From NCBI RefSeq assembly GCF_032460525.1, contig NZ_CP135963.1, positions 2,914,001-2,978,000 of the forward strand: 64,000 nt of DNA, read 5' to 3'. The position numbers and the translations under genes are program-made. The notes beneath the pieces were generated by a model that worked only from the letters and a program-made list of their open reading frames with translations, was not told where the DNA came from and did no database searches. This document shows positions 1 to 64,000 of this stretch, one piece after another. Source of the DNA: Geodermatophilus sp. DSM 44513. GTDB taxonomy: Bacteria > Actinomycetota > Actinomycetes > Mycobacteriales > Geodermatophilaceae. Positions within the stretch are counted from its first letter, which is position 1; each line of letters begins with the position of its first letter.

Positions 1-167
1 CCGGAGGAGATGCCGGTGACGTAGATGCCGTCGACAGCGAGCTGGGGAAGCTGCGGAGCCGGGGCACCCTGCGCGGCCTGCCCGACGGTGAGGCCGGTGA
101 CGGCGAGGACGAGGGCGGTCGCCAGGACGGCGACGCGCCGCCGCAGGCCTGATCGCGGACGGGTCAC
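1..167 (-). CDS. Secreted PHB-depolymerase-like esterase, N-terminal part only
   Basis: The gene runs off the left edge, so only about 55 codons are visible. The GTG start at 167 follows a GGAGGA ribosome site. The N-terminus is arginine-rich and then hydrophobic (AVLATALVLAVTGLTVGQAAQ), a typical Sec signal peptide. The mature start contains YVTGISSG, which resembles the region around the nucleophile serine of extracellular polyhydroxybutyrate depolymerase/feruloyl-esterase-like alpha/beta hydrolases. The rest of the catalytic domain is outside the window, so the assignment rests on this short match. It is transcribed divergently from the hydratase at 285. Confidence 0.6.
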   Translation of the reverse strand, partial: MTRPRSGLRRRVAVLATALVLAVTGLTVGQAAQGAPAPQLPQLAVDGIYVTGISS

Positions 168-284
168 CGTTCCTCCAGCTCTGCCGACAGACACATGACA
201 GTGCTCACATCGACGGGGGGTCAAACCTCGCCCGCGCGTCCACCGCCCGCGGTACGGCGCGCGCCCCGAGGGGAGGATGCCGGC

Positions 285-1037
285 ATGGCCGAGTCCATCC
301 GCGCACTGGCCGCCCGGCAGCTCGCCGACTACCGGGCCGGGACACCAGGCACGTCCTTCGCCGATCCCGGGCGACCCCGCCTGGGCCTCGACGACGCGTA
401 CCGGGTGCAGGGCGAGGTGGCGGCGCTGCGCGCTCCGGCCGAGCGGGTGGTCGGTTACAAGGTCGGGTGCACCGGGCCCGGGACCCGCGCGCAGTTCGGG
501 CTGGACGGACCGATCCGCGGCCTCCTGTTCGACACCGAGCTGCACCGCTCGGGCAGTGAGCTCTCCGCCGCGGCCTACGCCGAGCTGGCGATCGAGGGGG
601 AGCTGGCCGTGCGCCTGGGGGAGGACGGCCGGATCGCGACGGTCTTCCCGGTCATCGAACTGCACAACTACGTCTTCCGCGGGCAGCCGCCCACGCTGGC
701 CGAACTGGTCGCCAACAACGGCATCCACGCCGGGGTGGTGCTCCCGCCGCCGACGGCGGAGGCGCCGTGGCCAGGGGACGAGCCGCTGTCCGGCCGGCTG
801 ACGGTCCGGATCGACGGCGCCTGTGTCGAGGAAGGCCCGATGGACGGCGTCCCGGGCGGGCCGGCGGGATCGCTGCGGTGGCTGTCGGCGCACCTGGCCG
901 AGCACGACCTGTCCCTGCACCCCGGTCAGCTGGTCCTCACTGGCACCCCGCTGAGGCTGCTCCGGGTGCGCCCGGGAGCCCACGTCGAGGTCACCGCGGA
1001 GGGACTCGGCGGGGTCGAGGCCGTGATCAGCGCCTGA
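285..1037 (+). CDS. 2-keto-4-pentenoate hydratase-like protein (FAH fold)
   Basis: A 250-residue protein of the MhpD/fumarylacetoacetase-like family, which hydrates or decarboxylates 2-oxo acids in meta-cleavage pathways using a divalent metal. Visible signatures are GYKVG near residue 58, the acidic metal-binding stretch AELAIEGELAVRLGED near 97-112, and LTGTPL near the C-terminus. I chose the ATG at 285 because a GGGGAGGA site lies 7 nt upstream and homologues begin at this point. An in-frame ATG at 195 would add 30 low-complexity residues. No other aromatic-cleavage genes lie beside it, so its substrate is unknown. Length is normal for the family. Confidence 0.8.
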   Translation: MAESIRALAARQLADYRAGTPGTSFADPGRPRLGLDDAYRVQGEVAALRAPAERVVGYKVGCTGPGTRAQFGLDGPIRGLLFDTELHRSGSELSAAAYAELAIEGELAVRLGEDGRIATVFPVIELHNYVFRGQPPTLAELVANNGIHAGVVLPPPTAEAPWPGDEPLSGRLTVRIDGACVEEGPMDGVPGGPAGSLRWLSAHLAEHDLSLHPGQLVLTGTPLRLLRVRPGAHVEVTAEGLGGVEAVISA

Positions 1038-1138
1038 GTCCCGCACCGCCGGCCGGCCGGGGAGGTGCCGACCCCACCCCGCCGGACTGCCCAGCGCCTG
1101 GGCCGGGTCGGGGCCTCGCTCCCCGCCCTGCTCGGCGC

Positions 1139-1777
1139 CTACCCCGCGTCGTCCTCGGCGTCCGCGCCGCTGCCCCGGTCGCGGGCGAGCAGGAACGTGG
1201 CCAGGCCGAGGAGCAGCCCGGCGGCCACCGAGGTGAGGACGACGACGGTCGTGTCCACCTCGCCGACGAGCCCGGAGAGCAGGCCGTGCGACACCGACGT
1301 CGGGTCGGCGAGGACGACGCCGACGAAGACGGCGGCGAGCACGCCGGCGCCGAGGGAGAGGGCCGAGGAGAGCCGGCCAGTGAAGCCGAGGCGTTCGCGC
1401 AGGCTGCGGGCGGCCTTGACGATGCGCCCGGCCCGGAGGATGCGCAGCGCGCCGACGGTGCGGACGAGACGGAGCAGCTGCACCGGGCCGACGGCGAGGA
1501 CGACCCCCACCACCACGACGACGGTCAGCAGGACCAGGCCGAGGTGCCCGCGGATCCACTCCCGCTTGTTCTCAGCGACGACGAGGAGGATGACCGTCTC
1601 GGCGAGCAGGACCGCACCGCTGAGGAGGTCGACGACGAAGCCGGTCGCGCGGAGCGGGCCCTCGCTGATGGTCAGGAACATCGCCGGTACGGACGCCAGT
1701 GCGGCGACCAGGACGGGGACGGCGAGGCGTTCCTGCCACTGCTCCTCGCGCGTCGTCATCCCGGCCACGCTAGCCAC
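1139..1777 (-). CDS. Voltage-sensor-like ion-channel family membrane protein
   Basis: The 212-residue protein has about six hydrophobic segments. The fourth region (VRTVGALRILRAGRIVKAARSL) carries regularly spaced arginines like the S4 helix of voltage-gated channels. Two hydrophobic segments follow, separated by a short stretch (about DPTSVSHGLLSGLVGEVDTT), but no TVGYG-type selectivity filter is present. It may be a voltage-sensor protein with a degenerate pore rather than a working potassium channel. The GTG at 1777 has a GAGGA site 6 nt upstream; an alternative ATG lies at 1759. It follows the hemerythrin gene on the same strand after about 108 nt. Confidence 0.65.
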   Translation of the reverse strand: MASVAGMTTREEQWQERLAVPVLVAALASVPAMFLTISEGPLRATGFVVDLLSGAVLLAETVILLVVAENKREWIRGHLGLVLLTVVVVVGVVLAVGPVQLLRLVRTVGALRILRAGRIVKAARSLRERLGFTGRLSSALSLGAGVLAAVFVGVVLADPTSVSHGLLSGLVGEVDTTVVVLTSVAAGLLLGLATFLLARDRGSGADAEDDAG

Positions 1778-1885
1778 GGGGCGTCCTCACGCCGCGAGGC
1801 GAACGGCCGGCGTGAGGGTTGACCCCGCCGCCCGGGAGCGACCGGCTCGGCCGCTGCCCGCCGCGGTGACCGGCGGGTGCCGCCG

Positions 1886-2389
1886 TCACGGTCGTACCCG
1901 GTGCCCTCCGGTGAGGCGCAGCGTCGCCCGCTTGAGCCGGATGATCAACCGCATGCCGCCGGACGCGGCCAGCTCGCGCTGGCGCTGCTCCAACTGCGCC
2001 CCCAGCCGGCGGAGGCGCTCCTCGCCGAGGGCCTGCGCCTGGGGGAACATCCGCTCCTCCTCCTCCATCGTGTGGTGGCGGAGCGTCTTCTCCAGCATGC
2101 GGACCTCGGTCCGGAACTCGGGGTCGTCGACGGACATGCGCATGACGGTGGCGAGCTGGTCGTCGATCTGCCGGTGCTCGGCGTGCGCCACCGACAGCCG
2201 CGGTGAGACGTCGCGGACGGCGGGGTAGAACAGCTCGTCCTCCATCTGGGTGTGGATCTCGAGCTCGCGCAGCAGGTCGTCGCGCAGCCGGCTGCGCAGC
2301 TCGGTCTGGTCGTCGGCGGTCTGAGCGAGGTCGCGCAGCAGCCCACGCAGGATGTCGTGGTGGGCGGTGAGCACCTCGTCGGCCTTCAC
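1886..2389 (-). CDS. Hemerythrin HHE domain protein
   Basis: A 167-residue cytoplasmic four-helix protein. Probable di-iron ligands are H11, H46, E50, H72 (or H69), H106 and E110, in the HHE order H..., HTQME, EH, HHTMEE. Proteins of this family bind or sense oxygen or nitric oxide, or handle iron. The GTG start at 2389 overlaps the TGA of the upstream Rieske gene as GTGA, so the two are probably translated together. This links an oxygen-reactive di-iron protein to an iron-sulfur electron carrier. The exact role is not shown. Confidence 0.85.
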   Translation of the reverse strand: MKADEVLTAHHDILRGLLRDLAQTADDQTELRSRLRDDLLRELEIHTQMEDELFYPAVRDVSPRLSVAHAEHRQIDDQLATVMRMSVDDPEFRTEVRMLEKTLRHHTMEEEERMFPQAQALGEERLRRLGAQLEQRQRELAASGGMRLIIRLKRATLRLTGGHRVRP

Positions 2390-3348
2390 CGCGACGCCTC
2401 CTCGACGGTCGTGACGGCCATCGGCGTGCGCCAGTGGGCCTTCCGGCGCACCTCCACCCGGCCGTCGTCGATGCGGGTCTCGTAGCAGGGCAGCGGCGCG
2501 GTCGCCGGGCCCTGGGCGGGCTCCCCGCTGTCGAGGTGGAAGCGGGAGCCGTGCCAGGGGCACACGATCTCCCCCCGGTGCAGCCACCCCTCCCCCAGCG
2601 GGGCACCCTGGTGCGGGCAGCGGCCCCCGACGGCGTGGATCCGGCCGTCGCTGGCGACCAGCACGACCGGCACGCCGTCGGCGTCCACGGCGAGCGGCTC
2701 ACCGTCGACGAGGTCGGCCGCCTCGGCCACCGGGACGAAGCGGCGCGGCTCGTTGGCGCGGACGGCGTGGTCGCTGCCGAGCCGGTGGCGGTAGGAGAGG
2801 ACTCCGCCGAGATAGCCGCCGGCGAGGACGACGGCGTAGCCGGCGGCCGCGGTGGCACGGGCGCGGGTGGCCCGGCCGCGTCGGCGGTCGGCGAGCGACC
2901 AGGTGTAGAGGGCGAGCGCGGTGCTGTTCAGCGCGGCGTGCACGAGACCGACGCGACGGGCCTCGTCGTGGGCGTGCTGCCAGTCGGTGGCGCCGGCCGC
3001 CGCCGAGGCCACCGCGCCGACCACGCCGAGCCGGACGACGTGGCGTGCCGCCTGCCCGGCGCCGGGACCGCCGCGGCCGGTGGCGTCGAGCCCGTCGAGC
3101 AGGGCTGCGGCCGTCCACGAGCCGATCGGCACGGTGGCGAGAACCGGGTGCAGCGGGTGGCCCAACCACACGCCGTGCAGCAGGTCCTGCAGCCGGCGGG
3201 CGTGGCGGCCGGTGAGCAGGTAGGTCAGCGAGATCGCGTGCTCGACCTGGTAGCTGGGCGCGTCGAGGAACTGCCACCGGCCGAGGGCCCCGCTCGCCCG
3301 CTCGAGCAGGCTCCGCACGCTCACCGGTCCACCGAGGATCCGCCCCAT
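2386..3348 (-). CDS. Membrane DUF2231-Rieske [2Fe-2S] fusion protein
   Basis: The 320-residue protein has two parts. Residues about 40-190 form a DUF2231-type membrane domain with HPLHP near 64-68 and several hydrophobic helices. Residues about 205-310 form a Rieske domain with cluster ligands C244, H246 (CPHQGAPL) and C263, H266 (CPWHGSRF). The Rieske part would carry electrons for a partner; DUF2231 is an uncharacterised membrane domain, often haem-related by inference. It is coupled by a GTGA overlap to the hemerythrin gene. Such fusions are common in actinobacteria. Confidence 0.85.
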   Translation of the reverse strand: MGRILGGPVSVRSLLERASGALGRWQFLDAPSYQVEHAISLTYLLTGRHARRLQDLLHGVWLGHPLHPVLATVPIGSWTAAALLDGLDATGRGGPGAGQAARHVVRLGVVGAVASAAAGATDWQHAHDEARRVGLVHAALNSTALALYTWSLADRRRGRATRARATAAAGYAVVLAGGYLGGVLSYRHRLGSDHAVRANEPRRFVPVAEAADLVDGEPLAVDADGVPVVLVASDGRIHAVGGRCPHQGAPLGEGWLHRGEIVCPWHGSRFHLDSGEPAQGPATAPLPCYETRIDDGRVEVRRKAHWRTPMAVTTVEEASR

Positions 3349-3419
3349 CCCCGCGACCTGCCCAACGCCGCGGCACTCAAACCGGGGCGAGGAGAGGCTG
3401 CCGCCGCGTCGGGATCACC

Positions 3420-3677
3420 GTGACGGCCCGCCACGACGGCGGCGCCGGGCACGAGCTCACCGCCACGCGGACCGTCGTGCCCGCCGGCTACCTCGACGAC
3501 GTCCTCCGCTGTGGCGTCGGCCCCGGCTGGGAGCGGGTGGCCGGGGTGGACGCTGGCGAGCTGCCGTGGGACCCGGCAGCACAGGCGTGGGGTGCGGCTG
3601 CGCGGGACCTGGGACGCGCCCCATCCCGAGCGGAGCTCCTGCGGGCGCTGCGGAGGCGACCGAGCGCGGCAACTTGA
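3420..3677 (+). CDS. Hypothetical protein, 85 residues
   Basis: A short open frame starting with GTG, without recognisable domain. It carries a VVPAGYLDDVLRCG stretch and a C-terminal RAPSRAELLRALRRR helix. It sits in the gap between the Rieske gene (divergent) and the HTH gene at 3709, and its stop codon lies inside the TTGACC -35 box of that gene. Codon use fits the region but the support is weak; it may be a small member of the following two-gene module. Confidence 0.4.
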   Translation: MTARHDGGAGHELTATRTVVPAGYLDDVLRCGVGPGWERVAGVDAGELPWDPAAQAWGAAARDLGRAPSRAELLRALRRRPSAAT

Positions 3678-3709
3678 CCGACAGGGTCGCTGAGACGACA
3701 TTGTCGGTA
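3674..3709 (+). promoter_or_regulatory. Leaderless promoter and small operator of the HTH gene
   Basis: TTGACC (3674-3679) and GACATT (3697-3702) are separated by 17 nt, and the ATG at 3709 lies only 6 nt after the -10 box, so the mRNA is probably leaderless. The sequence CGACA-T-TGTCG (3696-3706) overlaps the -10 box as a perfect inverted repeat with 5-nt arms. This fits autorepression by the HTH protein encoded here, which is inference. Confidence 0.45.
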
Positions 3710-4377
3710 TGGTCCTCCTGACGACCCGGCAGGCCGCCGACCGGATCGGCGTGTCCGTCCGGCACGTGCAGCGGCTGATCTCCGGCGGCGACCTCGTGGC
3801 CGTCGGGACCGACCGGATCGACGCCGAGTCCGTCGCGCAGTGGGTGGCGCAGCGGCAGGGCAGCCGGCTGCGCGCCTGGGAGGAGCCGACCGCCTGGGCC
3901 GCCGTCGCCCTGCTGGAGGGCGGGTCTGCACCGTGGCTCGGGCAGGCGCAGCGGTCCCGCCTCCGCGCAGCGCTCGCCGGGACGACGGGTGGCGACCTGG
4001 CCGTGCGCGCCCGCAACCGGGCCGAGGTACGCCGGTACCACGCCCACCCGCGTGCGATGGCTCATCTGGCCCGCGAGGTGGTCGCCTCTGGCGCGACGCA
4101 GGGCGTCGGCGGGCTGACCCCGGCCCCGGACCGGTGCGACGGGTACGTGGACCACGCCGCGGTCGACCGCCTCGTGCGGCGGTACCGGCTGGACGTCGAC
4201 CCCGCGGGCACCGTCACCCTCCGGGCCACCGGCATGTCGATCGCCGTCGTCGCGGACCTCGCGGCCGGTGCGCGGCACGTGTTGGCCGGGCTGGACCTCG
4301 CCGGGTCGACCGATCCGCGGGAGCGCTCGGCCGGCCGCCGCCTCCTCGACCGGGCGCTGGGGGTACTGCGTGGCTGA
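3709..4377 (+). CDS. Helix-turn-helix (excisionase/MerR-type) protein, antitoxin-like
   Basis: A 222-residue protein with an N-terminal DNA-binding helix-turn-helix of the excisionase type (residues about 3-50, TTRQAADRIGVSVRHVQRLISGGDLVAVGTD). The remaining 170 residues are helical with no domain I can name. It is followed after 6 nt by a nucleotidyltransferase-like gene. In actinobacteria such HTH plus nucleotidyltransferase pairs are often labelled as AbiE-like or type IV toxin-antitoxin modules, the HTH protein being the regulator or antitoxin. Function here is inferred from pairing only. Confidence 0.65.
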   Translation: MVLLTTRQAADRIGVSVRHVQRLISGGDLVAVGTDRIDAESVAQWVAQRQGSRLRAWEEPTAWAAVALLEGGSAPWLGQAQRSRLRAALAGTTGGDLAVRARNRAEVRRYHAHPRAMAHLAREVVASGATQGVGGLTPAPDRCDGYVDHAAVDRLVRRYRLDVDPAGTVTLRATGMSIAVVADLAAGARHVLAGLDLAGSTDPRERSAGRRLLDRALGVLRG

Positions 4378-4383
4378 GGTGCT

Positions 4384-5172
4384 GTGTGCTCGGGGTGCCG
4401 CGTGATCGAGGTGCTGCGGCCCCCGACTCCGGCGGGGGGCTGGGGGCGGCCGTGGCCGGACGTGGCCGAGCTGGCCGCAGCGGTGCCGTCCACCGCCTGG
4501 ACGCTGATCGGCGGGCTGATGGTGCAGCTGCACGCCGTCGCCGCCGGCCTGCCGGTGGTGCGCCCCACGGACGACGTCGACGTCCTGCTGCACGTCGAGA
4601 CCGGACGGGGACGGGCGGCACAGGTGGCGCACGCCCTGGAGGAGCTGGGCTACCGGCTGGCGCCCGGCCTCGACCCTCGCACGGGCACCGCGCACCGCTT
4701 CGTGCGCGACGGCGCGGTCGTCGACCTGGTGACGTCGGGCGCCCGGGCCTCCGTCGTCGACGTGGTCGCCGCCGACCACGCCCCACCCCGCGCGCTGGAA
4801 CGGTTCCGCGGCTACGACCTGGTCCAGGTCGCGGGCGGGACCCAGGCGCTGCGGCGGACGGTGCACGCCGAGCTGGCGATCTCCGCACCGGACCGGACGA
4901 CGGTCAGCGTCCCCGACGCGTTCGGCGCGCTGGTCCTCAAGGCGGCGGCGCACCGGGCGGACACCCGCGACCGCGACCGCCACCTGGCCGACGCGGTCGT
5001 CCTGCTCGCCTGCGTCGACCCGTTCGCCGAACGCACCCGCTCTGGCAGCGACCGGTCCCGCCTGCTCCACCTCCAGCGGCACCTGGGCGAACCGGCGGCG
5101 CCGGCCTGGCTGCTGCTCCCGGCGGAGGCCCGTCGCAACGGTCAGGCAGCGCTGGACCTGCTCTGCTCCTGA
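4384..5172 (+). CDS. Nucleotidyltransferase-like protein (AbiEii/MNT-type), possible toxin
   Basis: A 262-residue protein with a Pol-beta-type nucleotidyltransferase core: LIGGLMVQLHA near 41-51 followed by PTDDVDVLL at 61-69, where D64 and D66 form the DxD metal motif, and a third acidic candidate in VVDLVTSG near 115. AbiEii toxins use this fold to transfer nucleotides to RNA or tRNA. The GTG at 4384 lies 6 nt after the HTH gene and has GAGGTG upstream; a GTG at 4402 (MIEVLRPP) is an alternative. The gene ends at a strong terminator. Confidence 0.65.
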   Translation: MCSGCRVIEVLRPPTPAGGWGRPWPDVAELAAAVPSTAWTLIGGLMVQLHAVAAGLPVVRPTDDVDVLLHVETGRGRAAQVAHALEELGYRLAPGLDPRTGTAHRFVRDGAVVDLVTSGARASVVDVVAADHAPPRALERFRGYDLVQVAGGTQALRRTVHAELAISAPDRTTVSVPDAFGALVLKAAAHRADTRDRDRHLADAVVLLACVDPFAERTRSGSDRSRLLHLQRHLGEPAAPAWLLLPAEARRNGQAALDLLCS

Positions 5173-5179
5173 GCCGGAC

Positions 5180-5218
5180 GGAGCCCGCTCCCGCCAGGTG
5201 ACGGCAGGAGCGGGCTCC
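5180..5218. terminator. Bidirectional hairpin terminator
   Basis: GGAGCCCGCTCC and GGAGCGGGCTCC form a perfect 12-bp stem, extended by GCC/GGC past one mismatch, around a 7-nt loop. It lies between two converging genes, 8 nt after the stop at 5172 and 12 nt from the stop at 5231, and can serve both. Confidence 0.8.
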
Positions 5219-5230
5219 GCGGGGCCTCGA

Positions 5231-5830
5231 TCAGGAGGCGCCCATGCTGCGCCAGTAGGCGTTGAGGGCACCGTTGGTCTTGATCAGCCACACGAGCGGG
5301 CCGATCAGGATGAAGGCGCCGAGCAGCGCCCACAGACCGGTGGTGGCGGTGACCGGACGCGGACGCTGCTGGCGCGCGTACAGGTTGCCGACCTCGTTGG
5401 GCAGCAGGAACGGCGTGACCAGACCGAAGGTGAAGATCGAGATGATCAGGACGAGTGCGCCGCCGACCCCCTCGCCGGAGTGCTGCTTCATCTCTTCGTG
5501 CGTGGCGAAGTGGTAGTAGAGCGAGTAGAGGCCGAAGGTAACGATGGTCAGGCCCAGCACCGCCCAGGTGCTGCGGACCTTGCCCACCGGGCCCAGCGGA
5601 CGCCCCTGCACGCCGGGCGCCATGGGCTGCGCGTAGCCGGACGGCGCCTGCAGGCCGTACGGCTGCACCTGGCCGTACGGCAGCTGCCCGTACGGGGTCG
5701 GCTGCGGCGCGGACTGCGGGTGGACCTCGGCCGCTCGCACGGGTGAATGCAGGCGGCCAGTGGGCTCGTCGACTGTGGACACGGGGACCCCCGATCGATC
5801 GCGCCGGCTCCTCCGGTCGGGAGCAGGCAT
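5231..5830 (-). CDS. DUF4234 membrane protein with Pro/Gln/Tyr-rich N-terminus
   Basis: A 199-residue protein. Residues about 40-75 are a disordered PYGQLPYGQVQPYG-like tract; three hydrophobic segments follow (AVLGLTIVTFGLYSLYY, LVLIISIFTFGLVTPFLL, LWALLGAFILIGPLVWLI). The pattern with YYHFATHEEM matches DUF4234 proteins of actinobacteria, whose function is unknown. The ATG at 5830 has GGAG 7 nt upstream; a GTG at 5782 is a possible later start. Confidence 0.75.
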   Translation of the reverse strand: MPAPDRRSRRDRSGVPVSTVDEPTGRLHSPVRAAEVHPQSAPQPTPYGQLPYGQVQPYGLQAPSGYAQPMAPGVQGRPLGPVGKVRSTWAVLGLTIVTFGLYSLYYHFATHEEMKQHSGEGVGGALVLIISIFTFGLVTPFLLPNEVGNLYARQQRPRPVTATTGLWALLGAFILIGPLVWLIKTNGALNAYWRSMGAS

Positions 5831-6074
5831 CGACGTGCTCCATCGGTACCAGTCCGTTCCACATCAAGCGCTCGTGAACAGCTCACACCTCACCCGTCCC
5901 ACGCACCCGCTCGGACCACGTGCGCCTCAGCGCCCACACCTCGGTGAACCGCGATACCTGACGCCCACAGTCGGACAGGGACCGCTCGGCACCGGCCCGG
6001 CTCACACACCTGACGGTTGCGCGCTCGGCGAGCGCGTCCGGCCGGACCTCGAGAGCCACCGCTCGGCTACGACG

Positions 6075-6260
6075 TCAGGGACGACGGCGTCCGCGGGTGT
6101 GCCGGTCGTACGGGGCGAGCATCTCGTCCGTGGTGGCCGCGTCGAAGGAGTCGGGGCCGTAGCCCTCGCCCAGCCACTCCAGGAACTCGCGGTCGTCGCC
6201 GGTGGCGTCGACCGGACGGGCCAGCAGATCGAACAGAGCGGGCGCATCGCTGCAGGACGT
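6075..6260 (-). pseudogene. C-terminal remnant of a pRiA4b ORF-3-like protein
   Basis: Read on the minus strand, the translation contains FDLLARPVDATGDD, EFLEWLGEGYGPDSFD and a few further residues before the stop. This resembles the C-terminus of plasmid pRiA4b ORF-3 family proteins, which typically end in EYLEWL..FDPEAFDL. The conserved N-terminal part is missing, and the frame upstream reads into the opposite-strand nuclease gene. It is best seen as a decayed fragment of an accessory gene at the left edge of the defence island. It overlaps the 5' end of the plus-strand gene at 6202. Confidence 0.5.
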
Positions 6261-6759
6261 CTGGGCCTGGAGCATGTCGGACCTGCGCACCAACACCGTG
6301 CGGTCACTCCTGGCCGAGTTCCTGGTCGCCCGGGCGGTCGGTGCCGCGACCACGCCTCGGATCGAGTGGGACGAGTACGACGTCCTGACTCCTGAGGGCA
6401 CGCGGCTGGAGGTCAAGTCGGGCGCCTACCTGCAGGCCTGGGAGCAGTCACGGCTGTCGACCATCCAGTTCGGCGGGCTCACGGCCCGCACCTGGTCGGA
6501 GTCCGACGGCCACAGCGCGGCCGGCTCGTACAACGCGGACGTCTACGTCTCCGCCGTCCTCACCACCACCGAGCACGACCGGTACGACGCGCTGGACGTC
6601 GGGCAGTGGTCCTTCTGGGTGCTCCCCCAGCACACCGTCGCCGCGACGCAGCAGCGGTCGATGCGGCTGTCCCGGGTCGAGGCGCTCGGCGGGCCGGCCA
6701 TCGCCTACGCCGGCCTGGCAGAACGGATCCGCGAGGTCGTCGAGGCTGCTCGGACGTGA
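6202..6759 (+). CDS. Nuclease-like protein coupled to the sulfur-binding endonuclease
   Basis: A 185-residue protein. DVWAWSMSDLRTNTVRSLLAEFLVA (residues 19-43) and EYDVLTPEGTRLEVKSGAYLQAW (58-80) match a small family of unknown proteins found in defence contexts. D60, E70 and K72 fit a D...ExK nuclease core, suggesting a PD-(D/E)XK-like enzyme. The start is uncertain: the GTG at 6202 keeps the conserved DVWAW region, while an ATG at 6274 would remove it. Its TGA overlaps the GTG of the next gene (GTGA at 6756), so both are likely made together. Confidence 0.6.
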   Translation: MASTGRASRSNRAGASLQDVWAWSMSDLRTNTVRSLLAEFLVARAVGAATTPRIEWDEYDVLTPEGTRLEVKSGAYLQAWEQSRLSTIQFGGLTARTWSESDGHSAAGSYNADVYVSAVLTTTEHDRYDALDVGQWSFWVLPQHTVAATQQRSMRLSRVEALGGPAIAYAGLAERIREVVEAART

Positions 6760-7655
6760 CGGTGACCGACGACCAGCAGGTGCTCGACCGGCTGTCGACG
6801 CTGCGCCAGCACCAACAAGAAGGACGGCGCTCTCCGCACAAGCCGCTGCTGGTCCTGCTGGCGCTGGGCCGGCTGGCCGTGACCGGGTCGAGCGCGCTGC
6901 CGTGGTCGGAGGCCGAGGAGCGGCTGGCCGACCTGCTGCAGGACTTCGGGCCAACCTCGAAGACCTCACGCGCGCAGAGCGCTGCCTACCCGTTCACCCG
7001 GCTGCGCGCAGACGGCGTCTGGACCCTCGACCAGAACGTCCCGATGGACACTGTCGGCCCGCTCCGGGAGGGCGTGACCGGACGGCTCGAGGCGTCCCTC
7101 GAGGCAGCACTGCGGGATCGGCCGGAGCTGCTCGGCACGGTCGCCCGCGGGCTGGCCGAGAGCCACTTCCCGGGGACGGTGGCGCCGGACGTGCTGGTCG
7201 CCGTCGGGCTGGACCCGGACCTGCTGCAGGGCCGCCTCACCGGTGCAGCTCCGGGTGCGCGGCGGCGCAGCGGCGCCTGGCCCGCGCGGGTCATCGAGGC
7301 GTGGGACCGGCAGTGCGCCTTCTGCGGCTTCGACGGCGCCGCCGGCGGGGCCGTGGTCGGCATCGAGGCGGCGCACGTCCGTTGGTTCACCCTCGGCGGC
7401 CCGGACGACCTCGACAACGGCCTGGCCCTGTGCTCGCTGCACCACAAGCTGTTCGACCGCGGCATGCTCGGTCTGGACGACGACCTCGGCGTCGTCGTCT
7501 CCCGGCGATTCTCCGCCCGGACGCCGCAGGGCCAGGCGGTGTACGACATGCACGGCCGGCGGCTGCGGCCGCGACCGGGCACTCCCCCGCCCGCCGAGCG
7601 GCACGTGGCCTGGCACCGCCAGCAGGTCTTCCAGGACGCCGCCCTGGCCGGTTGA
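6756..7655 (+). CDS. ScoMcrA-type sulfur-binding HNH endonuclease
   Basis: A 299-residue protein with two domains. Residues about 10-150 (SPHKPLLVLLALGRL at 26-40, YPFTRLRADGVW at 79-89) match the DNA sulfur-binding domain of ScoMcrA-like type IV restriction enzymes, which recognise phosphorothioate DNA. Residues 180-245 form an HNH nuclease with zinc cysteines C187, C190, C226 and the metal/catalytic residues H207, N221, H229/H230. It would cut incoming phosphorothioated DNA. Start is the GTG of the GTGA overlap; a GTG at 6762 is also possible. It belongs to the defence island. Confidence 0.8.
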   Translation: MTVTDDQQVLDRLSTLRQHQQEGRRSPHKPLLVLLALGRLAVTGSSALPWSEAEERLADLLQDFGPTSKTSRAQSAAYPFTRLRADGVWTLDQNVPMDTVGPLREGVTGRLEASLEAALRDRPELLGTVARGLAESHFPGTVAPDVLVAVGLDPDLLQGRLTGAAPGARRRSGAWPARVIEAWDRQCAFCGFDGAAGGAVVGIEAAHVRWFTLGGPDDLDNGLALCSLHHKLFDRGMLGLDDDLGVVVSRRFSARTPQGQAVYDMHGRRLRPRPGTPPPAERHVAWHRQQVFQDAALAG

Positions 7656-7762
7656 CCCGTGAACCATTGACACCTTGGGTGACCCGTGGATGACGGACGA
7701 TGGACACAGCGTCACCGCAGACGCACTGCCAGGATGAGGCCACGCGAGGACGGGGGACAAGC

Positions 7763-8797
7763 GTGGCGCTTTGGTTGGTGCGCAGCGGCCGGCGTGGCGA
7801 AGGGGACGAGCTGGCACTGGCCAGCGGAGTCGTCGGGATCGGCTGGGCGCCGGTGGGTGACCTCGCCGAGGTGGCGACGATCGGGGCATTGCGGGAGCGC
7901 CTCACCGCCAGCTACCCGGATGCCAAGGCAAGCACGATCACCAACTGGTTGGCCCAGGTCGACGCCTTCCAGCGGCGCATCGCCATCGGTGACCTCGTGG
8001 CCCTCCCACTGAAGCACACACCCGCCATCGCCTTCGGCCGCGTCACTGGCCCTTATCGGTACTCGCCGGAGGCGCCCGAGTCGATGCGGCACCAGAGATC
8101 GGTCGCTTGGATCCGCGAGGACGTTCCGCGCGAGTCCATCGCGCAGGACATCCTCTACTCCCTGGGTGCCTTCCTCACCGTCTGTCGGATCCAGCGCAAC
8201 GATGCCGAGGCTCGCATCAAGGCATTGCTCGACGGTGCGGCGCCACCGCGACCTGCGGATCCCGATCCAGACACCCACCAGCCGGCCAGCGATGTCATCC
8301 GGCAGCCCGACGTCGACCTGCTCGAGTTGAGCCGCGACCAGATCCGGCGCCGCATCGGCGCGCGCTTTCACGGCCACGACCTCTCGCGGCTCATCGGCGC
8401 GGTCCTGGAGGCGGAAGGCATGTACGTGCACGTCTCACCCGCCGGTCCCGACGGCGGCGTCGACATCCTCGCCGGCGAGGGGGACATGGGCTTCGACGGC
8501 GTCGGGCTGGCCGTGCAGGTCAAGTCCGGCGGGATCGTGGTCGATACGTCGACGCTGCGTGAGCTGCAGGGCGTGATGACCAACTTCGGAGCCACCCGCG
8601 GCTTGATGGTCAGCTGGGGCGGATACACGAAGAACGCCCGCGCCGAGGCTCGACGGTTGTTCTTCCAGTTGCGGCTGTGGGACGCCGACGAGGTCATCGT
8701 CCGGGTCGAGGCCGTCTACGAGCGTCTGCCGCAGGACATCCAGGCCGAGCTCCCGCTCCGCCGCATCTGGAGCTTGGTCCCCGACGAGGACGCCTGA
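7763..8797 (+). CDS. Mrr-type restriction endonuclease
   Basis: A 344-residue protein. The C-terminal half (about 190-310) is an Mrr-like PD-(D/E)XK nuclease: E217 in the helix LIGAVLEAEGM, D234 in PDGGVDILAG and Q252-V-K254 in AVQVKSG. The N-terminal region (WLVRSGRRGEGDELALASGVVGIGW) is the domain seen in many Mrr-like restriction proteins and may read DNA or modified bases. I chose GTG 7763 since a GGGGGAC site lies just upstream and homologues start near WLVR; an ATG at 7700 is in frame. Probable type IV restriction of modified DNA. Confidence 0.78.
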   Translation: MALWLVRSGRRGEGDELALASGVVGIGWAPVGDLAEVATIGALRERLTASYPDAKASTITNWLAQVDAFQRRIAIGDLVALPLKHTPAIAFGRVTGPYRYSPEAPESMRHQRSVAWIREDVPRESIAQDILYSLGAFLTVCRIQRNDAEARIKALLDGAAPPRPADPDPDTHQPASDVIRQPDVDLLELSRDQIRRRIGARFHGHDLSRLIGAVLEAEGMYVHVSPAGPDGGVDILAGEGDMGFDGVGLAVQVKSGGIVVDTSTLRELQGVMTNFGATRGLMVSWGGYTKNARAEARRLFFQLRLWDADEVIVRVEAVYERLPQDIQAELPLRRIWSLVPDEDA

Positions 8798-9029
8798 CGT
8801 GCTCGTCGACGAGCGCGCTGCCGCCAGTGTCGGTCCCGCCGCCCGGGTCGCCCCGGCAATCTGGATCCCCGATCGGTCCTCGAACGGGAGGGTATCGGTG
8901 CAGCGTTGAACGAGGTGGCCACGGACGTGCCGTCGGAGTACCGAGTCACGCGCTCGAGCGTCCGTCCCCTCGACGCCCGTCAAGGTCTTCCATCCGTGCG
9001 TGATAAGCCGCTGAGTGAGACCGCACGGT

Positions 9030-9041
9030 TACGTTCAGCTC
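9030..9041 (+). promoter_or_regulatory. Leaderless -10 box of the PLD-helicase gene
   Basis: TACGTT at 9030-9035 is 6 nt before the ATG at 9042 and no ribosome site precedes that ATG, which fits a leaderless transcript. I could not identify a good -35 box. The 244-nt gap before this gene shows nothing else. Confidence 0.4.
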
Positions 9042-12000
9042 ATGGGGGATGTGCCCACCGGGCTGTACGAGCACCTCGTTACCGATCGGCTCAGCAAGGA
9101 CCTGGCAACTACGCCGATCGACCTCGTCCAGCTCGGCACCCTCGACCCGGCCGACGCCCACGAGGCGCTGACCCGCCACATCGCCCACCTGGCCGGTCGG
9201 GCGCTGCGGGCCGCTGGCGGGAGCGACGCCTCGGCGGTCAGCAAGCAGGTCGAGCTGGCCAACCGGATCGTCGCTGCCATCAGCGCCATGGCACCCGACA
9301 GCACCGAGCCGGACGCCGCCGTCCCCGATCCGGCCCGCACCCTCCTGGCAGTCGCTCAGCCGACCGGCGTCCCCGGGCCCGTGACGTTCCCCGAGCGGCC
9401 GGCCGTCCCGCTGTCCACGAGCGCCCTGCTGGTCAACGGTCGCGGCCAGCCGAGGATCGGCTACGAGGTCACCCGCGAGATGGCGTCGGCAGACCGGGTC
9501 GACCTGCTGTGCGCCTTCATCAAGTGGCACGGCCTGCGGGTCCTCGAGGACGCCCTCGCCGGCCTCCGTGAGCGCGGTGCCCGGCTGCGGGTCATCACGA
9601 CCACCTACATGGGCGCGACCGACCAGCGCGCCCTCGACCGCCTCGTCGAGCTCGGCGCCGAGGTCAAGGTCTCCTACGAGACCCGGACGACGCGGCTGCA
9701 CGCCAAGGCCTGGCTGTTCCACCGGCGCACCGGCATGTCGACGGCGTACGTCGGCAGCTCGAACCTCTCCCGCGCGGCCTTGCTCGACGGCCTGGAGTGG
9801 AACGTGCGGCTGTCCACCGTCGAGCAGTCGCACCTGCTGACGACGTTCGCCGAGACCTTCGACAGCTATTGGGCCGACCCGTCGTTCGAGGACTACCAGC
9901 CCCGCCGGGACGGCGACCGGCTGCGCGAGGCGCTCAGCGCGGAGTGCGGCGGCCCGACCGACCTGCCCATCGAGATCGCGACGCTCGACGTCCGACCCTT
10001 CGGCTACCAGCGGGAGATCCTCGACGAGCTGCAGGCCGAGCGCGAGGTCCACGACCGCTGGCGCAACCTCGTCGTGATGGCGACCGGCACCGGCAAGACG
10101 GTGGTCTCCGCGCTCGACTACCGGCGGCTGCGCTCGGCCGGCACCGTGGAGCGGCTGCTGTTCATCGCCCACCGCGAGGAGCTGCTGACCCAGAGCCTGT
10201 CGACGTTCCGGCACGTCCTCCGGCAGGGCGACTTCGGTGAACTGTTCGTCGGCGGGCAACGGCCACGGCAGTGGCGGCACGTCTTCGGGTCGGTTCAGTC
10301 GCTGACCCAACTGGACCTGGCCGAGCTCGACCCGGCGCACTTCGACATGGTGATCGTCGACGAGTTCCACCACGCAGAAGCGGCCACCTACCGCCGGCTG
10401 CTCGAACACCTCCAGCCCAAGGTCCTGCTCGGGCTCACGGCGACACCGGAACGGACGGACGGCGGCGACGTCCGGCACTGGTTCGACGGACGGACGGCGG
10501 TCGAGCTGCGGCTGTGGGAGGCACTGGAGCAGGGGCTGCTCGCGCCGTTCCAGTACTTCGGCATCCACGACGACGTGGCGCTGGACCAGCTGCGGTGGCG
10601 GCGCGGCCGCGGGTACGACGTCAGCGAGCTGACCAACGTCTACACCGGCGACGACAAGCGGGTCCGGCTCGTCCTGCAGGCGGTTGGAGAGAAGGTCGCC
10701 GACCCGGGACGGATGCGGGCGCTGGGCTTCTGCGTGAGCATCCAGCACGCGCAGTACATGGCCGAGCGCTTCACCGCGGCCGGCATCCCCAGCCGGGCAG
10801 TCACGTCGACGACGTCCCGCGAGGAGCGGGCGACCGCGCTGGCCGCACTGCGCGACCGCACCGTCAACGTGCTCTTCACCGTCGACCTCTTCAACGAGGG
10901 GCTCGACGTCCCGTCGGTCGACACCGTGCTGTTCCTGCGGCCGACAGAGAGCGCGACGGTGTTCCTCCAGCAGCTGGGGCGCGGCCTGCGGCTGTCTGAG
11001 GACAAGGCCTGCCTGACCGTCCTGGACTTCATCGGCGCGCAGCACCAGGAGTTCCGCTTCGACCTGCGCTTCCGGGCGCTCACCGGCAGCTCACGCCGCG
11101 GCCTGCAGCGGGACGTGGAGCAGGGCTTTTCCACGCTGCCGGCCGGCTGCCACATCGAGCTGGACCGGGTGGCGCAGCAGGTCGTGCTGGACAACATCAA
11201 GCAGTCGCTCACCGTCTCGTGGAAGGGGCTGGTCGTCGAGGCGTCACGGGCCTCAGAGCCGTCATTGGCTGGCTTCCTCGAGGAGACCGGGGTCGAACTC
11301 GAGGACCTGTACCGCGGCACCGGCCGCAGCTGGCTGGACCTCAAGCGAGCCGCCGGCTGGGACGACTCGAGTCCCGGGCCGGACGACGCCACGCTGCGCG
11401 GCGCCTTCGGCCGCATGCTGCACCTGGACGACGACGAGCGGCTGCGGGGCATCCGCGAGCTGCTGGGTGGGGCCGCCGGCGACTCCGAGCGTGTGCGCCG
11501 GCTCGCGGCGATGCTGCACTTCTCCCTGTGGGGCGCACGGACGCCGTTCAGCAGCGTGGAGGCCAGCCTGCAGCGGCTGCTGGCAAGCCCGGGGCGATCC
11601 AACGAGCTGCTCGAGCTGACCGGGGTGCTGCACGACCGCATCCACCGGGTGACGCCGGCGCTGGAGGTGGCCGGGGACCGTCCGCTGCACGTGCACGCCC
11701 GCTACAGCCGGGACGAGGCGCTGGCCGCGTTCGGCATGACGGACCTCAACGGCACGTGGGGCTCGGGCGTGCGCTGGGTGCCCGGCGACCAGGCGGACGT
11801 CTTCTTCGTGACGCTGGTGAAGACCGAAGCTCACTTCTCTCCCACCACGATGTACGCCGACCACGCCATCTCGCCGACGCTGTTCCAGTGGGAGTCGCAG
11901 AACGCGACGGCGGAGCGCTCAGCAGTGGGTCAGCGGTACGTCAAGCACCGGGAGGTGGGGACGTCCGTGCACCTGTTCGTCAGAGAGTCCAAGACCGCGG

Positions 12001-12143
12001 ACGGCACGCTCGGCACGCCGTCCTACCTCTACGCCGGGCCGATGTCCTACGTCTCTCACACCGGCGAGCGCCCGATGCGCATCCTCTGGCAGCTCGACCA
12101 CGCTCTGCCGGCCGACGTCTTCCACGCCGCCAAGGTGGCGTAG
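9042..12143 (+). CDS. PLD nuclease - SF2 helicase - DUF3427 defence protein
   Basis: A 1033-residue protein with three parts. A phospholipase-D-type nuclease domain (about 120-280) has LHAKAWLF (H220, K222) and GSSNLSRAA. A superfamily 2 helicase (about 320-680) has Walker A ATGTGKT (K352), DEFHH (440-444), TATPERTD and QQLGRGLR (643-650). A DUF3427 domain fills the C-terminus. Such proteins occur in restriction and phage-defence islands and probably couple DNA translocation with cleavage. The ATG at 9042 fits a leaderless start; a GTG at 9015 is in frame. It has no partner methylase nearby. Confidence 0.82.
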   Translation: MGDVPTGLYEHLVTDRLSKDLATTPIDLVQLGTLDPADAHEALTRHIAHLAGRALRAAGGSDASAVSKQVELANRIVAAISAMAPDSTEPDAAVPDPARTLLAVAQPTGVPGPVTFPERPAVPLSTSALLVNGRGQPRIGYEVTREMASADRVDLLCAFIKWHGLRVLEDALAGLRERGARLRVITTTYMGATDQRALDRLVELGAEVKVSYETRTTRLHAKAWLFHRRTGMSTAYVGSSNLSRAALLDGLEWNVRLSTVEQSHLLTTFAETFDSYWADPSFEDYQPRRDGDRLREALSAECGGPTDLPIEIATLDVRPFGYQREILDELQAEREVHDRWRNLVVMATGTGKTVVSALDYRRLRSAGTVERLLFIAHREELLTQSLSTFRHVLRQGDFGELFVGGQRPRQWRHVFGSVQSLTQLDLAELDPAHFDMVIVDEFHHAEAATYRRLLEHLQPKVLLGLTATPERTDGGDVRHWFDGRTAVELRLWEALEQGLLAPFQYFGIHDDVALDQLRWRRGRGYDVSELTNVYTGDDKRVRLVLQAVGEKVADPGRMRALGFCVSIQHAQYMAERFTAAGIPSRAVTSTTSREERATALAALRDRTVNVLFTVDLFNEGLDVPSVDTVLFLRPTESATVFLQQLGRGLRLSEDKACLTVLDFIGAQHQEFRFDLRFRALTGSSRRGLQRDVEQGFSTLPAGCHIELDRVAQQVVLDNIKQSLTVSWKGLVVEASRASEPSLAGFLEETGVELEDLYRGTGRSWLDLKRAAGWDDSSPGPDDATLRGAFGRMLHLDDDERLRGIRELLGGAAGDSERVRRLAAMLHFSLWGARTPFSSVEASLQRLLASPGRSNELLELTGVLHDRIHRVTPALEVAGDRPLHVHARYSRDEALAAFGMTDLNGTWGSGVRWVPGDQADVFFVTLVKTEAHFSPTTMYADHAISPTLFQWESQNATAERSAVGQRYVKHREVGTSVHLFVRESKTADGTLGTPSYLYAGPMSYVSHTGERPMRILWQLDHALPADVFHAAKVA

Positions 12144-12291
12144 CGCCAGTCCTCTTGGCCGGGACGCCGGAAGAGTCGTGACCGGCGCGCCCACCCGCTT
12201 CACCGTCACCGACCGGGAGGCCACCTAGGGTGCTGCTCGCGGCCCGACTGGCTTCCGGTCCCCGGACATGCCCCCACCCGCACGTTGACTC

Positions 12292-14178
12292 GTGCTGCCC
12301 GGGGACAGGTCCTTGCCATGGCTTCGCACGTCCGCCGCCGGACTCGCCGACCTCGCCCGCGCCGGCCGGCTGGGGACGACACTCGCCACCCAGATGGCCC
12401 ACCGGTACCGCCGCACCGCGTCCGAGTCCGAGCGGCGCTCCTGGGACGCCAGCCTCGCCGCGCTCGCCGCCGGCCTCGAGCAAGCCGGACTACACGGCGT
12501 CGAGGTTCTGGTCGAGTACCAGCTCCCGCTGTCCAGCAAGCGGGTCGACGTCGTCCTCGCCGGGCAGCGCCCGAGCACGGGCGGTCCATCCTACGTCGTC
12601 GTCGAGCTCAAGCAGTGGACCACCGCCACCCTGTTCGAGGACGAGCCCGAGCTCGTGGTCCAGCCGACCTACGGGCCACGGCCGGTGCTGCACCCCGTCG
12701 CCCAGGTCCGCGGCTACGTCGAGTACATGCTCGACTTCCTCGGCGCCCTGCACGGCAGCACCGACGTCCTCACCGGTGCCGCCTACCTGCACAACGCCAC
12801 CGACGACCGCGTTGCCGAGCTGCGCAACTACCCGCAGGACGAGCTCGGCCGCTTCTTCACCGCCCAGGACCGCGGCGACTTCCTGCACTACCTGCGCAGC
12901 CGCCTCTCTCCCGCCAACGCCTCCATCCACGCCGACCGGCTGCTCCGCTCCTCCGTCGCGCCCAGCAAGCAGCTGCTCGCCGTCGCCGCCGAGGAGCTGC
13001 GCACCCGCGAGCAGTTCGTCCTCCTCGACGAGCAGCGGGTCGCGTTCGACCTCGTCCTGCACGAGGTCGAGAAGGCCCGGCGCGGCGACTTCAAGAGCGT
13101 CGTCATCGTCTCCGGCGGTCCGGGAACCGGGAAGAGCGTCATCGCCCTGTCCCTGCTCGGCGAGCTCGGCCGGCGAGGCATCCGCGTGGCACATGCGACC
13201 GGGTCACGCTCCTTCACCCAGACGCTGCGCAAGGTGGCCGGCCATCGCGCCCCGCGCACCGCGGCGCTCTTCCGCTACTTCAACCAGTTCATGGACGCCG
13301 ACCCCAACGGCCTCGACGTCCTGATCGCCGACGAGGCGCACCGCATCCGCGAGACGTCGGCCAGCCGCTGGACCCGCGCCGAGCTGCGCACCGGCCGGCG
13401 GCAGGTCGACGAGCTCATCGACGCCGCCCGCGTGCCGGTCTTCCTGCTCGACCAGAACCAGGTCGTCCGCCCCGGCGAGATGGGCACGATCGAGGACATC
13501 GAGAAGCACGCCCGCGAGCGCGGCCTCGACGTCCACCAGGTCGACCTCGGCACCCAGTACCGCAGCGGCGGCAGCGCCGAGTACGTGGCGTGGGTGGAAC
13601 GGCTCCTCGGGCTGGCCTCCGGCGGCCCGGAGCCGTGGAAGGCGAACGAGCGCTTCGAGGTCCGGACGGCGCCTTCCCCCTCGGCGGTCGAGCAGGCGCT
13701 GGCCGAGAGGCTGGCAGACCACCAGAACGCCCGCATGGCCGCCGGCTACTGCTGGACCTGGAGCGACCCCCGCCCCGACGGCTCGCTCGTCCCCGATGTG
13801 CAGATCGGCGACTGGGCGCGGCCGTGGAACCTCAAGGGCGACCGGTCCGTCGGCGGCGCACCCCCGGCCGCGCTGTGGGCCAGCGACGAGCGCGGCTTCG
13901 GGCAGGTCGGCTGCGTCTACACCGCCCAGGGCTTCGAGTACGAGTGGAACGGCGTCCTGCTCGGCCCCGACCTGGTGTGGCGGACCGACCGCTGGGTCGC
14001 CGTCCGCAGCGCCAACCGCGATCCCGACTTCCGCAACACGAGGAAGGTCAGCGACGCCGAGTTCGACCTGCTGGTCCGCAACGTCTACAAGGTGCTGCTC
14101 ACCCGTGGCCTGCGCGGCGTCTACCTGCACTCCACCGACCCCGAGACCCAGCGGTTCCTCGAGCGGCTGGTCGGCTGA
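12292..14178 (+). CDS. DUF2075 helicase with N-terminal nuclease-like motif
   Basis: A 628-residue protein. Residues about 70-170 contain KRVDVVLAG (D86) and VVVELKQW (E105, K107), a D...ExK pattern typical of PD-(D/E)XK nucleases. Residues 265-625 are a DUF2075 ATPase/helicase with Walker A GGPGTGKS (275-282), Walker B DVLIADEAHR, the late motif VYTAQGFEYEWNG and the family-typical YKVLLTRGLRGVYLH near the end. It is the last gene of the defence island, 148 nt after the DUF3427 gene. The start is GTG 12292; no clear ribosome site helps to decide. Confidence 0.8.
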   Translation: MLPGDRSLPWLRTSAAGLADLARAGRLGTTLATQMAHRYRRTASESERRSWDASLAALAAGLEQAGLHGVEVLVEYQLPLSSKRVDVVLAGQRPSTGGPSYVVVELKQWTTATLFEDEPELVVQPTYGPRPVLHPVAQVRGYVEYMLDFLGALHGSTDVLTGAAYLHNATDDRVAELRNYPQDELGRFFTAQDRGDFLHYLRSRLSPANASIHADRLLRSSVAPSKQLLAVAAEELRTREQFVLLDEQRVAFDLVLHEVEKARRGDFKSVVIVSGGPGTGKSVIALSLLGELGRRGIRVAHATGSRSFTQTLRKVAGHRAPRTAALFRYFNQFMDADPNGLDVLIADEAHRIRETSASRWTRAELRTGRRQVDELIDAARVPVFLLDQNQVVRPGEMGTIEDIEKHARERGLDVHQVDLGTQYRSGGSAEYVAWVERLLGLASGGPEPWKANERFEVRTAPSPSAVEQALAERLADHQNARMAAGYCWTWSDPRPDGSLVPDVQIGDWARPWNLKGDRSVGGAPPAALWASDERGFGQVGCVYTAQGFEYEWNGVLLGPDLVWRTDRWVAVRSANRDPDFRNTRKVSDAEFDLLVRNVYKVLLTRGLRGVYLHSTDPETQRFLERLVG

Positions 14179-14308
14179 CTCGGCCGGCTCCTCCGCCTCG
14201 CGCACACGGTCCGCACAGCCCTGCCGCGGGCCGTCGTCTCGTCACGACGACCGGCTCGGCACCCGTCGGCCGTTGCGGTCGTGAGGCTGCCCGCGGGGGC
14301 TCCGCTCC

Positions 14309-14950
14309 TCAGTCGTTCGCCAACTCCACCACGTAGCAGTCATGGTCGCTGAGTCCTTCCGCCGAGACCCTCTCGACGTGGAGGACCGCTCGGTCGGCCG
14401 GCACGGCGACGTGATCGATGCTGAGCAGACCCGGAATCCTGTGGGGCAGGTGAGCGGTCGGCACGTTCAGCTCGAGCCTGCTCAGTGCGCGGAACACGTG
14501 AGCGCGCCCCTTCTTCCCGCCGGCCTGCTCCGGGCCGAACAGCGCGTGGTTCCAGTCACCACCCCACACGACCCGCCGGGTGAGCACTCGCTCGAGGAGT
14601 CGGTCGATGGCTCGTCCGGTCCGGTCCGCGTGCGAGTCACCCGGCCAGGCGGCATCCGAACCGAGCCCATGCCACGGGAGGATCGTGGAACAGAACGTCG
14701 TCCCGTCGACGATTGCGGCTGCAGTGGCGACGTGCACGTCGGGGAGGCCCGTGAGTGGCCGCCGGCTGTACACGCCGGCCCAGTGCTGACCCCGTCCCAT
14801 CACGCCCGTCGTGCGGTGAGGCCAGAAGCCCGACAGCTCGACGGAGGGATGGACCTCAGTCAGCAGCCACACGTCGGCATCCATGCGCTCGACGAAGTCG
14901 CGGTGCGCCCGGCTGAAACGCCCCTCCAGGTTCCAGGTCCCGATCCTCAC
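14309..14950 (-). CDS. Endonuclease/exonuclease/phosphatase family hydrolase
   Basis: A 213-residue protein of the EEP (DNase I-like) fold. Visible active-site elements are GTWNLEG at the N-terminus, TEVH, GGDWNH, SIDHV and LSDHDCYVVEL at the C-terminus, giving the expected Asn, Glu, Asp and two His residues. Substrates in this family range from DNA to phosphoesters and lipids. I start at GTG 14950 (VRIGTWNLEG); the frame stays open to 15217 but the added residues look non-coding. It is convergent with the DUF2075 gene and divergent from the hydrolase at 15243. Confidence 0.75.
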   Translation of the reverse strand: MRIGTWNLEGRFSRAHRDFVERMDADVWLLTEVHPSVELSGFWPHRTTGVMGRGQHWAGVYSRRPLTGLPDVHVATAAAIVDGTTFCSTILPWHGLGSDAAWPGDSHADRTGRAIDRLLERVLTRRVVWGGDWNHALFGPEQAGGKKGRAHVFRALSRLELNVPTAHLPHRIPGLLSIDHVAVPADRAVLHVERVSAEGLSDHDCYVVELAND

Positions 14951-15242
14951 TGGCGCAGGGTGCGCAGGTGCCCTCGACCAACGGGGGACGTCCGACGGTG
15001 AGCGTGTCGGCGGGTGACGGCTCGGCACGGCCCCGAACGGGCCGGCCGGCGACATCGACTGCCCGGAGCCCGGACGTAGTCGCCGGGCTGACCGCCACTG
15101 GGGCACCGGCTGCTCCGCATCGGGATGCCCGCCGGCCTCCGGCCGCAGATTGACCCGGGCGTGAGCGGCCACCACGATGGCCGGATCGAGCAGGCCGCCG
15201 TCCGGCTTGCCGCCCACTCAGTCGATGACGACGAGGGAACCC

Positions 15243-16130
15243 ATGAGCACCACGGACACGGTCCAGATCCCCCACCTCGGTGGCTCGACCATCGGCTACC
15301 GGTTCGGCAGGGCCTACGACGCGTCACTCCCGACGCTGGTGATGGTCAACTCGTTCAGCACCTCCGTCGAGCTGTACCGGCCGCAGTTCGCCGACGAGAA
15401 GCTCTCCGCCACCGCCAACCTGCTCGCCCTCGAGCCCTACGGGCACGGCCGGACCCGCGCGTCGCACGGGCAGTTCACCTACTGGGACTCCGCCATCGCG
15501 GGGCTGCAGGTGCTCGACGCGCTCGGCATCCCGAAGGCGTTCGTCCTGGGGACGTCGCAGGGCGGGTGGATCGCGGCCCGCATGGCCGTGCTCGCCCCCG
15601 ACACCGTCACGGGCATCATCCCGCTCGGCACCTCGATGGACTTCGAGAGCCAGCGCAGTCGCGAGCTGGGGTGCTGGGACGGCGTCGAGTTCTGCACGCC
15701 CGCCATCGACGCACTCGCCGCGGGTGTCGGCGACGACTGGGTCATCCCGGTCGAGCTCGTCGACGCCGTCCTCACCGAGGGCTTCGGCGAGGACGTACCC
15801 GCCGAGGACCGCGCGTTCTGGCGCGAGACGCACCAGGCGAACTACACCGGCGACGACGGACGGGCGCGGCTCCGGCTCGCCAGCATCAACCTGCGTGACC
15901 GGGACGGCCTGCACGGCCGGCTGGACAGCGTGCGCTGTCCGGTCCTGTGGCTGCACGGCACCGCCGACCGCGTCTACTCGGTGCCGAACGCCGAGGCGGA
16001 GATCGAGCTGTTCGTCAACAGCGCCGCCGCCGAGCTCCGCGTCGTCGAGGGCGGCCAGCACTTCCTGAGCGCCACGGACCCCGACGAGGTCAACGCCGCG
16101 GCGGTCGAGTTCATCGACCGCTGGCGGTAG
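15243..16130 (+). CDS. Alpha/beta-fold hydrolase
   Basis: A 295-residue protein with the nucleophile elbow GTSQGG (S105), an acid in LHGTADRVYS and a histidine in EGGQHFLS, completing a catalytic triad. It resembles esterases, haloperoxidase-like enzymes and enol-lactone hydrolases; no substrate can be named. No signal peptide is present. The ATG has GAGGGA just upstream. A fragment of a DUF2075 gene lies after its end. Confidence 0.8.
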   Translation: MSTTDTVQIPHLGGSTIGYRFGRAYDASLPTLVMVNSFSTSVELYRPQFADEKLSATANLLALEPYGHGRTRASHGQFTYWDSAIAGLQVLDALGIPKAFVLGTSQGGWIAARMAVLAPDTVTGIIPLGTSMDFESQRSRELGCWDGVEFCTPAIDALAAGVGDDWVIPVELVDAVLTEGFGEDVPAEDRAFWRETHQANYTGDDGRARLRLASINLRDRDGLHGRLDSVRCPVLWLHGTADRVYSVPNAEAEIELFVNSAAAELRVVEGGQHFLSATDPDEVNAAAVEFIDRWR

Positions 16131-16177
16131 CGCGGAGCCGGCCGCCGGCTCCGGCTGGTGCAGCGACCCGGGCCACC

Positions 16178-16256
16178 GACCTGCAGACGATCACGAGGTG
16201 CTGCTCACCCGCGGCCTGCGCGGCGTCCGTCTACACCCACCGACCCGGGGACCCAC
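16178..16256 (+). pseudogene. Decayed fragment of a DUF2075 helicase 3' end
   Basis: GGTGCTGCTCACCCGCGGCC and the next 40 nt closely match the last coding region of the DUF2075 gene (14091-14155), with a few small indels. The translation VLLTRGLRGV is identical in both before the frames drift apart. The similarity begins near CGACCTGC and fades after GGGACCCA. It is not part of any working gene. It is either the remnant of a second DUF2075 gene or a partial duplication; together with 14091-14155 it brackets about 2 kb that holds two hydrolase genes. Confidence 0.55.
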
Positions 16257-16344
16257 CAGCTCCAGCGAGGTCGAGACGGTCAGGCGCCGGCCACACCGCC
16301 TCGCCCCGCGCCCGGTCGCCGCTCCCCGGGACGGCACGATCCGG

Positions 16345-17244
16345 TCAGCCGGTGCCGCGGCGGACGTCGTCCGGCGCGCAGCCGAACGCCGCCCGGAAGC
16401 CGCGGCCGAACGTCGCCGGGTCGCCGAAGCCCCACCCGTGCGCGACCGAGGCCACGGTGACCGCCGTCCCGCGCCGGGCGAGCTCCCGCCGCGCGCCCTC
16501 GAGTCGCAGCCGGCGCACGTAGCCGGCCGGCGTCGTGCCGCGCGCGGCGCACAGCGCGTAGAGCGCGCGGACCGACAGGTACGCGCCGGCCGCGATCGAC
16601 GGCGGGGACAGCGACGGCTCGCGCAGGTGCCCGGCGACGTAGGCGGTCACCCGCGCCCACGCCGGGTCGTCGTCGACCGGGGATAGCACCCCGGCGAGCA
16701 GGTCGACCAGCGCGTCGGCCACCGGCGGCCCCAGCCGCCCGTCGAGCGCCCCCGCCCCGGCGATCGTCGTCCCGACCAGAGCGGCGAGGAGCCCGGCAGC
16801 CGGCCCGTCGAGCAAGCCGGTGGGCGTGGCGGGCAGCCGGGACGACGGGACCAGCAGCGTCCACTTGTGCAGCCGGCCGGGTACCCGGAAGCGCACCGGC
16901 TGGTCGGCCCGCCACAGCAGCGCCGCCCCTGGGCCGACGACGACCCGCGCGTCACCCACCTCGATGTGCTCCGTCCCCTCGCGGACGAACAGCACACCCA
17001 CCAGGTCGGCATCGGTGGCCGCGAGCTGCGCCCGGCCCCGCGACCCCGAGCACGGGCCGCACCGGCAGTCGACCAACGTCAGGTCGCCGACGCGGTACCG
17101 GGTGAGCTCGACCGGCCCGGGGACGGCCGGTCCGGGCCGCAACGACCACGGCAGGTGGGTGGCGCCGACCGCGTCGGCGAAGGCGTCGTCGCGCTCGCCG
17201 CGCGGCAGGTCGGCGGGTGTCCAGCGCTCGGCGACCAGCGTCAT
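16345..17244 (-). CDS. AraC family transcriptional regulator
   Basis: A 299-residue regulator. The N-terminal two thirds are an AraC-binding-like sensor domain (VGVLFVREGTEHIEVGDARVVVGPGAALLW is typical). The C-terminal 100 residues hold the double helix-turn-helix (LSVRALYALCAARGTTPAGYVRRLRLEGARREL and VASVAHGWGFGDPATFGRGFRAAFG). The ATG at 17244 follows AGGAGG. It is divergent from the hydrolase at 17366 with 121 nt between, so it may control that gene. Confidence 0.88.
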   Translation of the reverse strand: MTLVAERWTPADLPRGERDDAFADAVGATHLPWSLRPGPAVPGPVELTRYRVGDLTLVDCRCGPCSGSRGRAQLAATDADLVGVLFVREGTEHIEVGDARVVVGPGAALLWRADQPVRFRVPGRLHKWTLLVPSSRLPATPTGLLDGPAAGLLAALVGTTIAGAGALDGRLGPPVADALVDLLAGVLSPVDDDPAWARVTAYVAGHLREPSLSPPSIAAGAYLSVRALYALCAARGTTPAGYVRRLRLEGARRELARRGTAVTVASVAHGWGFGDPATFGRGFRAAFGCAPDDVRRGTG

Positions 17245-17365
17245 GGGCACCTCCTGGGCGCAGCCAACCCCGCGGCCGGCCTCGGCGGCAAGGCCTGCAC
17301 GCATCGCAGCGGGGCGTGCGGGGAACGTCGCGACGTCACGGGCGGGGGCCGCCAGGGTCGGCGGC

Positions 17366-18274
17366 ATGCGAGAGGACATCGAGTTCACCACCGAGGACGG
17401 CGTCACCCTGCGCGGCTGGCACTACGCGCCCGACGACGGCGCTCCCGACACGCGTCGGCCACTGGTGGTCATGGCGCACGGCTTCTCCGCCGTCAAGGAG
17501 ATGCACCTGGACGACTTCGCCGAGCACTTCGCCGCCGGCGGGCTCGGCGTGCTGGTGTACGACCACCGCAACCTGGGTGCCTCCGACGGGGAGCCGCGCG
17601 GGGAGATAGACCCCTGGCAGCAGGTCCGTGACTACCGGACGGCGATCACCTGGGCGCAGGGCCAGCCATGGTGCGACCCCGACCGCATCGGCATCTGGGG
17701 CTCCAGCTACAGCGGGGGCCACGTGCTCGTCGTGGGCGCTCTCGACCGGCGGGTCAGGTGTGTCGTCGCCCAGGTCCCGCTGGTCAGCGGCCTGGCCAAC
17801 GCCCGCCGGCTGATCCGCTCGGACGTGTTCGCCGGGCTGCGGCAGGCCTTCGACGCGGACCGCGCGGCCCGTTACGCCGGCGGTGACCCGGCGACGATCC
17901 AGGTCGCCTGGGAGGACGAGCCGACCGAGGACTGCGCGCTGCCCACCCAGGACACCCACGACTTCTTCCTCGGCCCGATGCTGGAGCGGGCGCCCACCTG
18001 GCGCAACGAGGTCACGCTGCGCTCGGTGGAGATGTTCGTGGAGTACGAGCCGGGCGCCTACATCGCCGACCTCGCCCCGACCCCGCTGATGGTCGTCGTC
18101 GCCGCCCGAGACCACCTCACCGTCGCCGACCTGACGCTGGAGTACTACGAGCGGGCCCGGGAGCCCAAGGAACTGCTGGTCCTGCCGGTCGGCCACTTCG
18201 ACGCCTACGTGGGCGAGGCGTTCGCGCGCTCGGCGCCGGCCCAGCTCGACTGGTTCCGCCGGCACCTGACCTGA
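17366..18274 (+). CDS. Alpha/beta hydrolase, X-Pro-peptidase/dienelactone-like
   Basis: A 302-residue protein with VVMAHGFSAVK (oxyanion region), the nucleophile motif GSSYSGG (S114) and late acid and histidine candidates (AARDHLT, VGHFDAYVG). The GxSYxG form is typical of the CocE/X-Pro dipeptidyl peptidase group and related esterases. No signal peptide is visible. It is divergent from the AraC regulator, which is probably its controller. Its substrate is unknown. Confidence 0.78.
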   Translation: MREDIEFTTEDGVTLRGWHYAPDDGAPDTRRPLVVMAHGFSAVKEMHLDDFAEHFAAGGLGVLVYDHRNLGASDGEPRGEIDPWQQVRDYRTAITWAQGQPWCDPDRIGIWGSSYSGGHVLVVGALDRRVRCVVAQVPLVSGLANARRLIRSDVFAGLRQAFDADRAARYAGGDPATIQVAWEDEPTEDCALPTQDTHDFFLGPMLERAPTWRNEVTLRSVEMFVEYEPGAYIADLAPTPLMVVVAARDHLTVADLTLEYYERAREPKELLVLPVGHFDAYVGEAFARSAPAQLDWFRRHLT

Positions 18275-18331
18275 CCGGCGTCCCCATGCCATCCGGGCCG
18301 CGGTCGACGGCCCGGCTCGGATCGAACGGCC

Positions 18332-18343
18332 TACCGTGGCCTG
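18332..18343 (+). promoter_or_regulatory. Probable leaderless -10 box
   Basis: TACCGT at 18332-18337 is 6 nt before the GTG at 18344, with no ribosome site between. This is the same spacing as at 9030. Confidence 0.35.
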
Positions 18344-18937
18344 GTGCGCGGGCCGCTGACGGACGACGAGGTCGAGGATCTCTACGCGCGCGCGACGTCC
18401 CCTGCAAAGCACCGCGCGGCGGCCGAGGAGCTCGAGGCGTGGGCGGCCGAGCCACACCCCCAGGACGCCGTCCATCCCGCTGCGCTGCTCGTCCGCGCCG
18501 GTGAGCACCTGAGCGCCGCCGGGGATCACGACGGCGCCGTCGTCCTGTTCCACCGCGCCGTGGCCGCCGGGCAACCCGTGCCGCCGGACGCGCGCTGCTA
18601 CCTGCACGGCGCGCTGCTGCAGACCGGCGACGCCGAGGCCGCCCGCCAACTGGCTGACGAGCTGCGCCGCGAGCGGCCCGCCGACGGCGACGTCTACCTG
18701 TTCCTCGGTGAGAGCTACGAGTCCGCCGGCGACCTGCGCCAGGCGCACCGCTGGCTGACCCTCGGCGCACAACGCGCGCTCTCCGACGTCCAGGACGGCG
18801 AGTTCTCCGCCGCGGACGACGCCACCGGCCTGCTCATGGCGCGACTCCGGGTGCGGGACGCGCTCGGCCTGCCACTCGACGAGTACGACGCGCTGGTGAC
18901 CTCGGCCCTGCTGGGCGAGCGAGTGGCCCCCGACTGA
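18344..18937 (+). CDS. Tetratricopeptide-repeat protein
   Basis: A 197-residue, mostly helical protein with at least two TPR-like units (LLVRAGEHLSAAGDHDGAVVLFHRAVAAG near 48-76 and VYLFLGESYESAGDLRQAHRWLTLG near 117-141). Proteins like this scaffold protein contacts. No enzyme domain is present. The GTG start fits a leaderless transcript. It is not clearly linked to its neighbours. Confidence 0.7.
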   Translation: MRGPLTDDEVEDLYARATSPAKHRAAAEELEAWAAEPHPQDAVHPAALLVRAGEHLSAAGDHDGAVVLFHRAVAAGQPVPPDARCYLHGALLQTGDAEAARQLADELRRERPADGDVYLFLGESYESAGDLRQAHRWLTLGAQRALSDVQDGEFSAADDATGLLMARLRVRDALGLPLDEYDALVTSALLGERVAPD

Positions 18938-19112
18938 CCGGCCGCGCGCCAGGAGACAGCAGCGTGTGGCCCCTGGTGCGCGCCGGACACCAGTGCCGTC
19001 CGATCACCCTCCCGCGCGGGCCGCCCGCGCCGGGACCGTTCACTACGGTTAACGTTTCCGCCAAGTGACACAGGTCACCGCAGTGTTTCCGATCGAGGGA
19101 CGAGGCAGGCCG

Positions 19113-20357
19113 ATGCTCTACACCGCCTACGAGATGAACCGGCGAGCGGGGGTCCCGTTCGTCGCGGCGTCCGAGCTGACCGCCCGTGCCCTGCACGCCC
19201 TGCCCGGCCCGCTGGGCAAGAACCCGGCCGTCCGGCACGTACGGGCGGCCTGCGACATCCTCGCCAAGGCCCGGCCCACGCACGACCGCCCGGCGTTCGG
19301 CATCGACTCGGTGACCGTCGGGGACCGCGAGGTCCCGGTCGTCGAGCGCGCCGCGCTGACCACGCCGTTCGGCACCCTGCTGCACTTCGACCGGCCGTCG
19401 GTGACCGGCCAGCCGCGCGTGCTCGTCGTCGGCCCGATGTCCGGCCACTTCACCACGCTGGTCCGCCCGACCATCCGCACGCTGCTGGCCGACCACGACG
19501 TGTACGTCATCGACTGGCACAACGCCCGCAACATCCCGGCGTCCGAGGGGCCGTTCGGGCTCGACGAGTACATCGAGCACGTCATGACCGCGCTGCGCCA
19601 CCTCGGCCCGGACACCCACGTCCTGGCCGTCTGCCAGCCCGCCGTCCCCGTGCTGGCCGCCGTCGCGCTCATGGCCGAGAACGGCGACCCCGCCGCGCCG
19701 GCCAGCCTCACCCTCATGGCCGGCCCGATCGACACGCGGATCAACCCCAACCGGGTGAACCTGTCCGCCTGCGGCAAGCCGCTGACCTGGTTCGAGCGGC
19801 GGCTCATCGACGTCGTCCCGCGCCGCTACGCCGGCGCCGGCCGGCGGGTCTACCCCGGCGTCGTACAGCTGACCGCGTTCATGTCGATGAACCCCAAGCG
19901 GCACGTCGACGCCCACCTGCGGATGTACCGCGACCTCGCCGCCGGCAACACCGCCGCGGCCGCGACCACCCGCGCCTTCTACGACGAGTACGGCGCGGTG
20001 ATGGACGTCCCCGCGGAGTTCTACCTGGAGACCGTCGGGCGCATCTTCCAGCAGCACGAGCTGGCCACCGGGCGCCTCACCTGGCGGGGACGGCGGGTCG
20101 ACCCCGGCGCCATCCGCGACACCGCGCTGCTCACCGTCGAGGGCGCCAACGACGACATCTGCTCCCCCGGCCAGACCGAGGCCGCCCACCGGCTGTGCAC
20201 CGGCATCCCGGCCGCGCGCAAGCACCAGCACCTGCAGCACGGCGTCGGCCACTACGGCGTGTTCAGCGGCTCCCGCTGGGACACCGAGATCTACCCGGTC
20301 GTCCGCTCGTTCATCGACTCCGTGCGCGCCGTCGCGCCGGCGGCGGCCTCCGTCTGA
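19113..20357 (+). CDS. phaZ: Intracellular polyhydroxybutyrate depolymerase
   Basis: A 414-residue protein of the PhaZ intracellular depolymerase family, which releases hydroxybutyrate from native storage granules. The start MLYTAYEMNRR matches the conserved N-terminus of the family. The lipase-box equivalent has cysteine as nucleophile (VCQPAVP, C174), and acid and base candidates are in EGANDDICSPGQT and GVGHYGVFSG. This Cys-Asp-His set is known from the Ralstonia enzyme. An in-frame upstream GTG at 19065 is unlikely. No phasin or synthase gene is adjacent. A strong hairpin follows. Confidence 0.88.
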   Translation: MLYTAYEMNRRAGVPFVAASELTARALHALPGPLGKNPAVRHVRAACDILAKARPTHDRPAFGIDSVTVGDREVPVVERAALTTPFGTLLHFDRPSVTGQPRVLVVGPMSGHFTTLVRPTIRTLLADHDVYVIDWHNARNIPASEGPFGLDEYIEHVMTALRHLGPDTHVLAVCQPAVPVLAAVALMAENGDPAAPASLTLMAGPIDTRINPNRVNLSACGKPLTWFERRLIDVVPRRYAGAGRRVYPGVVQLTAFMSMNPKRHVDAHLRMYRDLAAGNTAAAATTRAFYDEYGAVMDVPAEFYLETVGRIFQQHELATGRLTWRGRRVDPGAIRDTALLTVEGANDDICSPGQTEAAHRLCTGIPAARKHQHLQHGVGHYGVFSGSRWDTEIYPVVRSFIDSVRAVAPAAASV

Positions 20358-20363
20358 GCGCCG

Positions 20364-20390
20364 GTGGCCGGGCCACCACGGCCCGGCCAC
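20364..20390 (+). terminator. Hairpin terminator after phaZ
   Basis: GTGGCCGGGCC and GGCCCGGCCAC form a perfect 11-bp stem around the loop ACCAC, 7 nt after the phaZ stop. There is no T tract, as is usual in such GC-rich genomes. Confidence 0.65.
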
Positions 20391-20546
20391 GGCGTTCCTC
20401 CGCCGTCGGGTGAGCACCCGACCACCCAGCGTGCCGCAACCCGGCACCTCGACTCCTCGTGCCCGGACCAGGGTCCACGGACCCGGGTGACCGGCCGTAG
20501 GCCTGGCTAGCGTCCCTGGCTCCGGCGAGGCGTCCGAGGAGGGGCG

Positions 20547-20975
20547 ATGACGGTCGAACTGGTGCCGCTGTGCACGATGCACGTCCAGCTGAAGCCACCG
20601 ATCGAGGTCGGTGCGGGTCCGGCCGGCACGCGGATGGTCTTCGAGGCGGAGAGCTTCAAGCTGGACGGGGACCGCTTCAGCGGGGAGATGGCGGGTGCCG
20701 CCTCCGGCGACTGGTTGCTCATCGGACCCGAGGGGACGGCCGGCCTCGACGTCCGGGCGACGTTCCGCACCCACGACGGGGCCTTCGTGCTCGCCCAGTA
20801 CCACGGGCGGATGGACGTGTCCGACGGCATGGACCTGCCGAAGACCATCTACGTCAGCCCGCGCTTCGAGACCGGCGACGAGCGCTACGCCTGGCTCAAC
20901 CGGGTGCAGGCCGTCGGCAAGGGCGTCGTCCACCAGGACCTGTCCATCGACTACGAGTGGTACGAGGTGCGCTGA
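20547..20975 (+). CDS. DUF3237 family protein
   Basis: A 142-residue, beta-rich cytoplasmic protein. The opening PLCTMHVQL, the central GAASGDWLLIGPEGTAGLDVRATFRTHDGA and the ending RVQAVGKG match DUF3237 proteins, whose function is unknown but which often sit beside catabolic enzymes. A GAGGAGG site precedes the ATG. The gene stands alone between a terminator and an unrelated gene pair. Confidence 0.8.
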   Translation: MTVELVPLCTMHVQLKPPIEVGAGPAGTRMVFEAESFKLDGDRFSGEMAGAASGDWLLIGPEGTAGLDVRATFRTHDGAFVLAQYHGRMDVSDGMDLPKTIYVSPRFETGDERYAWLNRVQAVGKGVVHQDLSIDYEWYEVR

Positions 20976-21095
20976 GCAGACCGGCCGGGCGCCGATACAC
21001 CGATCACCGCGCCGTCCGCTGCCCCGGCGTCGTCGCCCTGTGGACGGACTCCGGGCCTGTGGACGGCGCCCGTCCGGGCCTCCGGCGCTGCCACG

Positions 21096-21545
21096 GTGGC
21101 CCGCGTGTCCGCTCCCGCCCTCACCCAGGCCCCCGTCCACTCACCGCTCGCGCTCACCCACCGGTGGGCCACCCTGCTGGCGCCGTCGGTGTTCGACCGC
21201 CGCAGCCTGTGGCTCACCTGGTTCCGCGCGGACGGCCGTCAGCTCCCGCTGGTCATGCCCGGCGACGAGATGCCGGCCCGGCCCGACGGGCACCTGCTCC
21301 CCGGCCTGCGGGAGATCTCCGCCGGGGTGGCGGCGCACGTCCCGGGGGACGTCGTCCACCTGGCCATGGCGCTGTGCCGGCCCGGCGAACCGGCCGTCAC
21401 CCGCGACGACGAGGCGTGGGCGCTCGCTGCGCACGCGGTGCTCGACGACGGGCTGGACGGCAGCTGGAGCCTGCACCTCGCCGCCGGCGGCCGCGTCGAG
21501 CCGCTGGTCGAGGGCTTCCCGGCCCGCCGGGACGGCGCCGAGTGA
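21096..21545 (+). CDS. Hypothetical protein, 149 residues
   Basis: I do not recognise a family. The protein is acidic to neutral, has no membrane segment or signal peptide, and contains LTHRWATLLAPSVFDRRSLWLTWFRADG and VPGDVVHLAMALCRPG. Its TGA overlaps the GTG of the next gene (GTGA at 21542), so it is probably made together with that membrane-anchored protein. The start is GTG 21096, with a second GTG three codons on. Confidence 0.6.
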   Translation: MARVSAPALTQAPVHSPLALTHRWATLLAPSVFDRRSLWLTWFRADGRQLPLVMPGDEMPARPDGHLLPGLREISAGVAAHVPGDVVHLAMALCRPGEPAVTRDDEAWALAAHAVLDDGLDGSWSLHLAAGGRVEPLVEGFPARRDGAE

Positions 21546-22048
21546 CCGCGCCGCAGGGCTGGGTCCCCGACGGTTCCGAGCCGTCCACCCGTCCGCCGGC
21601 TCCAGTGGGCCCGACCGCCGGGCCTCGGTACTCCCACGTCCTGGCGCTCTGCGCCGCGGTCCTGCTCGTCGCCGCGGCGGTCGCCGGTGTCGTCGTCCAC
21701 CAGACCGTCACCGCGAACCCCGGCACACCGCAGGAGACGGCCGAGGCCTTCATGTCCGCGGGCCTACGGCAGGACTGGCGCGCGAGCTGGGAGCTGCTCT
21801 GCGGACCCGAACGACTCGACCACGGCTCGGTCGACCGCTACCTCCTCGTCAAGGGGGCGACCGCCGCGATGGTCGGGATGTCGGACGAGCGCGTGACCGT
21901 CAGTGCCGGGGATGCACGCCCTCATCCCGACGCCGGGCCCGAGGCGCACCTCGTGGAGGTACGGCTCGCCCGAGCCGGTGAGACGCACGACCTGCAGCTG
22001 GTCGTCGTGGAGGAGGACGGCGACTGGCGCGCCTGCGGCCAGCTGTGA
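21542..22048 (+). CDS. Membrane-anchored DUF4878-like protein
   Basis: A 168-residue protein: a short cytoplasmic proline-rich tail, one transmembrane helix (about 31-52, HVLALCAAVLLVAAAVAGVVV), and an outside domain of about 110 residues starting TPQETAEAFMSAGLRQDWRASWELLCGPE. That motif resembles lumazine-binding/DUF4878-type NTF2-like domains. A protein with the same layout is encoded at 26468. It is coupled to the upstream gene by a GTGA overlap. Confidence 0.65.
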   Translation: MTAPQGWVPDGSEPSTRPPAPVGPTAGPRYSHVLALCAAVLLVAAAVAGVVVHQTVTANPGTPQETAEAFMSAGLRQDWRASWELLCGPERLDHGSVDRYLLVKGATAAMVGMSDERVTVSAGDARPHPDAGPEAHLVEVRLARAGETHDLQLVVVEEDGDWRACGQL

Positions 22049-22072
22049 GCCGGCCCCCTCGTCGGAGGTGTC

Positions 22073-23479
22073 TCAGACCCCCGTCGGGACGCGGTCGGCC
22101 GGGCGGCGGCGGCCGGAGCCGAGCATGCGGGCCAGGCGCATCGGCCCGGTGTCCCACGGCCGCAGCCCCTCCGGGGCCACCTCCGCCGGCGCCTGCGCCA
22201 TCGCCGCGGCCCGCTCGGCCGCGCGGACGGCCGCCGCCCGCTCGATCCGCGCCGCCGCCTCGGCGGCCTCGCGGCGGGCGAGGATGGCCGACTTCTGCCG
22301 GTCGATCCGCTCCCGCTCGGCCATGACGAGCAACTCCTCGCGCGCGGCGGCGACGGCCAGCCGCGAATCGCGCTGCATCGCCTCGATCTCCACGTCGCCG
22401 GAGTCACGCAGGGCCGCCAGCTCGTCGTAGGCCGACCGCGGGCCGAAGTTCAGCAGCAGCTTCATCAGCACCGGCAGGATCTCGATGCTCATGAACAGCA
22501 GCGAGAGCATCACCTGCGCCGCGGCGAGGGTGAGGTTGCGGTCGCCGAGCCGGTCGAGGGCCTCCAGCCGGGCCAGGATCCCGTCGGCGTCCTCGTTGGT
22601 GGCGTCGAACGCCGTCTGCAGCCGGATCTGCTCGGCGGTCAACCGGGCCAGCTCCGCCCGGTCGGTCTCCAGGGACGCGGCGGCCAGCCCGGCCGCGCGC
22701 CCCTCGGCGGCCGACGCGGCCGCCGTCGAGGCGTCCAGCGCGGACCGGGCTGCGGCCACCACGCCCTCCTGCGCGTCCGCGGCCGCCCGCGCCTCGACGT
22801 AGGCCTGCCCGGTGCCGGCGTCGCCGGTGCCGCAGGTGCCGTCCAGCTCGCACTGCGCCCGGGCCTCGAGCCCCCGCTGCGTCTCCAGCGCGGCGTCGTA
22901 GGCCTGCTGCGCCGCGGTCGCGTCGCCCTGGACGGACGCCAGCTGCGGGTCCGCGGCACCCCCGCTGGCCACGATCGACTCACCGAGGGCGACGTCCTCG
23001 CGCAGCTGCGGCAGCCCGGTGAACCGCGCGTCGGTCTCCAGCGTCTCGCGGAAGGCGTCGGCGTCCTCGGCCTGCATGGCCTTGACCTCGGTGTCGATCT
23101 CGGCGGAGAACACCTGCAGCGTCAGCGGCGTGGCGATGACCGCGCCCAGGATCAGCGCCAGCCCGATCCGCGGGACGGCCAGCACGAGGTTGCGCCGGAG
23201 CGAGGCGTCGTGCGCCATGCCGACCAGCAGCATCCGGTCGAGGTTGACCACCACGGCGCCCCAGCCCAGACCGACCAGCAGGGCCAGCGGCCACCACACG
23301 CCCAGAGCCATCGCCACCGCGAACGCCATGGACACCACGGCCAGCCCGCCGGTGCTCAGCAGGACACCGCCCAGCGCCACGAACCGCGGCCGCGCACCGG
23401 GTGCGGCCTCCAACACGTCGGGGCGGGCACCCCCGAGCACCGCCAACCCGTCACCGATCCGTCGCTGCACCGCCGCCAT
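22073..23479 (-). CDS. DUF4407 membrane protein
   Basis: A 468-residue integral membrane protein with two hydrophobic segments near residues 33-80, then NLDRML, a third segment, a long alanine-rich coiled-coil region (about 150-320, outside the membrane), a further segment (LTLAAAQVMLSLLFMSIEILPVLMKLL), and a charged helical tail. NLDR and the late EILPVLMK segment are typical of DUF4407. Two cysteines (QCELDGTCG) sit in the coil region and could form a disulfide. Function is unknown. The ATG at 23479 follows AGGAG. Confidence 0.82.
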   Translation of the reverse strand: MAAVQRRIGDGLAVLGGARPDVLEAAPGARPRFVALGGVLLSTGGLAVVSMAFAVAMALGVWWPLALLVGLGWGAVVVNLDRMLLVGMAHDASLRRNLVLAVPRIGLALILGAVIATPLTLQVFSAEIDTEVKAMQAEDADAFRETLETDARFTGLPQLREDVALGESIVASGGAADPQLASVQGDATAAQQAYDAALETQRGLEARAQCELDGTCGTGDAGTGQAYVEARAAADAQEGVVAAARSALDASTAAASAAEGRAAGLAAASLETDRAELARLTAEQIRLQTAFDATNEDADGILARLEALDRLGDRNLTLAAAQVMLSLLFMSIEILPVLMKLLLNFGPRSAYDELAALRDSGDVEIEAMQRDSRLAVAAAREELLVMAERERIDRQKSAILARREAAEAAARIERAAAVRAAERAAAMAQAPAEVAPEGLRPWDTGPMRLARMLGSGRRRPADRVPTGV

Positions 23480-23638
23480 CGAGCACACTCCTGGACGACG
23501 GGGGTAGAGATCAGTCCGTCGTCTCCCCTGCGTCATCGGCAGGCCACCCGCGCGGGGGGACGGTGCTGCCGGTCACCACCGACTTGCCGCACCACCCGCC
23601 ACAGCGGACGCTCGGCGTCTGCCCACCCCGGAGCCGTG

Positions 23639-24757
23639 ATGCCCCGCGCCCGTCGCACCGCCGCAGTCCTCGCCGTCGTCCTCGCTGCCGCGGCGTGCAC
23701 CGGCGGCGGGGACGAGGACGGGCCGCTGCCGCGCAGCGGCCCGGACGGCGGTCCGGCGCTGCAGGGCGTCGTCGACCTCGACGCCGCCGTGGAGGGTGAC
23801 GTGCGGCTGTTCGACCTGGCCGCCGACCCCGGCGGCGACCCGGTCGCCCTGCTGGGGGACGGCACGCGCGGCTGGCTGGTCGGCGTCGGGCCGGGGGACG
23901 ACGGTCCGGCGGCGACCGCGTTGCTGGAGGTGCCCGCGGTCGGGGACGACGCCGAGCTGACCGTCCTGCCCGACGGTTCGTTCCTCATCGCGGGCACCGA
24001 CCCGACCACGGGTTACCAACTGCTCACCGTCCCGCCCGACGGGCCGCCCACCGTGACCGCCCTCGGTCAGCGCCCCGACCGGGCGACCACCGCGCTGTCC
24101 CCGGACGGGCGCACGCTCTACGCCGCGCTGACGCTGCTCGCGCCCGGCCCCGCCCAACTGCTCGCCGTCGACCTCGCGGCCGGTGTCGTCCGGACCACCG
24201 CGCCCGTCGTCCCCGCCGGCACCGTCACCGCCCTCACCCCCCGGCCGGACGGCACCCTCGCCGCGCTCGTCGAGACCGGCGACGGCCGTGCCCTGCTCGC
24301 CGGGTACGACGAGAAGCTGCGGCCGGTGGGCGAGCCGCTGGACCTCGCCCCCGACGCGCCGGTCGGTGTGCCGGCCGACCTGGACGTGACCACCGACGGC
24401 ACCGTCGTGGCCTCCCTGTACGTGAGCGCAGGCCGGGAGACCGGGCGGCTGGTCACCGTGGTGGACGGCGAGGTCACCGGCTCGGTGGAGCTGGAGGGGG
24501 TCGGTGACTCCGCGCTCGACGTCCTCGTGTCCCCCGACGGTGGCTCAGCGCTCGTGCCGCAGGCCGACCTGCTGTTTCCCGCTGAGCTGGTCGTCATCGA
24601 CCTGGTCAGCGGCGAGCGGGCCGCCGCGGTGTCCCTGTGCGGCGGGGCCGGCGTGCTGGGTGACGTCGCGCCAGTCGGTCGGGACGGCGGCCTGGTGGTG
24701 ACGGGGTCGTGCATCGACGGCGACGGCCCGCAGGCCACCGCCTTCCTGATCGGCTGA
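23639..24757 (+). CDS. Lipoprotein with beta-propeller-like repeats
   Basis: A 372-residue exported protein. The signal peptide ends in a lipobox (LAAAAC, lipid cysteine C20), followed by a flexible acidic linker. The rest consists of repeating beta strands with phrases such as LPDGSFLIAG, SPDGRTLYAAL and SPDGGSALVP, as in WD40/YVTN-type propellers. It probably binds a ligand or partner at the cell surface; no enzyme motif is seen. GTG 23636 just before the ATG is an alternative start. Confidence 0.72.
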   Translation: MPRARRTAAVLAVVLAAAACTGGGDEDGPLPRSGPDGGPALQGVVDLDAAVEGDVRLFDLAADPGGDPVALLGDGTRGWLVGVGPGDDGPAATALLEVPAVGDDAELTVLPDGSFLIAGTDPTTGYQLLTVPPDGPPTVTALGQRPDRATTALSPDGRTLYAALTLLAPGPAQLLAVDLAAGVVRTTAPVVPAGTVTALTPRPDGTLAALVETGDGRALLAGYDEKLRPVGEPLDLAPDAPVGVPADLDVTTDGTVVASLYVSAGRETGRLVTVVDGEVTGSVELEGVGDSALDVLVSPDGGSALVPQADLLFPAELVVIDLVSGERAAAVSLCGGAGVLGDVAPVGRDGGLVVTGSCIDGDGPQATAFLIG

Positions 24758-24818
24758 CGCCGGTCGCCTGATCGGGGCCGCTGTCCCCAGGCTGCCCTCG
24801 GGCGAGCGCTGAGCTGGC

Positions 24819-24831
24819 TATGGTCCTCGCC
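24819..24831 (+). promoter_or_regulatory. Leaderless -10 box of the DUF6318 lipoprotein
   Basis: TATGGT (24819-24824) lies 7 nt before the GTG at 24832. An ATG at 24820 lies inside this box and is thus an unlikely start. Confidence 0.4.
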
Positions 24832-25410
24832 GTGCGTGATCGACTGCGGACGACGATGGCTGCGGCCCTGGTGGGGACGGCGCTGCTGTCCGGGTGCTCG
24901 GAGCGCCAGGAGGCCAGCGCCACCCTTCCCTCAGCGAGCGAAGCGCCCTCGACGAGCGAGGCTGCTCTACCGCCGCTCGGCCCGCCAGACCTCCCCATGC
25001 CCGACGAGGCGCGGGCGCAGACTCCCGAGGGCGCCCAAGCATTCGTGCGTTACTACATCGAACTGATCAACCGCACGTCGACCGTCATGGACGCCGCGCC
25101 TCTGCGTGACCTCAGTGTCCGCTGCGAGGACTGCAACCGCATCGCGAAGTACACAGAGGAGGATGCGGCGGCCGGTCGCGACTACGAGGGCGGTGAAATG
25201 ACCATCGCCGACATGGGTGAACCTCGACTAAAAGGCGGAACCGCCGAAATGACGGTAGCCATCGACCAAGCGCGCTTTATCGTCCTTGACGACACGGGGA
25301 AGCCGACCGAGGGCGGGATCGACCCTCTAACCGAAGTGTACGGCGGGGCGGGGCTTAGCTGGGACGCGCCACGTCAGACATGGGTCATGACGCAGTTGAC
25401 ATTCGGATGA
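24832..25410 (+). CDS. DUF6318 family lipoprotein
   Basis: A 192-residue protein with a lipobox (ALLSGC, lipid cysteine near residue 22), a serine/proline linker and a C-terminal NTF2-like domain that begins LPMPDEARAQTPEGAQAFVRYYIELINRT, the hallmark of DUF6318. CEDC in the middle may be a disulfide. I favour GTG 24832 over ATG 24820 because of the -10 box. The 3' half has lower GC than its surroundings. The stop overlaps the next start (ATGA). Confidence 0.75.
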   Translation: MRDRLRTTMAAALVGTALLSGCSERQEASATLPSASEAPSTSEAALPPLGPPDLPMPDEARAQTPEGAQAFVRYYIELINRTSTVMDAAPLRDLSVRCEDCNRIAKYTEEDAAAGRDYEGGEMTIADMGEPRLKGGTAEMTVAIDQARFIVLDDTGKPTEGGIDPLTEVYGGAGLSWDAPRQTWVMTQLTFG

Positions 25411-26336
25411 GGAAGAGTCGCTCGTTCACGCTGTATCTCGTGACAGTAAGCATCGTCCTCGGCAACCTGTCGTCTTCGCCGGCTCGGGCTGATGATGAGT
25501 GTCGCCGGAGTGCGTGCACAGAAATGAATGTAGAAGGTGCAAAGGGGGCACTGGATGTGAGTTTCCTCAGCTCGACGCCGGGTGGCGGATACGCAGCGAG
25601 CAACGCCCCACCAGAGCCCCAGCCCTATCGGTACCGCCTTCGGACACCGTGCGAGGTGGACACTGCAGCCGGTGGTGTCTGCCGTCCCGACGACGATGCC
25701 GTTTGCCCTGCCCCGCCGGACCAGGTCGTCGAGTACCTGGCGATCGAACGACAACGGCTCGCCATTGCCACAGACACCGGTGAGCTCACGACCGTCGACG
25801 GCTCAGACCCGGGAGATGCGGCTCCCGGCACCCCGGTCGGCTTGTGGGAGCCGCTGACCCGGGCCTGCGTCGACATCACCGCGCTCAACCCGCCGCCGAG
25901 CCCGGACGAGGTGTACCGGTACTTCCGGACTCTTCCGCTGCCCCAGCTGCCCACCCGTCAGCAGCCGCCCGGCGACGGTCTGTCCGGGCTGCCGGTCGTG
26001 TTCCACACCGACGGCCCGACCATGCAGACCTTCGAGCTCGACATCCGGGGCTTCGACGTTGACATCGTGGCCACCGCCAGCAGCTTCACCTGGCACACCG
26101 GCGACGGCACCGACCTGGTCAGTACCGACCCGGGCGCGCCCTGGCCCGACCACAGCGTCGAACACGACTACCGCAGCGGCACCTACACCTCATTTCTCAC
26201 CACCACCTGGACTGGCACCTTCACCGTCGACGGCGGCGCACCGGCCGACGTCCCCGGCACCACCACGACCGACGGCCCACCGGTCACCTTCGACGTCCTG
26301 CAAGCCAGACCAGTCCTCGTCAACCCCTACGACTGA
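25407..26336 (+). CDS. Secreted PKD-like hypothetical protein
   Basis: A 309-residue protein with a signal peptide (MRKSRSFTLYLVTVSIVLG, cleavage near PARA-DD). The N-terminal 120 residues are unrecognised and contain several cysteines. The C-terminal part (TWHTGDGTDL, SVEHDYRSGTYT, TTTWTGTF) looks like a PKD/Ig-type beta sandwich. The ATG overlaps the TGA of the DUF6318 gene, and that pair is common in actinobacteria, so the two probably act together at the cell surface. The first 300 nt have noticeably lower GC than the rest of the window. Confidence 0.65.
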   Translation: MRKSRSFTLYLVTVSIVLGNLSSSPARADDECRRSACTEMNVEGAKGALDVSFLSSTPGGGYAASNAPPEPQPYRYRLRTPCEVDTAAGGVCRPDDDAVCPAPPDQVVEYLAIERQRLAIATDTGELTTVDGSDPGDAAPGTPVGLWEPLTRACVDITALNPPPSPDEVYRYFRTLPLPQLPTRQQPPGDGLSGLPVVFHTDGPTMQTFELDIRGFDVDIVATASSFTWHTGDGTDLVSTDPGAPWPDHSVEHDYRSGTYTSFLTTTWTGTFTVDGGAPADVPGTTTTDGPPVTFDVLQARPVLVNPYD

Positions 26337-26467
26337 CCACCCCAGCAACATCGAGCAGGCGGACAATCACGTGACCCAGGACGGCTGACGGACGCAGTCG
26401 TCGTCCACGATCGCCAGCCTGTGGAAAACCCCTGAGTCCGGCTCGGGCGTCTGTCAGCGTGATCCGC

Positions 26468-27076
26468 ATGACGACACCGTCGGCCGAGGGGCCGGACCGC
26501 TCACCAGTGACCCCGCACGACGTCTCCTCGTCGACTCCTCGACAGGTGGACGAGCCCGCGAGGCTCGTGGCGCCGGAGAGCCGCCGCCATGAGACCGAGG
26601 GACGCTCGATCGACCCGGAGTCGCCGCTCATCCCGAGCGGCCGGCACACACGGGGACGACCGTGGCTGCTGGGAGCCCTCGGCATCGGCGCTTGCACGAC
26701 TCTCGCCGGAGCCGTGCTGGCGGTCGTCGACACCGACCCGGAGACGCCACGGGAGGCGGTCGAGGCCTACATCGACGAGATGATCGACGGTGATGCAGCC
26801 CGAACCTGGGACCTGATGTGCCAGAAGGACCAGGAGGCGGAAGGTCCGCGCGAGCGCTTCCTGCAGGAAACGGCGGCCGACCAGGAGGCGGTGAGCGCCG
26901 AAGACGACCTCTGGCACATCACCGTCGGCGGGACCCGCTTCGACGAGCGAGCCGGCGCAACCCGTGTTCAGTTGCTGGTCTGGGCGGACACCGAGCTCCA
27001 GTACACGGACGAAGTCCACGTCGTCCGCGAGGCGGGCCGCCTGCGCGTCTGCACGATCTCCGGGATGGGCTTCTGA
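26468..27076 (+). CDS. Membrane-anchored DUF4878-like protein
   Basis: A 202-residue protein: a hydrophilic N-terminal tail of about 60 residues, one transmembrane helix (WLLGALGIGACTTLAGAVLAVV) and an outside domain opening with TPREAVEAYIDEMIDGDAARTWDLMCQKD. Layout and motif match the protein at 21542, so the two are likely paralogues. ATG 26468 was chosen; a GTG at 26459 is also in frame. It is convergent with the gene at 27083. Function is unknown. Confidence 0.65.
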   Translation: MTTPSAEGPDRSPVTPHDVSSSTPRQVDEPARLVAPESRRHETEGRSIDPESPLIPSGRHTRGRPWLLGALGIGACTTLAGAVLAVVDTDPETPREAVEAYIDEMIDGDAARTWDLMCQKDQEAEGPRERFLQETAADQEAVSAEDDLWHITVGGTRFDERAGATRVQLLVWADTELQYTDEVHVVREAGRLRVCTISGMGF

Positions 27077-27082
27077 GGACGG

Positions 27083-27664
27083 TCAGGACGACGGGCGCCA
27101 TCCCGGGTCGCGGCCGGTGAGGCCGAGCAGCCGGTGCAACGGCGGGGCGCCGTCCGGCACGGGCACCGGCGGGCCGAACAACCCGGGCACGGGGCCCTCC
27201 GCGGCGGCCTGGGCGGCGAACCCCGTGCACGCCCCGACCGACGCCGGGTCCGCCGCGTACGGCTGACCGGTGGCGACGGCGAGGTCCCAGCCGTGCACCA
27301 GCACCTCGTCCAGCGCCACGGCAGCCGCGACCGGCGCCGGCATGGTGACGCCACCCGCCTCGGCCGTGCCCTCCCACGCCGAGGGCCGCCGCCACGCCAT
27401 GACCAGTCCGTCGAGCTCGGCGGGGATGCGGGTGCGCCAGTCGGGCGGCAGGTCGTCAGGGGACGTCGAGGCCTGGCCCGCCAGGGGTGTCTTCTCCGCG
27501 GCCGCCCGGAAGGCCGCGGCGAGCCCGGCCAGGTGCGCCAGCAGCCCGGCCACCGGGGTGCTCGTGCACGGCGTCGGGTCGCCGAGCTGGTCGTCCCGGA
27601 TGCCGGCCACCACGCGGGCCACCTCCACTGCCTGCGGACCGAGGTCGAACTGCACCGTCTCCAT
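27083..27664 (-). CDS. TIGR03086-type metal-binding protein (DinB/MDMPI-like)
   Basis: A 193-residue helical protein of the maleylpyruvate-isomerase N-terminal/DinB-like group. Typical elements are DQLGDPTPCTSTPVAGLLAHLAGLA, where TPC..W/L..H provides one histidine, and LDEVLVHGWDLAVATGQP, where the central histidine and aspartate complete a metal site. Members are mycothiol-dependent enzymes or unknown. It stands alone between converging and diverging neighbours. Confidence 0.78.
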   Translation of the reverse strand: METVQFDLGPQAVEVARVVAGIRDDQLGDPTPCTSTPVAGLLAHLAGLAAAFRAAAEKTPLAGQASTSPDDLPPDWRTRIPAELDGLVMAWRRPSAWEGTAEAGGVTMPAPVAAAVALDEVLVHGWDLAVATGQPYAADPASVGACTGFAAQAAAEGPVPGLFGPPVPVPDGAPPLHRLLGLTGRDPGWRPSS

Positions 27665-27794
27665 GCAGCACAGACCGGCACACGGTTCCGAAGTCACCGG
27701 TGCGTACGGGACCCGCGGTCGCCGCTGCACCCCGGATCTCACGGTGCGCGGCCGTACCATGACGGTTCGCGTCGACCCGGGAGACCACCGCCCC

Positions 27795-28967
27795 ATGCCG
27801 AACGTGCCGCCCGACCGCTGGCCCACGCCTCGTTCCCGCAGGCGCCGCGGCACCACGTCCTCCGACCGGTACGACGACGGCCGGTACGACGACGGCCGGT
27901 ACGACGACGGCCGGTACGACGACGGCCGGTACGACGACGGCCGCTACGACGACGACCGGCCTCTCTCGGACGACGGCCCGGTCCTCTCCCGCCCCGTCCA
28001 CGAGCCCTGGCACGACGGTCCCGACGGCCCCGCTGGCTACGGTGCCCCGCGCGAGGAGCGACGGTGGAGCCGGTTCCGCGGCCGCGACCGCCGCCGTCCC
28101 GATCCCGTACGACCCGACCGGGACGAGCGGCGCCCCCGCGTCGACCGCCCGTCCCGTGGTCGCCGGACGCTGACCCGGCGGATGGCCAAGGTCCTGGCGG
28201 TCGGCTTCGTCGTCCAGGCGCTGGTGATGGTGTCCCTGCGCTGGGTGGACCCGCCGACCACCGCCTTCATGGCGGCCAACCCGGCAGGCGCGATCCAGCA
28301 GTCGGTGCCCGTCGAGCACGTGTCGCGCAACTTCCTCGCCGCCGTCATCGCCCACGAGGACGCCGAGCTCCCCCACCGCTCCGGCGCCGTCACCTGGGAG
28401 GCGCTGTGGGACCGCGGCCAGGCGCACCTCGCCGGCGAGGAGGACCCGTCGGGCTCGACCATCCCGCAGCAGGTGGCCAAGAACCTGTTCCTCAACCAGG
28501 AGATGAGCGCCTGGCGCAAGGCGCTGGAGGCCGGGCTCGCCGCCGAGCTGGCGTTCGTGGTCGACGACCGGCGGATGCTCGAGCTCTACGTCAACCACGC
28601 CCAGTTCGGGCCGACGCTCTACGGCGTCTGCACGGCCAGCTGGTACTACTTCGACACCCCGCCGCAGGAGCTGCCGGTCGAGCAGGCCGTGCAGCTGGTC
28701 GGGCTGCTGCCCTCCCCCGGTCACGTGCAGCGGGCACCCGGCGGGGGGCTGGACTTCGACGTCGCCGACGGCAAGGGCTGGCTGTCCCGGTCGCACGTGG
28801 TCAACGCGCAGAACCGGGTGCCACGGCACATCGAGCGGCTCGGCTTCCAGCCGGTCGAGGACGCCGGCATCACCGGCCTGGCCTCGGAGCAGCCGGCCTC
28901 GGCCGACGACTGCTCGACGCGACCGGACGCCGTCGCCGAGCTCATCGCCGCCGAGGGCACCGGGTAG
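27795..28967 (+). CDS. mtgA: Monofunctional peptidoglycan transglycosylase with RYDDG repeats
   Basis: A 390-residue protein. Residues about 25-55 are six RYDDG-type repeats; an Arg/Asp-rich cytoplasmic tail and one transmembrane helix (VLAVGFVVQALVMVSL) follow. The outside domain is a GT51 glycosyltransferase with AHEDAELPHRSG (catalytic Glu), STIPQQVAKNLFLN, RKALEAGLAAELA and LELYVNHAQFG. It polymerises lipid II without a transpeptidase domain. ATG 27795 has GGGAG upstream and a TACCAT -10-like box at 27755; an ATG at 27759 is possible. A terminator follows. Confidence 0.85.
   Translation: MPNVPPDRWPTPRSRRRRGTTSSDRYDDGRYDDGRYDDGRYDDGRYDDGRYDDDRPLSDDGPVLSRPVHEPWHDGPDGPAGYGAPREERRWSRFRGRDRRRPDPVRPDRDERRPRVDRPSRGRRTLTRRMAKVLAVGFVVQALVMVSLRWVDPPTTAFMAANPAGAIQQSVPVEHVSRNFLAAVIAHEDAELPHRSGAVTWEALWDRGQAHLAGEEDPSGSTIPQQVAKNLFLNQEMSAWRKALEAGLAAELAFVVDDRRMLELYVNHAQFGPTLYGVCTASWYYFDTPPQELPVEQAVQLVGLLPSPGHVQRAPGGGLDFDVADGKGWLSRSHVVNAQNRVPRHIERLGFQPVEDAGITGLASEQPASADDCSTRPDAVAELIAAEGTG
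27867..27956 (+). repeat. Six tandem 15-bp repeats coding RYDDG
   Basis: The unit CGGTACGACGACGGC occurs five times without change; the sixth unit differs at three positions. All are in frame and encode RYDDG/RYDDD in the cytoplasmic tail of the transglycosylase. The near-identity at DNA level suggests recent expansion by slippage. Confidence 0.95.
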
Positions 28968-28983
28968 GCCGACCACCCGGGGG

Positions 28984-29023
28984 AGCTCGTGCTCTGCCCA
29001 CCACGATGGGCAGAGCACGAGCT
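28984..29023. terminator. Strong bidirectional terminator
   Basis: AGCTCGTGCTCTGCCCA and its exact complement form a 17-bp stem with a 6-nt loop (CCACGA). It sits 17 nt after the transglycosylase stop and 66 nt from the converging lipoprotein stop. Confidence 0.85.
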
Positions 29024-29088
29024 TCCACAACCCACACCCGTCGCCCAGCGCCCTCGCTGTCGACGAGGGCAGGTGGAGAGACGCCGGC

Positions 29089-29388
29089 TCAGCCGTTGTC
29101 GTCGAGGTCGCCGGAGTCGTCCTCCTCGGCGGGGACGTCCGGCGTGACGTCGTCCTCGGTCTGCTGGGGGTCGGTGTCGTCGTCGTCATCGAGGCCGCCG
29201 GTCCCGGGGTCGATGCCGTCCGCGTCCTCCTCACCGCCGTCGACGCGGTCCGCGTCCTCGGCGCTGTCGGCCTCCTCGCTCGGCACTGCGTCCCCCGCGG
29301 GGTCCCCCGCCGAGCTGCCGCTGCAGCCGGTCAGCCCCAGGCCCACCGCCAGCACCGTCCCGGTCAGCCACTGTCGCGTCCTGCGCAT
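29089..29388 (-). CDS. Small acidic lipoprotein
   Basis: A 99-residue protein. The N-terminus is a lipoprotein signal (MRRTRQWLTGTVLAVGLGLTGC, lipid cysteine C22). The mature part is almost entirely Asp, Glu, Gly, Pro and Thr, with no fold to recognise. It may bind cations at the surface or be a spacer. The ATG follows AGGAGG. The 234 nt between it and the next minus-strand gene hold nothing I can name. Confidence 0.65.
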   Translation of the reverse strand: MRRTRQWLTGTVLAVGLGLTGCSGSSAGDPAGDAVPSEEADSAEDADRVDGGEEDADGIDPGTGGLDDDDDTDPQQTEDDVTPDVPAEEDDSGDLDDNG

Positions 29389-29622
29389 CCCACGTCCTCC
29401 TGTGCTCGATCAGCCTCCCCACCGGTGCCCGCATGGCCGGTGCGCACGCCGGACGGCGGCCGATGACACGGGTTCGTCATCTACGGTCGCCGGCGGTGTC
29501 GCGGGACGGCGGAGGGGTGCGCGTGGGGAGCCCGGGCCACGGCAGCCGGGCGGCGGGCGGTCGCCGCCGAGCTCACCGGCCCCGGACGGGCGAGGGTCGC
29601 CCGGCGGCTCGGGCCATGACGC

Positions 29623-30663
29623 TCACAGCGGGCGGACGGCGGCGGTGACCGAGCGGGAACCGCCGCTCCAGGTGGGCAGCAGGACCATCTTCACGCCCAC
29701 GCCGCCGGTGACCACGACGCGGACGTCGTCGGCGGACGCGGCCACCCGCAGCTCGTCGGCGGCGTAGGCCGGCACGCCCGCGCGGAAGGCCACGGACGGC
29801 GCCCACGCCTGCAGCAGCGCGCTGCCCTCGGCGAACAGGTGTCCGGCGATCCGGTCGGCGCCCCAGCCCTGCTCGCCCAGCAGCGTGGCCGGCTCCGGCG
29901 GCAGCAGCAGGAACTGCTCGCCGCGCCCCGCCCGGGACGGGTCCCCGGCCGCCAGCGCCAGCCCGGCCATCGCCGCCGCGGCGGGGCCCAGCACGGACGG
30001 CGGCTCGCGGTAGCCCTCCCCCGGCAACACCTCGACCAGCCCGCCGGCGGCGAGCACGGTCACCGCGTCGACGTCCACCCCGAGCCCGCGGCGCTGGGCC
30101 AGCGACGGCAGCGGGCGGGCCGCCTCCGCCGTGCAGCAGCCGTACTTCGCCGGCGAGCCGATGGTCGCCATGTCGGTCAGCCCGGCCCGCGCGCCGCCCG
30201 CCCCGGCCAGCGCCAGCGACACCGCCCGGCCGACCGCGGCGTTCACCGGGTTGCCGGTGCCCAGCCCGCCCGCGCCCGACGTCATGCCGATCCGGCGGCC
30301 CACCGGCCCGTGCACCAGCACGGCCACCGCCGGCCCGCCGGTCGTCGTCGTGACGCCGAGCAGGTTCACCTCCGGCCGCAGCGCCGTCCGGCACGCCGCG
30401 ACCACCACCGGCAGCGCGGCCGCCGGGCACCCGGCGAGCACCGCGTACCAGGCCACGCCGCGCACCGTGAGCTCACCGGACAGCGGCGGCACCGGCCCCA
30501 GGAAGGCGTCCGGGTCGGCGACGCCGGCCAGCACCGCCGCGAGCCGGGCCGCCGTCGGCGGCACCACGGGCAGCCCGTCGCCGTACCCCGCGGCGAGCAG
30601 GTCGAGGAGCACCGCGGCGGGGTCGGCGTCCTCGCCGACCAGCGGCAGGTCGGCCACGGTCAC
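29623..30663 (-). CDS. UGSC-associated protein, paralogue B
   Basis: A 346-residue protein of a family I cannot name. It shares with the protein at 30660-31688 and with the C-terminal domain of the selenoprotein at 54688 the phrases GYGDGLPVVPPT, NAAVGRAV, ATIGSPAKYG and a glycine-rich end (VTGGVGVKMVLLPTWSG). It lacks the GPHNVNDHG element of the other two. The GTG start overlaps the upstream TGA (GTGA), so it is the last gene of the coupled selenoprotein operon. I infer that it works with the UGSC domain in a complex or pathway. Cysteines of possible interest are in KYGCCTAE. Confidence 0.65.
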   Translation of the reverse strand: MTVADLPLVGEDADPAAVLLDLLAAGYGDGLPVVPPTAARLAAVLAGVADPDAFLGPVPPLSGELTVRGVAWYAVLAGCPAAALPVVVAACRTALRPEVNLLGVTTTTGGPAVAVLVHGPVGRRIGMTSGAGGLGTGNPVNAAVGRAVSLALAGAGGARAGLTDMATIGSPAKYGCCTAEAARPLPSLAQRRGLGVDVDAVTVLAAGGLVEVLPGEGYREPPSVLGPAAAAMAGLALAAGDPSRAGRGEQFLLLPPEPATLLGEQGWGADRIAGHLFAEGSALLQAWAPSVAFRAGVPAYAADELRVAASADDVRVVVTGGVGVKMVLLPTWSGGSRSVTAAVRPL

Positions 30664-31688
30664 CGGCGGACGGGGACGGCCCGTGACACCGCCGCCGTCG
30701 CCCCGAACGACGGGATCCACACCGAGTGCTTCCCCGCTCCCCCGGCGACCAGCACGTGCAGCATCTCCGGGCCGGTGCTCACGGGGTAGGCGTCGCCGTC
30801 GGGCCGCACGCCCCAGTCCTCGAACTGCCGCTGGTTGGCCTCCGACACGTGCGACACCGGGATCCGCGCCCGCTCCCACAGCGCGTCGCGCACCGCCTCG
30901 GCGCTCCACCCGTCGCGGGCGAACGTCGCGGCGTGCTCCGGGCCGAGCACCAGGAAGTGCGGGCCCTTGACGTAGACGTTGTTCGACCCGGGCTGGGCCA
31001 TCACCCCGGCGATGGTGAGCAGCAGGTCCCGGGCCGTCGTCCCGCCGTGGTCGTTGACGTTGTGCGGCCCCTCGCAGGCCGCCACCGTCACCACCGACTC
31101 CCCCGGCGCGAAGCCGCGGCGCACCGAGAACGGCGGGAACGGGCTGTCCTCCTCGTTCTCCCCGAAGCAGAAGGAGTACTTGGCCGGCCCGCCGTGGGTT
31201 GCCCGGTCCATGACGCCGGGCCGCGCGCCGCCGACGTGCGTGGTCACCAGCTGCACCGCCCGGCCGATGACGGCGTTGGCCCGAGTGCCCTGGCCCAGGC
31301 AGTTGGCGCCGGAGTTGATGCCGAGTGCGGTGCGCACCGGGCCGTTGACCACCACCATCGGCGCGCACGGATGGGTCGTGGCCAGCACGCCGTGCAGGTT
31401 GTACTCCGGCGCCTGCAGCGCCCGGACGGCGGCGAGCACCACCGGCAGGTCGCCCGGGCGGCAGCCGGCCATCACCGCGTTGGCCGCCAGGCTCTCCCGG
31501 GTCGGCACCAGCCCGGACGGCGGCAGCGGCCCCAGCTCCAGGTCGACGCCCTCCAGCGCGGCCAGCGCCGCCTCGACCCGCGCCGGCGTGGGGGCGACCA
31601 GCGGCAGCCCGTCGCCCCAGCCGCGGCGGTGCGCCTCCTCCTGCCAGGTCTCCTCGGTCACCCCGGGCAGGTCCAGCAGCGCGGTCAC
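30660..31688 (-). CDS. UGSC-associated protein, paralogue A
   Basis: A 342-residue protein whose whole length matches the C-terminal domain of the second selenoprotein. Shared signatures are GWGDGLPLVAPT near 24-35, AANAVMAGC, GINSGANCLGQGTRANAVIGRAV, DRATHGGPAKYSFC, EGPHNVNDHGGTTA, YVKGPHFLVLGPEHA and a final AGGAGKHSVWIPSFG. The many Gly, His, Asn and Cys residues suggest an enzyme, but I know no characterised member. It starts at GTG 31688, overlapping the stop of the selenoprotein gene. In the second locus the same domain is fused directly to the UGSC module, so physical association is likely. Confidence 0.7.
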   Translation of the reverse strand: MTALLDLPGVTEETWQEEAHRRGWGDGLPLVAPTPARVEAALAALEGVDLELGPLPPSGLVPTRESLAANAVMAGCRPGDLPVVLAAVRALQAPEYNLHGVLATTHPCAPMVVVNGPVRTALGINSGANCLGQGTRANAVIGRAVQLVTTHVGGARPGVMDRATHGGPAKYSFCFGENEEDSPFPPFSVRRGFAPGESVVTVAACEGPHNVNDHGGTTARDLLLTIAGVMAQPGSNNVYVKGPHFLVLGPEHAATFARDGWSAEAVRDALWERARIPVSHVSEANQRQFEDWGVRPDGDAYPVSTGPEMLHVLVAGGAGKHSVWIPSFGATAAVSRAVPVRR

Positions 31689-33097
31689 GCCCGCCCCCGC
31701 GCCTCGTCGGCCAGCCGCAGCAGGTCGCCGGCCGCGCCCTCGACCCGGCCGGCCAGCTCGTCGGCGGTCAGCCCGCCCACCGGGTGCGGGACGACGAGCA
31801 GCCGCGGGCTCACCCGCCGCGCGCGGGCCTGCGCCTGCACCAGCGGCAGGAACGTCTCGGTCACCACCAGCGGTGCCACGACGCCGCGCCGTTCCAGTTC
31901 CACCGAGTCGTGGAGACTCCACGACGAGCACGAGCCCTAGTCACCGACCGCCACCAGCACCACCTTGAAGCGCTGGGCGAGCCAGTCGATCTGGTCGGGG
32001 TCGGCCGCCACGGAGGCGCTCTCCTTGGCCGCGAGGCCCAGCTCCGGCAGCGCCCAGTGCGCCTGCAGCCGCTCCCCGAGCCCGCGCAGCAGCTCGGTGG
32101 CGTTCGGCTTGGAGTTGGTGAACAGCGCCACGTCGGTCCACGCCGCGGTGCTCGCGGCCACGGCGTCCGCGCCGGCCGGCTCGGGCAGCACGCCGTGCGT
32201 GGGGTCGACGACCTGCAGCGACCCGGCACCGGCGGCCAGCACCGCCACCGCGGCCTCCCCCGCCGCACGCCCGTCCGCCTCCGCGGCGGCCAGCGTCCGC
32301 TCCGCCCCGGACCGCGCGTCGCCGGCGACCAGCACGCCGGCCGACGGCACCAGCCGCCCGTCGGCGTCGGCGGCCAGCCCGTCGACCAGCGCCTCGGGTC
32401 CGCGGCGGCCGACGAACGGGAACACGCCCGCGACCGCCATCTCCCGCTCCCCGTCGGCGGTGCGGACGGCGACGCCGGACAGCACGCCCTCGCCGCGCAG
32501 CGCGGTCACCGCCGCGCCGGTGAGCACCTCGACCCGCTCCGCCGCCGCCAGCGCCCGGTCCCGGGCCGCCGACCAGCGCGGCTCGCCGGGGGCCAGCACG
32601 GTCACCGCCGAGGCGTGCCCGGCGAGCTCGAGGGCCTCGGTCGCCGTCCACTCGTCGTCGCCGACGACGGCCACCGGGCGGCCGCGGAACAGCGGCCCGT
32701 CGCACGCCGCGCAGGTGGAGAGCCCGCGGCCGGTCAGCTCCGCCTCCCCCGGCAGCCCGAGCCGCCCGGGTGACAGGCCGGCCGCGACCACGACGACCCG
32801 GGCGGTCACCTCGCCCGCGGACGTCGTCAGCCGCGCCGGCGGGCCGAGCTGCACGCGGGTCACCTCGGCGTACTCGAGACGCACCCCGGCCGCCTCGGCG
32901 TCTGCGGTGAGCGACGCCGTCAGCGCCGGGCCGGTGCCGCCGGAGTGGTCGTGCAGCGTGCTCAGGTTGACCAGCTGCCCGCCCGCGGCCAGTCGCTCGT
33001 AGGCCACCACCCGCAGCCCCCGCTGCGCGGCGACCCGCGCCGCGGTCAGCCCCGCGGCACCGGCGCCGACCACGGCGACGTCCCAGTCGGCGCTCAC
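31685..33097 (-). CDS. Thioredoxin-reductase-like / UGSC selenoprotein fusion, Sec encoded by TAG
   Basis: A 470-residue product if the in-frame TAG at 31939-31937 is read as selenocysteine (U387). Residues 1-290 are a thioredoxin-reductase-like flavoprotein: FAD motif GAGAAG (11-16), redox pair C129-A-A-C132 (CAACDG), and a late GDARSG; the NAD(P) glycine motif is altered (VVGDDEW). Residues 295-470 are a UGSC domain with FTNSKPNATELL, then VGD-U-G-S-C (387-390), SSWSLHDSVELERRG and VVPHPVGGL. A stem-loop starts 11 nt after the TAG, as in a bacterial SECIS. The GTG start overlaps the preceding stop. Without readthrough, two unrelated-looking fragments result. Reduction of the Sec centre by the fused flavoprotein is inferred. 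Confidence 0.82.
31907..31925 (-). promoter_or_regulatory. Candidate bacterial SECIS element 1
   Basis: Read on the minus strand, GTCGTGG-AGTCT-CCACGAC is a perfect 7-bp stem with a 5-nt loop, beginning exactly 11 nt after the TAG codon. The fdhF SECIS of E. coli has a similar stem and the loop AGGUCU, also 11 nt after UGA as I recall it. The element lies inside the coding sequence, as bacterial SECIS elements do, and would recruit SelB. Confidence 0.72.
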
Positions 33098-33369
33098 ACC
33101 AGCCCCCGCGCGATGGCACCGGCGGCCAGCAGCTCCTCGGCGACGAGGAAGCGGTCGACGGCGCTGCGCCCGTGCCCGCCGTAGCGCGGCGGGATCGCCA
33201 TGCCGACCCAGCCCCGCTCGGCCAGCGTGCGGGAGAACTCCGGGTCGTACCGGCCGGCGGAGCCCAGCGCCGGCCGGTGGTCGGCAGGCAGCTCGGCGGC
33301 GAGGAACTCGCGCACCTCGGCGCGCAGCGCCTCCTCGTCCGGGCTGAGCGCGGTGGGGGCGAACTGCAC
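33094..33369 (-). CDS. Acyl-CoA dehydrogenase N-terminal domain only (truncated)
   Basis: A 91-residue frame that matches only the N-terminal helical domain of acyl-CoA dehydrogenases (SPDEEALRAEVREFLAAELP, LAERGWVGMAIPPRYGGHGRSAVDRFLVAEELLAAG). The FAD-binding and catalytic parts, normally 280 more residues, are missing. It has a good AGGAGG site before GTG 33369, and its stop overlaps the start of the TrxR-UGSC gene, so the frame is maintained as part of the operon. It may be a remnant kept for translational coupling or a small partner protein; it cannot be an active dehydrogenase. Confidence 0.65.
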   Translation of the reverse strand: MQFAPTALSPDEEALRAEVREFLAAELPADHRPALGSAGRYDPEFSRTLAERGWVGMAIPPRYGGHGRSAVDRFLVAEELLAAGAIARGLV

Positions 33370-33389
33370 GGCGTCCCTCCTGGGGTGGG

Positions 33390-33426
33390 CCCCGCCGGGC
33401 CGGGTCACGTCGCCGGCCCGGCGGGG
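33390..33426 (-). terminator. Very strong intercistronic GC hairpin
   Basis: CCCCGCCGGGCCGG and CCGGCCCGGCGGGG pair perfectly over 14 bp around a 9-nt loop, in the 74-nt gap between the enoyl-CoA hydratase gene and the truncated dehydrogenase gene. It could be a partial terminator or an mRNA-stability element separating the upstream CoA genes from the selenoprotein genes. Confidence 0.55.
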
Positions 33427-33443
33427 GTCCGGGGTCCGGCGGG

Positions 33444-34181
33444 TCAGGCGGTCTCGCGCCGCCGCTGGGACCACATCTGCGTGGCCCGCTCGAAGTGCAG
33501 CGCGGCCTCCCAGCCGATCCCGGGCGGGCCGGCCTCGGTGCGGAACGAGCGGGCCGCCTCGCGGGCCAGCTCCGGGTCCTTGGCCGCGCGGCCGGCCAGC
33601 TCCATCGCGAGGTCCTCGACCTGCTCGTCGGGGACCGCCTTCCAGGCCAGGCCGATCTCGGCGGCGCGCACCCCGTCGACCTCCTCGCTGAACAGGCCCA
33701 TCGCGGCGGTGGCCTCGCGGCCCGCCGTCCGGCTGCTGATGGTGAAGTAGCCGCCGCCGGGGTGCAGGCCGATGCGCAGGAAGCCGGCGAGCAGCCGCGC
33801 GTTCTCGCCGACAATGCGCAGGTCGGTGGACAGTGCGAGGTTGATGCCCGCGCCGACCGCGGCGCCGCGCACCGCGGCGATGGTGGGCACCTGCAGGGTG
33901 CCCACCCGGCGGAAGGCGGTGTAGACGGCGCCGAGCTCCTTGTACGTCTTGTCCTCGGCCTGGTCCGCGCCCGCGGTCCAGCGCCGGCGGTCGGCACCGG
34001 AACAGAACGTGCCGCCGGCGCCGCGGACGACGGCAGCGCCGATCGCGGGGTCGGCGTCCAGCTCGTCGCACAGCTCGGACAGCTGCAGCCCCATCTCCGG
34101 GGTCAGCCCGTTCTTGACGTCGGGGTTGTCGACGGTGAGCACGGCGACACCGCCGTGCCGCTCCACCTGGATCTGTCCCAC
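33444..34181 (-). CDS. Crotonase-family (enoyl-CoA hydratase-like) protein
   Basis: A 245-residue crotonase-fold protein: VAVLTVDNP, GGTFCSGAD (oxyanion loop), AAVRGAAVGAGINLALSTDLRI and LRIGLHPGGGYF. The two glutamates of true hydratases are absent: the first site reads GAGINL instead of GGGCEL and the second region has no Glu. It may therefore catalyse another crotonase reaction, or none. GTG 34181 has AGGAC upstream. It follows the acyl-CoA synthetase gene by 37 nt in the same operon. Confidence 0.8.
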   Translation of the reverse strand: MGQIQVERHGGVAVLTVDNPDVKNGLTPEMGLQLSELCDELDADPAIGAAVVRGAGGTFCSGADRRRWTAGADQAEDKTYKELGAVYTAFRRVGTLQVPTIAAVRGAAVGAGINLALSTDLRIVGENARLLAGFLRIGLHPGGGYFTISSRTAGREATAAMGLFSEEVDGVRAAEIGLAWKAVPDEQVEDLAMELAGRAAKDPELAREAARSFRTEAGPPGIGWEAALHFERATQMWSQRRRETA

Positions 34182-34218
34182 GCGGGGTGTCCTGCCTTCC
34201 TGTCGGGTGATGAGGGGG

Positions 34219-36363
34219 CTACTCGCCCACCGGTTCACGGGAGCCGGTGGTGCGGACCAGGACGTCGACGGCGGTGGCACCGCGCCCGCGCGGGCCGACG
34301 ATCAGCGGGTTGACCTCGAACTCGGCCAGCCGGTCTCCGGCGGCCACAGCGGCCTGCGACAGCCGGACGACGGCGTCGACGGCGGCCGGCACGTCGGCGG
34401 GCTCGGCGCCGCGGAAGCCGGCCAGCAGCGGCCAGGCGCGCAGCCGGCGCAGCATCGCCCACGCCTCCTCGGGTGTGACCGGCGCCAGGGCGGAGGCGAG
34501 GTCGCGGTAGAGCTCGGTGGTGACCCCGCCGAGGCCGACGGTGACCACCGGCGGGAACCCGTCGCGCCCGGCGGTGACGGCCAGGACCAGCTCGGTGCCG
34601 GGCGGGACGAGCTCCTGCACGTGCACGCCCTCGACGCCGGGCACGCGGTGGCGGTGCGCGGCGTCGAGCAGCCCGGTGAACACGGCGGCCGCGTCCTCGG
34701 GGCCGACGCCGACCCGCACGCCGCCGACCTCGCTCTTGTGCGCCAGGTCGGCGGCGGCCAGCTTGAGCACGCCCGGGCCGGGCAGCGCGGCGACGGCGGC
34801 GGCCGCCGCCTCCGGGGTGGTGACCAGCACCGAGGACGGCTGGGCGATGCCGACCGCCCGCAGCAGCGCCGCGCCGTCCACCACCGGGGCGTCGAGCAGC
34901 GCGCGCACCTCGCCGGCCGGCAGCTGGGGAGCGGCAGGCAGCGGCGGCGGGGTGCCCGGCGGCCGGGGCGGGGCCAGCCGGGCGGCGACGCGGGCCAGGT
35001 CGCCGACCGAGCCGAACACCGGGACGCCGGCCGCGCGGAACACCCGCCGTCCCTCGACGGTGAGCTCCTGGCCGGCGATCCAGCCGACCAGCAGCGGGCA
35101 GGGCAGCGCGGCGGCGGTGGCCACGAGGTCCTCGGCCAGCCGGGCGCCGGCCTCGCCGACGACCATGGTCACCAGGACGGCGACGACGTCGACCGCGTCG
35201 TCCTCGGCGATGATCCGGCACACGTCGCCGAAGGCCTGCGCGCCGCGGTTGAACAGCTGGGCGGTGACGTCGACGGGGTTGGCCAGCGCGCCGAAGGGCG
35301 GGATCAGCGGACGCAGCCGGTCCTGGGTGGCGGCCGACAGCTCGGGCAGCTGCAGGCCGACGTCCGCGCACAGGTCGGCCGCCAGGCTGCCGGCCCCGCC
35401 GGAGGTGGTGACGACGGCGACCCGCGGACCCTCGGCCGGCTTCCCGGCGGCCAGCACCGCGGCGACGGCGAGCAGCTCGTCGACGTCGTCGACCAGGATG
35501 ACGCCGTGCCGCTGCGAGGTGAGCACGAAGGCGACGTCGTCGCCGAGCATCGAGCCGGTGTGGCTGGCCACCGCGCGGCGCCCGGCCGACGACCGGCCCG
35601 AGCGCAGCACCACCAGCTGCTTGCCGGCCTGCTGGGCGCGGTGGGCGAGCTCGGCGTAGGCGGCGCCGTCGCCGGTGGCCTCCACGTAGAGCATCAGCAC
35701 CCGCACCGCCGGGTCGGCCAGCAGGTGCAGGGACACCTCGGTGAGGTCGAGGTCGGCCTGGTTGCCGGTGCTGAACCACGCCTCCAGGCCCAGGCCCATG
35801 TCGGTGGCGAGGTCGAGCACCGAGCCGCCGACGGCGCCGCTCTGCCCGACGTAGGCCACCCCGCTGCCGGCGGCCAGCGGCCGGTCGGCGGCCGCGGTGA
35901 AGGTGGCCACCACCCCGGTGGGCGCGTAGAGGAAGCCCTGGCAGTTCGGCCCGACCACCCGGACGCCGGTCTCCCGCGCCACCGCGGCCAGCCGCTGCTG
36001 CAGCGCCACGCCCGCCGGGCCCACCTCGGCGAACCCGGAGGCGTAGACGACCGCCGCCCGAGCGCCGACCGCGGCGGCCTGCCGGATGGCGTCCTCCACC
36101 CGCTCGGCGGCGACCAGCACGAGCACCAGGTCGACCGGGCCCGGGACGTCGGCCAGCGTCGGGTGGCACGGCTGCCCGACCAGCTCGGCGTAGTTGGGGT
36201 TGACCGGGTACACGCCGCCCGAAAATCCGTGTTCGACCAGGTAGCGCAGCGGCCGGGACATCAGGTTCTCCGGCCGGCCGGAGATGCCGAGCAGCGCGAT
36301 CCCCCGCGGCCGCAGCAGTGCTGCCAGCCCGTCGTCCTGCGGGGCCGGGGTGGGCGCGGTCAT
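34219..36363 (-). CDS. Acetate-CoA ligase family protein (ADP-forming acyl-CoA synthetase)
   Basis: A 714-residue single-chain enzyme with a CoA-binding domain (1-130, RPRGIALLGISGRPENLMSRP), a flavodoxin-like succinyl-CoA-ligase region with the conserved histidine in VASHTGSMLGDD, and a C-terminal ATP-grasp domain (about 480-714, LKLAAADLAHKSEVGGVRVGV). It would activate an organic acid to its CoA thioester with ATP, giving ADP. It is the first gene of the minus-strand operon leading to the selenoprotein and is divergent from a TetR gene. The ATG follows GGAGG. Confidence 0.87.
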   Translation of the reverse strand: MTAPTPAPQDDGLAALLRPRGIALLGISGRPENLMSRPLRYLVEHGFSGGVYPVNPNYAELVGQPCHPTLADVPGPVDLVLVLVAAERVEDAIRQAAAVGARAAVVYASGFAEVGPAGVALQQRLAAVARETGVRVVGPNCQGFLYAPTGVVATFTAAADRPLAAGSGVAYVGQSGAVGGSVLDLATDMGLGLEAWFSTGNQADLDLTEVSLHLLADPAVRVLMLYVEATGDGAAYAELAHRAQQAGKQLVVLRSGRSSAGRRAVASHTGSMLGDDVAFVLTSQRHGVILVDDVDELLAVAAVLAAGKPAEGPRVAVVTTSGGAGSLAADLCADVGLQLPELSAATQDRLRPLIPPFGALANPVDVTAQLFNRGAQAFGDVCRIIAEDDAVDVVAVLVTMVVGEAGARLAEDLVATAAALPCPLLVGWIAGQELTVEGRRVFRAAGVPVFGSVGDLARVAARLAPPRPPGTPPPLPAAPQLPAGEVRALLDAPVVDGAALLRAVGIAQPSSVLVTTPEAAAAAVAALPGPGVLKLAAADLAHKSEVGGVRVGVGPEDAAAVFTGLLDAAHRHRVPGVEGVHVQELVPPGTELVLAVTAGRDGFPPVVTVGLGGVTTELYRDLASALAPVTPEEAWAMLRRLRAWPLLAGFRGAEPADVPAAVDAVVRLSQAAVAAGDRLAEFEVNPLIVGPRGRGATAVDVLVRTTGSREPVGE

Positions 36364-36407
36364 CGCACGCCTCCTCGGGGGACGACGGTGGGCTCCGACG
36401 CAGCTAA

Positions 36408-36431
36408 GTTGACACCGACGTCGATGTCAAC
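36408..36431. promoter_or_regulatory. 24-bp palindromic TetR operator over the acyl-CoA synthetase promoter
   Basis: GTTGACA-C-CGACGTCG-A-TGTCAAC is a 24-bp inverted repeat with a single mismatched pair, in the gap between divergent genes. On the minus strand it contains TTGACA, and 17 nt further lies TTAGCT, a plausible -10 box for the synthetase operon. Binding of the TetR protein encoded next door would block this promoter. Confidence 0.7.
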
Positions 36432-36467
36432 GTCCCGTGTCGACTGCCCAGGCGCTGGAGGTGCCGC

Positions 36468-37130
36468 GTGCCTCGACCCGGTCCGTCCGCGGGGGCTGAC
36501 GCGGTCGCGCTGCCCACGACCGAGCGCGGCCGCCGGATGCGGGCCCGGCTGCTGGCCGCGGCCCGCGAGGTCTTCGAGCGCGACGGCTTCCTCGACGCCC
36601 GGGTCACCGACATCTCCGCGGCGGCCGGCGCCGCGCACGGCAGCTTCTACACCTACTTCGGGTCCAAGACCGCCGTGTTCCGGGCGCTGGTCGCCGAGAC
36701 GATGGACGACCTCTATGCCTCCCTGGGCACCGGGGGCGAGCCCGGCCCACCGGACGGCCACCCCGCCGCCGTCGCGCTGCACCGCATCGACGCGGCCAAC
36801 CGCCGGTTCGTGGCCGTGTACCGGGAGAACACCGCGCTCATGGCGCTGTTCGAGCAGGTGACCACCTTCGACCCGGAGGTGCGGGCGCTGCGCCGGGCCG
36901 CCCGCGAGCGCAACGCCGGCCGGGTGCGGCACAGCATCGAGCAGCTGCAGCGCGACGGCCTGGTCCCCGCCGACCTGGACGCCGAGTACGCCGCGCACGC
37001 CCTCGTCGCGATGGTCAACGGGGTGGTGCACTACTGGCTGGTGCTCGACGGCGGGTTCGAGCAGGAGCGGCTGGTCGGCACGCTCACCCGGCTGTGGGCC
37101 CAGGCACTGGGCCTGCCCGCCCGCGGCTGA
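36468..37130 (+). CDS. TetR family transcriptional regulator
   Basis: A 220-residue regulator. The N-terminal HTH is typical (RMRARLLAAAREVFERDGFLDARVTDISAAAGAAHGSFYTYFGSKTAVFRAL, residues about 23-75), and the helical C-terminal domain would bind a ligand, perhaps an acyl-CoA. It is divergent from the acyl-CoA synthetase operon with a palindrome between. The GTG start at 36468 has GGAGGTGCC upstream. Confidence 0.9.
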   Translation: MPRPGPSAGADAVALPTTERGRRMRARLLAAAREVFERDGFLDARVTDISAAAGAAHGSFYTYFGSKTAVFRALVAETMDDLYASLGTGGEPGPPDGHPAAVALHRIDAANRRFVAVYRENTALMALFEQVTTFDPEVRALRRAARERNAGRVRHSIEQLQRDGLVPADLDAEYAAHALVAMVNGVVHYWLVLDGGFEQERLVGTLTRLWAQALGLPARG

Positions 37131-37137
37131 CCCGGGA

Positions 37138-37266
37138 AGTGGCCTATATCGCGATAAAGGCCACTCGGGCGGCCTTCAGCGCGATGAAGGCCGGCCGCGG
37201 GTGGCCTTCCGCGCGCGGAAGGCCGCGCTCGCACGCCAGGGTGTGGCCTTCCGCGCGCGGAAGGCC
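37138..37266. repeat. Cluster of four REP-like palindromes
   Basis: Four short palindromes lie in 130 nt: 37138-37165 (AGTGGCCT and AGGCCACT around TATCGCGATA), 37171-37192 (GGCCTTC...GAAGGCC), and two copies of a perfect 22-bp palindrome, GGCCTTCCGCG plus its complement, at 37203-37224 and 37245-37266. All share the ends GGCCTT/AAGGCC with a CG-rich centre. They look like a repetitive extragenic palindrome family. They fill the gap between the TetR gene and the Ldh-type gene and could act as terminators. Confidence 0.85.
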
Positions 37267-37332
37267 GGACTGGGTCGGGAAACTGGAGTTGCCCGGCGCC
37301 GCGCGGCGCGGGGCCGGACGAGAGGCAGGCCG

Positions 37333-38412
37333 ATGCGCGTCCCGGTGACGACGCTGGAGGAGCAGACGCGCACCGTGCTGCGCGCCTGGGGGCTGGCCGA
37401 GGAGCCGGCGCGGACCGCGGCCGTGGCCGTCGGCTACGCCGACCGGGCCGGCATCGACTCCCACGGCATCTCGATGCTGCCGACCTACGAGCGGCTGCTC
37501 CACCGGGGTCACCTGGTCCCCGGGGCGCGGACGACGACCGTCCGGGAGACGGCGGTGACCGCACTGCTCGACGCCGGTGGCGGCCTCGGCCACCCGGCCG
37601 CGGTCGCGGCGGTGCGGCTGGCCGGTGACAAGGCCGCCGCGGAGGGCGTGGGCGTGGTGTCCGTCCGCAACTCCTCCCACTTCGGCGCGGCCGGCCACTA
37701 CGCCACCCTGGCCGCCGACCGCGGGCTGATCGGCCTGGTGACCACGTCGGCCCGCACGGTGTCCGTCGTGCCGACCCGGGCGGCGGTGCCCCGGCTGTCG
37801 ACCAACCCGCTGGCCTTCGCCGCCCCGGCGCGGCGCAACCGCCCGTTCCTGCTGGACATGTCCACCAGCACGGTTGCGGTCAACAAGGTGCGGGTGCACG
37901 GCTACGCCGACCGGCCGCTGCCGCCGGGGTGGGTGCTGGACGGCGACGGGACGGCGGTGCGCGACCCGCACGACGCGGCGGCCGTCCTGGCCGGTCCGGG
38001 GCCCGGGGGGCTGACCCCGCTGGGCGGCACCCCGGAGATGTCCAGCCACAAGGGCTACGGCCTGGGCGTGGTGGTGCAGGTCCTGTCGGCCACCCTGTGC
38101 GGGGCCGCCCTCGCCGCGACCCGCGCCGCCGGCGACCGGGTGGACGTCGGCCACTTTTTCCTGGCGCTGGACCCGGCCGCGTTCCGCGGGGACGGCGGCT
38201 TCCCCGACGACCTCGACGAGCTCCTGGACCTGCTGCGGGCCACCCCGCCGGCCGACCCCGACCTCCCGGTGCTGGTGCCCGGGGACCCCGAGGCGGTCGC
38301 GCGGGAGCAGCGCGAGCGCAACGGCGTCGCGCTGCCGCCCGCGCTGCTCGGGCAGCTGCGGGAGCTGTGCGGCCGGGCCGGCGTGCCGTTCCTGCTGGAC
38401 GCCGACGGCTGA
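37333..38412 (+). CDS. Malate/L-lactate dehydrogenase family oxidoreductase
   Basis: A 359-residue protein of the Ldh_2/YlbC family of NAD(P)-dependent 2-hydroxyacid dehydrogenases, unrelated to the Rossmann type. Signatures are RAGIDSHGISMLPTY (catalytic His region), VRNSSHFGAAGHYA, STNPLAFAAP, LDMSTSTVAVNKV and HKGYGLGVVVQVLSATLCGA. It would interconvert a 2-hydroxy acid and 2-oxo acid. ATG 37333 has GAGAGG upstream; frames further upstream only read through the palindromes. It converges with the SDR at 38424. Confidence 0.87.
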   Translation: MRVPVTTLEEQTRTVLRAWGLAEEPARTAAVAVGYADRAGIDSHGISMLPTYERLLHRGHLVPGARTTTVRETAVTALLDAGGGLGHPAAVAAVRLAGDKAAAEGVGVVSVRNSSHFGAAGHYATLAADRGLIGLVTTSARTVSVVPTRAAVPRLSTNPLAFAAPARRNRPFLLDMSTSTVAVNKVRVHGYADRPLPPGWVLDGDGTAVRDPHDAAAVLAGPGPGGLTPLGGTPEMSSHKGYGLGVVVQVLSATLCGAALAATRAAGDRVDVGHFFLALDPAAFRGDGGFPDDLDELLDLLRATPPADPDLPVLVPGDPEAVAREQRERNGVALPPALLGQLRELCGRAGVPFLLDADG

Positions 38413-38423
38413 GTGCGCGGGGG

Positions 38424-39224
38424 TCAGTCGCAGCGGGCGGACATCCCGCCGTCCACCACCAGCTCGGTGCCGGTGATGAAGCGGGCCTCGTCGGAGGCGA
38501 GGAACAGTGCGGCAGCGGCGGTGTCCCGGCCGTCGCCGGAGACGCGGAGCGGGATGCGGGCCTGCCGCTGGGCCAGCAGCGCCTCGACGTCGCCGCCGGC
38601 GCGCTGACCGGCCAGCCGGGCCTCGACCATGGGCGTGTGCAGCTGCCCGGGGACGACGGTGTTGGCCCGGATGCCGTCGGGTGCGTGCTGCACCGCCACG
38701 GCGCGGGTGAAGGCGATGACGCCGGCCTTGGCCGCGGAGTAGGCCACCTGCGCGGCACCGGTCCAGCGGATCCCCGACGTCGACGAGGTGTTCACGACCG
38801 CCCCGCGCCCGGCCTGCACCATCAGCGGCAGCACGGCCCGGCAGGTGAGGAAGGTGCTGGTCAGGTTGGCGTCGAGCTGCTCGTGCCAGAGCTGCTCGGT
38901 CATCTCCGCCGCGCCGCCGTGCCGCGAGCCGCCGACGTTGTTCAGCAGCACGTCCGGGGTGCCGAGCTCCTCGACGCAGGCGCGCACCATGGCGGCGACC
39001 GCGTCGGCGTCGGTCACGTCGCAGACGTGCGGCCGGGCCGTCCCGCCCCGCTCGGCCACCGCGGCGAGGGTCTCCGCCAGCGCCTCCTCCCGGAGGTCGA
39101 CGGCCAGCACGCGGGCACCCTCCTCGGCGAACCGGACCGCCGCGGCCCGCCCGTTGCCCCAGCCGGGGCCCACGCTGCCCGCGCCGGTGACGACGGCCAC
39201 CCGACCGGCCAGCCGCCCGGTCAC
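38424..39224 (-). CDS. SDR family oxidoreductase
   Basis: A 266-residue short-chain dehydrogenase with VTGAGSVGPGWGNGRA (an unusual, longer glycine motif), NNVGG, NTSSTSG and the catalytic YSAAK near 170, followed by FITGTELVVDGGMSARCD. All catalytic residues are present, so an NAD(P)-dependent alcohol or ketone reaction is expected. The GTG at 39224 has GGGGGT upstream. It is divergent from the AbrB-type transporter with a shared regulatory motif between. Confidence 0.85.
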   Translation of the reverse strand: MTGRLAGRVAVVTGAGSVGPGWGNGRAAAVRFAEEGARVLAVDLREEALAETLAAVAERGGTARPHVCDVTDADAVAAMVRACVEELGTPDVLLNNVGGSRHGGAAEMTEQLWHEQLDANLTSTFLTCRAVLPLMVQAGRGAVVNTSSTSGIRWTGAAQVAYSAAKAGVIAFTRAVAVQHAPDGIRANTVVPGQLHTPMVEARLAGQRAGGDVEALLAQRQARIPLRVSGDGRDTAAAALFLASDEARFITGTELVVDGGMSARCD

Positions 39225-39284
39225 CGGGACCCCCAGAGGGCCGGCCGCGGGGCACGCCCGGACGCTGAGCTGCGCATGCGGCGG

Positions 39285-39307
39285 ACCATACTCGACATCC
39301 TGTAGGA
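39285..39307. promoter_or_regulatory. Shared operator-promoter motif, copy A
   Basis: On the minus strand this 23-nt element contains CTACAGGATGT and ends with TATGGT, a -10 box 61 nt upstream of the SDR start. It differs at one position from the element at 48304-48326, and the 11-bp core recurs at 56423. It lies between divergent genes, so it may control both. Confidence 0.65.
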
Positions 39308-39324
39308 GAACGGCCGAGGAGAGG

Positions 39325-40380
39325 GTGCCGGGTGGACGCGTGAGGCGGCTCCTCGAGCTGCTGGCCCTGGCCGCCCTCGTCGCGGCCGCCGCGGTCGGCC
39401 TCGACCGGCTCGCCCTGCCCGCACCCGCCCTCTTCGCGGGCCTGCTGGTGGGCCTGGCCCGCGCGCTGCTGGTGCGGGGCGAGCTGACGACACCCGCCTG
39501 GACGGCCACCGCCGCCCAGGGCGTGATCGGCGTGGTCATGGGCGTGCTGGTGCAGCCCGACACGCTAACCACGCTGGCCGGCTACTGGCTGCCGGTCACG
39601 CTCATCACGGTGGCCACGCTGCTGCTCACCCTGCTGGCCGGCCTGCTGCTGGCCCGGTTCACCGAGGTCGACCGCACCACGGCGACCTTCGGGATGATCG
39701 CCGGCGGCGCCTCGGGCATCGTGGCGGTCAGCGACGAGCTGGGCGCCGACGGTCGGCTGGTCGCCACCCTGCAGTACCTGCGGGTGCTGCTGATCGTGGT
39801 GCTCATGCCGCTGGCGGTGGTGGTCGTCTTCGGGGGCAGCGGCGAGCAGGGCGCCCTCGCGGACGGCGGCGAGCCGGTGCCGTGGCCGCTGGCGACGCTC
39901 GCCGTCCTCGGGATCGCCGTCGCCGGGGCCTGGGCGGCCCGGCTGGCGCACCTGCCCGCGCCGAGCCTGCTCGGGCCGCTGGTGCTGGCGGCCGGCCTGG
40001 CCGCCGTCGACGTCCCGCTGACCGACGCGGTGCCCGGGGTGCTCACCGCCGCCGCCTTCGCCGTCGTGGGGGCACAGGTGGGGCTGCGGTTCACGCCCGC
40101 GACCGTGCGCACCCTGCGGCGGGTCCTCCCGGCCGGCCTGGCGCTGATCGTCGCGCTCGTCGTGGCCAGCGGCGGGCTGGGGGTGCTGCTCAGCGCGCTG
40201 ACCGGCCTGTCCCCGCTGGACGGCTACCTGGCCACCACCCCCGGCGGGATCTTCGTCGTCCTCGCCGTCGCCGCCGGGTCCGGCGCGGACAGCACGGTCG
40301 TCCTGGCCGTGCAGGTGCTGCGCATGCTGGTCATGCTCCTGGCCGGCCCACCGCTGGCGCGGCTGCTCCGGGAGCGCTGA
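39325..40380 (+). CDS. AbrB family membrane transporter-like protein
   Basis: A 351-residue protein with about ten hydrophobic helices in two similar halves; TFGMIAGGASGIVAVSDELGAD in the first and GYLATTPGGIFVVLAVAAGSGADSTVVLAVQVLR in the second are the duplicated AbrB motifs. The family is poorly known and often called putative ammonia monooxygenase or transporter. In this setting uptake or export of an organic acid is plausible. GTG 39325 follows GAGGAG; GTG 39340 is an alternative. Its last 50 nt overlap the converging gene. Confidence 0.82.
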   Translation: MPGGRVRRLLELLALAALVAAAAVGLDRLALPAPALFAGLLVGLARALLVRGELTTPAWTATAAQGVIGVVMGVLVQPDTLTTLAGYWLPVTLITVATLLLTLLAGLLLARFTEVDRTTATFGMIAGGASGIVAVSDELGADGRLVATLQYLRVLLIVVLMPLAVVVVFGGSGEQGALADGGEPVPWPLATLAVLGIAVAGAWAARLAHLPAPSLLGPLVLAAGLAAVDVPLTDAVPGVLTAAAFAVVGAQVGLRFTPATVRTLRRVLPAGLALIVALVVASGGLGVLLSALTGLSPLDGYLATTPGGIFVVLAVAAGSGADSTVVLAVQVLRMLVMLLAGPPLARLLRER

Positions 40381-41449
40381 GCCGGTCCACCACGGCGTCG
40401 GTGAACTCCGCGGTGCCCGCCGTGCCACCGACGTCGCGGGTGGCCACGCCCGAGGCGAGGACGGCGTCCACCGCCTGCTCGACCGCCGAGGACGCCGCCG
40501 CCAGCACCGGGTCGGCGTGCCGCTCCCCCAGCCAGGCCAGCAGCATCGCCGCGGAGACGACCATCCCGACCGGGTTGGCGACGTCCTGCCCGGCGATGTC
40601 GGGCGCCGAGCCGTGCGCCGCCTGGGCCATCGCGTGCCGGTCGCCGGCGTTGACGCTGCCCGACATGCCCAGCGCCCCCGCCAGCTCACCGGCGAGGTCG
40701 GAGAGCGTGTCGCCGAACAGGTTCTCGGTCACCACGACGTCGAACCGCTCGGGGTGGCGGACCAGGCGGGCGGCCATCGCGTCGAACAGCACCGTCTCCA
40801 GCCGCACGCCGGGGTGCTCGCGCGCCGCGGCCCGGCACTCCTCCAGCCACAGCCCGAAGGCCAGGTGCAGGACGTTGGCCTTGTGCACCAGGGTGACCTG
40901 CCCGCGCCGCCGCGCCGCCAGCGCGAACGCCTGCCGGACGGCGCGGCGGACGGCGGGGCGGCTGAAGACGCCCACCACCAGGGCGAGGTCCGGCGTCGGC
41001 ATGAACTCCCCGCTGCCCACGGCCATGTTGCGGTCGGCGTAGAAGCCCTCGCTGTTCTCCCGCACGACGACCAGGTCCATGGCCGGCACGCGGGCGGGCA
41101 CCCCCGGCCGGGTGCGGCTGGGCCGCAGGTTGGTGTGCAGGCCGAAGACGTGCCGCAGCTCCCCGCCCGGCACCCGCTGACCCGAGGCCCGCCACTGCGG
41201 CGGGTAGGACTCGCTGTCGTGCGGCCCGGCCAGCCAGCCGTCGCAGCCGGCCAACGCCTCCAGTGTGGGAGCCGGCAGCGGGGCGCCGTGCTCGGCCAGC
41301 GCGGCCGCCCCCATCGGCAGGTCCACCCACTCCACCGCCGGTGCGCCGGCGGCGGACAGCGCCGCGTCCACCACCCGCCGGGCCGCCGGGACCACCTCCG
41401 GGCCGATGCCGTCGCCGAGCAGGCAGCCCAGCCGGCGACCCCCCGTCAC
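40331..41449 (-). CDS. Isocitrate/isopropylmalate/tartrate dehydrogenase family protein
   Basis: A 372-residue beta-decarboxylating dehydrogenase. Signatures are LLGDGIGPEVV at the N-terminus, VVRENSEGFYADRN, HKANVLHLAFGLW, DVVVTENLFGDTLSDLAGELAGALG and AHGSAPDIAGQDVANPVGM. It would oxidise and often decarboxylate a substituted malate-like acid with NAD(P). The GTG overlaps the stop of the citrate-synthase-like gene. As the last of eight coupled genes it may process a citrate-like product of that pathway. Its 3' end overlaps the AbrB gene by 50 nt. Confidence 0.85.
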   Translation of the reverse strand: MTGGRRLGCLLGDGIGPEVVPAARRVVDAALSAAGAPAVEWVDLPMGAAALAEHGAPLPAPTLEALAGCDGWLAGPHDSESYPPQWRASGQRVPGGELRHVFGLHTNLRPSRTRPGVPARVPAMDLVVVRENSEGFYADRNMAVGSGEFMPTPDLALVVGVFSRPAVRRAVRQAFALAARRRGQVTLVHKANVLHLAFGLWLEECRAAAREHPGVRLETVLFDAMAARLVRHPERFDVVVTENLFGDTLSDLAGELAGALGMSGSVNAGDRHAMAQAAHGSAPDIAGQDVANPVGMVVSAAMLLAWLGERHADPVLAAASSAVEQAVDAVLASGVATRDVGGTAGTAEFTDAVVDRLSAPGAAAPAVGRPGA

Positions 41450-42279
41450 CCCGGCTCCCCGGCGGTGCCGGGCAGGTCGCGCAGCGGCGGGCCGTCGTAG
41501 GGCGCGCTGAACGACGGCGGCAGGGGCCCCTTGATGCGGGTACCGGCCTGGGTCTCCTCCCACGCGTGGGCCAGCACACCCACCGACCGGGCCAGCACGA
41601 ACAGCCCGCGGGCCAGCTCCGGGGCGAAGCCGAGCTCGCAGTACAGCGCGGCGGTGACGCCGTCGACGTTCACCGGCACCGGCGACCCCCGCCGCTCGCC
41701 GAGCTGCCGCTCCACCTCCACGAGGACGGCGAGGTGCGCGCCGGGCACCACGCCGTCGGCGGCCGCGGCCGCCAGCATGGCCACCAGCGGGTCACGGCGC
41801 GGGTCGCGGGAGTGGAACCGGTGCCCGAAGCCGGGCACGTACGCCCGCCGCTCGCGGTACGCCGCCAGCTCCGCGGCCACCGCGTCGGGCAGCGCGGCGC
41901 CCCCGTCCTGCCGCCCGCGCACCCGCTCCAGCAGCTGCATGCACTGCTGCCCCGCGCCGCCGTGCACGTCCCCGAGCAGGCCGACCCCGGTGGCGACGGC
42001 GGAGTTCAGCCCCACCCCACAGGTGGCCGCCATCCGCGCCGCGGCGATCGACGGCGCCTGCGGGCCGTGGTCGACGGCGGCCACCAGCGCCGCCTCGAGC
42101 AGCCGGGCCTGCGGACCGGCGGGCAGCTCGCCGCGCAGCAGCAGCCACACGGTCTGCGCCAGGGTGACCCGGCCGATCAGCTGCTCGACCGGGTACCCGC
42201 GGAAGCGGATCACGTCCGGCCCGGTCTCGCTGACCGCCGTCCGCCACCAGCCGGCGGCCTCCTCCGCGGTTCCGCTCAC
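41446..42279 (-). CDS. Citrate synthase-like / citryl-CoA lyase family protein
   Basis: A 277-residue protein that keeps only the catalytic core of citrate synthases, as in citryl-CoA lyases. Signatures are RFRGYPVEQLIGRVTLAQTVWLLLRGELP, GLLGDVHGGAGQQCMQLL (catalytic His) and VPGFGHRFHSRDPR (second His region). It could cleave or form a citryl-CoA-like thioester. The GTG overlaps the preceding CoA-transferase stop, so activation and cleavage are probably coupled steps. Confidence 0.82.
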   Translation of the reverse strand: MSGTAEEAAGWWRTAVSETGPDVIRFRGYPVEQLIGRVTLAQTVWLLLRGELPAGPQARLLEAALVAAVDHGPQAPSIAAARMAATCGVGLNSAVATGVGLLGDVHGGAGQQCMQLLERVRGRQDGGAALPDAVAAELAAYRERRAYVPGFGHRFHSRDPRRDPLVAMLAAAAADGVVPGAHLAVLVEVERQLGERRGSPVPVNVDGVTAALYCELGFAPELARGLFVLARSVGVLAHAWEETQAGTRIKGPLPPSFSAPYDGPPLRDLPGTAGEPG

Positions 42280-43484
42280 AGGACCCCCTCCTCGTACAGC
42301 TCGTCGATCTCGGTGTCGGTGTAGCCCAGCCCGCGCAGCTCGGTGCGGGTGTGCTCGCCCAGCGCCGGCGGCGGAGCGGCCGGCCCGACCGCGGCGCCGT
42401 CGACGTGCACGGCGCTGCCCAGCACCCGCACCGGGCCGCCCTCGCCTGCCGGCAGGGCGACCTCGTGCAGCAGGCCGCGGTGGCGCACCTGGTCCAGGTC
42501 CAGCGCCTCGGGCACGGTGAGCACGCGGGCGACCGGCACGCCGGTGCCGGCCAGCGCCGCCACCCACGCGTCGGCGCTGCGCCCGGCCAGCTCCCGCTCG
42601 AGCTCGGCACGCAGCTCGTCGCGGTGCCGTTTCCGCTCCTCCCGGGTGGCGAAGCGCGGGTCGGCCAGCAGGTCCTCGCGGGCCAGCACCCGCACCAGCG
42701 CGGCGAACTGCTCCTGCTTGTTGGCCGCGATGTTGAGCAGCCCGTCCCCGGTGCGGAAGGTGCCCGACGGTGCGGCGGTCCGGTTCTCGTTGCCCATCGG
42801 CACCGGGACCTGCCCGGCGACGGTGTAGTCCGAGACCACCCAACCCATCGCCACCAGCGCCGACTCCAGCATCGACACGTCCAGGTGCGCGCCCTCCCCG
42901 GTGCGCTCCCGCCGGACCAGGGCGGCGGCCACGGCGAAGGCGGCCGCGAAGCCGCCGAGGGTGTCGCAGACCGGGAAGCCGGTGCGCAACGGGGCGGTGT
43001 CCGGCGTCCCGGTCGTGCTCATCACGCCGGACAGGCCCTGCACGATCTGGTCGTAGGCGGGCAGGTCGCGCATCGGCCCGGTCTGCCCGAAGCCGGAGAC
43101 CGCGCAGTACACCAGCTCCGGCCGCAGCGCGCGCAGCCGCTCCCAGCCGAACCCCAGCCGCGCCAGCACCCCGGGGCGGAAGTTCTCCAGCAGCACGTCG
43201 GCGGAGGCCACCAGCCGGGCGAAGACCTCGCGGCCGCGCTCGTGCTTGAGGTCCACGGTCACCGAGCGCTTGGCGGCGTTCTGCGCGAGGAAGGACACCC
43301 CGAGACCGCGGGCGGACAGGTCCGGGTCCGCGCCGAGGGCGCGGGCCAGGTCGCCGGTGCCGGGGACCTCCACCTTGACCACGTCGGCGCCCATGAGGGC
43401 CAGCTGGTAGCCGGCGAACGGGCCGGCCAGCACGTTGGTGAGGTCCAGGACGCGCACGCCGTCGAGCAGGGGCACCGCGCTCAC
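42276..43484 (-). CDS. CaiB/BaiF (type III) CoA transferase
   Basis: A 402-residue family III CoA transferase: LLDGVRVLDLTNVLAGPFAGYQLALMGADVVKVE at the start, AAKRSVTVDLKHERG, VYCAVSGFGQTGPMRDLPAYDQIVQGLSGVM, and GFPVCDTLGGFAAAFAV holding the catalytic aspartate. It moves CoA between carboxylic acids. The start is GTG 43484, overlapping the previous stop. The C-terminus carries the usual LGEHTRTELRGLGY. A second, related CoA transferase starts this same operon. Confidence 0.9.
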   Translation of the reverse strand: MSAVPLLDGVRVLDLTNVLAGPFAGYQLALMGADVVKVEVPGTGDLARALGADPDLSARGLGVSFLAQNAAKRSVTVDLKHERGREVFARLVASADVLLENFRPGVLARLGFGWERLRALRPELVYCAVSGFGQTGPMRDLPAYDQIVQGLSGVMSTTGTPDTAPLRTGFPVCDTLGGFAAAFAVAAALVRRERTGEGAHLDVSMLESALVAMGWVVSDYTVAGQVPVPMGNENRTAAPSGTFRTGDGLLNIAANKQEQFAALVRVLAREDLLADPRFATREERKRHRDELRAELERELAGRSADAWVAALAGTGVPVARVLTVPEALDLDQVRHRGLLHEVALPAGEGGPVRVLGSAVHVDGAAVGPAAPPPALGEHTRTELRGLGYTDTEIDELYEEGVL

Positions 43485-44419
43485 CCGCGCCCGGGCACGC
43501 GCTGGAAGGTGAGCGAGCCGGCGGCGACCAGCTCCCCCGCCGCGGTGAGCCGCACCTCGGCGAAGGCGGTGCGCCGGCCCTCGCGCAGCGGCCGCGCCTG
43601 CACCGCGAGGGTGTCGGCGTGCGCCGGCCGGAGGAACTGCAGGTGCCCGTCGGCCAGGTGCAGCCCGTCGCCCACCGCGCGGCGGGCGGCCAGGACGGCG
43701 ACCCCGTAGAGCACCCCGCCCTGCACGTGCCCGCCGCGGTTGGCGTGCTCGGGGCCCACGGCCAGCTCGCCGCGGACGCCGCCGTCGGGCGGCTCGGTCC
43801 AGGTCATCGCCAGCAGCTCGTCGACGACCGACGTGCCGGCGGCGGCGGCCCGCTCCCCCGCGGCCGTGCAGGCGTCCACGGCGGCCCGCTCGGCCGGCTC
43901 GAGGTCGGCCTCGGCGACCGGCGGCACCGGGGTGCCCTCCGGCAGCTCCCACGGGACGGGGCCCAGGCGCCGCCCGGGGGGCATCGGCATGGCGGTGAAC
44001 CAGCCCTCGACGGCGGCGACCAGCGTGCCGGCCGGGTCGCGCAGCTCGCAGCGGGCGAAGCCGCGCTCCTCGTCGAGCTCCACCCGCGCGGCCACCGCCT
44101 CGCTGTGCACCGGGCCGGTGGGCTCCGGCTCCAGGTGCTGGACGGCGAGGGTGACGGTGCCCAGCCGGTTCTGCGGGCCGAGGCGGGCGCGGATGGCGGC
44201 GCTCATCGTCAGGTCGGCGAGGGTGGCCAGCGCGGTCGGGGAGACCCGGCTGCCCGGGGCGGCGCCCGGCTCGACGTCCAGGTGCAACCGGGCCACGCCG
44301 TCCACGGCGCCGCGGCCGTCGATGCCGACGGCGTTGCCGAAGAAGTGCGGACCGACCGCCCGGGTGCGGGCGACGGCCTCCAGCGCCCGCCGCCGGACGG
44401 CGTCGGCGGGCGCGCTCAC
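43481..44419 (-). CDS. Tandem hot-dog (PaaI-like thioesterase or hydratase) protein
   Basis: A 312-residue protein of two hot-dog domains (about 20-140 and 195-310). The first has FFGNAVGIDGRGAVDGVARLHLDVEPG and LATLADLTMSAAI; the second has GPEHANRGGHVQGGVLYGVAVLAARRAV, a PaaI-type active-site region, and LQFLRPAHADTLAVQARPLREGRR. It may hydrolyse acyl-CoA thioesters or hydrate enoyl-CoA. The GTG overlaps the LLM gene stop. Confidence 0.78.
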   Translation of the reverse strand: MSAPADAVRRRALEAVARTRAVGPHFFGNAVGIDGRGAVDGVARLHLDVEPGAAPGSRVSPTALATLADLTMSAAIRARLGPQNRLGTVTLAVQHLEPEPTGPVHSEAVAARVELDEERGFARCELRDPAGTLVAAVEGWFTAMPMPPGRRLGPVPWELPEGTPVPPVAEADLEPAERAAVDACTAAGERAAAAGTSVVDELLAMTWTEPPDGGVRGELAVGPEHANRGGHVQGGVLYGVAVLAARRAVGDGLHLADGHLQFLRPAHADTLAVQARPLREGRRTAFAEVRLTAAGELVAAGSLTFQRVPGRG

Positions 44420-45429
44420 CGGGCCGGCCGGAATCGGGGCGCCACCTCGCGGGCGAACAGCCGCATGCCGGTCAGCGCGGTGTCCAGCGGCATGCCCGGC
44501 CAGTTGGTGCGCAGGTGGATGCGGTCGACGCCGAGCTCGGCGTACCGGGCGACCTCGCGGGCGCAGTCGTCGGGGTCGCCGATGAGGAAGCGGTCGCCGG
44601 CCAGCTCCGCCAGCGGGACGGCGAAGCTCTCCTCCCCCGGGAGCTGCCGGTCCTGGCCCCAGCTGCCGTAGGCGGCGTACTTCTCCCCCAGGTACGGGAA
44701 GGCCAGCCGGACCGCCTCCTCCCGGGTCTCGGCGCAGAACACCTCCCGGCTGATCGGGAAGGTCGGTTCCCCCTCGTGGCCGGCCTCGCGCCAGGCGTCC
44801 CGGTAGAGCCCCACCTGGCGGGCGACGGTCTCGTGGGTGGCGTGCGGGTTGATGTTCCACGGCAGCCCCCACCGGGCGGCCCGCACGACCGCGGCGTCGG
44901 CGTTGGCCGCGATCCAGATCGGCGGGTGGGGCCGCTGCACCGGCCGCAGCGTGACCGTCTGCCGCTCGAGCCGGAAGCCGAGCCCCTCGGCGGTGACCTC
45001 CTCCTCGGTCCACAGCCGGCGCAGCGTCTCGACCAGCTCGCGCTGCCGGCGCAGCCGCGTCCCGGGGTCGACGCCGAAGGCGGCGTACTCCTCGTCGCGG
45101 TAGCCCAGCGCCAGGCACACCCCGACCCGGCCACCGGAGAGCACGTCGAGCCCGGCCCACGTCTCGGCCAGCTCGACGGGGTTCTGCAGCGGGGCGACCA
45201 GCGTGCTGTACATCCGCATGCTGCCGGTCTCCGGGATCAACCGGGCCAGCAGCGGCACCGGCTGGAACTGCTGGAACGGCGCGGTGAGGTAGTGCTGGCC
45301 CATGGTGAGGTGGTCGTAGCCCGCGTCGCGCACCGCGTGCACCCACTCCAGCAGCTCGGCGAAGCGCTGCTGCATGTCCTGGTCGCAGGGCTGCTGGGCC
45401 AGGCCCAGCAGGTTGACACCGAACTGCAC
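44416..45429 (-). CDS. LLM class flavin-dependent oxidoreductase
   Basis: A 337-residue luciferase-like TIM-barrel protein: VQFGVNLLG at the start, YDHLTMGQHYLTAPFQQFQPVPLLARLIPET, STLVAPLQNPVELAETWAGLDVLSGGRVGVCLALGYRDEEYAAFGVD, and PPIWIAANADAAVVRAARWG. It would use reduced FMN or F420 to oxidise a substrate. GTG 45429 follows GAGGAGG. It begins the second half of the eight-gene minus-strand run, 65 nt after the SDR gene. Confidence 0.88.
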   Translation of the reverse strand: MQFGVNLLGLAQQPCDQDMQQRFAELLEWVHAVRDAGYDHLTMGQHYLTAPFQQFQPVPLLARLIPETGSMRMYSTLVAPLQNPVELAETWAGLDVLSGGRVGVCLALGYRDEEYAAFGVDPGTRLRRQRELVETLRRLWTEEEVTAEGLGFRLERQTVTLRPVQRPHPPIWIAANADAAVVRAARWGLPWNINPHATHETVARQVGLYRDAWREAGHEGEPTFPISREVFCAETREEAVRLAFPYLGEKYAAYGSWGQDRQLPGEESFAVPLAELAGDRFLIGDPDDCAREVARYAELGVDRIHLRTNWPGMPLDTALTGMRLFAREVAPRFRPAR

Positions 45430-45448
45430 GGGCGTTCCTCCTCGGGAC

Positions 45449-45504
45449 GGGGTCACGGCTGGGGGGTCACGGGTGCGGGGTCACGGGTGCGGGCTCACAG
45501 GTGG
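45449..45504. repeat. Four imperfect 14-bp tandem repeats
   Basis: The unit GGGGTCACGGGTGC is repeated at 45449, 45463, 45477 and 45491 (the second and third identical). The last copy runs into the 3' end of the SDR gene. The array fills the short gap before the LLM gene. No function is evident. Confidence 0.8.
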
Positions 45505-46232
45505 GCCGCCATCCCGCCGTCGACGCCGACGGTCTGGCCGGTGACGTAGGTGTTGCGCGGCGAGCCGAGCAGCAGGGCGACCGGCACCACCTCCTCGGGG
45601 GAGCCGAAGCGGCCGAGCGGGATGTGCTGGCCGGCGAAGGCGCCGCGGGCGTCGTCGTCGGGGAAGGCGCGGTCCAGCTGGCGGCTGCGGACCCGGCCGG
45701 GGGCCACGCAGTTGACCAGGACGCCGTCGGCGGCCAGCTCCCGGCTGAGGGTCTTGGCCAGCGCGGCCACCCCGGCCTTGCCGACGTTGGACACCACGTG
45801 CCCCGCCCGCGGCTCGGCGGCCGACAGCGCGCTGAGCAGCACGACGCGGGCGGCGTCGCCGGCCCGCAGCAGCGGCAGCGCGGCGCGCAGCAGCCGGACG
45901 GTGCTGCGCAGGTTCAGCTCCAGCCCGGCGTCCCAGGCGTCCTCGTCGAGGTCGTCGAACCGGCCGCGGACCGCGCCGCCGGCGGCGGCCACCACGGTGT
46001 CCAGCCCGCCGAGCTCCCCGGCGGCGAGGTCCACCAGCCGCCGCGGGGCGTCCGGGGCGGTCAGGTCGAGCCGGACACCGGCGGCCACCCCGCCGGGCAG
46101 CGGGTGGCCCGGGTCGCGGCCGGCGGCGAGGACCCGCGCACCCTCGGCGACGAACCCGGCGGCGATGGCCGCGCCCAGCCCACCGCTGGCGCCGGTGACC
46201 AGCACCCGCCGGCCGCCGAGTCCGAGGTCCAC
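45495..46232 (-). CDS. SDR family protein lacking the catalytic tyrosine
   Basis: A 245-residue short-chain dehydrogenase with a normal cofactor motif (VLVTGASGGLGAAIAAGF), LNLRSTVRLL and YVTGQTVGVDGGMAAHL. The active site reads SNVGK in place of YxxxK, so the catalytic tyrosine is serine; the lysine is kept. It may act through another residue or be a non-catalytic partner. GTG 46232 lies 2 nt after the enoyl-CoA hydratase stop. Confidence 0.8.
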   Translation of the reverse strand: MDLGLGGRRVLVTGASGGLGAAIAAGFVAEGARVLAAGRDPGHPLPGGVAAGVRLDLTAPDAPRRLVDLAAGELGGLDTVVAAAGGAVRGRFDDLDEDAWDAGLELNLRSTVRLLRAALPLLRAGDAARVVLLSALSAAEPRAGHVVSNVGKAGVAALAKTLSRELAADGVLVNCVAPGRVRSRQLDRAFPDDDARGAFAGQHIPLGRFGSPEEVVPVALLLGSPRNTYVTGQTVGVDGGMAAHL

Positions 46233-46234
46233 CC

Positions 46235-47020
46235 CTACCGCCGCTCGAACACGGGCGGACGGCGCTCGAAGAAGGCGGCCAGCGCCTCCTCGTGGTCTCG
46301 GGTGGCGAACACCTCCAGGAACGTCTGGCGCTGCAGCCGGCCGGCCTCCTCGGTGGTCAGGTCGAACGCCCGGTTGGCGCAGGCCTTGGTGGCCTCGACG
46401 CTCAACGGCGCGCGGGAGGCGATCCGCTCGGCCAGGGCCACGGCGGCGGGCAGCAGGGCCGCGGGCTCGTGGACGCCGGTGACCAGGCCCCAGCGCTCGG
46501 CGGTGGCCGCGTCGTAGGCGGCCCCGGTGAGCAGCATCTCCTTGGCCCGGCCCAGGCCGATGGTCCGCGGCAGCCGGTACCAGCTGAGGATCAGCCCGAC
46601 GTTGACGCCGGCGGCCACGAAGCGGGCCGTGCTCGCCGCGAGCCGGACGTCGCAGCACAGCGCGAACTCCAGGCCCCCGCCGGCGACGTCGCCGTTGACC
46701 GCGGCGACCACGGGCACGCGCGCCTCCTCCACCCGCCGCATCGCCGCGCTGAGGCCGTGCGGGTGGTCGGCGTGGGCCCGCTGCTGCTCCGGGGTGGTCA
46801 GCGTCTGCTGCAGGCGCAGGTCGCCGCCGGCGAGGAAGGCGGTGCCGGTGCCGGTGACCACCACGCAGCGCACGGCGGGGTCGGCCTCCAGCTCCGCGAA
46901 GGCGGCGAGGAAGGCCTCCCCTTCCGGCGGGCCGAAGGCGTTGCGCGGGGGGCTGTCCAGGGTGAGCACGGCGACACCGGCCGACGGGCGGGTCACCTGC
47001 ACCAGCGGGCGGGCGGTCAC
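46235..47020 (-). CDS. Enoyl-CoA hydratase/isomerase family protein
   Basis: A 261-residue crotonase: VAVLTLDSPPRNAFG, GTAFLAGGDL (oxyanion), GDVAGGGLEFALCCDVRLA with the first catalytic glutamate, and RFVAAGVNVGLILSWYRLPRTIG, where the second glutamate is not present. The pattern fits an isomerase, hydrolase or decarboxylase branch as well as a hydratase. GTG 47020 overlaps the CoA-transferase stop. Confidence 0.86.
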   Translation of the reverse strand: MTARPLVQVTRPSAGVAVLTLDSPPRNAFGPPEGEAFLAAFAELEADPAVRCVVVTGTGTAFLAGGDLRLQQTLTTPEQQRAHADHPHGLSAAMRRVEEARVPVVAAVNGDVAGGGLEFALCCDVRLAASTARFVAAGVNVGLILSWYRLPRTIGLGRAKEMLLTGAAYDAATAERWGLVTGVHEPAALLPAAVALAERIASRAPLSVEATKACANRAFDLTTEEAGRLQRQTFLEVFATRDHEEALAAFFERRPPVFERR

Positions 47021-48270
47021 GGCAGCTCCGGGGCTCGGGTGTCACGGGGGGTGGGGGCACGGGGGGCGAACACGCTGCCCTGCGCGAGCAACCGGTCGAT
47101 GCGGGCGCGGTCGTAGCCGAGCTCGTCCAGCAGCTCGACGGTGTGCTCGCCCTGCAGCGGGGCGGCCCGGCGCAGGGTGCCGGGTGTCCCGCTGAGCTTC
47201 GCCGGGATGCCCAGCGAGGGCAGCGGACCCTCGACCGGGTGGTCGAGCACCTGCACCATCCCGCGGGCGCGGGTGTGCGGGTCGGCCAGGGACTGCGCGT
47301 AGTCGAGGACCGGCCCGGCGGGCACGTCGGCGGCCAGCAGCATGTCGACCCACTCCTCGACGGTGCGCCCGGCCAGCGCGGCCTCCAGCTCGGGGACCAG
47401 CTCGTCGAGGTGGGCGAGCCGGTCGGCGTTCGTGGCGAACCGCGGGTCGTCGGCCAGGTGCGGGCGGTCGACGGCCGCGCACAGGTTGCGCCAGAAGTGC
47501 GGCTTGTTGGCCGCCACCACCAGGTACCCGTCGGCGGCCCGCAGGGCCTGGTAGGGCGCGGAGCCCCGGTGGGCGGACCCCAGCGGCCCGGGTACCTCCG
47601 CGGTCGTCCAGAGCTGGGTGGCCTCCCAGACCGACATCGACAGCGCGGCGTCGAACAGCGACGTGTCGACGTGCTGCCCCTCCCCGGTGACGACCCGGGC
47701 GAGCAGCGCGGCGAGGACGGCGTTGGCGGCGACGAGGCCGGCGGCGAGGTCGGTGACCGGGAGCCCGGCCTTCATCGGCGGGCCGCCGGGGGCACCGGTG
47801 ACGCTCATGATCCCGGACATCCCCTGGGCGACGATGTCGTAGCCCGGGCGCTGCGCGTAGGGGCCGGTCTGCCCGAAGCCGGAGATGCTGGCGTAGACCA
47901 GCCGCGGGTGCAGCGCGTGCAGGGTCGGGAAGTCGGTGCCCAGGCGGGCCATGACGCCGGGCCGGTAGTTCTCCACGAGGACGTCCGCGGTGGCCACCAG
48001 GTCCAGCAGCGCCTGCCGGCCGTCGTCGTCCTTGAGGTCGACGGTGAAGCTGCGCTTGTTGCGGTGCAGGGCGAGGAAGACCGCGCCGTCCTCGCCCGAC
48101 ACGGCCGGGCCCATCGCGCGGGCGGTGCGGTCGGGCCCCTCGACCTTGATGACGTCGGCGCCCAGGTCGGCGAGGGTCATCGTGCAGTACGGGCCGGCCA
48201 GGACCTGGGTCAGGTCGAGCACGCGGACGCCGGTGAGCGGGCCGTGGGGCAGGCGGTCGGGCGCGGACAC
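47017..48270 (-). CDS. CaiB/BaiF (type III) CoA transferase
   Basis: A 417-residue family III CoA transferase: LTGVRVLDLTQVLAGPYCTMTLADLGADVIKVEGP, NKRSFTVDLKDDDG, VYASISGFGQTGPYAQRPGYDIVAQGMSGIMSVTG and AGLPVTDLAAGLVAANAVL with the catalytic aspartate. It is the first gene of the operon that runs to 40331. GTG 48270 follows GGGAGGTGAG. A TATGGT -10 box 34 nt upstream is part of the shared motif, copy B. Confidence 0.9.
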   Translation of the reverse strand: MSAPDRLPHGPLTGVRVLDLTQVLAGPYCTMTLADLGADVIKVEGPDRTARAMGPAVSGEDGAVFLALHRNKRSFTVDLKDDDGRQALLDLVATADVLVENYRPGVMARLGTDFPTLHALHPRLVYASISGFGQTGPYAQRPGYDIVAQGMSGIMSVTGAPGGPPMKAGLPVTDLAAGLVAANAVLAALLARVVTGEGQHVDTSLFDAALSMSVWEATQLWTTAEVPGPLGSAHRGSAPYQALRAADGYLVVAANKPHFWRNLCAAVDRPHLADDPRFATNADRLAHLDELVPELEAALAGRTVEEWVDMLLAADVPAGPVLDYAQSLADPHTRARGMVQVLDHPVEGPLPSLGIPAKLSGTPGTLRRAAPLQGEHTVELLDELGYDRARIDRLLAQGSVFAPRAPTPRDTRAPELP

Positions 48271-48303
48271 CGCTCACCTCCCGTCGTCCCGGCTGTGCGC
48301 CGT

Positions 48304-48326
48304 ACCATAGTCGACATCCTGTAGGA
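48304..48326. promoter_or_regulatory. Shared operator-promoter motif, copy B
   Basis: The same 23-nt element as at 39285 with one difference; on the minus strand CTACAGGATGT is followed by TATGGT, the likely -10 box of the CoA-transferase operon. It lies between this operon and the divergent gene at 48353. Confidence 0.65.
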
Positions 48327-48352
48327 AATGACATCGTCCGAGGAGTCGTCCC

Positions 48353-48865
48353 ATGGCACGTCTGCCCGACGTCGACCCCTCCGGCGAGGTCGCCGACCGC
48401 GTCCGCGCCCGCCGCGGGGGCACGCTGACCCCCCTGGACCGGGTGCTGCTGCACAGCGAACCGCTGGCCGACGGCTGGAACACCCTGCTCGGCGCGGTGC
48501 GGTCGCACTTCGCCCTCGCCGACGACCTGCGGGAACTGGCGATCTGCCGGATCGCCGTCCTCAACGACGCCGACTACGAGTGGCGGGCCCACGCCCCCCT
48601 GCTGGTGCGCGCCGGGTTCCCCGAGGAGCAGCTGGCCGCCCTCCGGGCGGACGGCGACCCGTCCTCCCTCTCCCCCGGGCAGCGCACCGTCCTCGCCTTC
48701 ACCGACGCCGTGACCCGCGACGTCCGCGTACCGGCCGACGTCTTCGCCGCGGTGCACGCGCTGCTCGGTGACCGCGGGACGGTGGAGCTGACCGCCACGG
48801 TGGCCGCCTACAACATGGTGTCCCGCTTCCTCGTCGCCCTGGAGGTCGGCGCCGGGGAGGACTGA
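48353..48865 (+). CDS. Carboxymuconolactone decarboxylase family protein
   Basis: A 170-residue helical protein of the CMD/AhpD-like family. LRELAICRIAVLNDADYEWRAHAPLLVRAGFPEEQLAAL is the typical core with Glu and His; the CxxC of AhpD proper is not present. Relatives decarboxylate lactones or reduce peroxides. The ATG follows GAGGAG. It is divergent from the CoA-transferase operon and 12 nt from the converging lyase gene. Confidence 0.83.
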   Translation: MARLPDVDPSGEVADRVRARRGGTLTPLDRVLLHSEPLADGWNTLLGAVRSHFALADDLRELAICRIAVLNDADYEWRAHAPLLVRAGFPEEQLAALRADGDPSSLSPGQRTVLAFTDAVTRDVRVPADVFAAVHALLGDRGTVELTATVAAYNMVSRFLVALEVGAGED

Positions 48866-48877
48866 CCGGGGCGCCCC

Positions 48878-50224
48878 TCAGCCGGGTGGGGTGGCGGCGG
48901 CGCGCGCCATCTGCGCGGCCAGCCCGGTGTAGCGCAGCGGGTCCAGGTGCCGGTCGACGGCGTCCTCGCCGAGCACGGAGCGGACGGTGGCGTCGGCCTT
49001 GAGCGCCTCGGCGAACGGGGCGCCGGTCTCCGCGCAGCGCATCGTGATCTCGTAGACGAGGTCGTGGGCCCGGTGGCGGCCGATGACCTCGGCCAGGCCG
49101 AGCATCACCGACTCGGCCATGATCAGCCCTCCGGTCAGCCCGGTGTTGCGGCGCATGCGGTCGGCGTCGACGACGAGCTGGTCCAGGACCCGGCGGGAGT
49201 CGGCGGCGATGCCACCCATGAGCAGGAACATCTCCGGCAGGAACTCCCACTCGGCCTGCCACAGGGCCTTGTCGCGCTCGTGCTCCTGCATCATCACGTC
49301 GTAGCCGAGCTGCGCCTGCGCCTTGAGGACCACCGCCTTGGCGACGATCGACTCGCTGAGCGCGGGGTTGCGCTTCTGGGGCATGGTGCTGGAGCCGACC
49401 CTGCCCTCGGGGAAGGCCTCCTCCAGCTCGCCGAACTCCGTCTTCTGCAGCTGGTACACCTCCCGGCCGACGCGGCCCAGCGTGGTGCCGGCCATCGCCA
49501 GCCAGCCGGCCACCTCGGCCACCCGGTCACGGGAGGAGTGCCAGCAGATCTCGGGCACGCCGAGCCCGAGGTCCGCCAGCGCCCGCGCCTGCACCTCCGG
49601 GCCCACCTCGCCCACGAACGCCATCGTCCCGACGGCGCCGGCGAGGCTGCCCACGAGGACCCGGGGACGCAGCTGGGCCAGCCGCTCCAGGTGGCGGTCG
49701 ACCTCGGCCAGCCAGGTGGCGACCTTGTAGCCGAAGGTGATCGGGAGCGCCTGCTGGCCGTGCGTGCGCCCGGGCATGACGGTCTCGGCGTGCTCCGCGG
49801 CGAGCTGCCGCATCCGCTCCCGGACGGCGGCGAGGTCCTCGGCGATGACGTCGAGCGCGCGCTTGGCCCGCAGGGCCGTGCCGGTGTCCACGATGTCCTG
49901 GGTGGTCGCCCCCCAGTGCAGCCAGCCGCGGTGCTCCTCGGCGCAGAGCTCCTGGTAGCGGCGCAGGAACGGCATCAGCGTGTGGGACGTCGCCCTGACC
50001 CCCGCCCCGAGTGCCGCCAGGTCGAAGTCGTCGACGACACCGCGCCGGGAGATCTCCTCGGCGGCCGCGCGTGGCACCAACCCGACCTCGGCCTGGGCGC
50101 GGGCCAGCGCGCTCTCGGTGTCGATCCAGGACTGCACCACGCTGCGCGCGGAGAAGACCTCCCGCACGCGGGGCGTGGACCAGCTGTCGGCGAACAGCTC
50201 GGAGTCGATGACGTGCCCGGGCAT
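48878..50224 (-). CDS. Adenylosuccinate lyase/fumarase superfamily lyase
   Basis: A 448-residue member of the class II fumarase/aspartase superfamily: SARSVVQSWIDTESALARAQAEVGLVP, HWGATTQDIVDT, GRTHGQQALPITFGYK and the signature GSSTMPQKRNP near 285. The best fit is the group that includes 3-carboxy-cis,cis-muconate cycloisomerase and adenylosuccinate lyase; being in a catabolic operon, it more likely cleaves or cyclises a dicarboxylic acid than serves purine synthesis. It follows the acyl-CoA dehydrogenase by 23 nt. Confidence 0.85.
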   Translation of the reverse strand: MPGHVIDSELFADSWSTPRVREVFSARSVVQSWIDTESALARAQAEVGLVPRAAAEEISRRGVVDDFDLAALGAGVRATSHTLMPFLRRYQELCAEEHRGWLHWGATTQDIVDTGTALRAKRALDVIAEDLAAVRERMRQLAAEHAETVMPGRTHGQQALPITFGYKVATWLAEVDRHLERLAQLRPRVLVGSLAGAVGTMAFVGEVGPEVQARALADLGLGVPEICWHSSRDRVAEVAGWLAMAGTTLGRVGREVYQLQKTEFGELEEAFPEGRVGSSTMPQKRNPALSESIVAKAVVLKAQAQLGYDVMMQEHERDKALWQAEWEFLPEMFLLMGGIAADSRRVLDQLVVDADRMRRNTGLTGGLIMAESVMLGLAEVIGRHRAHDLVYEITMRCAETGAPFAEALKADATVRSVLGEDAVDRHLDPLRYTGLAAQMARAAATPPG

Positions 50225-50247
50225 GGTCCTCTCCTCGTTCGGGGGAG

Positions 50248-51393
50248 CTACCTGCGCTGGTCGAACCGCCGCTCGAACACCGACTCGGCGATCCGGTTGC
50301 GCAGCATCTCCAGCGAGCCACCAGCGATCATCCAGCCGCGGGTGCGGCGCAGGCAGTACTCGACCAGCGAGTCGGTGCTGTAGCCAAGCCCGCCCATGAC
50401 CTGCAGCGCCTCGTTGGCGCACTCGAAGCCGGCGGTGTTGCAGGCCAGCTTGGCCACCGAGGTGTCGTAGGCCGAGGGCAGCCCGTCGTCGGCGCTGCTG
50501 GCCGCCTTGTACAGCAGCAGCTGGGCGGCCTCGAGCTTCACGGCCATGTCCGCGAACTTCCACTGCAGGCCCTGGAACTCGCACAGCGCCTTGCCGAACT
50601 GCTCCCGCACGAGGGCGTGCTCGCGGGCCTCGTCGTAGGCGTAGCGGCCCAGGGCCAGTGCCCGGGCGGAGTTGCCGATCCGCTCCACGTTGAACCCGGA
50701 GATCTGCTTCTTGAAGCCGCCGGGGCCCAGCAGCAGGTTCTCGGCGGGGATCCGGCAGTCCTCGAAGACCAGCTCGGACCACTCCTCGCCGCTCATGTAC
50801 TCGTGCTTGGCGCCGACGGTGAGGCCCGGCGTGCCCCGCTCGACGAGCACCGAGCCGATGTTGGCCGTGCCCGGGCCGAACCGGACGTAGACCAGGTAGA
50901 GGGTGGCGTCGGGGCTGTGCGTCCCGTAGATCTTGCTGCCGTTGACGACGTACTCGTCGCCGTCCCGGACGGCGGTGGTGCGCAGCTCGGTGGCGGCGGA
51001 GCCGGCCTCGGACTCCGACATGCCCAGCGAGATCAGCTTCTCCCCGGACAGCAGCCCGGGCAGGAACCGCTGCTTCTGCTCCGGGGTGGCGTACTCGGCC
51101 AGCGTGCGGATCGCACCGAAGCTGCCGGCCTGCACGATGTCGGCTGCCTTGGGTGAGGCGGCGGCGACCTCCTGGATGGCGATGACGGCGTCCATGAGCG
51201 AGGCGCCCTGCCCGCCGTCCTCCTCCCGGAGCGTGAGGCCCAGCAGGCCGTTCTTGGCCAGCTGCCGGGCGACGTCCCAGGGGTAGCCGCGCTGGTGGGC
51301 CAGCTCCACCGCGGAGTCCCGCAGCTCCGAGCGGGCGAAGTCACGCACCGCGGCGGCGAACGCCCGCTGGTCCTCGTCGAGCCGGAAGTCCAT
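50248..51393 (-). CDS. Acyl-CoA dehydrogenase
   Basis: A 381-residue full-length flavoenzyme. Helical N-terminal domain (MDFRLDEDQRAFAAAVRDFARSELRD), middle domain (ISLGMSESEAGSAATELRTTAVRDGDEYVVNGSKIYGTH) and C-terminal domain with REQFGKALCEFQGLQWKFADMAVKLEAAQLLLY and ALQVMGGLGYSTDSLVEYCLRR. At the usual EGT catalytic site the sequence reads AGGS (WMIAGGSLEML), so the base must be elsewhere or the enzyme differs. ATG 51393 is supported by homology. It leads a two-gene unit with the lyase. Confidence 0.88.
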   Translation of the reverse strand: MDFRLDEDQRAFAAAVRDFARSELRDSAVELAHQRGYPWDVARQLAKNGLLGLTLREEDGGQGASLMDAVIAIQEVAAASPKAADIVQAGSFGAIRTLAEYATPEQKQRFLPGLLSGEKLISLGMSESEAGSAATELRTTAVRDGDEYVVNGSKIYGTHSPDATLYLVYVRFGPGTANIGSVLVERGTPGLTVGAKHEYMSGEEWSELVFEDCRIPAENLLLGPGGFKKQISGFNVERIGNSARALALGRYAYDEAREHALVREQFGKALCEFQGLQWKFADMAVKLEAAQLLLYKAASSADDGLPSAYDTSVAKLACNTAGFECANEALQVMGGLGYSTDSLVEYCLRRTRGWMIAGGSLEMLRNRIAESVFERRFDQRR

Positions 51394-51454
51394 GCCCGTC
51401 CTCTCTGTCGTGCGGTGTCGGGTGGGTCGTGCGGTGTGCCAGGTTCCGGCGGGG

Positions 51455-52984
51455 TCAGTCCTCGACCTCGAGCTTGACCTTCTCCGCCTCGGCGCCGATG
51501 AGCCGCCGGCGGACCAGCCGCCAGAGGCCGCCGCCGAACATCACCACCAGCGCGAGGGCCCAGATGGCGATGGCGATGGGGCTGTCGAGGAAGTAGCCGA
51601 GGTCCCCGCGGCTGAGGAACATGCCCTCGCGGAAGTGCTTCTCGATGAACGGCCCGAGCACCAGGCCCACGATGAGCGAGGCCATCGCGAAGTCCAGCTT
51701 GCGCAGCAGGTAGCCCACCGCGCCCATGACCACCAGCACCCAGACGTCGAGCATGCTGCTGCGGGTGCTGAAGGCGCCCAGCACGGCGATGACCAGGATC
51801 CCGGGCATGAGCATGCTCTTGGGGATGCGCAGCAGGCTGACCCAGACCCCGACGAGGGGCAGGTTCAGGACCAGCAGCATGACGTTCGCGACGTACATCG
51901 ACGCGATGAGGCTCCAGAAGATGTCCGGCCGCTGCTCGATGAGCAGCGGGCCGGGCTGGATGCCCTGCACGACCATGGCGGCCAGCATCAGGGCGAAGGT
52001 GGCCGAGAACGGCAGCCCGAGGGACAGCAGCGGCACGAGGCTGCCCACCGCCGCCCCGTTGTTGGCCGCCTCGGGGCCGGCGACCCCCTCCACCGCCCCG
52101 GTGCCGAGCTCGTCGCGGTGCTTGGAGACGGCCTTCTCCAGCCGGTAGGAGCTGAAGCTGGACAGGGTGGCCGACGGCCCGGGGAGCAGGCCGAAGAAGA
52201 ACCCGAGCGCCGAGCCGCGCGCCCACGGCGCCCAGGCCCGCCGCCAGTCCTCCCGGCTGGGCATCAGCTCGCGCAGCCGCACGCTGCGCACCTTGGCCGC
52301 GCGGTCGGGGTCCTCGACGATCATCAGGATCTCGGCGAGGCCGTAGAGCCCGACGGCCACCGGGACCAGCGAGAAGCCGAGCGCCAGCTCCTGGAAGCCG
52401 AAGGTGAAGCGGAAGACGCCGGTGATCTGCTCCACGCCGACCGTGCCGATCATGATGCCGAGCACCATCGGGAAGTAGCCGCTGGCCGGGCTGCCCCCGG
52501 CCACCCGGGCCAGGACCAGCAGCCCGCCGCCGGTCAGGGCGAGGTACTCCGCGGGGCCGAAGAGCAGGGCGAACCGGGCCACCAGTGGCGACACGAGGGT
52601 GACCAGGACGATCGCGATGGTGCCGGCGATGAACGAGCCCACGGCCATGATCGACAGCGCCGGCCCGGCCCTGCCCTGCCGGGTCATCTCGTAGCCGTCG
52701 ATGGCGGTCACCACCGACGCCGACTCCCCGGGCATGTTCATCAGCACCGACGTCGTGGACCCGCCGTACATGGACCCGGCGTAGACCCCGGCGATCATGA
52801 TCAGCCCGGCCGCCGGCGGCAGCGTGAACGTCAGCGGCAGGATCAGCGCGGCACCGGCCACCGGGCCCAGACCCGGGAGCACCCCGATCGCCGTCCCGGC
52901 CGCCGCGCCGACGAACGCGGCGACCAGCAGCTCCGCGGTGAAGACGAGCTCGAGCCCGTACAGCAGCCCCTCGACCGGGTTCAC
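51455..52984 (-). CDS. tctA: Tripartite tricarboxylate transporter, large permease (TctA)
   Basis: A 509-residue membrane protein with about twelve helices. Typical motifs are GVLPGLGPVAGAALILPLTFTLPPAAGLIMIAGVYAGSMYGGSTTSVLMNMPGES near the start and GLLPGPSATLSSFSSYRLEKAVS in the middle, the duplicated TctA signature. It would import a carboxylate with TctB and TctC encoded just upstream. GTG 52984 overlaps the tctB stop. Confidence 0.92.
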   Translation of the reverse strand: MNPVEGLLYGLELVFTAELLVAAFVGAAAGTAIGVLPGLGPVAGAALILPLTFTLPPAAGLIMIAGVYAGSMYGGSTTSVLMNMPGESASVVTAIDGYEMTRQGRAGPALSIMAVGSFIAGTIAIVLVTLVSPLVARFALLFGPAEYLALTGGGLLVLARVAGGSPASGYFPMVLGIMIGTVGVEQITGVFRFTFGFQELALGFSLVPVAVGLYGLAEILMIVEDPDRAAKVRSVRLRELMPSREDWRRAWAPWARGSALGFFFGLLPGPSATLSSFSSYRLEKAVSKHRDELGTGAVEGVAGPEAANNGAAVGSLVPLLSLGLPFSATFALMLAAMVVQGIQPGPLLIEQRPDIFWSLIASMYVANVMLLVLNLPLVGVWVSLLRIPKSMLMPGILVIAVLGAFSTRSSMLDVWVLVVMGAVGYLLRKLDFAMASLIVGLVLGPFIEKHFREGMFLSRGDLGYFLDSPIAIAIWALALVVMFGGGLWRLVRRRLIGAEAEKVKLEVED

Positions 52985-53523
52985 AGGAACAGCGCCCCGA
53001 TCGCACCGGTCGGGCCGAGCAGGCCCTCGGGCAGCCGCACCCCGAGCAGCTCCACGAAGAACGCCGAGATGGCCACGCCGATCGCCGTCCCGTAGAGGAC
53101 GTTGCGCGGCCACGACCGGGTGCCCAGCACGGCGAGCGCGGCGATGACGAACAGCGAGGAGGCGATGTACTGGCCGAGGAACTGGTACAGCGCGACGAAC
53201 GCGACCAGGGCCGCCGACACGAGCACCACGGAGCGCCGCTGCCGACCCGCCGGGAACCGGACGTCGCCGCTGACCTGGTCGGTCAGCAGGGCCTCGGCGA
53301 TGGTCAGCACGGACACCACGACCATGCCGATGCCGACGACGAGCGGGAACACCCCGGCGCCGGGCCGGTCCTGGGTGCCGAAGGACAGGGTGGACCAGGT
53401 GTACCAGCTGAACCCGGCACCCAGCAGCAGGCCGAGCACCCCGGCGATCACCCGGCCCCTGCGCTTGCTGTCCAGGGCCGGCCGCCGGCCTCGGTCGGCC
53501 TCGGTCACGTCCTGCCGGCTCAT
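52981..53523 (-). CDS. tctB: Tripartite tricarboxylate transporter, small permease (TctB)
   Basis: A 180-residue protein with four hydrophobic helices (VIAGVLGLLLGAGFSWYTW, VFPLVVGIGMVVVSVLTIAEALL, VVLVSAALVAFVALYQFLG, VLYGTAIGVAISAFFVELLGV) and the usual FGTQDRPGAGVFP after the first one. It is the small membrane subunit. It lies between tctC (74 nt) and tctA (overlap). Confidence 0.88.
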   Translation of the reverse strand: MSRQDVTEADRGRRPALDSKRRGRVIAGVLGLLLGAGFSWYTWSTLSFGTQDRPGAGVFPLVVGIGMVVVSVLTIAEALLTDQVSGDVRFPAGRQRRSVVLVSAALVAFVALYQFLGQYIASSLFVIAALAVLGTRSWPRNVLYGTAIGVAISAFFVELLGVRLPEGLLGPTGAIGALFL

Positions 53524-53597
53524 GCGTTCACTTCCCGTGGTCGGTCGCGGGCCCGGCCGCGGTCCCGGGAGGGACCGCGGCCGGGCCTGTCGTCGGG

Positions 53598-54602
53598 TCA
53601 GGCGTCGGACTCCTCGATCTCCGCGAAGACCGGGCGGTAGTCGTCGATCTCCTGCGCCAGGTCGTCGAGCTGGATCGGGTCGACCACGTAGCCGTTCTCC
53701 TCGGCGAACTGCCGGAACTCCTCGGAGGTGACGATGCGCTCGGAGACCTCCACCAACGTGTCGCGGCACTCCTCGTCGAGGTCCGTGGGCGCGATGGTGT
53801 AGTAGGCAGCGGGCATCGAGACGCCCTCGTACTCCTCGCCGATCAGGGGGAGGTCGGGCAGCAGCGGGTACTCCTCGTCGTAGAACACGCCCAGCGGCCG
53901 GAGGTCCCCGGACTCCACGAAGCCCTGCATCGAGGGGTAGAAGGTCCCGATCGACTCGATCTCCCCGGAGACCGCCGCGGTGAGCGCCTCACCGCCGCCC
54001 CCGCTGAAGGGCACGCGGTTCAGTTCCACGCCGGTGCGGATCTCGAGCAGCTTGGCGTTGGTGTCCGGGGTGCCGCCGGCGCCCGAGGTCGCGTAGCCGA
54101 TGCCGTTCGGGTCCGCCTCCGCCGCGGCGATGAACTCGTCGAGGGTCTGCCACGGCGTGTCCGCGTTGACCGCGAGCACGACGGGGATGTCGCCGAGCTT
54201 GACCAGGGGCGTGTAGTCCTCCGTCGTCTGGAACGGCAGGTCGGGGTTGAGCGCGGCCTGGTTGGCCAGCGCCTGGTGGTTGGACAGGCCGAGGGTGTAG
54301 CAGTCCGGCTGTGCCGTGACGATCCCCGTCGTGCCGATCGTCGCCGCGGCGCCCTCGCGGTTCTCCACGATGACCTCGACGCCGAGCTCCTCGCTCAGCT
54401 GGCTGGCGAACTGCCGGCCGATCGGGTCGGTCGAGCCGCCCGTGCCGTAGGGGATGATGTAGGTGATCGGCCGGTTGGGCTGCCAGGCCTCCCCGTTCCC
54501 CCCCGCGGCGGCCTCACCACCGCCTCCGCTGTCGCTCCCGCAGGCGACCAGGGCCAAGGCGCTGGTGATCGCCAGCGCACCGCGCAGACCGCGCTCGGAC
54601 AT
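53598..54602 (-). CDS. tctC: Tripartite tricarboxylate transporter, binding protein (TctC/Bug)
   Basis: A 334-residue solute-binding lipoprotein: lipobox LVAC (cysteine near residue 21), a Gly/Ala linker, then the Bug fold with WQPNRPITYIIPYGTGGSTDPIGRQFASQLSEELGVEVIVENREGAAATIGTTGI. The ligand pocket motifs match carboxylate binders, but the compound is not readable. It is a mid-operon gene following the second selenoprotein by 85 nt, suggesting its ligand feeds this pathway. ATG 54602 follows GAGGAG. Confidence 0.9.
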   Translation of the reverse strand: MSERGLRGALAITSALALVACGSDSGGGGEAAAGGNGEAWQPNRPITYIIPYGTGGSTDPIGRQFASQLSEELGVEVIVENREGAAATIGTTGIVTAQPDCYTLGLSNHQALANQAALNPDLPFQTTEDYTPLVKLGDIPVVLAVNADTPWQTLDEFIAAAEADPNGIGYATSGAGGTPDTNAKLLEIRTGVELNRVPFSGGGGEALTAAVSGEIESIGTFYPSMQGFVESGDLRPLGVFYDEEYPLLPDLPLIGEEYEGVSMPAAYYTIAPTDLDEECRDTLVEVSERIVTSEEFRQFAEENGYVVDPIQLDDLAQEIDDYRPVFAEIEESDA

Positions 54603-54687
54603 CTTCGATCTCCTCGTCGTCGAGTGGAAGGGCCGTGCAGACCGGGGGGACGGCCGCCCGGGGGCGGCGCACCGGGACGGCGTGGGC

Positions 54688-56346
54688 TCACCCATCGGGG
54701 GCCCCGCCGGGTCGTGGCGCGGTCACGTCGACCGTGACCGCCTCGGTGGTGCCGAAGGTGGGCACCAGCACCGAGTGCTTGCCGGGACCGCCGGCCACCA
54801 TGACCAGCAGGCTGTCCGGACCGTCCAGCACCGGGACGACGCCGTCGCCCGGCACGCCCGCGAAGACGTGCGGCGCGGTGCGCCGGTAGCGGTCGAGGTT
54901 GCCCGCGGAGACGCCGGCCAGGCTCACCCGCGCCCGCGGGTGGGCGTGCACCGCCTCCTGGATGCGGCGCCGGTCGTACCCGTCGCGGGCCAGCACCTCG
55001 GCGTGCTCCGGCCCGAGCACCAGCAGCACCTGCCCCCGCAGGTAGAGGTTGTTGTGCCCCAGGTTGGCCAGCGTGCCGGCGATCGCGGTCAGGATGCCGG
55101 CGGCGTCGGTGCTGCCGTGGTCGTTGACGTTGTGCGGGCCCTCCCCGCCGTGGACCGTCACGGCGCCGGCCGGCCCGCCGCCACGGGCCTCGTGGAAGGT
55201 GGCGAAGGGGGAGGCCGCGGCGTTCTCGGCGATGCAGTAGGCGTACTTGCCCGGCGTGCCGTGGGTGGCACGGTCGGTCTCGCCGGGCCGCGCCTCTCCG
55301 ATGTTCTGCAGCACCAGCCGCAGCGCCCGGCCGACACCGGCGTTGGCCCGGTTGCCCTGCCCGAACACGTTGGCCCCGGCGTTGAAGCCAAGCTCGGCCA
55401 CGACCGGGCCGTGCACGACGACCAGCGGGGTCACCGGGTGCGTGGTGGTGGTCAGCGCCTGCAGGTTGAACCGCGGCTCGAGCACCGCCTGCACGGCCGC
55501 GACGACCACCGGGGTCAGCTCGGGCGGGCACCCGGCCATGACCGCGTTGGCCGCGACCGCGGCCACGGTGGCGCCCCGGTTCGACGGCGGGACCAGCCCC
55601 AGGACCTCGCCGGCGTCCCGGCCGGTGGCCGCGACGGCGCGGGCCACCAGCTCCTCGGTCGGGGGCACCATCGGCAGCCCGTCGGCCCAGCGCCGCTGCT
55701 CGGCGAAGGAGAGGAACGCGAGCACGTCACCGGGGGCCTCGTGCACGGTGGCGGTCGGCCCGGTGGTGGGCACGGTGGTGGTGGGCACGGTGGTGGTGGG
55801 CCCGGTGGCGACCTCGTCGGGCGGGGTGAGCAGCGCCGCGGCCACGGCGTCGACCGCGGCCGCGAGGCGGTCGTCGAGCTGCTCGGGCCGCACGCCGCCG
55901 ATGGGGTGCGCCACGGTGACCACGGCGAGGGACTCCAGCCCCTGCTGGCGGGCCACGGCGCGGGCCAGCGGGAGGAACGGCTCCGTGGCGACCATCACCG
56001 TCGGGATCCCTCGGCGCTCGAGCTCGGCGGAGTCGTGGACACTCCACGACGTGCAGGAGCCCTAGTCACCGACGCCCACGATCGCTGCGTCGAAGTTGCG
56101 GAACCGGTCGAGGACCTCCGCGGCGAAGGGGTGCGAGGAGTTGGGCTTGTCCGCTCGCACCGGCTCCTGGGTGCCGAAGCGGACGGCGAGGTGGCGGCCG
56201 AGCTGCCCGACCACGTGCGCGGCGTTGGGCTTGCCGTTGTCCAGGACCGCGATCCGCGCCCCGGCCAGCGAGGCCGCCCGCGGCGACGTGGCCGCCCGTG
56301 GCGTCGGCGGCGCGCTGCCCGACGGGTCGACGATCCGCACGTCCAT
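54688..56346 (-). CDS. UGSC selenoprotein fused to a large uncharacterised domain, Sec encoded by TAG
   Basis: A 552-residue product if TAG at 56064-56062 is read as selenocysteine (U95). Residues 1-180 form the UGSC domain: LDNGKPNAAHVVGQL (compare TNSKPNATELL in the other gene), VGVGD-U-G-S-C (95-98), TSWSVHDSAELERRG and TVAHPIGGV. A Thr/Pro/Val linker follows (about 192-208), then a 340-residue domain that matches the separate protein at 30660-31688 (WADGLPMVPPT, GANVFGQGNRANAGVGRA, RATHGTPGKYAYC, EGPHNVNDHGSTDA, GGPGKHSVLVPTFG). A stem-loop starts 11 nt after TAG. ATG 56346 has GGAGG upstream. Directly downstream is tctC. A standard gene caller would report two short genes. Confidence 0.82.
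55755..55810 (-). repeat. Short repeats coding a TTTVPTTTVPTTGP linker
   Basis: Units close to GGGCACGGTGGTGGT recur in this segment and encode the flexible Thr/Pro/Val linker between the UGSC domain and the large domain. The linker supports the view that these are two folded units joined by fusion. Confidence 0.75.
56032..56050 (-). promoter_or_regulatory. Candidate bacterial SECIS element 2
   Basis: On the minus strand GTCGTGG-AGTGT-CCACGAC gives the same 7-bp stem as at 31907, with a loop differing at one base (AGTGT against AGTCT), again exactly 11 nt after the TAG. The codons in the stem are largely the same (SWS.HDS), so part of the match follows from protein conservation; the perfect pairing in both is still notable. 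Confidence 0.7.
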
Positions 56347-56664
56347 CCTGGGCGACCTCCGCTCGACGGGGAGGCGGTGACCCCTGGGGCCCCCGCCGGT
56401 CTGTGCCAGCGCGCGATGGACGCTATAGGATGTATGTGATGTGGACAACAACGTTCACCAAGTCGTGATCGTGCCGGGCGGGCGCCGCGGACGGCTGGCG
56501 CCTCCTCCTCGCGGGTGTGGCCGCCGGACCCCGGCCTGGCCGTATCGTGTATAGGGCCGGTGGCCGGACGGCGCGTCGACCGGGCGCGTGGCGGGTCGCC
56601 GGATCGGCACGCACCCGGGGACGACCGCGGAGCGGACGCGCACGACGACGAGGACGGTGCCGGC
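56347..56664. promoter_or_regulatory. Divergent control region between selenoprotein 2 and the GntR gene
   Basis: These 318 nt contain no gene. CTATAGGATGT at 56423-56433 (plus strand) matches the core of the shared motif (CTACAGGATGT) at 10 of 11 positions and overlaps TATAGC, a likely -10 box for the selenoprotein gene (with TTGTTG 18 nt before it). A weaker related sequence, ATCGTGTATAGGG, lies near 56544-56556 on the GntR side. Binding of the FCD-GntR protein to one or both is a reasonable inference. Confidence 0.55.
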
Positions 56665-57336
56665 ATGACCGAGACGCAGCGGGCTCACGGCGGGGCGGCG
56701 CAGGGGCTCACCGGCCCACCCCTGAGCAAGACCGAGTACGTGCTGCAGCGGCTGCGCGAGGACATCGCCAGCGGCGTCGTCGTGCCCGGGACGTCGCTGC
56801 GCCAGAGCGAGATCGCCACCCGCTACGGGGTCAGCGCGACCCCGGTGCGGGAGGCGCTGCGGCTGCTCGAGGCCGGCGGGAGCATCAGCTACGCGCCGCA
56901 CCGCGGCGCGACGGTCCGCGAGCTGTCCCCCGAGCGGGTCCGCGACGTCTACCTGCTGCGCGCCGAGATCGAGGCGCTGGCCACCGCGGTCGCCTGCGAG
57001 CGCATGACCGACGAGCAGTTCGCCCGCATCGAGGCCGTGCACGAGGAGATCCGGGGCTACCGCGGCGGGGACGGCGAGGAGCTCGCCGTGCTCAACCGGC
57101 GGCTGCACTTCACGATCTACCACGCCGGGTCCGAGCTGATCGCCTCGCACGCCTCCAGCCTGTGGTCGCTGTTCCCGCCCCGGGTCACCATCTGGGCCGA
57201 CCCGGAGGCCGCGGAGGCGCTGGCCGCCGACCACGACGGGATCATCGCGGCGCTGCGCGCGCGGGAGCCGGTGCTCGCCCAGCAGCGCGCCCGCGACCAC
57301 GTGCTGCACGCCGCCGCGCTGCGCGAGCACCTCTAG
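56665..57336 (+). CDS. GntR family regulator, FCD type
   Basis: A 223-residue regulator. The winged HTH (LSKTEYVLQRLREDIASGVVVPGTSLRQSEIATRYGVSATPVREALRLLEAGG, residues about 20-72) is followed by an all-helical FCD domain (VYLLRAEIEALATAVA, LNRRLHFTIYHAG, ADHDGIIAALRAREPVLAQQRARDHV) with His and Asp metal-ligand candidates, which commonly senses organic acids. It is divergent from the selenoprotein/Tct operon and is the best candidate to control it. ATG 56665. Confidence 0.9.
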   Translation: MTETQRAHGGAAQGLTGPPLSKTEYVLQRLREDIASGVVVPGTSLRQSEIATRYGVSATPVREALRLLEAGGSISYAPHRGATVRELSPERVRDVYLLRAEIEALATAVACERMTDEQFARIEAVHEEIRGYRGGDGEELAVLNRRLHFTIYHAGSELIASHASSLWSLFPPRVTIWADPEAAEALAADHDGIIAALRAREPVLAQQRARDHVLHAAALREHL

Positions 57337-57382
57337 CCGGCACCCGACCCGCACCACCACGTCGACGTCCCGAGGAGGACCC

Positions 57383-57622
57383 GTGTCAGCAGCGACCGAG
57401 GCCGAGCAGGAGCTCAGCACGATGCTCGACGAGGGGGTGACCGTGCGACTGGTGGACACCGGGGACGGCGTCTACCAGCTGCACCTGGCCGTGGACGAGG
57501 CCGTCTGCGCCGACTGCCTGGTGCCCGACCCGACCCTGGTCGCCATCGCCACCGACGCGCTGGCCCGCCGGGGGGTGCCGGTCGCCGCGATGTCGGTGCT
57601 GCGGCCGGCCGCGCACGCCTGA
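57383..57622 (+). CDS. Small CxxC protein, unknown function
   Basis: A 79-residue protein with a good GAGGAGG site before GTG 57383, 46 nt after the GntR gene on the same strand. It has a beta-rich first half (VTVRLVDTGDGVYQLHLAVDEAV) and a CADC motif at about 42-45 before PDPTLVAIATDALARRG. The CxxC pair suggests a redox or metal role; given the selenoprotein next door a thiol-redox link is possible but unproven. I know no family name. Confidence 0.6.
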   Translation: MSAATEAEQELSTMLDEGVTVRLVDTGDGVYQLHLAVDEAVCADCLVPDPTLVAIATDALARRGVPVAAMSVLRPAAHA

Positions 57623-57630
57623 GCGCCGCC

Positions 57631-58854
57631 TCAGCCCGGCGACGACGGCGCGGCCCGGCGGGAGACCAGCGCGGCCACCCCGAGCACCGCGCAGGACAGC
57701 CACCAGGCCCCGGCCGCACCCGCGGACGCCGCGACCACCCCGGCCAGACCGGGCACCGCGACCTGGCCGACCCGGTTGGCCACCATGCGCAGGCCCAGCA
57801 CGCTGCTGCGCGCGTTGTCCGGGACGGCCAGCGCCAGCGAGCTCATGGTCAGCGGCTGGCCGACGCCCAGCAGGAAACCGCCGACGACGAGGGCCGCGGC
57901 CATGCCGCCCACGCCGATGCCGGCGACGGGCACCACGGCCAGCACCACCGCGGAACCGGCCGCGCTGAGCACGATGAGCTGCTCGCGCGAGCGCCAGCGG
58001 AGCATCACGCCCAGCAGCAGCCGGGAGGAGATGGTCGCCGCGGCGCGCAGCCCCAGCAGCACGCCGACGACGGCCGGTGAGATCCCCCGCCGCTCCCCGA
58101 TCAGGGGCAGGTAGGCGGTCAGGATGTCGACGGTGGACAGCAGCGCCAGGCTGGCGAACATGCCCGCGCCCACGCCGCGGTGGCGCAGCAGCTGCGCGGT
58201 CGACTCGACCGGCGGCGGTGCCGCCCCCGCCGGCCGTCGCGGCGCCCGGGGGGTGCGCAGCGCGATCAGCACGACGAGGGGCAGCGGCAGCAGCGCGATG
58301 CCGGCGGCCACCCAGAAGGCGGTGCGGCTGGCCGCGACCAGATCGGCACCCGCGGCGTCGCCGAGCAGCGCGCCGACCAGCAGGGGGCCGAACAGCTGGC
58401 CGACCGCCACGGCGGCGGTGAAGAAGCCGAAGAAGCGGTCCAGCTGGTCGTCGTCGGACCACCGGGCGATGACCCCCTGGCCGGCGAACATGACGACCAG
58501 CTGACCGAGCCCGAGCACCGCGCTGCTGGCCGCCAGGGCCGCCAGGCTCCCGGTGGTGGACATGAGCAGGGTCCCGCCGGCGGAGAACAGCAACCCGCCG
58601 GCGAGCAGCAGGCCCAGGCCGCGGAGCCGGTCGGTGAGCCGGCCCAGCGGGAGGGCCACGACCAGCGGCAGCACCGCGAAGGCCGCCGTCACCAGGCCGA
58701 CGGCGAAGGCGTCGCCGCCCAGGCCGATGACCCGGTAGGTGACCAGCGGCCGGCTCAGGTGCAGCGCGGTCTGGGCCAGCACGCCGACCGCGAGCAGGGG
58801 CAGCAGCCAGCGCGGGGACCGGCCCTCGCGCACCTGCCGACCCCGGCTGCCCAC
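57631..58854 (-). CDS. MFS transporter
   Basis: A 407-residue membrane protein with about twelve helices in two six-helix halves separated by a Pro/Ala-rich cytoplasmic loop (TPRAPRRPAGAAPPP). GRLTDRLRGLGLLLAGGLLF is the typical loop between helices 2 and 3. It would import or export a small molecule; the substrate is unknown. GTG 58854 follows GGAGGAGG. It ends 8 nt from the converging CxxC gene. Confidence 0.87.
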   Translation of the reverse strand: MGSRGRQVREGRSPRWLLPLLAVGVLAQTALHLSRPLVTYRVIGLGGDAFAVGLVTAAFAVLPLVVALPLGRLTDRLRGLGLLLAGGLLFSAGGTLLMSTTGSLAALAASSAVLGLGQLVVMFAGQGVIARWSDDDQLDRFFGFFTAAVAVGQLFGPLLVGALLGDAAGADLVAASRTAFWVAAGIALLPLPLVVLIALRTPRAPRRPAGAAPPPVESTAQLLRHRGVGAGMFASLALLSTVDILTAYLPLIGERRGISPAVVGVLLGLRAAATISSRLLLGVMLRWRSREQLIVLSAAGSAVVLAVVPVAGIGVGGMAAALVVGGFLLGVGQPLTMSSLALAVPDNARSSVLGLRMVANRVGQVAVPGLAGVVAASAGAAGAWWLSCAVLGVAALVSRRAAPSSPG

Positions 58855-58905
58855 CGCACCTCCTCCGCCCGCTCCCGACCGCCTCCGGCCCCGCCCCCGC
58901 GCCGG

Positions 58906-59670
58906 TCAGGTGACGAGGAACTCGCCGCCGTTGACGTGCACCGCCTGGCCGCTGATGTACTCCCCCTCGGCCACCAGGAAGCGGACGGTGGAGGCGACGT
59001 CCTCCACCGAGCCCGCGTGGCGCACCGGGATGCCCTTGGCCCGCTCCTCGTAGGACAGCGTCGGGTACCACTCCGCGGGCCGGGTGGTGTGGATCAGCCC
59101 CGGGACGACGGTGTTGACCGTGATGCCGGCCGGGCCGAACTCCAGCGCCAGGGCCTTGGTGAACCCGTGGATGCCGGCCTTGACCGTGACGCCGTGCGCC
59201 CGGTTGAGGATCCCGGAGAACCCGTCCCGGCCGGAGATGTTGATGATCCGCCCCCAGCCGGCCTCCACCATGCCGGGGATGGCCGCCTGGGCGCAGTGGA
59301 ACGCCCCGGTCAGCCCGATGCCCAGGACCCAGTTCCAGTCCTCCGGCGTGATCTCCAGGAACGGCTGGTGCGGGCGCACCGCGGCGTTGTTGACCAGGAC
59401 GTGCACCGGGCCGAGCTCCGCGGTCCCCCGCTCGAACACCGCCCGGACGTCCTCGACCCTCGACACGTCCCCGGTCACCACGATCGCCCGGGACCCGAGC
59501 GCCCGCACCTCCTCGGCGGTCTGCTCGCCCTCGGCCACGTTCTGCCGGACGTTGACGATCACGTCGGCCCCCGCGGCGGCCAGCTGCCGGGCCATCGCCC
59601 GGCCGATGTTGCGTCCGGCACCGGTGATGAGCGCCGTGCGCCCGGCCAGGGGCCTGCTCGCGTCTGCCAT
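58906..59670 (-). CDS. SDR family protein lacking the catalytic tyrosine
   Basis: A 254-residue short-chain dehydrogenase with ALITGAGRNIGRAMARQL, NNAAVRPHQPFLEI, INISGRDGFSGIL and a C-terminal YISGQAVHVNGGEFLVT. Where YxxxK is expected the sequence reads GVTVK, so the tyrosine is glycine, with a histidine just before it (AHGVTVK). The normal catalytic mechanism cannot operate unless that histidine substitutes. It is preceded by MFS and followed upstream by a universal stress protein. Confidence 0.82.
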   Translation of the reverse strand: MADASRPLAGRTALITGAGRNIGRAMARQLAAAGADVIVNVRQNVAEGEQTAEEVRALGSRAIVVTGDVSRVEDVRAVFERGTAELGPVHVLVNNAAVRPHQPFLEITPEDWNWVLGIGLTGAFHCAQAAIPGMVEAGWGRIINISGRDGFSGILNRAHGVTVKAGIHGFTKALALEFGPAGITVNTVVPGLIHTTRPAEWYPTLSYEERAKGIPVRHAGSVEDVASTVRFLVAEGEYISGQAVHVNGGEFLVT

Positions 59671-59748
59671 CGACTCTCCTCGTGCTCTCGGGACCGCTGC
59701 CCGTGGAGCGGCGGTCGGCTCCAGGTCCTGCAGGGGTGCCAGCGCCGC

Positions 59749-60162
59749 TCAGCGCGCCTTGACGGCCAGCACGGGCACGGTGGCGTCGAGCAGGATCCGT
59801 TGCGCGTTGCTCCCCATGATCAACTTCCCGACGGCGCTGCGCTGCCGGATGCCGATCACCAGCAGTGCCGCACCGGCCTCCTCGGCCGCGGTGACCAGCT
59901 GCTCACTGGGGCTGTGCTCGGAGCCCAGCTCACGGATCTCGTAGTGGACCCCGCTGGCGTCCAGCTGCGTGCGCAGGTCCGCGACGTCCTCCTCACCGAC
60001 CCGCTTGGCGTCGGCGAACCCGTCGGAGCCGGCCGAGTTGACGACCAGCAGGCCCGTCCCGCGCAGCCGCGCCTCCTCGATGCCGTGCTCGAGGGCGGCG
60101 CGGCCCTGCGGGCTGGGCACGAACCCGACGACGACGGGCGCGGTGGACGACGGTGCGCTCAT
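59749..60162 (-). CDS. Universal stress protein (UspA family)
   Basis: A 137-residue single-domain Usp. The beta-strand start VVVGFVPSPQGRAALEHGIEEA and the ATP-binding C-terminal pattern GIRQRSAVGKLIMGSNAQRILLDATVPVLAVK are clear. It probably binds ATP and acts in stress adaptation. The ATG at 60162 follows GGAG. It lies between catabolic genes without overlap. Confidence 0.88.
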   Translation of the reverse strand: MSAPSSTAPVVVGFVPSPQGRAALEHGIEEARLRGTGLLVVNSAGSDGFADAKRVGEEDVADLRTQLDASGVHYEIRELGSEHSPSEQLVTAAEEAGAALLVIGIRQRSAVGKLIMGSNAQRILLDATVPVLAVKAR

Positions 60163-60214
60163 CTGCTGCTCCTGGATGACTGCTCGGGGCGGAGGGGACG
60201 GGGTCCGGGGCCGG

Positions 60215-60448
60215 TCACGACGCCGGTCCGGGACGGGGTGGTCGGCCGCCCGGCTCCGTCCCCCGGCGGTCGAGCCGGCGACGGAGGGCGAGCAGCCGCA
60301 CGTTGAGCAGGGTGGCGACGGCCAGGACGAGCAGCCCGGCGAGCGGCTGCCCGCCCACCAGCAGCAGGCCGCTGATCAGGAGCAGCGCCACGAGGATGCC
60401 GTGGAGCACCGGCAGGCGGGACCGGCGCGGGCCGGCCGGCCCGGTCAC
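60215..60448 (-). CDS. Small membrane protein
   Basis: A 77-residue protein with two close hydrophobic helices (VLHGILVALLLISGLLLVGG and LAGLLVLAVATLLNVRLLAL) and a basic, proline-rich tail. The GTG start overlaps the stop of the 3-hydroxyacyl-CoA dehydrogenase gene (GTGA), so it is the last gene of that operon. I do not recognise a family. Confidence 0.6.
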   Translation of the reverse strand: MTGPAGPRRSRLPVLHGILVALLLISGLLLVGGQPLAGLLVLAVATLLNVRLLALRRRLDRRGTEPGGRPPRPGPAS

Positions 60449-61323
60449 GTCCGGCTCCAGTCGTAGAAGCCGCGGCCGGTCTTGCGGCCGAGCTCGCCGC
60501 GGGCGACCTTCTCGGCCAGCAGGTCCGGTGGCGCGAACCGCGGGCCCAGGGTGGCGGCGAGGTGCCGGGCGATGCCGAGCCGCACGTCCAGGCCGACCAG
60601 GTCGGTGAGCCGCAGCGGCCCCACCGGGTGCTTGTAGCCCAGGGTCATGGCCGCGTCGATGTCCTCCGCCGAGGCGACGCCCTCCTCGACCATGCGGATC
60701 GCCTCCAGGCCGAGGGCCAGTCCCAGCCGGCTGCTGGCGAAGCCCGGGCTGTCCCGCACCACGACCGGGGTCTTGCCGAGCGTGCCGACCCAGCCGGTGG
60801 CGCGGGCGACGACCGCCGGGGCGGTCCGCTCCCCCACCACCACCTCGACGAGCAGGCTGGCCGGCACCGGGTTGAAGAAGTGCAGCCCCAGCGCGCGCCC
60901 GGGCCGCTGGAGTGCCGCGGCCAGCCGGGTGACCGGCAGGCTGCTGGTGTTGGTCGCGATCACCGCGTCGGCCGGCACGGCGGCCTCCACGTCGGCGAAC
61001 ACCGCGGCCTTGAGGTCGACGTCCTCCGGGACGGCCTCGACGACCAGGCCGCTGCCGGCGAGCGCGGCGGCGGAGGTGGCCACCTGGAGCCGGGCGAGGA
61101 CGTCGTCCACCGTGTCCGCCAGGGCGCCGCGCTCCGCGCTGCGCCGCACCGCCTCCGCCACCCGGTCCCGCGCCGCCGGCAGGGCGCCGGCGTCGGCCTC
61201 GACCAGCACCACCTCGCTCCCGGTGAGCAGCAGCGCGTGTGCGATGCCGGCACCCATCCGGCCACCGCCCACGACGCCGGTCCGCGGCGGGAGGGGCACC
61301 GGCGCCGGCTCGGCGGCGCTCAC
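60445..61323 (-). CDS. 3-hydroxyacyl-CoA dehydrogenase
   Basis: A 292-residue NAD-dependent enzyme of the HbdA/PaaH type: Rossmann motif GVVGGGRMGAGIAHALL, VVEAVPEDVDLKAAVF with the catalytic glutamate, NTSSLPVTRLAAAL, LGLHFFNPVP with the catalytic histidine, and a helical C-terminal domain ending GRKTGRGFYDW. It oxidises 3-hydroxyacyl-CoA to 3-oxoacyl-CoA. It is coupled by GTGA to an enoyl-CoA hydratase, giving two consecutive beta-oxidation steps. Confidence 0.92.
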   Translation of the reverse strand: MSAAEPAPVPLPPRTGVVGGGRMGAGIAHALLLTGSEVVLVEADAGALPAARDRVAEAVRRSAERGALADTVDDVLARLQVATSAAALAGSGLVVEAVPEDVDLKAAVFADVEAAVPADAVIATNTSSLPVTRLAAALQRPGRALGLHFFNPVPASLLVEVVVGERTAPAVVARATGWVGTLGKTPVVVRDSPGFASSRLGLALGLEAIRMVEEGVASAEDIDAAMTLGYKHPVGPLRLTDLVGLDVRLGIARHLAATLGPRFAPPDLLAEKVARGELGRKTGRGFYDWSRT

Positions 61324-62099
61324 CGGCCCCGCCACCGCGGTGCCCGCTTCTCGGCGAAGGCGCGCACGCCCTCGACACGGTCCTCGCTGGAGTACGGGTC
61401 GGGCCGGACGTCCAGCCGCAGCGCCGCGGCCGGTGACTGGTGCAGGCCGGCCTGGATGACCGCCTTGTACCGCCGGATGGTGAGCGGGGCGTTGGCCAGC
61501 AGGGTGCGCACGTAGCCCTCGGCGGTGTCGGCGAGCTCGGCTGCGGGCACGACGCGGTTGACCAGGCCCCAGCGCTCGGCCTCCTGCGCGGAGACGGTGC
61601 GGCCGGTGTAGAGCATGTCGTAGGCGATGCCCAGGGGCACCAGCCGCGGCAGCACCACCGAACCGAAGTTGGCCCCCATCCCGCGCAGCGCCTCGGGCAG
61701 CGCCAGCCGGGCGTGGTCGGCAGCGATGCGGACGTCGCAGGCCATCGCCAGCTCCAGCCCGCCGCCCATGGCCGCGCCGTTGAGCGCGGCGACCGTGGGC
61801 TTGCGGCACTCCAGGACCACCTCGAAGGGGTTGCGCAGCGGCTGGCGCATCGGCGAGGGCGGGGGCCCGCCGGCGGCGTCCTGCCCGGCCAGCTCCTTGA
61901 GGTCCCGCCCGGCGGAGAACGCCTGGTCGCCGGCGCCGGTGACCAGCACCGCCCAGACGTCGTCATCGGCGTCGAACCGGACGAACGCCTCGACCAGGCC
62001 GGCCATGACCTCCGCGCCGAGGGCGTTGCGCCGCTCCGGCCGGTCGATGGTGACGTAGCCGACCCGGTCGCGGACCTCGACCCGCAGTCCCTCGCTCAC
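61320..62099 (-). CDS. Enoyl-CoA hydratase
   Basis: A 259-residue crotonase with both catalytic glutamates in place: AAMGGGLELAMACDVRIAAD and ARLALPEALRGMGANFGSVVLPRLV, and the oxyanion loop DQAFSAGRDL. It would hydrate enoyl-CoA to 3-hydroxyacyl-CoA, the substrate of the enzyme encoded next. GTG 62099 overlaps the preceding DUF6282 stop. Confidence 0.9.
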   Translation of the reverse strand: MSEGLRVEVRDRVGYVTIDRPERRNALGAEVMAGLVEAFVRFDADDDVWAVLVTGAGDQAFSAGRDLKELAGQDAAGGPPPSPMRQPLRNPFEVVLECRKPTVAALNGAAMGGGLELAMACDVRIAADHARLALPEALRGMGANFGSVVLPRLVPLGIAYDMLYTGRTVSAQEAERWGLVNRVVPAAELADTAEGYVRTLLANAPLTIRRYKAVIQAGLHQSPAAALRLDVRPDPYSSEDRVEGVRAFAEKRAPRWRGR

Positions 62100-63007
62100 G
62101 CGCCGGCCTCCGCGGTGGCCGCGGGTGCGTCGAGGGCGAGCGCCGCGGTCGGGTTGTGCACCGTCATCGCCTCGACGTCGGCGTGGGTGAACCCGCGGGC
62201 CCGCATCGCCTCGACGTACTGCTGCAACCCGACCACGGGCGAGACGTTGTGCGCCTGGCCGAAGTCGGTGGCCATGACCGTGCTGTCGACGCCGACGGTG
62301 CGCACGGCCTCGGCGATGCGCTCCAGCGGCACCTCGTCGCTGGTCGGCAGGGTGACGGCGAAGACCCGCTCGAACCAGACGCCGCCGAGCTCGGCGAGCT
62401 GGAGCTGGTCGTCCAGGCCCAGGCCGACGCAGGAGTGCTCGGGGTGGGTGACCAGCACGTTGGGCACGCCGCGCCGGCGGGCCTCAGGCACCACCCGCAC
62501 GATCTCGGCCGGCCCGATGTGCCCGGTGGCCAGCGTGGCGCCGGCGGCCGCGATCAGGTCGAGGACCTGGCAGACGTCGGCGGTGGGACGCCCCTCGTCG
62601 TCCAGGACGCTCAGGCCCGGGCCCTCGATGCTGCCCAGCCGGGCGAGGTTGCCGCTGGCGATGCCCTTCTCCGCGGCGTGCCGGACCTGGTTGGCCGCGG
62701 TGATGGTGGGCAGCCACACCACCCGGCCGCCGAGCCTGAGCACCGTGTCCACCGCGTGCGGGTTGATGCCGCCGGTGGCCTGCACGTTGAGCACGACGCC
62801 GCCGAGGACCTGGGTCTCGGTGGCGTGCTCCTGGGCCATCGTGGCCCGGGCGGCGGTGACGGTGTGGTGGCTCTTGAGCACCACCGCGCGGTAGCCGGCC
62901 TCGTCCACGGCGCGGGCCAGCTCGGAGTCGGTCATCAGCCGCGGGATGACGTCGGGGGCGGTGTGCACGTGGGTGTCCACCAGGCCGGCGGGCCAGGTGC
63001 GGTTCAT
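62096..63007 (-). CDS. DUF6282 amidohydrolase-like protein
   Basis: A 303-residue TIM-barrel-like protein of the DUF6282 family. LVDTHVHTAPDVIPRLMTD carries the HxH metal motif, and further histidines are in KSHHTVTA, TGHIGPAE, VTHPEHS and the aspartate in MATDFGQ. This set fits a metal-dependent hydrolase of the amidohydrolase group, acting perhaps on a lactone or amide. ATG 63007 follows GAGGAGG. It is in one operon with the hydroxyacid dehydrogenase upstream and the hydratase downstream. Confidence 0.82.
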   Translation of the reverse strand: MNRTWPAGLVDTHVHTAPDVIPRLMTDSELARAVDEAGYRAVVLKSHHTVTAARATMAQEHATETQVLGGVVLNVQATGGINPHAVDTVLRLGGRVVWLPTITAANQVRHAAEKGIASGNLARLGSIEGPGLSVLDDEGRPTADVCQVLDLIAAAGATLATGHIGPAEIVRVVPEARRRGVPNVLVTHPEHSCVGLGLDDQLQLAELGGVWFERVFAVTLPTSDEVPLERIAEAVRTVGVDSTVMATDFGQAHNVSPVVGLQQYVEAMRARGFTHADVEAMTVHNPTAALALDAPAATAEAGA

Positions 63008-63031
63008 CGACGTCCTCCTCGGGCGGCGCGG

Positions 63032-64000
63032 TCAGACGACCAGGTCCTCGACCGGTTCCCCGGCCCAGAACCGGCCGACGTTGTCGAGCACGGCCTGTGC
63101 CTTGCGGACCGACGTGGTGCGGGTACCGGCCGCGCAGTGCGGCGTCACCACGACGTTCGGCAGGCCGAGCAGCGGGTGGTCCGGCGCCACCGGCTCCTGC
63201 ACGAAGACGTCCAGCCCGGCCGCGGCGGGGCGCCCGGCGCGCAGCGCGGCCACCAGGTCGTCCTCGACGACCAGCCCGCCGCGCGCGGTGTTGACGAAGA
63301 CCGAGTGCTCGCGCATCAGGTCCAGCAGGCGCGCGCCGACCATGCCGCGGTTCTCCGGCAGCAGGGGGCAGTGCAGGCTCACCACGTCCGACCCGGCGAA
63401 CAGCTCCTCGAGGCCTCCTGCCGCGCGGACCGGCCGTCCTGCCCACTCCGGGCCGAGCGGGCCGTCGGTGCGCCGGTGCACCAGCACCTCGCTGCCCAGC
63501 GCCAGGACGGCGCGGGCGACGGCCTGGCCGATCCGGCCGAAGCCGACCAGCCCGACGGTGGCGCCGTGCAGGCCGACGGAGCTGCCGCGGTACTCCCACT
63601 TGGGCCAGCGGCCGGCCCGGGCGACCTCCTCGTGCAGCCGCACCAGGTGCCGCCCGGCGGCCAGCGCGAGCAGCACGGTGTGCTCGGCGACCGACTCGGC
63701 GGTGCCCGCGGTGCACACGGCCAGCGCCACGCCGTGCGCGCGGAGCTCGTCCTGGTCGACGGCGTCGAGCCCGACGCCCTGGCGGTGCACCAGCCGCAGC
63801 CGCGGCGCGGCGTCCAGGTGCGCCCGGGTCAGCGGGGTGTTGTCGGTGTGCACGACGACGTCGACGTCGGGGAGCAGCCGCAGCTTGCCCTCCTCGTCGT
63901 CCCGGTCGCGCAGCGCGCTCAGCCGCCAGCCGGCAGGGAGCCGCTCGCGGTAGAGGGCGCTGATCGGGCCCTCGGGGCCCCAGAAGAGCAGGTGCGGGCC
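63032..64000 (-). CDS. D-2-hydroxyacid dehydrogenase, 5' end outside the window
   Basis: At least 322 residues are visible and the frame is open to the right edge. Substrate-binding half first, then Rossmann motif GLVGFGRIGQAVARAV. Catalytic residues are R in NTARGGLVVE, E in DVFVQEPVAPDHPLL and H in TPHCAAGT. It reduces a 2-oxo acid or oxidises a D-2-hydroxy acid with NAD(P). It precedes the DUF6282 gene by 24 nt in the same operon. Confidence 0.9.
   Translation of the reverse strand, partial: GPHLLFWGPEGPISALYRERLPAGWRLSALRDRDDEEGKLRLLPDVDVVVHTDNTPLTRAHLDAAPRLRLVHRQGVGLDAVDQDELRAHGVALAVCTAGTAESVAEHTVLLALAAGRHLVRLHEEVARAGRWPKWEYRGSSVGLHGATVGLVGFGRIGQAVARAVLALGSEVLVHRRTDGPLGPEWAGRPVRAAGGLEELFAGSDVVSLHCPLLPENRGMVGARLLDLMREHSVFVNTARGGLVVEDDLVAALRAGRPAAAGLDVFVQEPVAPDHPLLGLPNVVVTPHCAAGTRTTSVRKAQAVLDNVGRFWAGEPVEDLVV

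Follow-up and report, generated by a model that had tools for sequence, protein, structure and literature searches.

How is a gene read when codon 95 of its 552 codons is TAG, and what would its product do? Both questions are raised by a locus in a stretch of 64,000 nucleotides from Geodermatophilus sp. DSM 44513, the whole of which is called the window here. The gene sits between a divergent regulator gene and a set of transporter genes (Table 1). Its TAG is the sole internal stop of the frame and is followed by 457 codons up to the TGA. On the minus strand the first base of the TAG is 56064 and the last is 56062, and the translated flanks are VGVGD and GSCTSWSVHDSAELERRG. For the ATG at 56346, 3 orthologs have Met at the equivalent place.

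Table 1. Features of the two UGSC loci and of the transporter module in the window.
Feature	Position	Strand	Remarks
UGSC-large-domain fusion gene	54688..56346	-	552 codons, ATG start, TGA stop, TAG at codon 95
In-frame TAG, putative Sec95	56062..56064	-	frame read-out, site alignment
UGSC domain PF24696, residues 5-173	55828..56334	-	Pfam match
Large C-terminal domain, residues about 205-552	54691..55734	-	without Pfam or NCBIfam match
SECIS-like hairpin, fusion gene	56032..56050	-	7 bp, 5-nt loop AGUGU, 11 nt past the TAG
First-locus gene, thioredoxin-reductase-like and UGSC domains in frame	31685..33097	-	
In-frame TAG, first-locus UGSC gene	31937..31939	-	
SECIS-like hairpin, first locus	31907..31925	-	loop AGUCU
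Stand-alone large-domain paralog 1	30660..31688	-	its GTG overlaps the UGSC stop
Stand-alone large-domain paralog 2	29623..30687	-	overlaps paralog 1
FCD-GntR regulator ORF, divergent	56515..57336	+	true start probably further inside; kept in 3/3 orthologs
TctC solute receptor	53598..54602	-	lipoprotein-like N-terminus (by eye); synteny
TctB subunit	52981..53532	-	start assumed; synteny
TctA subunit ORF	51455..53113	-	start uncertain; synteny
Acyl-CoA dehydrogenase family gene	50248..51393	-	closes the module; conserved in each of the 3 orthologs

The N-terminal part of the protein matched PF24696 (E 4.6e-47; 160.8 bits against a cut-off of 25) and NCBIfam NF041046 (128.8 bits against 125). 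Since both profiles scored above their cut-offs and the UGSC site holds a TAG here, in the place of UGA or Cys in relatives, the sequence assigns the protein to the UGSC (seleno)protein family. The motif of the fusion is of the UxxC type, with Cys98 as a candidate for the resolving thiol. The best matches of a predicted model of the UGSC domain were Rossmann-like chains, and in this Rossmann-like domain Sec95 is predicted to be flanked by a beta strand on one side and a helix N-terminus on the other. Besides PF24696, the Pfam search with the fusion protein gave only a sub-threshold match to PF00702. For residues of about 205 to 552 the Pfam and NCBIfam searches listed no match, and the large domain had no confident match to any solved fold. 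It is probably the domain named 'Unknown_1' in the 2008 GOS paper (PMC2398784).

An earlier note on this DNA had described a fusion of UGSC with a large domain, a TAG in mid-frame near 56062 and the same structure at an independent second locus. The domain limits and the codon number in Table 1 confirmed the first two points. The third was borne out by the degenerate site pattern GTNGGNGANTAGGGNWSNTG, which matched the window at 56054-56073 and 31929-31948, both on the minus strand, and gave no match in 100 shuffles.

The machinery for decoding is present. The genome (4.63 Mb, one contig) harbors exactly one tRNASec above the Rfam threshold (RF01852, 64.2 bits, cut-off 47), with the anticodon CTA (CUA) according to ARAGORN. 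The tRNA gene sits between selD and selA, with selB next; selD (379 bits), selA (415 bits) and selB (285 bits) all exceed the NCBIfam cut-offs.

The hairpin downstream of the TAG has a 7 bp stem (8 bp when the closing A-U is counted) and a 5-nt loop. Across 21 sequences (17 distinct) 98.5% of the cells pair and 3 of the 8 pairs were changed on both sides, a covariation reached by 0 of 500 shuffles; the structure was derived from the same 21 sequences, and the double changes mostly separate paralog groups. For 4 of 20 sequences (L142, L143, L148, L150), an alternative fold of the 57-nt stretch had a lower energy. All three UGSC genes of the genome and a formate-dehydrogenase-like gene have a matching hairpin 11 nt downstream of their TAG. 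The loop is AGUGU or AGUCU in the UGSC genes and GGUCU in the formate-dehydrogenase-like gene, with equal spacing and stem length. The full rule (TAG, a stem with 6 or all 7 of its pairs, an RGUSU loop) applied to 2 of the 253 TAG triplets of the window and to none in 100 shuffles. As judged from sequence and covariation, the hairpin is a SECIS-like element at fixed spacing.

The TAG is present in all four fusion orthologs (own genome, G024, G060, G062). Pairwise dN/dS values were 0.14-0.17 past the TAG (438-443 codons) and 0.21-0.37 before it (95 codons). We concluded that the sequence past the TAG is under purifying selection, and that this is also the case for the 5' part. The ten codons right after the TAG showed one codon change, compared to 4-13 in each of the next nineteen ten-codon blocks. 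Part of this low change is due to protein constraint, since the active-site motif lies there too.

The use of TAG is not restricted to the window. PF24696 matched three genes of the genome, two in the window and one outside, each with exactly one TAG. The formate-dehydrogenase-like gene (L183 1918; G000:C1 near 353.5 kb), whose pieces match TIGR01591 below the cut-off, has its TAG in the context ARI*HSATVPGLGATFGRG, which we take to be the Sec site of formate dehydrogenase. The remaining formate-dehydrogenase-like matches of the genome had no internal stop. Among 112 genomes of the family, 54 contained UGSC, with 95 matches in total: 72 had one TAG, 23 had no stop, and none had TGA or TAA. When 32 family loci were read out, among them 12 of the 23 stop-free matches, 20 had TAG at the Sec site and 12 had a codon for Cys; a weak second match in L133 (26% identity), which reads TCG, was set aside from this count.

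The anticodons followed the codons. tRNASec(CTA) was present in 48 of the 48 family genomes with a TAG-UGSC gene (8 and 40, read in two batches). It was also found in G031, G032, G061 and G108, whose sole UGSC gene is stop-free, and which have Cys codons in the two that were read out (G031 and G032). In seven genomes of three genera (g5-g7; L013-L018, L021), all of them fragmented assemblies, UCA was the anticodon of the best tRNASec match, the only one covered by this reading. None of these seven contained a UGSC gene with TAG; UGSC was present in two of them (G066, G072), with Cys codons at the site. With seven such genomes in three genera, the change between UCA and CUA can be placed inside the family. 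One further genome (G059) harbors two tRNASec genes, with the anticodons UCA and CUA (L012 1169-1263; L207 57-152), and one SelB match above the cut-off. An ORF that looks transposase-like by eye is located about 0.3 kb from the UCA gene.

Relatives from outside were read from 80 loci, the top-ranking part of a longer list, so that the shares are not population rates. UGSC sites were found in 76 of these loci, with 101 matches: TGA in 93, TGC in 4, TGT in 2, TAG in 1 and CAG in 1, the last being a poor alignment in L119. The four loci without a UGSC match (L075, L092, L094, L100) were not counted, and a few TGA matches have a divergent motif, e.g., one of three in L090. The single TAG belongs to Blastococcus (L096), which, like the Geodermatophilus entry P0023, is a close relative; hence, outside the family TGA accounts for 93 of 100. 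Haloarchaea (Natronomonas, Natrialba; L059, L103) have UGSC-large fusions in which Cys replaces Sec.

The genome has a tRNASec that matches the TAG and a conserved hairpin after the codon; therefore, the TAG of the fusion gene is very likely read as selenocysteine. The earlier note had called decoding the simplest explanation, and this view was strengthened by the tRNASec(CTA) beside selD, selA and selB, the covarying hairpin, the purifying selection past the TAG and the agreement of codon and anticodon throughout the family. Two other readings of the TAG were considered. If it were a true stop, a 94-codon piece would be made and a downstream ORF would restart in frame, e.g., at GTG 55998. There are standard-code ORFs on either side of the TAG, and the first 21 homologs are 416-431 aa long with 77-79% query coverage, as if automatic callers had started them past the Sec codon (seen in P0002). 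However, among the 95 UGSC matches of the family 72 carry a single TAG and no other stop occurs, purifying selection acts on the 5' part too, and the hairpin and the matching tRNASec also speak against this reading, so that we regard a true stop as highly improbable. Even less credit is due to an amber suppressor that inserts pyrrolysine or another amino acid. ARAGORN does name the gene 'tRNA-Pyl' on account of the anticodon CTA, but the tRNA scores as tRNASec, the sole PylS match of the genome reaches 23.1 bits against a cut-off of 178.15 (exceeded in 1 of 14 control genomes), and all 12 stop-free family members that were read out have Cys at the site. For selenocysteine, SelB would very likely deliver Sec-tRNASec to the UAG, competing there with RF1. 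It likely binds the hairpin that starts 11 nt past the TAG, and the read-through product would be a two-domain protein of 552 residues.

We also analyzed which proteins accompany the UGSC domain. At the first locus of the window it follows, in frame, a thioredoxin-reductase-like domain (TIGR01292, E 6e-47, below the equivalog cut-off). At a third locus (L042 7254-9235, minus strand) a thioredoxin-like segment with CPTC (PF13098, E 0.0077, below the cut-off) is fused in frame to a large domain; a separate TAG-UGSC gene comes after this fusion, the stop of the one overlapping the start of the other. Of the 80 relative loci, 76 had both the large domain and UGSC, and four had the large domain only, three of them cut by a contig end. 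Protein P0054 has two large domains in tandem and resembles what a fusion of the two first-locus paralogs would give. Matches to neighbors were counted by tblastn with selected neighbor proteins and have no background rate: thioredoxin-reductase-like matches lay near 7 of the 80 loci, in 5 of which (L050, L066, L089, L096, L099) the match ends less than 200 bp upstream of UGSC on the same strand, and TctC-like matches lay near 33. Betaproteobacteria carry many TctC-like genes, and the TctC count, therefore, means little.

The earlier note had placed the fusion gene directly upstream of a TctCBA carboxylate transporter and opposite an FCD-GntR regulator, and this setting recurred in 3 of 3 orthologs. 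The order GntR-FCD, fusion, TctC, TctB, TctA and acyl-CoA dehydrogenase was kept in all of them, even where the flanking genes differ (L247). A DUF6282 family gene at 62096-63007 (minus strand) of the window is conserved in L246 and L248.

The acyl-CoA dehydrogenase of the module was considered as a 3-sulfinopropionyl-CoA desulfinase, and this candidate was rejected. The protein scored 290.8 bits with NF042439 (cut-off 600), and in an alignment to 5af7 the places of Arg84 and Gln246, which we take to be the desulfinase residues of that enzyme, are occupied by Asp and Glu. Where such enzymes usually carry their C-terminal catalytic Glu (YEGT) it has AGGS, and a Glu stands where isovaleryl-CoA dehydrogenase has its base. 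The acyl-CoA dehydrogenase does not tell what the substrate of the fusion enzyme is.

A hint at the function came from profile comparisons. The UGSC part matched the NCBIfam profile of glycine reductase selenoprotein B weakly and below the cut-off (TIGR01917, E 0.0013), and PrdB likewise weakly (NCBIfam, E 0.021). By hhalign, UGSC aligned to GrdB-like sequences with 72% probability (E 3.3e-5, 73 columns) and to PrdB-like sequences with 83% probability (E 8.4e-6, 67 columns), Sec on Sec in both cases; these E-values hold for one target, and the alignments are short and below the usual certainty. The fusion protein had no match to PF07355, and neither had any protein of the genome. The large domain showed no relation to five GrdE-like neighbors, assigned by position and ending (hhalign probability 0.1%). 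PF09338, the profile of the pyruvoyl subunit GrdE/PrdA, gave no match in the genome and none in the controls, so that the zero says little about the genome. In other Actinomycetota, 13 full-length PF07355 loci were read through TGA, e.g., TST[U]GTGTRCGSTLAKELERAGIPT, and 11 shorter loci gave [U][P/L]xC followed by SV or AV. The short genes (L168-L181) match only the C-terminal part of PF07355, and the 11 of 14 that read through TGA form a PrdB-like selenoprotein group. We regard the similarity of the UGSC profile to GrdB and PrdB as a lead, not as membership.

By analogy with glycine reductase, the fusion product may be a Sec enzyme that takes electrons from thioredoxin and reduces a carboxylate brought in through TctCBA. 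This is our best guess at the function, though somewhat less likely right than wrong. The selenolate would attack a substrate held by the large domain and expel a substituent, as the profile similarity to GrdB/PrdB suggests. A thiol, for which Cys98 of UGSC is a candidate, would then resolve the Se adduct; this joint step of attack and resolution is likewise somewhat less likely than not. A thioredoxin reductase/thioredoxin pair could then return Sec to the selenolate, which is consistent with the fusions at two other UGSC loci and with neighbors elsewhere, and the reaction product would presumably enter CoA-thioester catabolism. The complete statement, i.e., Sec decoding by tRNASec(CUA), likely with a SelB-bound hairpin, in a thioredoxin-fed carboxylate reductase, appears to us evenly balanced between right and wrong.

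The main rival to the carboxylate reductase is a plain thiol-redox role, in which a Sec enzyme would reduce a disulfide, sulfoxide or peroxide with UxxC as a thioredoxin-fed redox pair and no Se-carbon adduct would be formed; the decoding of the TAG would be unchanged. UGSC is indeed a UxxC motif, the thioredoxin- and thioredoxin-reductase-like fusions fit this role equally well, and the GOS paper expected redox activity (PMC2398784). On the other hand, the profile relation points to GrdB/PrdB, and UGSC regularly pairs with a large conserved domain (both present in 76 of 80 loci), here within a conserved transporter/acyl-CoA-dehydrogenase module. Furthermore, some members lack the Cys at +3 (P0092 and L085 read GTS). 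A thiol-redox role appears to us a serious minority view. The carboxylate reductase can also be extended to a wider proposal that is rather unlikely as it stands: UGSC and the large domain would be a widespread non-clostridial counterpart of glycine/D-proline reductase, which forms a Se-carbon adduct with a small imported carboxylate, with the large domain replacing the pyruvoyl subunit, thioredoxin reductase resetting Sec, and the whole enzyme moved from UGA to UAG in Geodermatophilaceae.

Earlier papers already describe UAG-Sec UGSC proteins in Geodermatophilaceae as well as the fusion of UGSC with Unknown_1. According to PMC5330540 (see also PMC8124441), UAG-type Sec coding with formate dehydrogenase and UGSC-motif selenoproteins was described by Mukai et al. 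2016. The same source reports tRNASec(CUA) in three Geodermatophilaceae genomes and a bacterial SECIS after a UAG (PMC5330540). The UAG-Sec of this source is the same as here, with tRNASec CUA and TAG at the Sec site of formate dehydrogenase and UGSC proteins. There is no difference in principle; the present analysis adds a counted match of codon and anticodon over 112 genomes and UCA relatives from the same family. The GOS selenoproteome paper of 2008 reports a UGSC/Unknown_1 fusion (PMC2398784) which, like the one here, joins UGSC to a conserved domain of unknown function, probably the same domain. It is unlike the window gene in that Sec is encoded by TAG here, and a thioredoxin-like fold was expected in that text, whereas our model is Rossmann-like. 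Among the listings and passages that the literature search returned, we found no paper that assigns a function to UGSC. New here are the similarity of the UGSC profile to the Sec domain of glycine/D-proline reductase, the thioredoxin-reductase-UGSC and thioredoxin-large-domain fusions, the conserved GntR/fusion/TctCBA/acyl-CoA-dehydrogenase module, and the occurrence of UCA and CUA tRNASec within one family. The family thus provides a clean natural case of UAG-read Sec across one bacterial family, with UCA tRNASec in relatives and both types in one genome. Gene callers tend to truncate such genes at the TAG, and the Sec enzyme is then missed in annotation.

In the alignments, GrdB/PrdB and UGSC show a similar stretch after Sec, including a segment of the E-x-x-GIPT type. 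They differ in that GrdB/PrdB have PF07355 and a pyruvoyl subunit, while UGSC gave no PF07355 match and has the large domain as partner, in which no pyruvoyl subunit can be recognized. For glycine reductase, a review states that Sec presumably forms a Se-carbon bond and cleaves it again, with thioredoxin as the electron source, and it argues against thioredoxin as the donor for D-proline reductase (PMC10298544). For the fluoroacetate operon of Cloacibacillus, GrdB-like proteins are proposed to act on fluoroacetate (PMC10838667). This operon has other partner proteins and another transporter than the UGSC module; like it, it combines GrdB-related proteins with a transporter, and a small carboxylate is proposed as substrate (PMC10838667).
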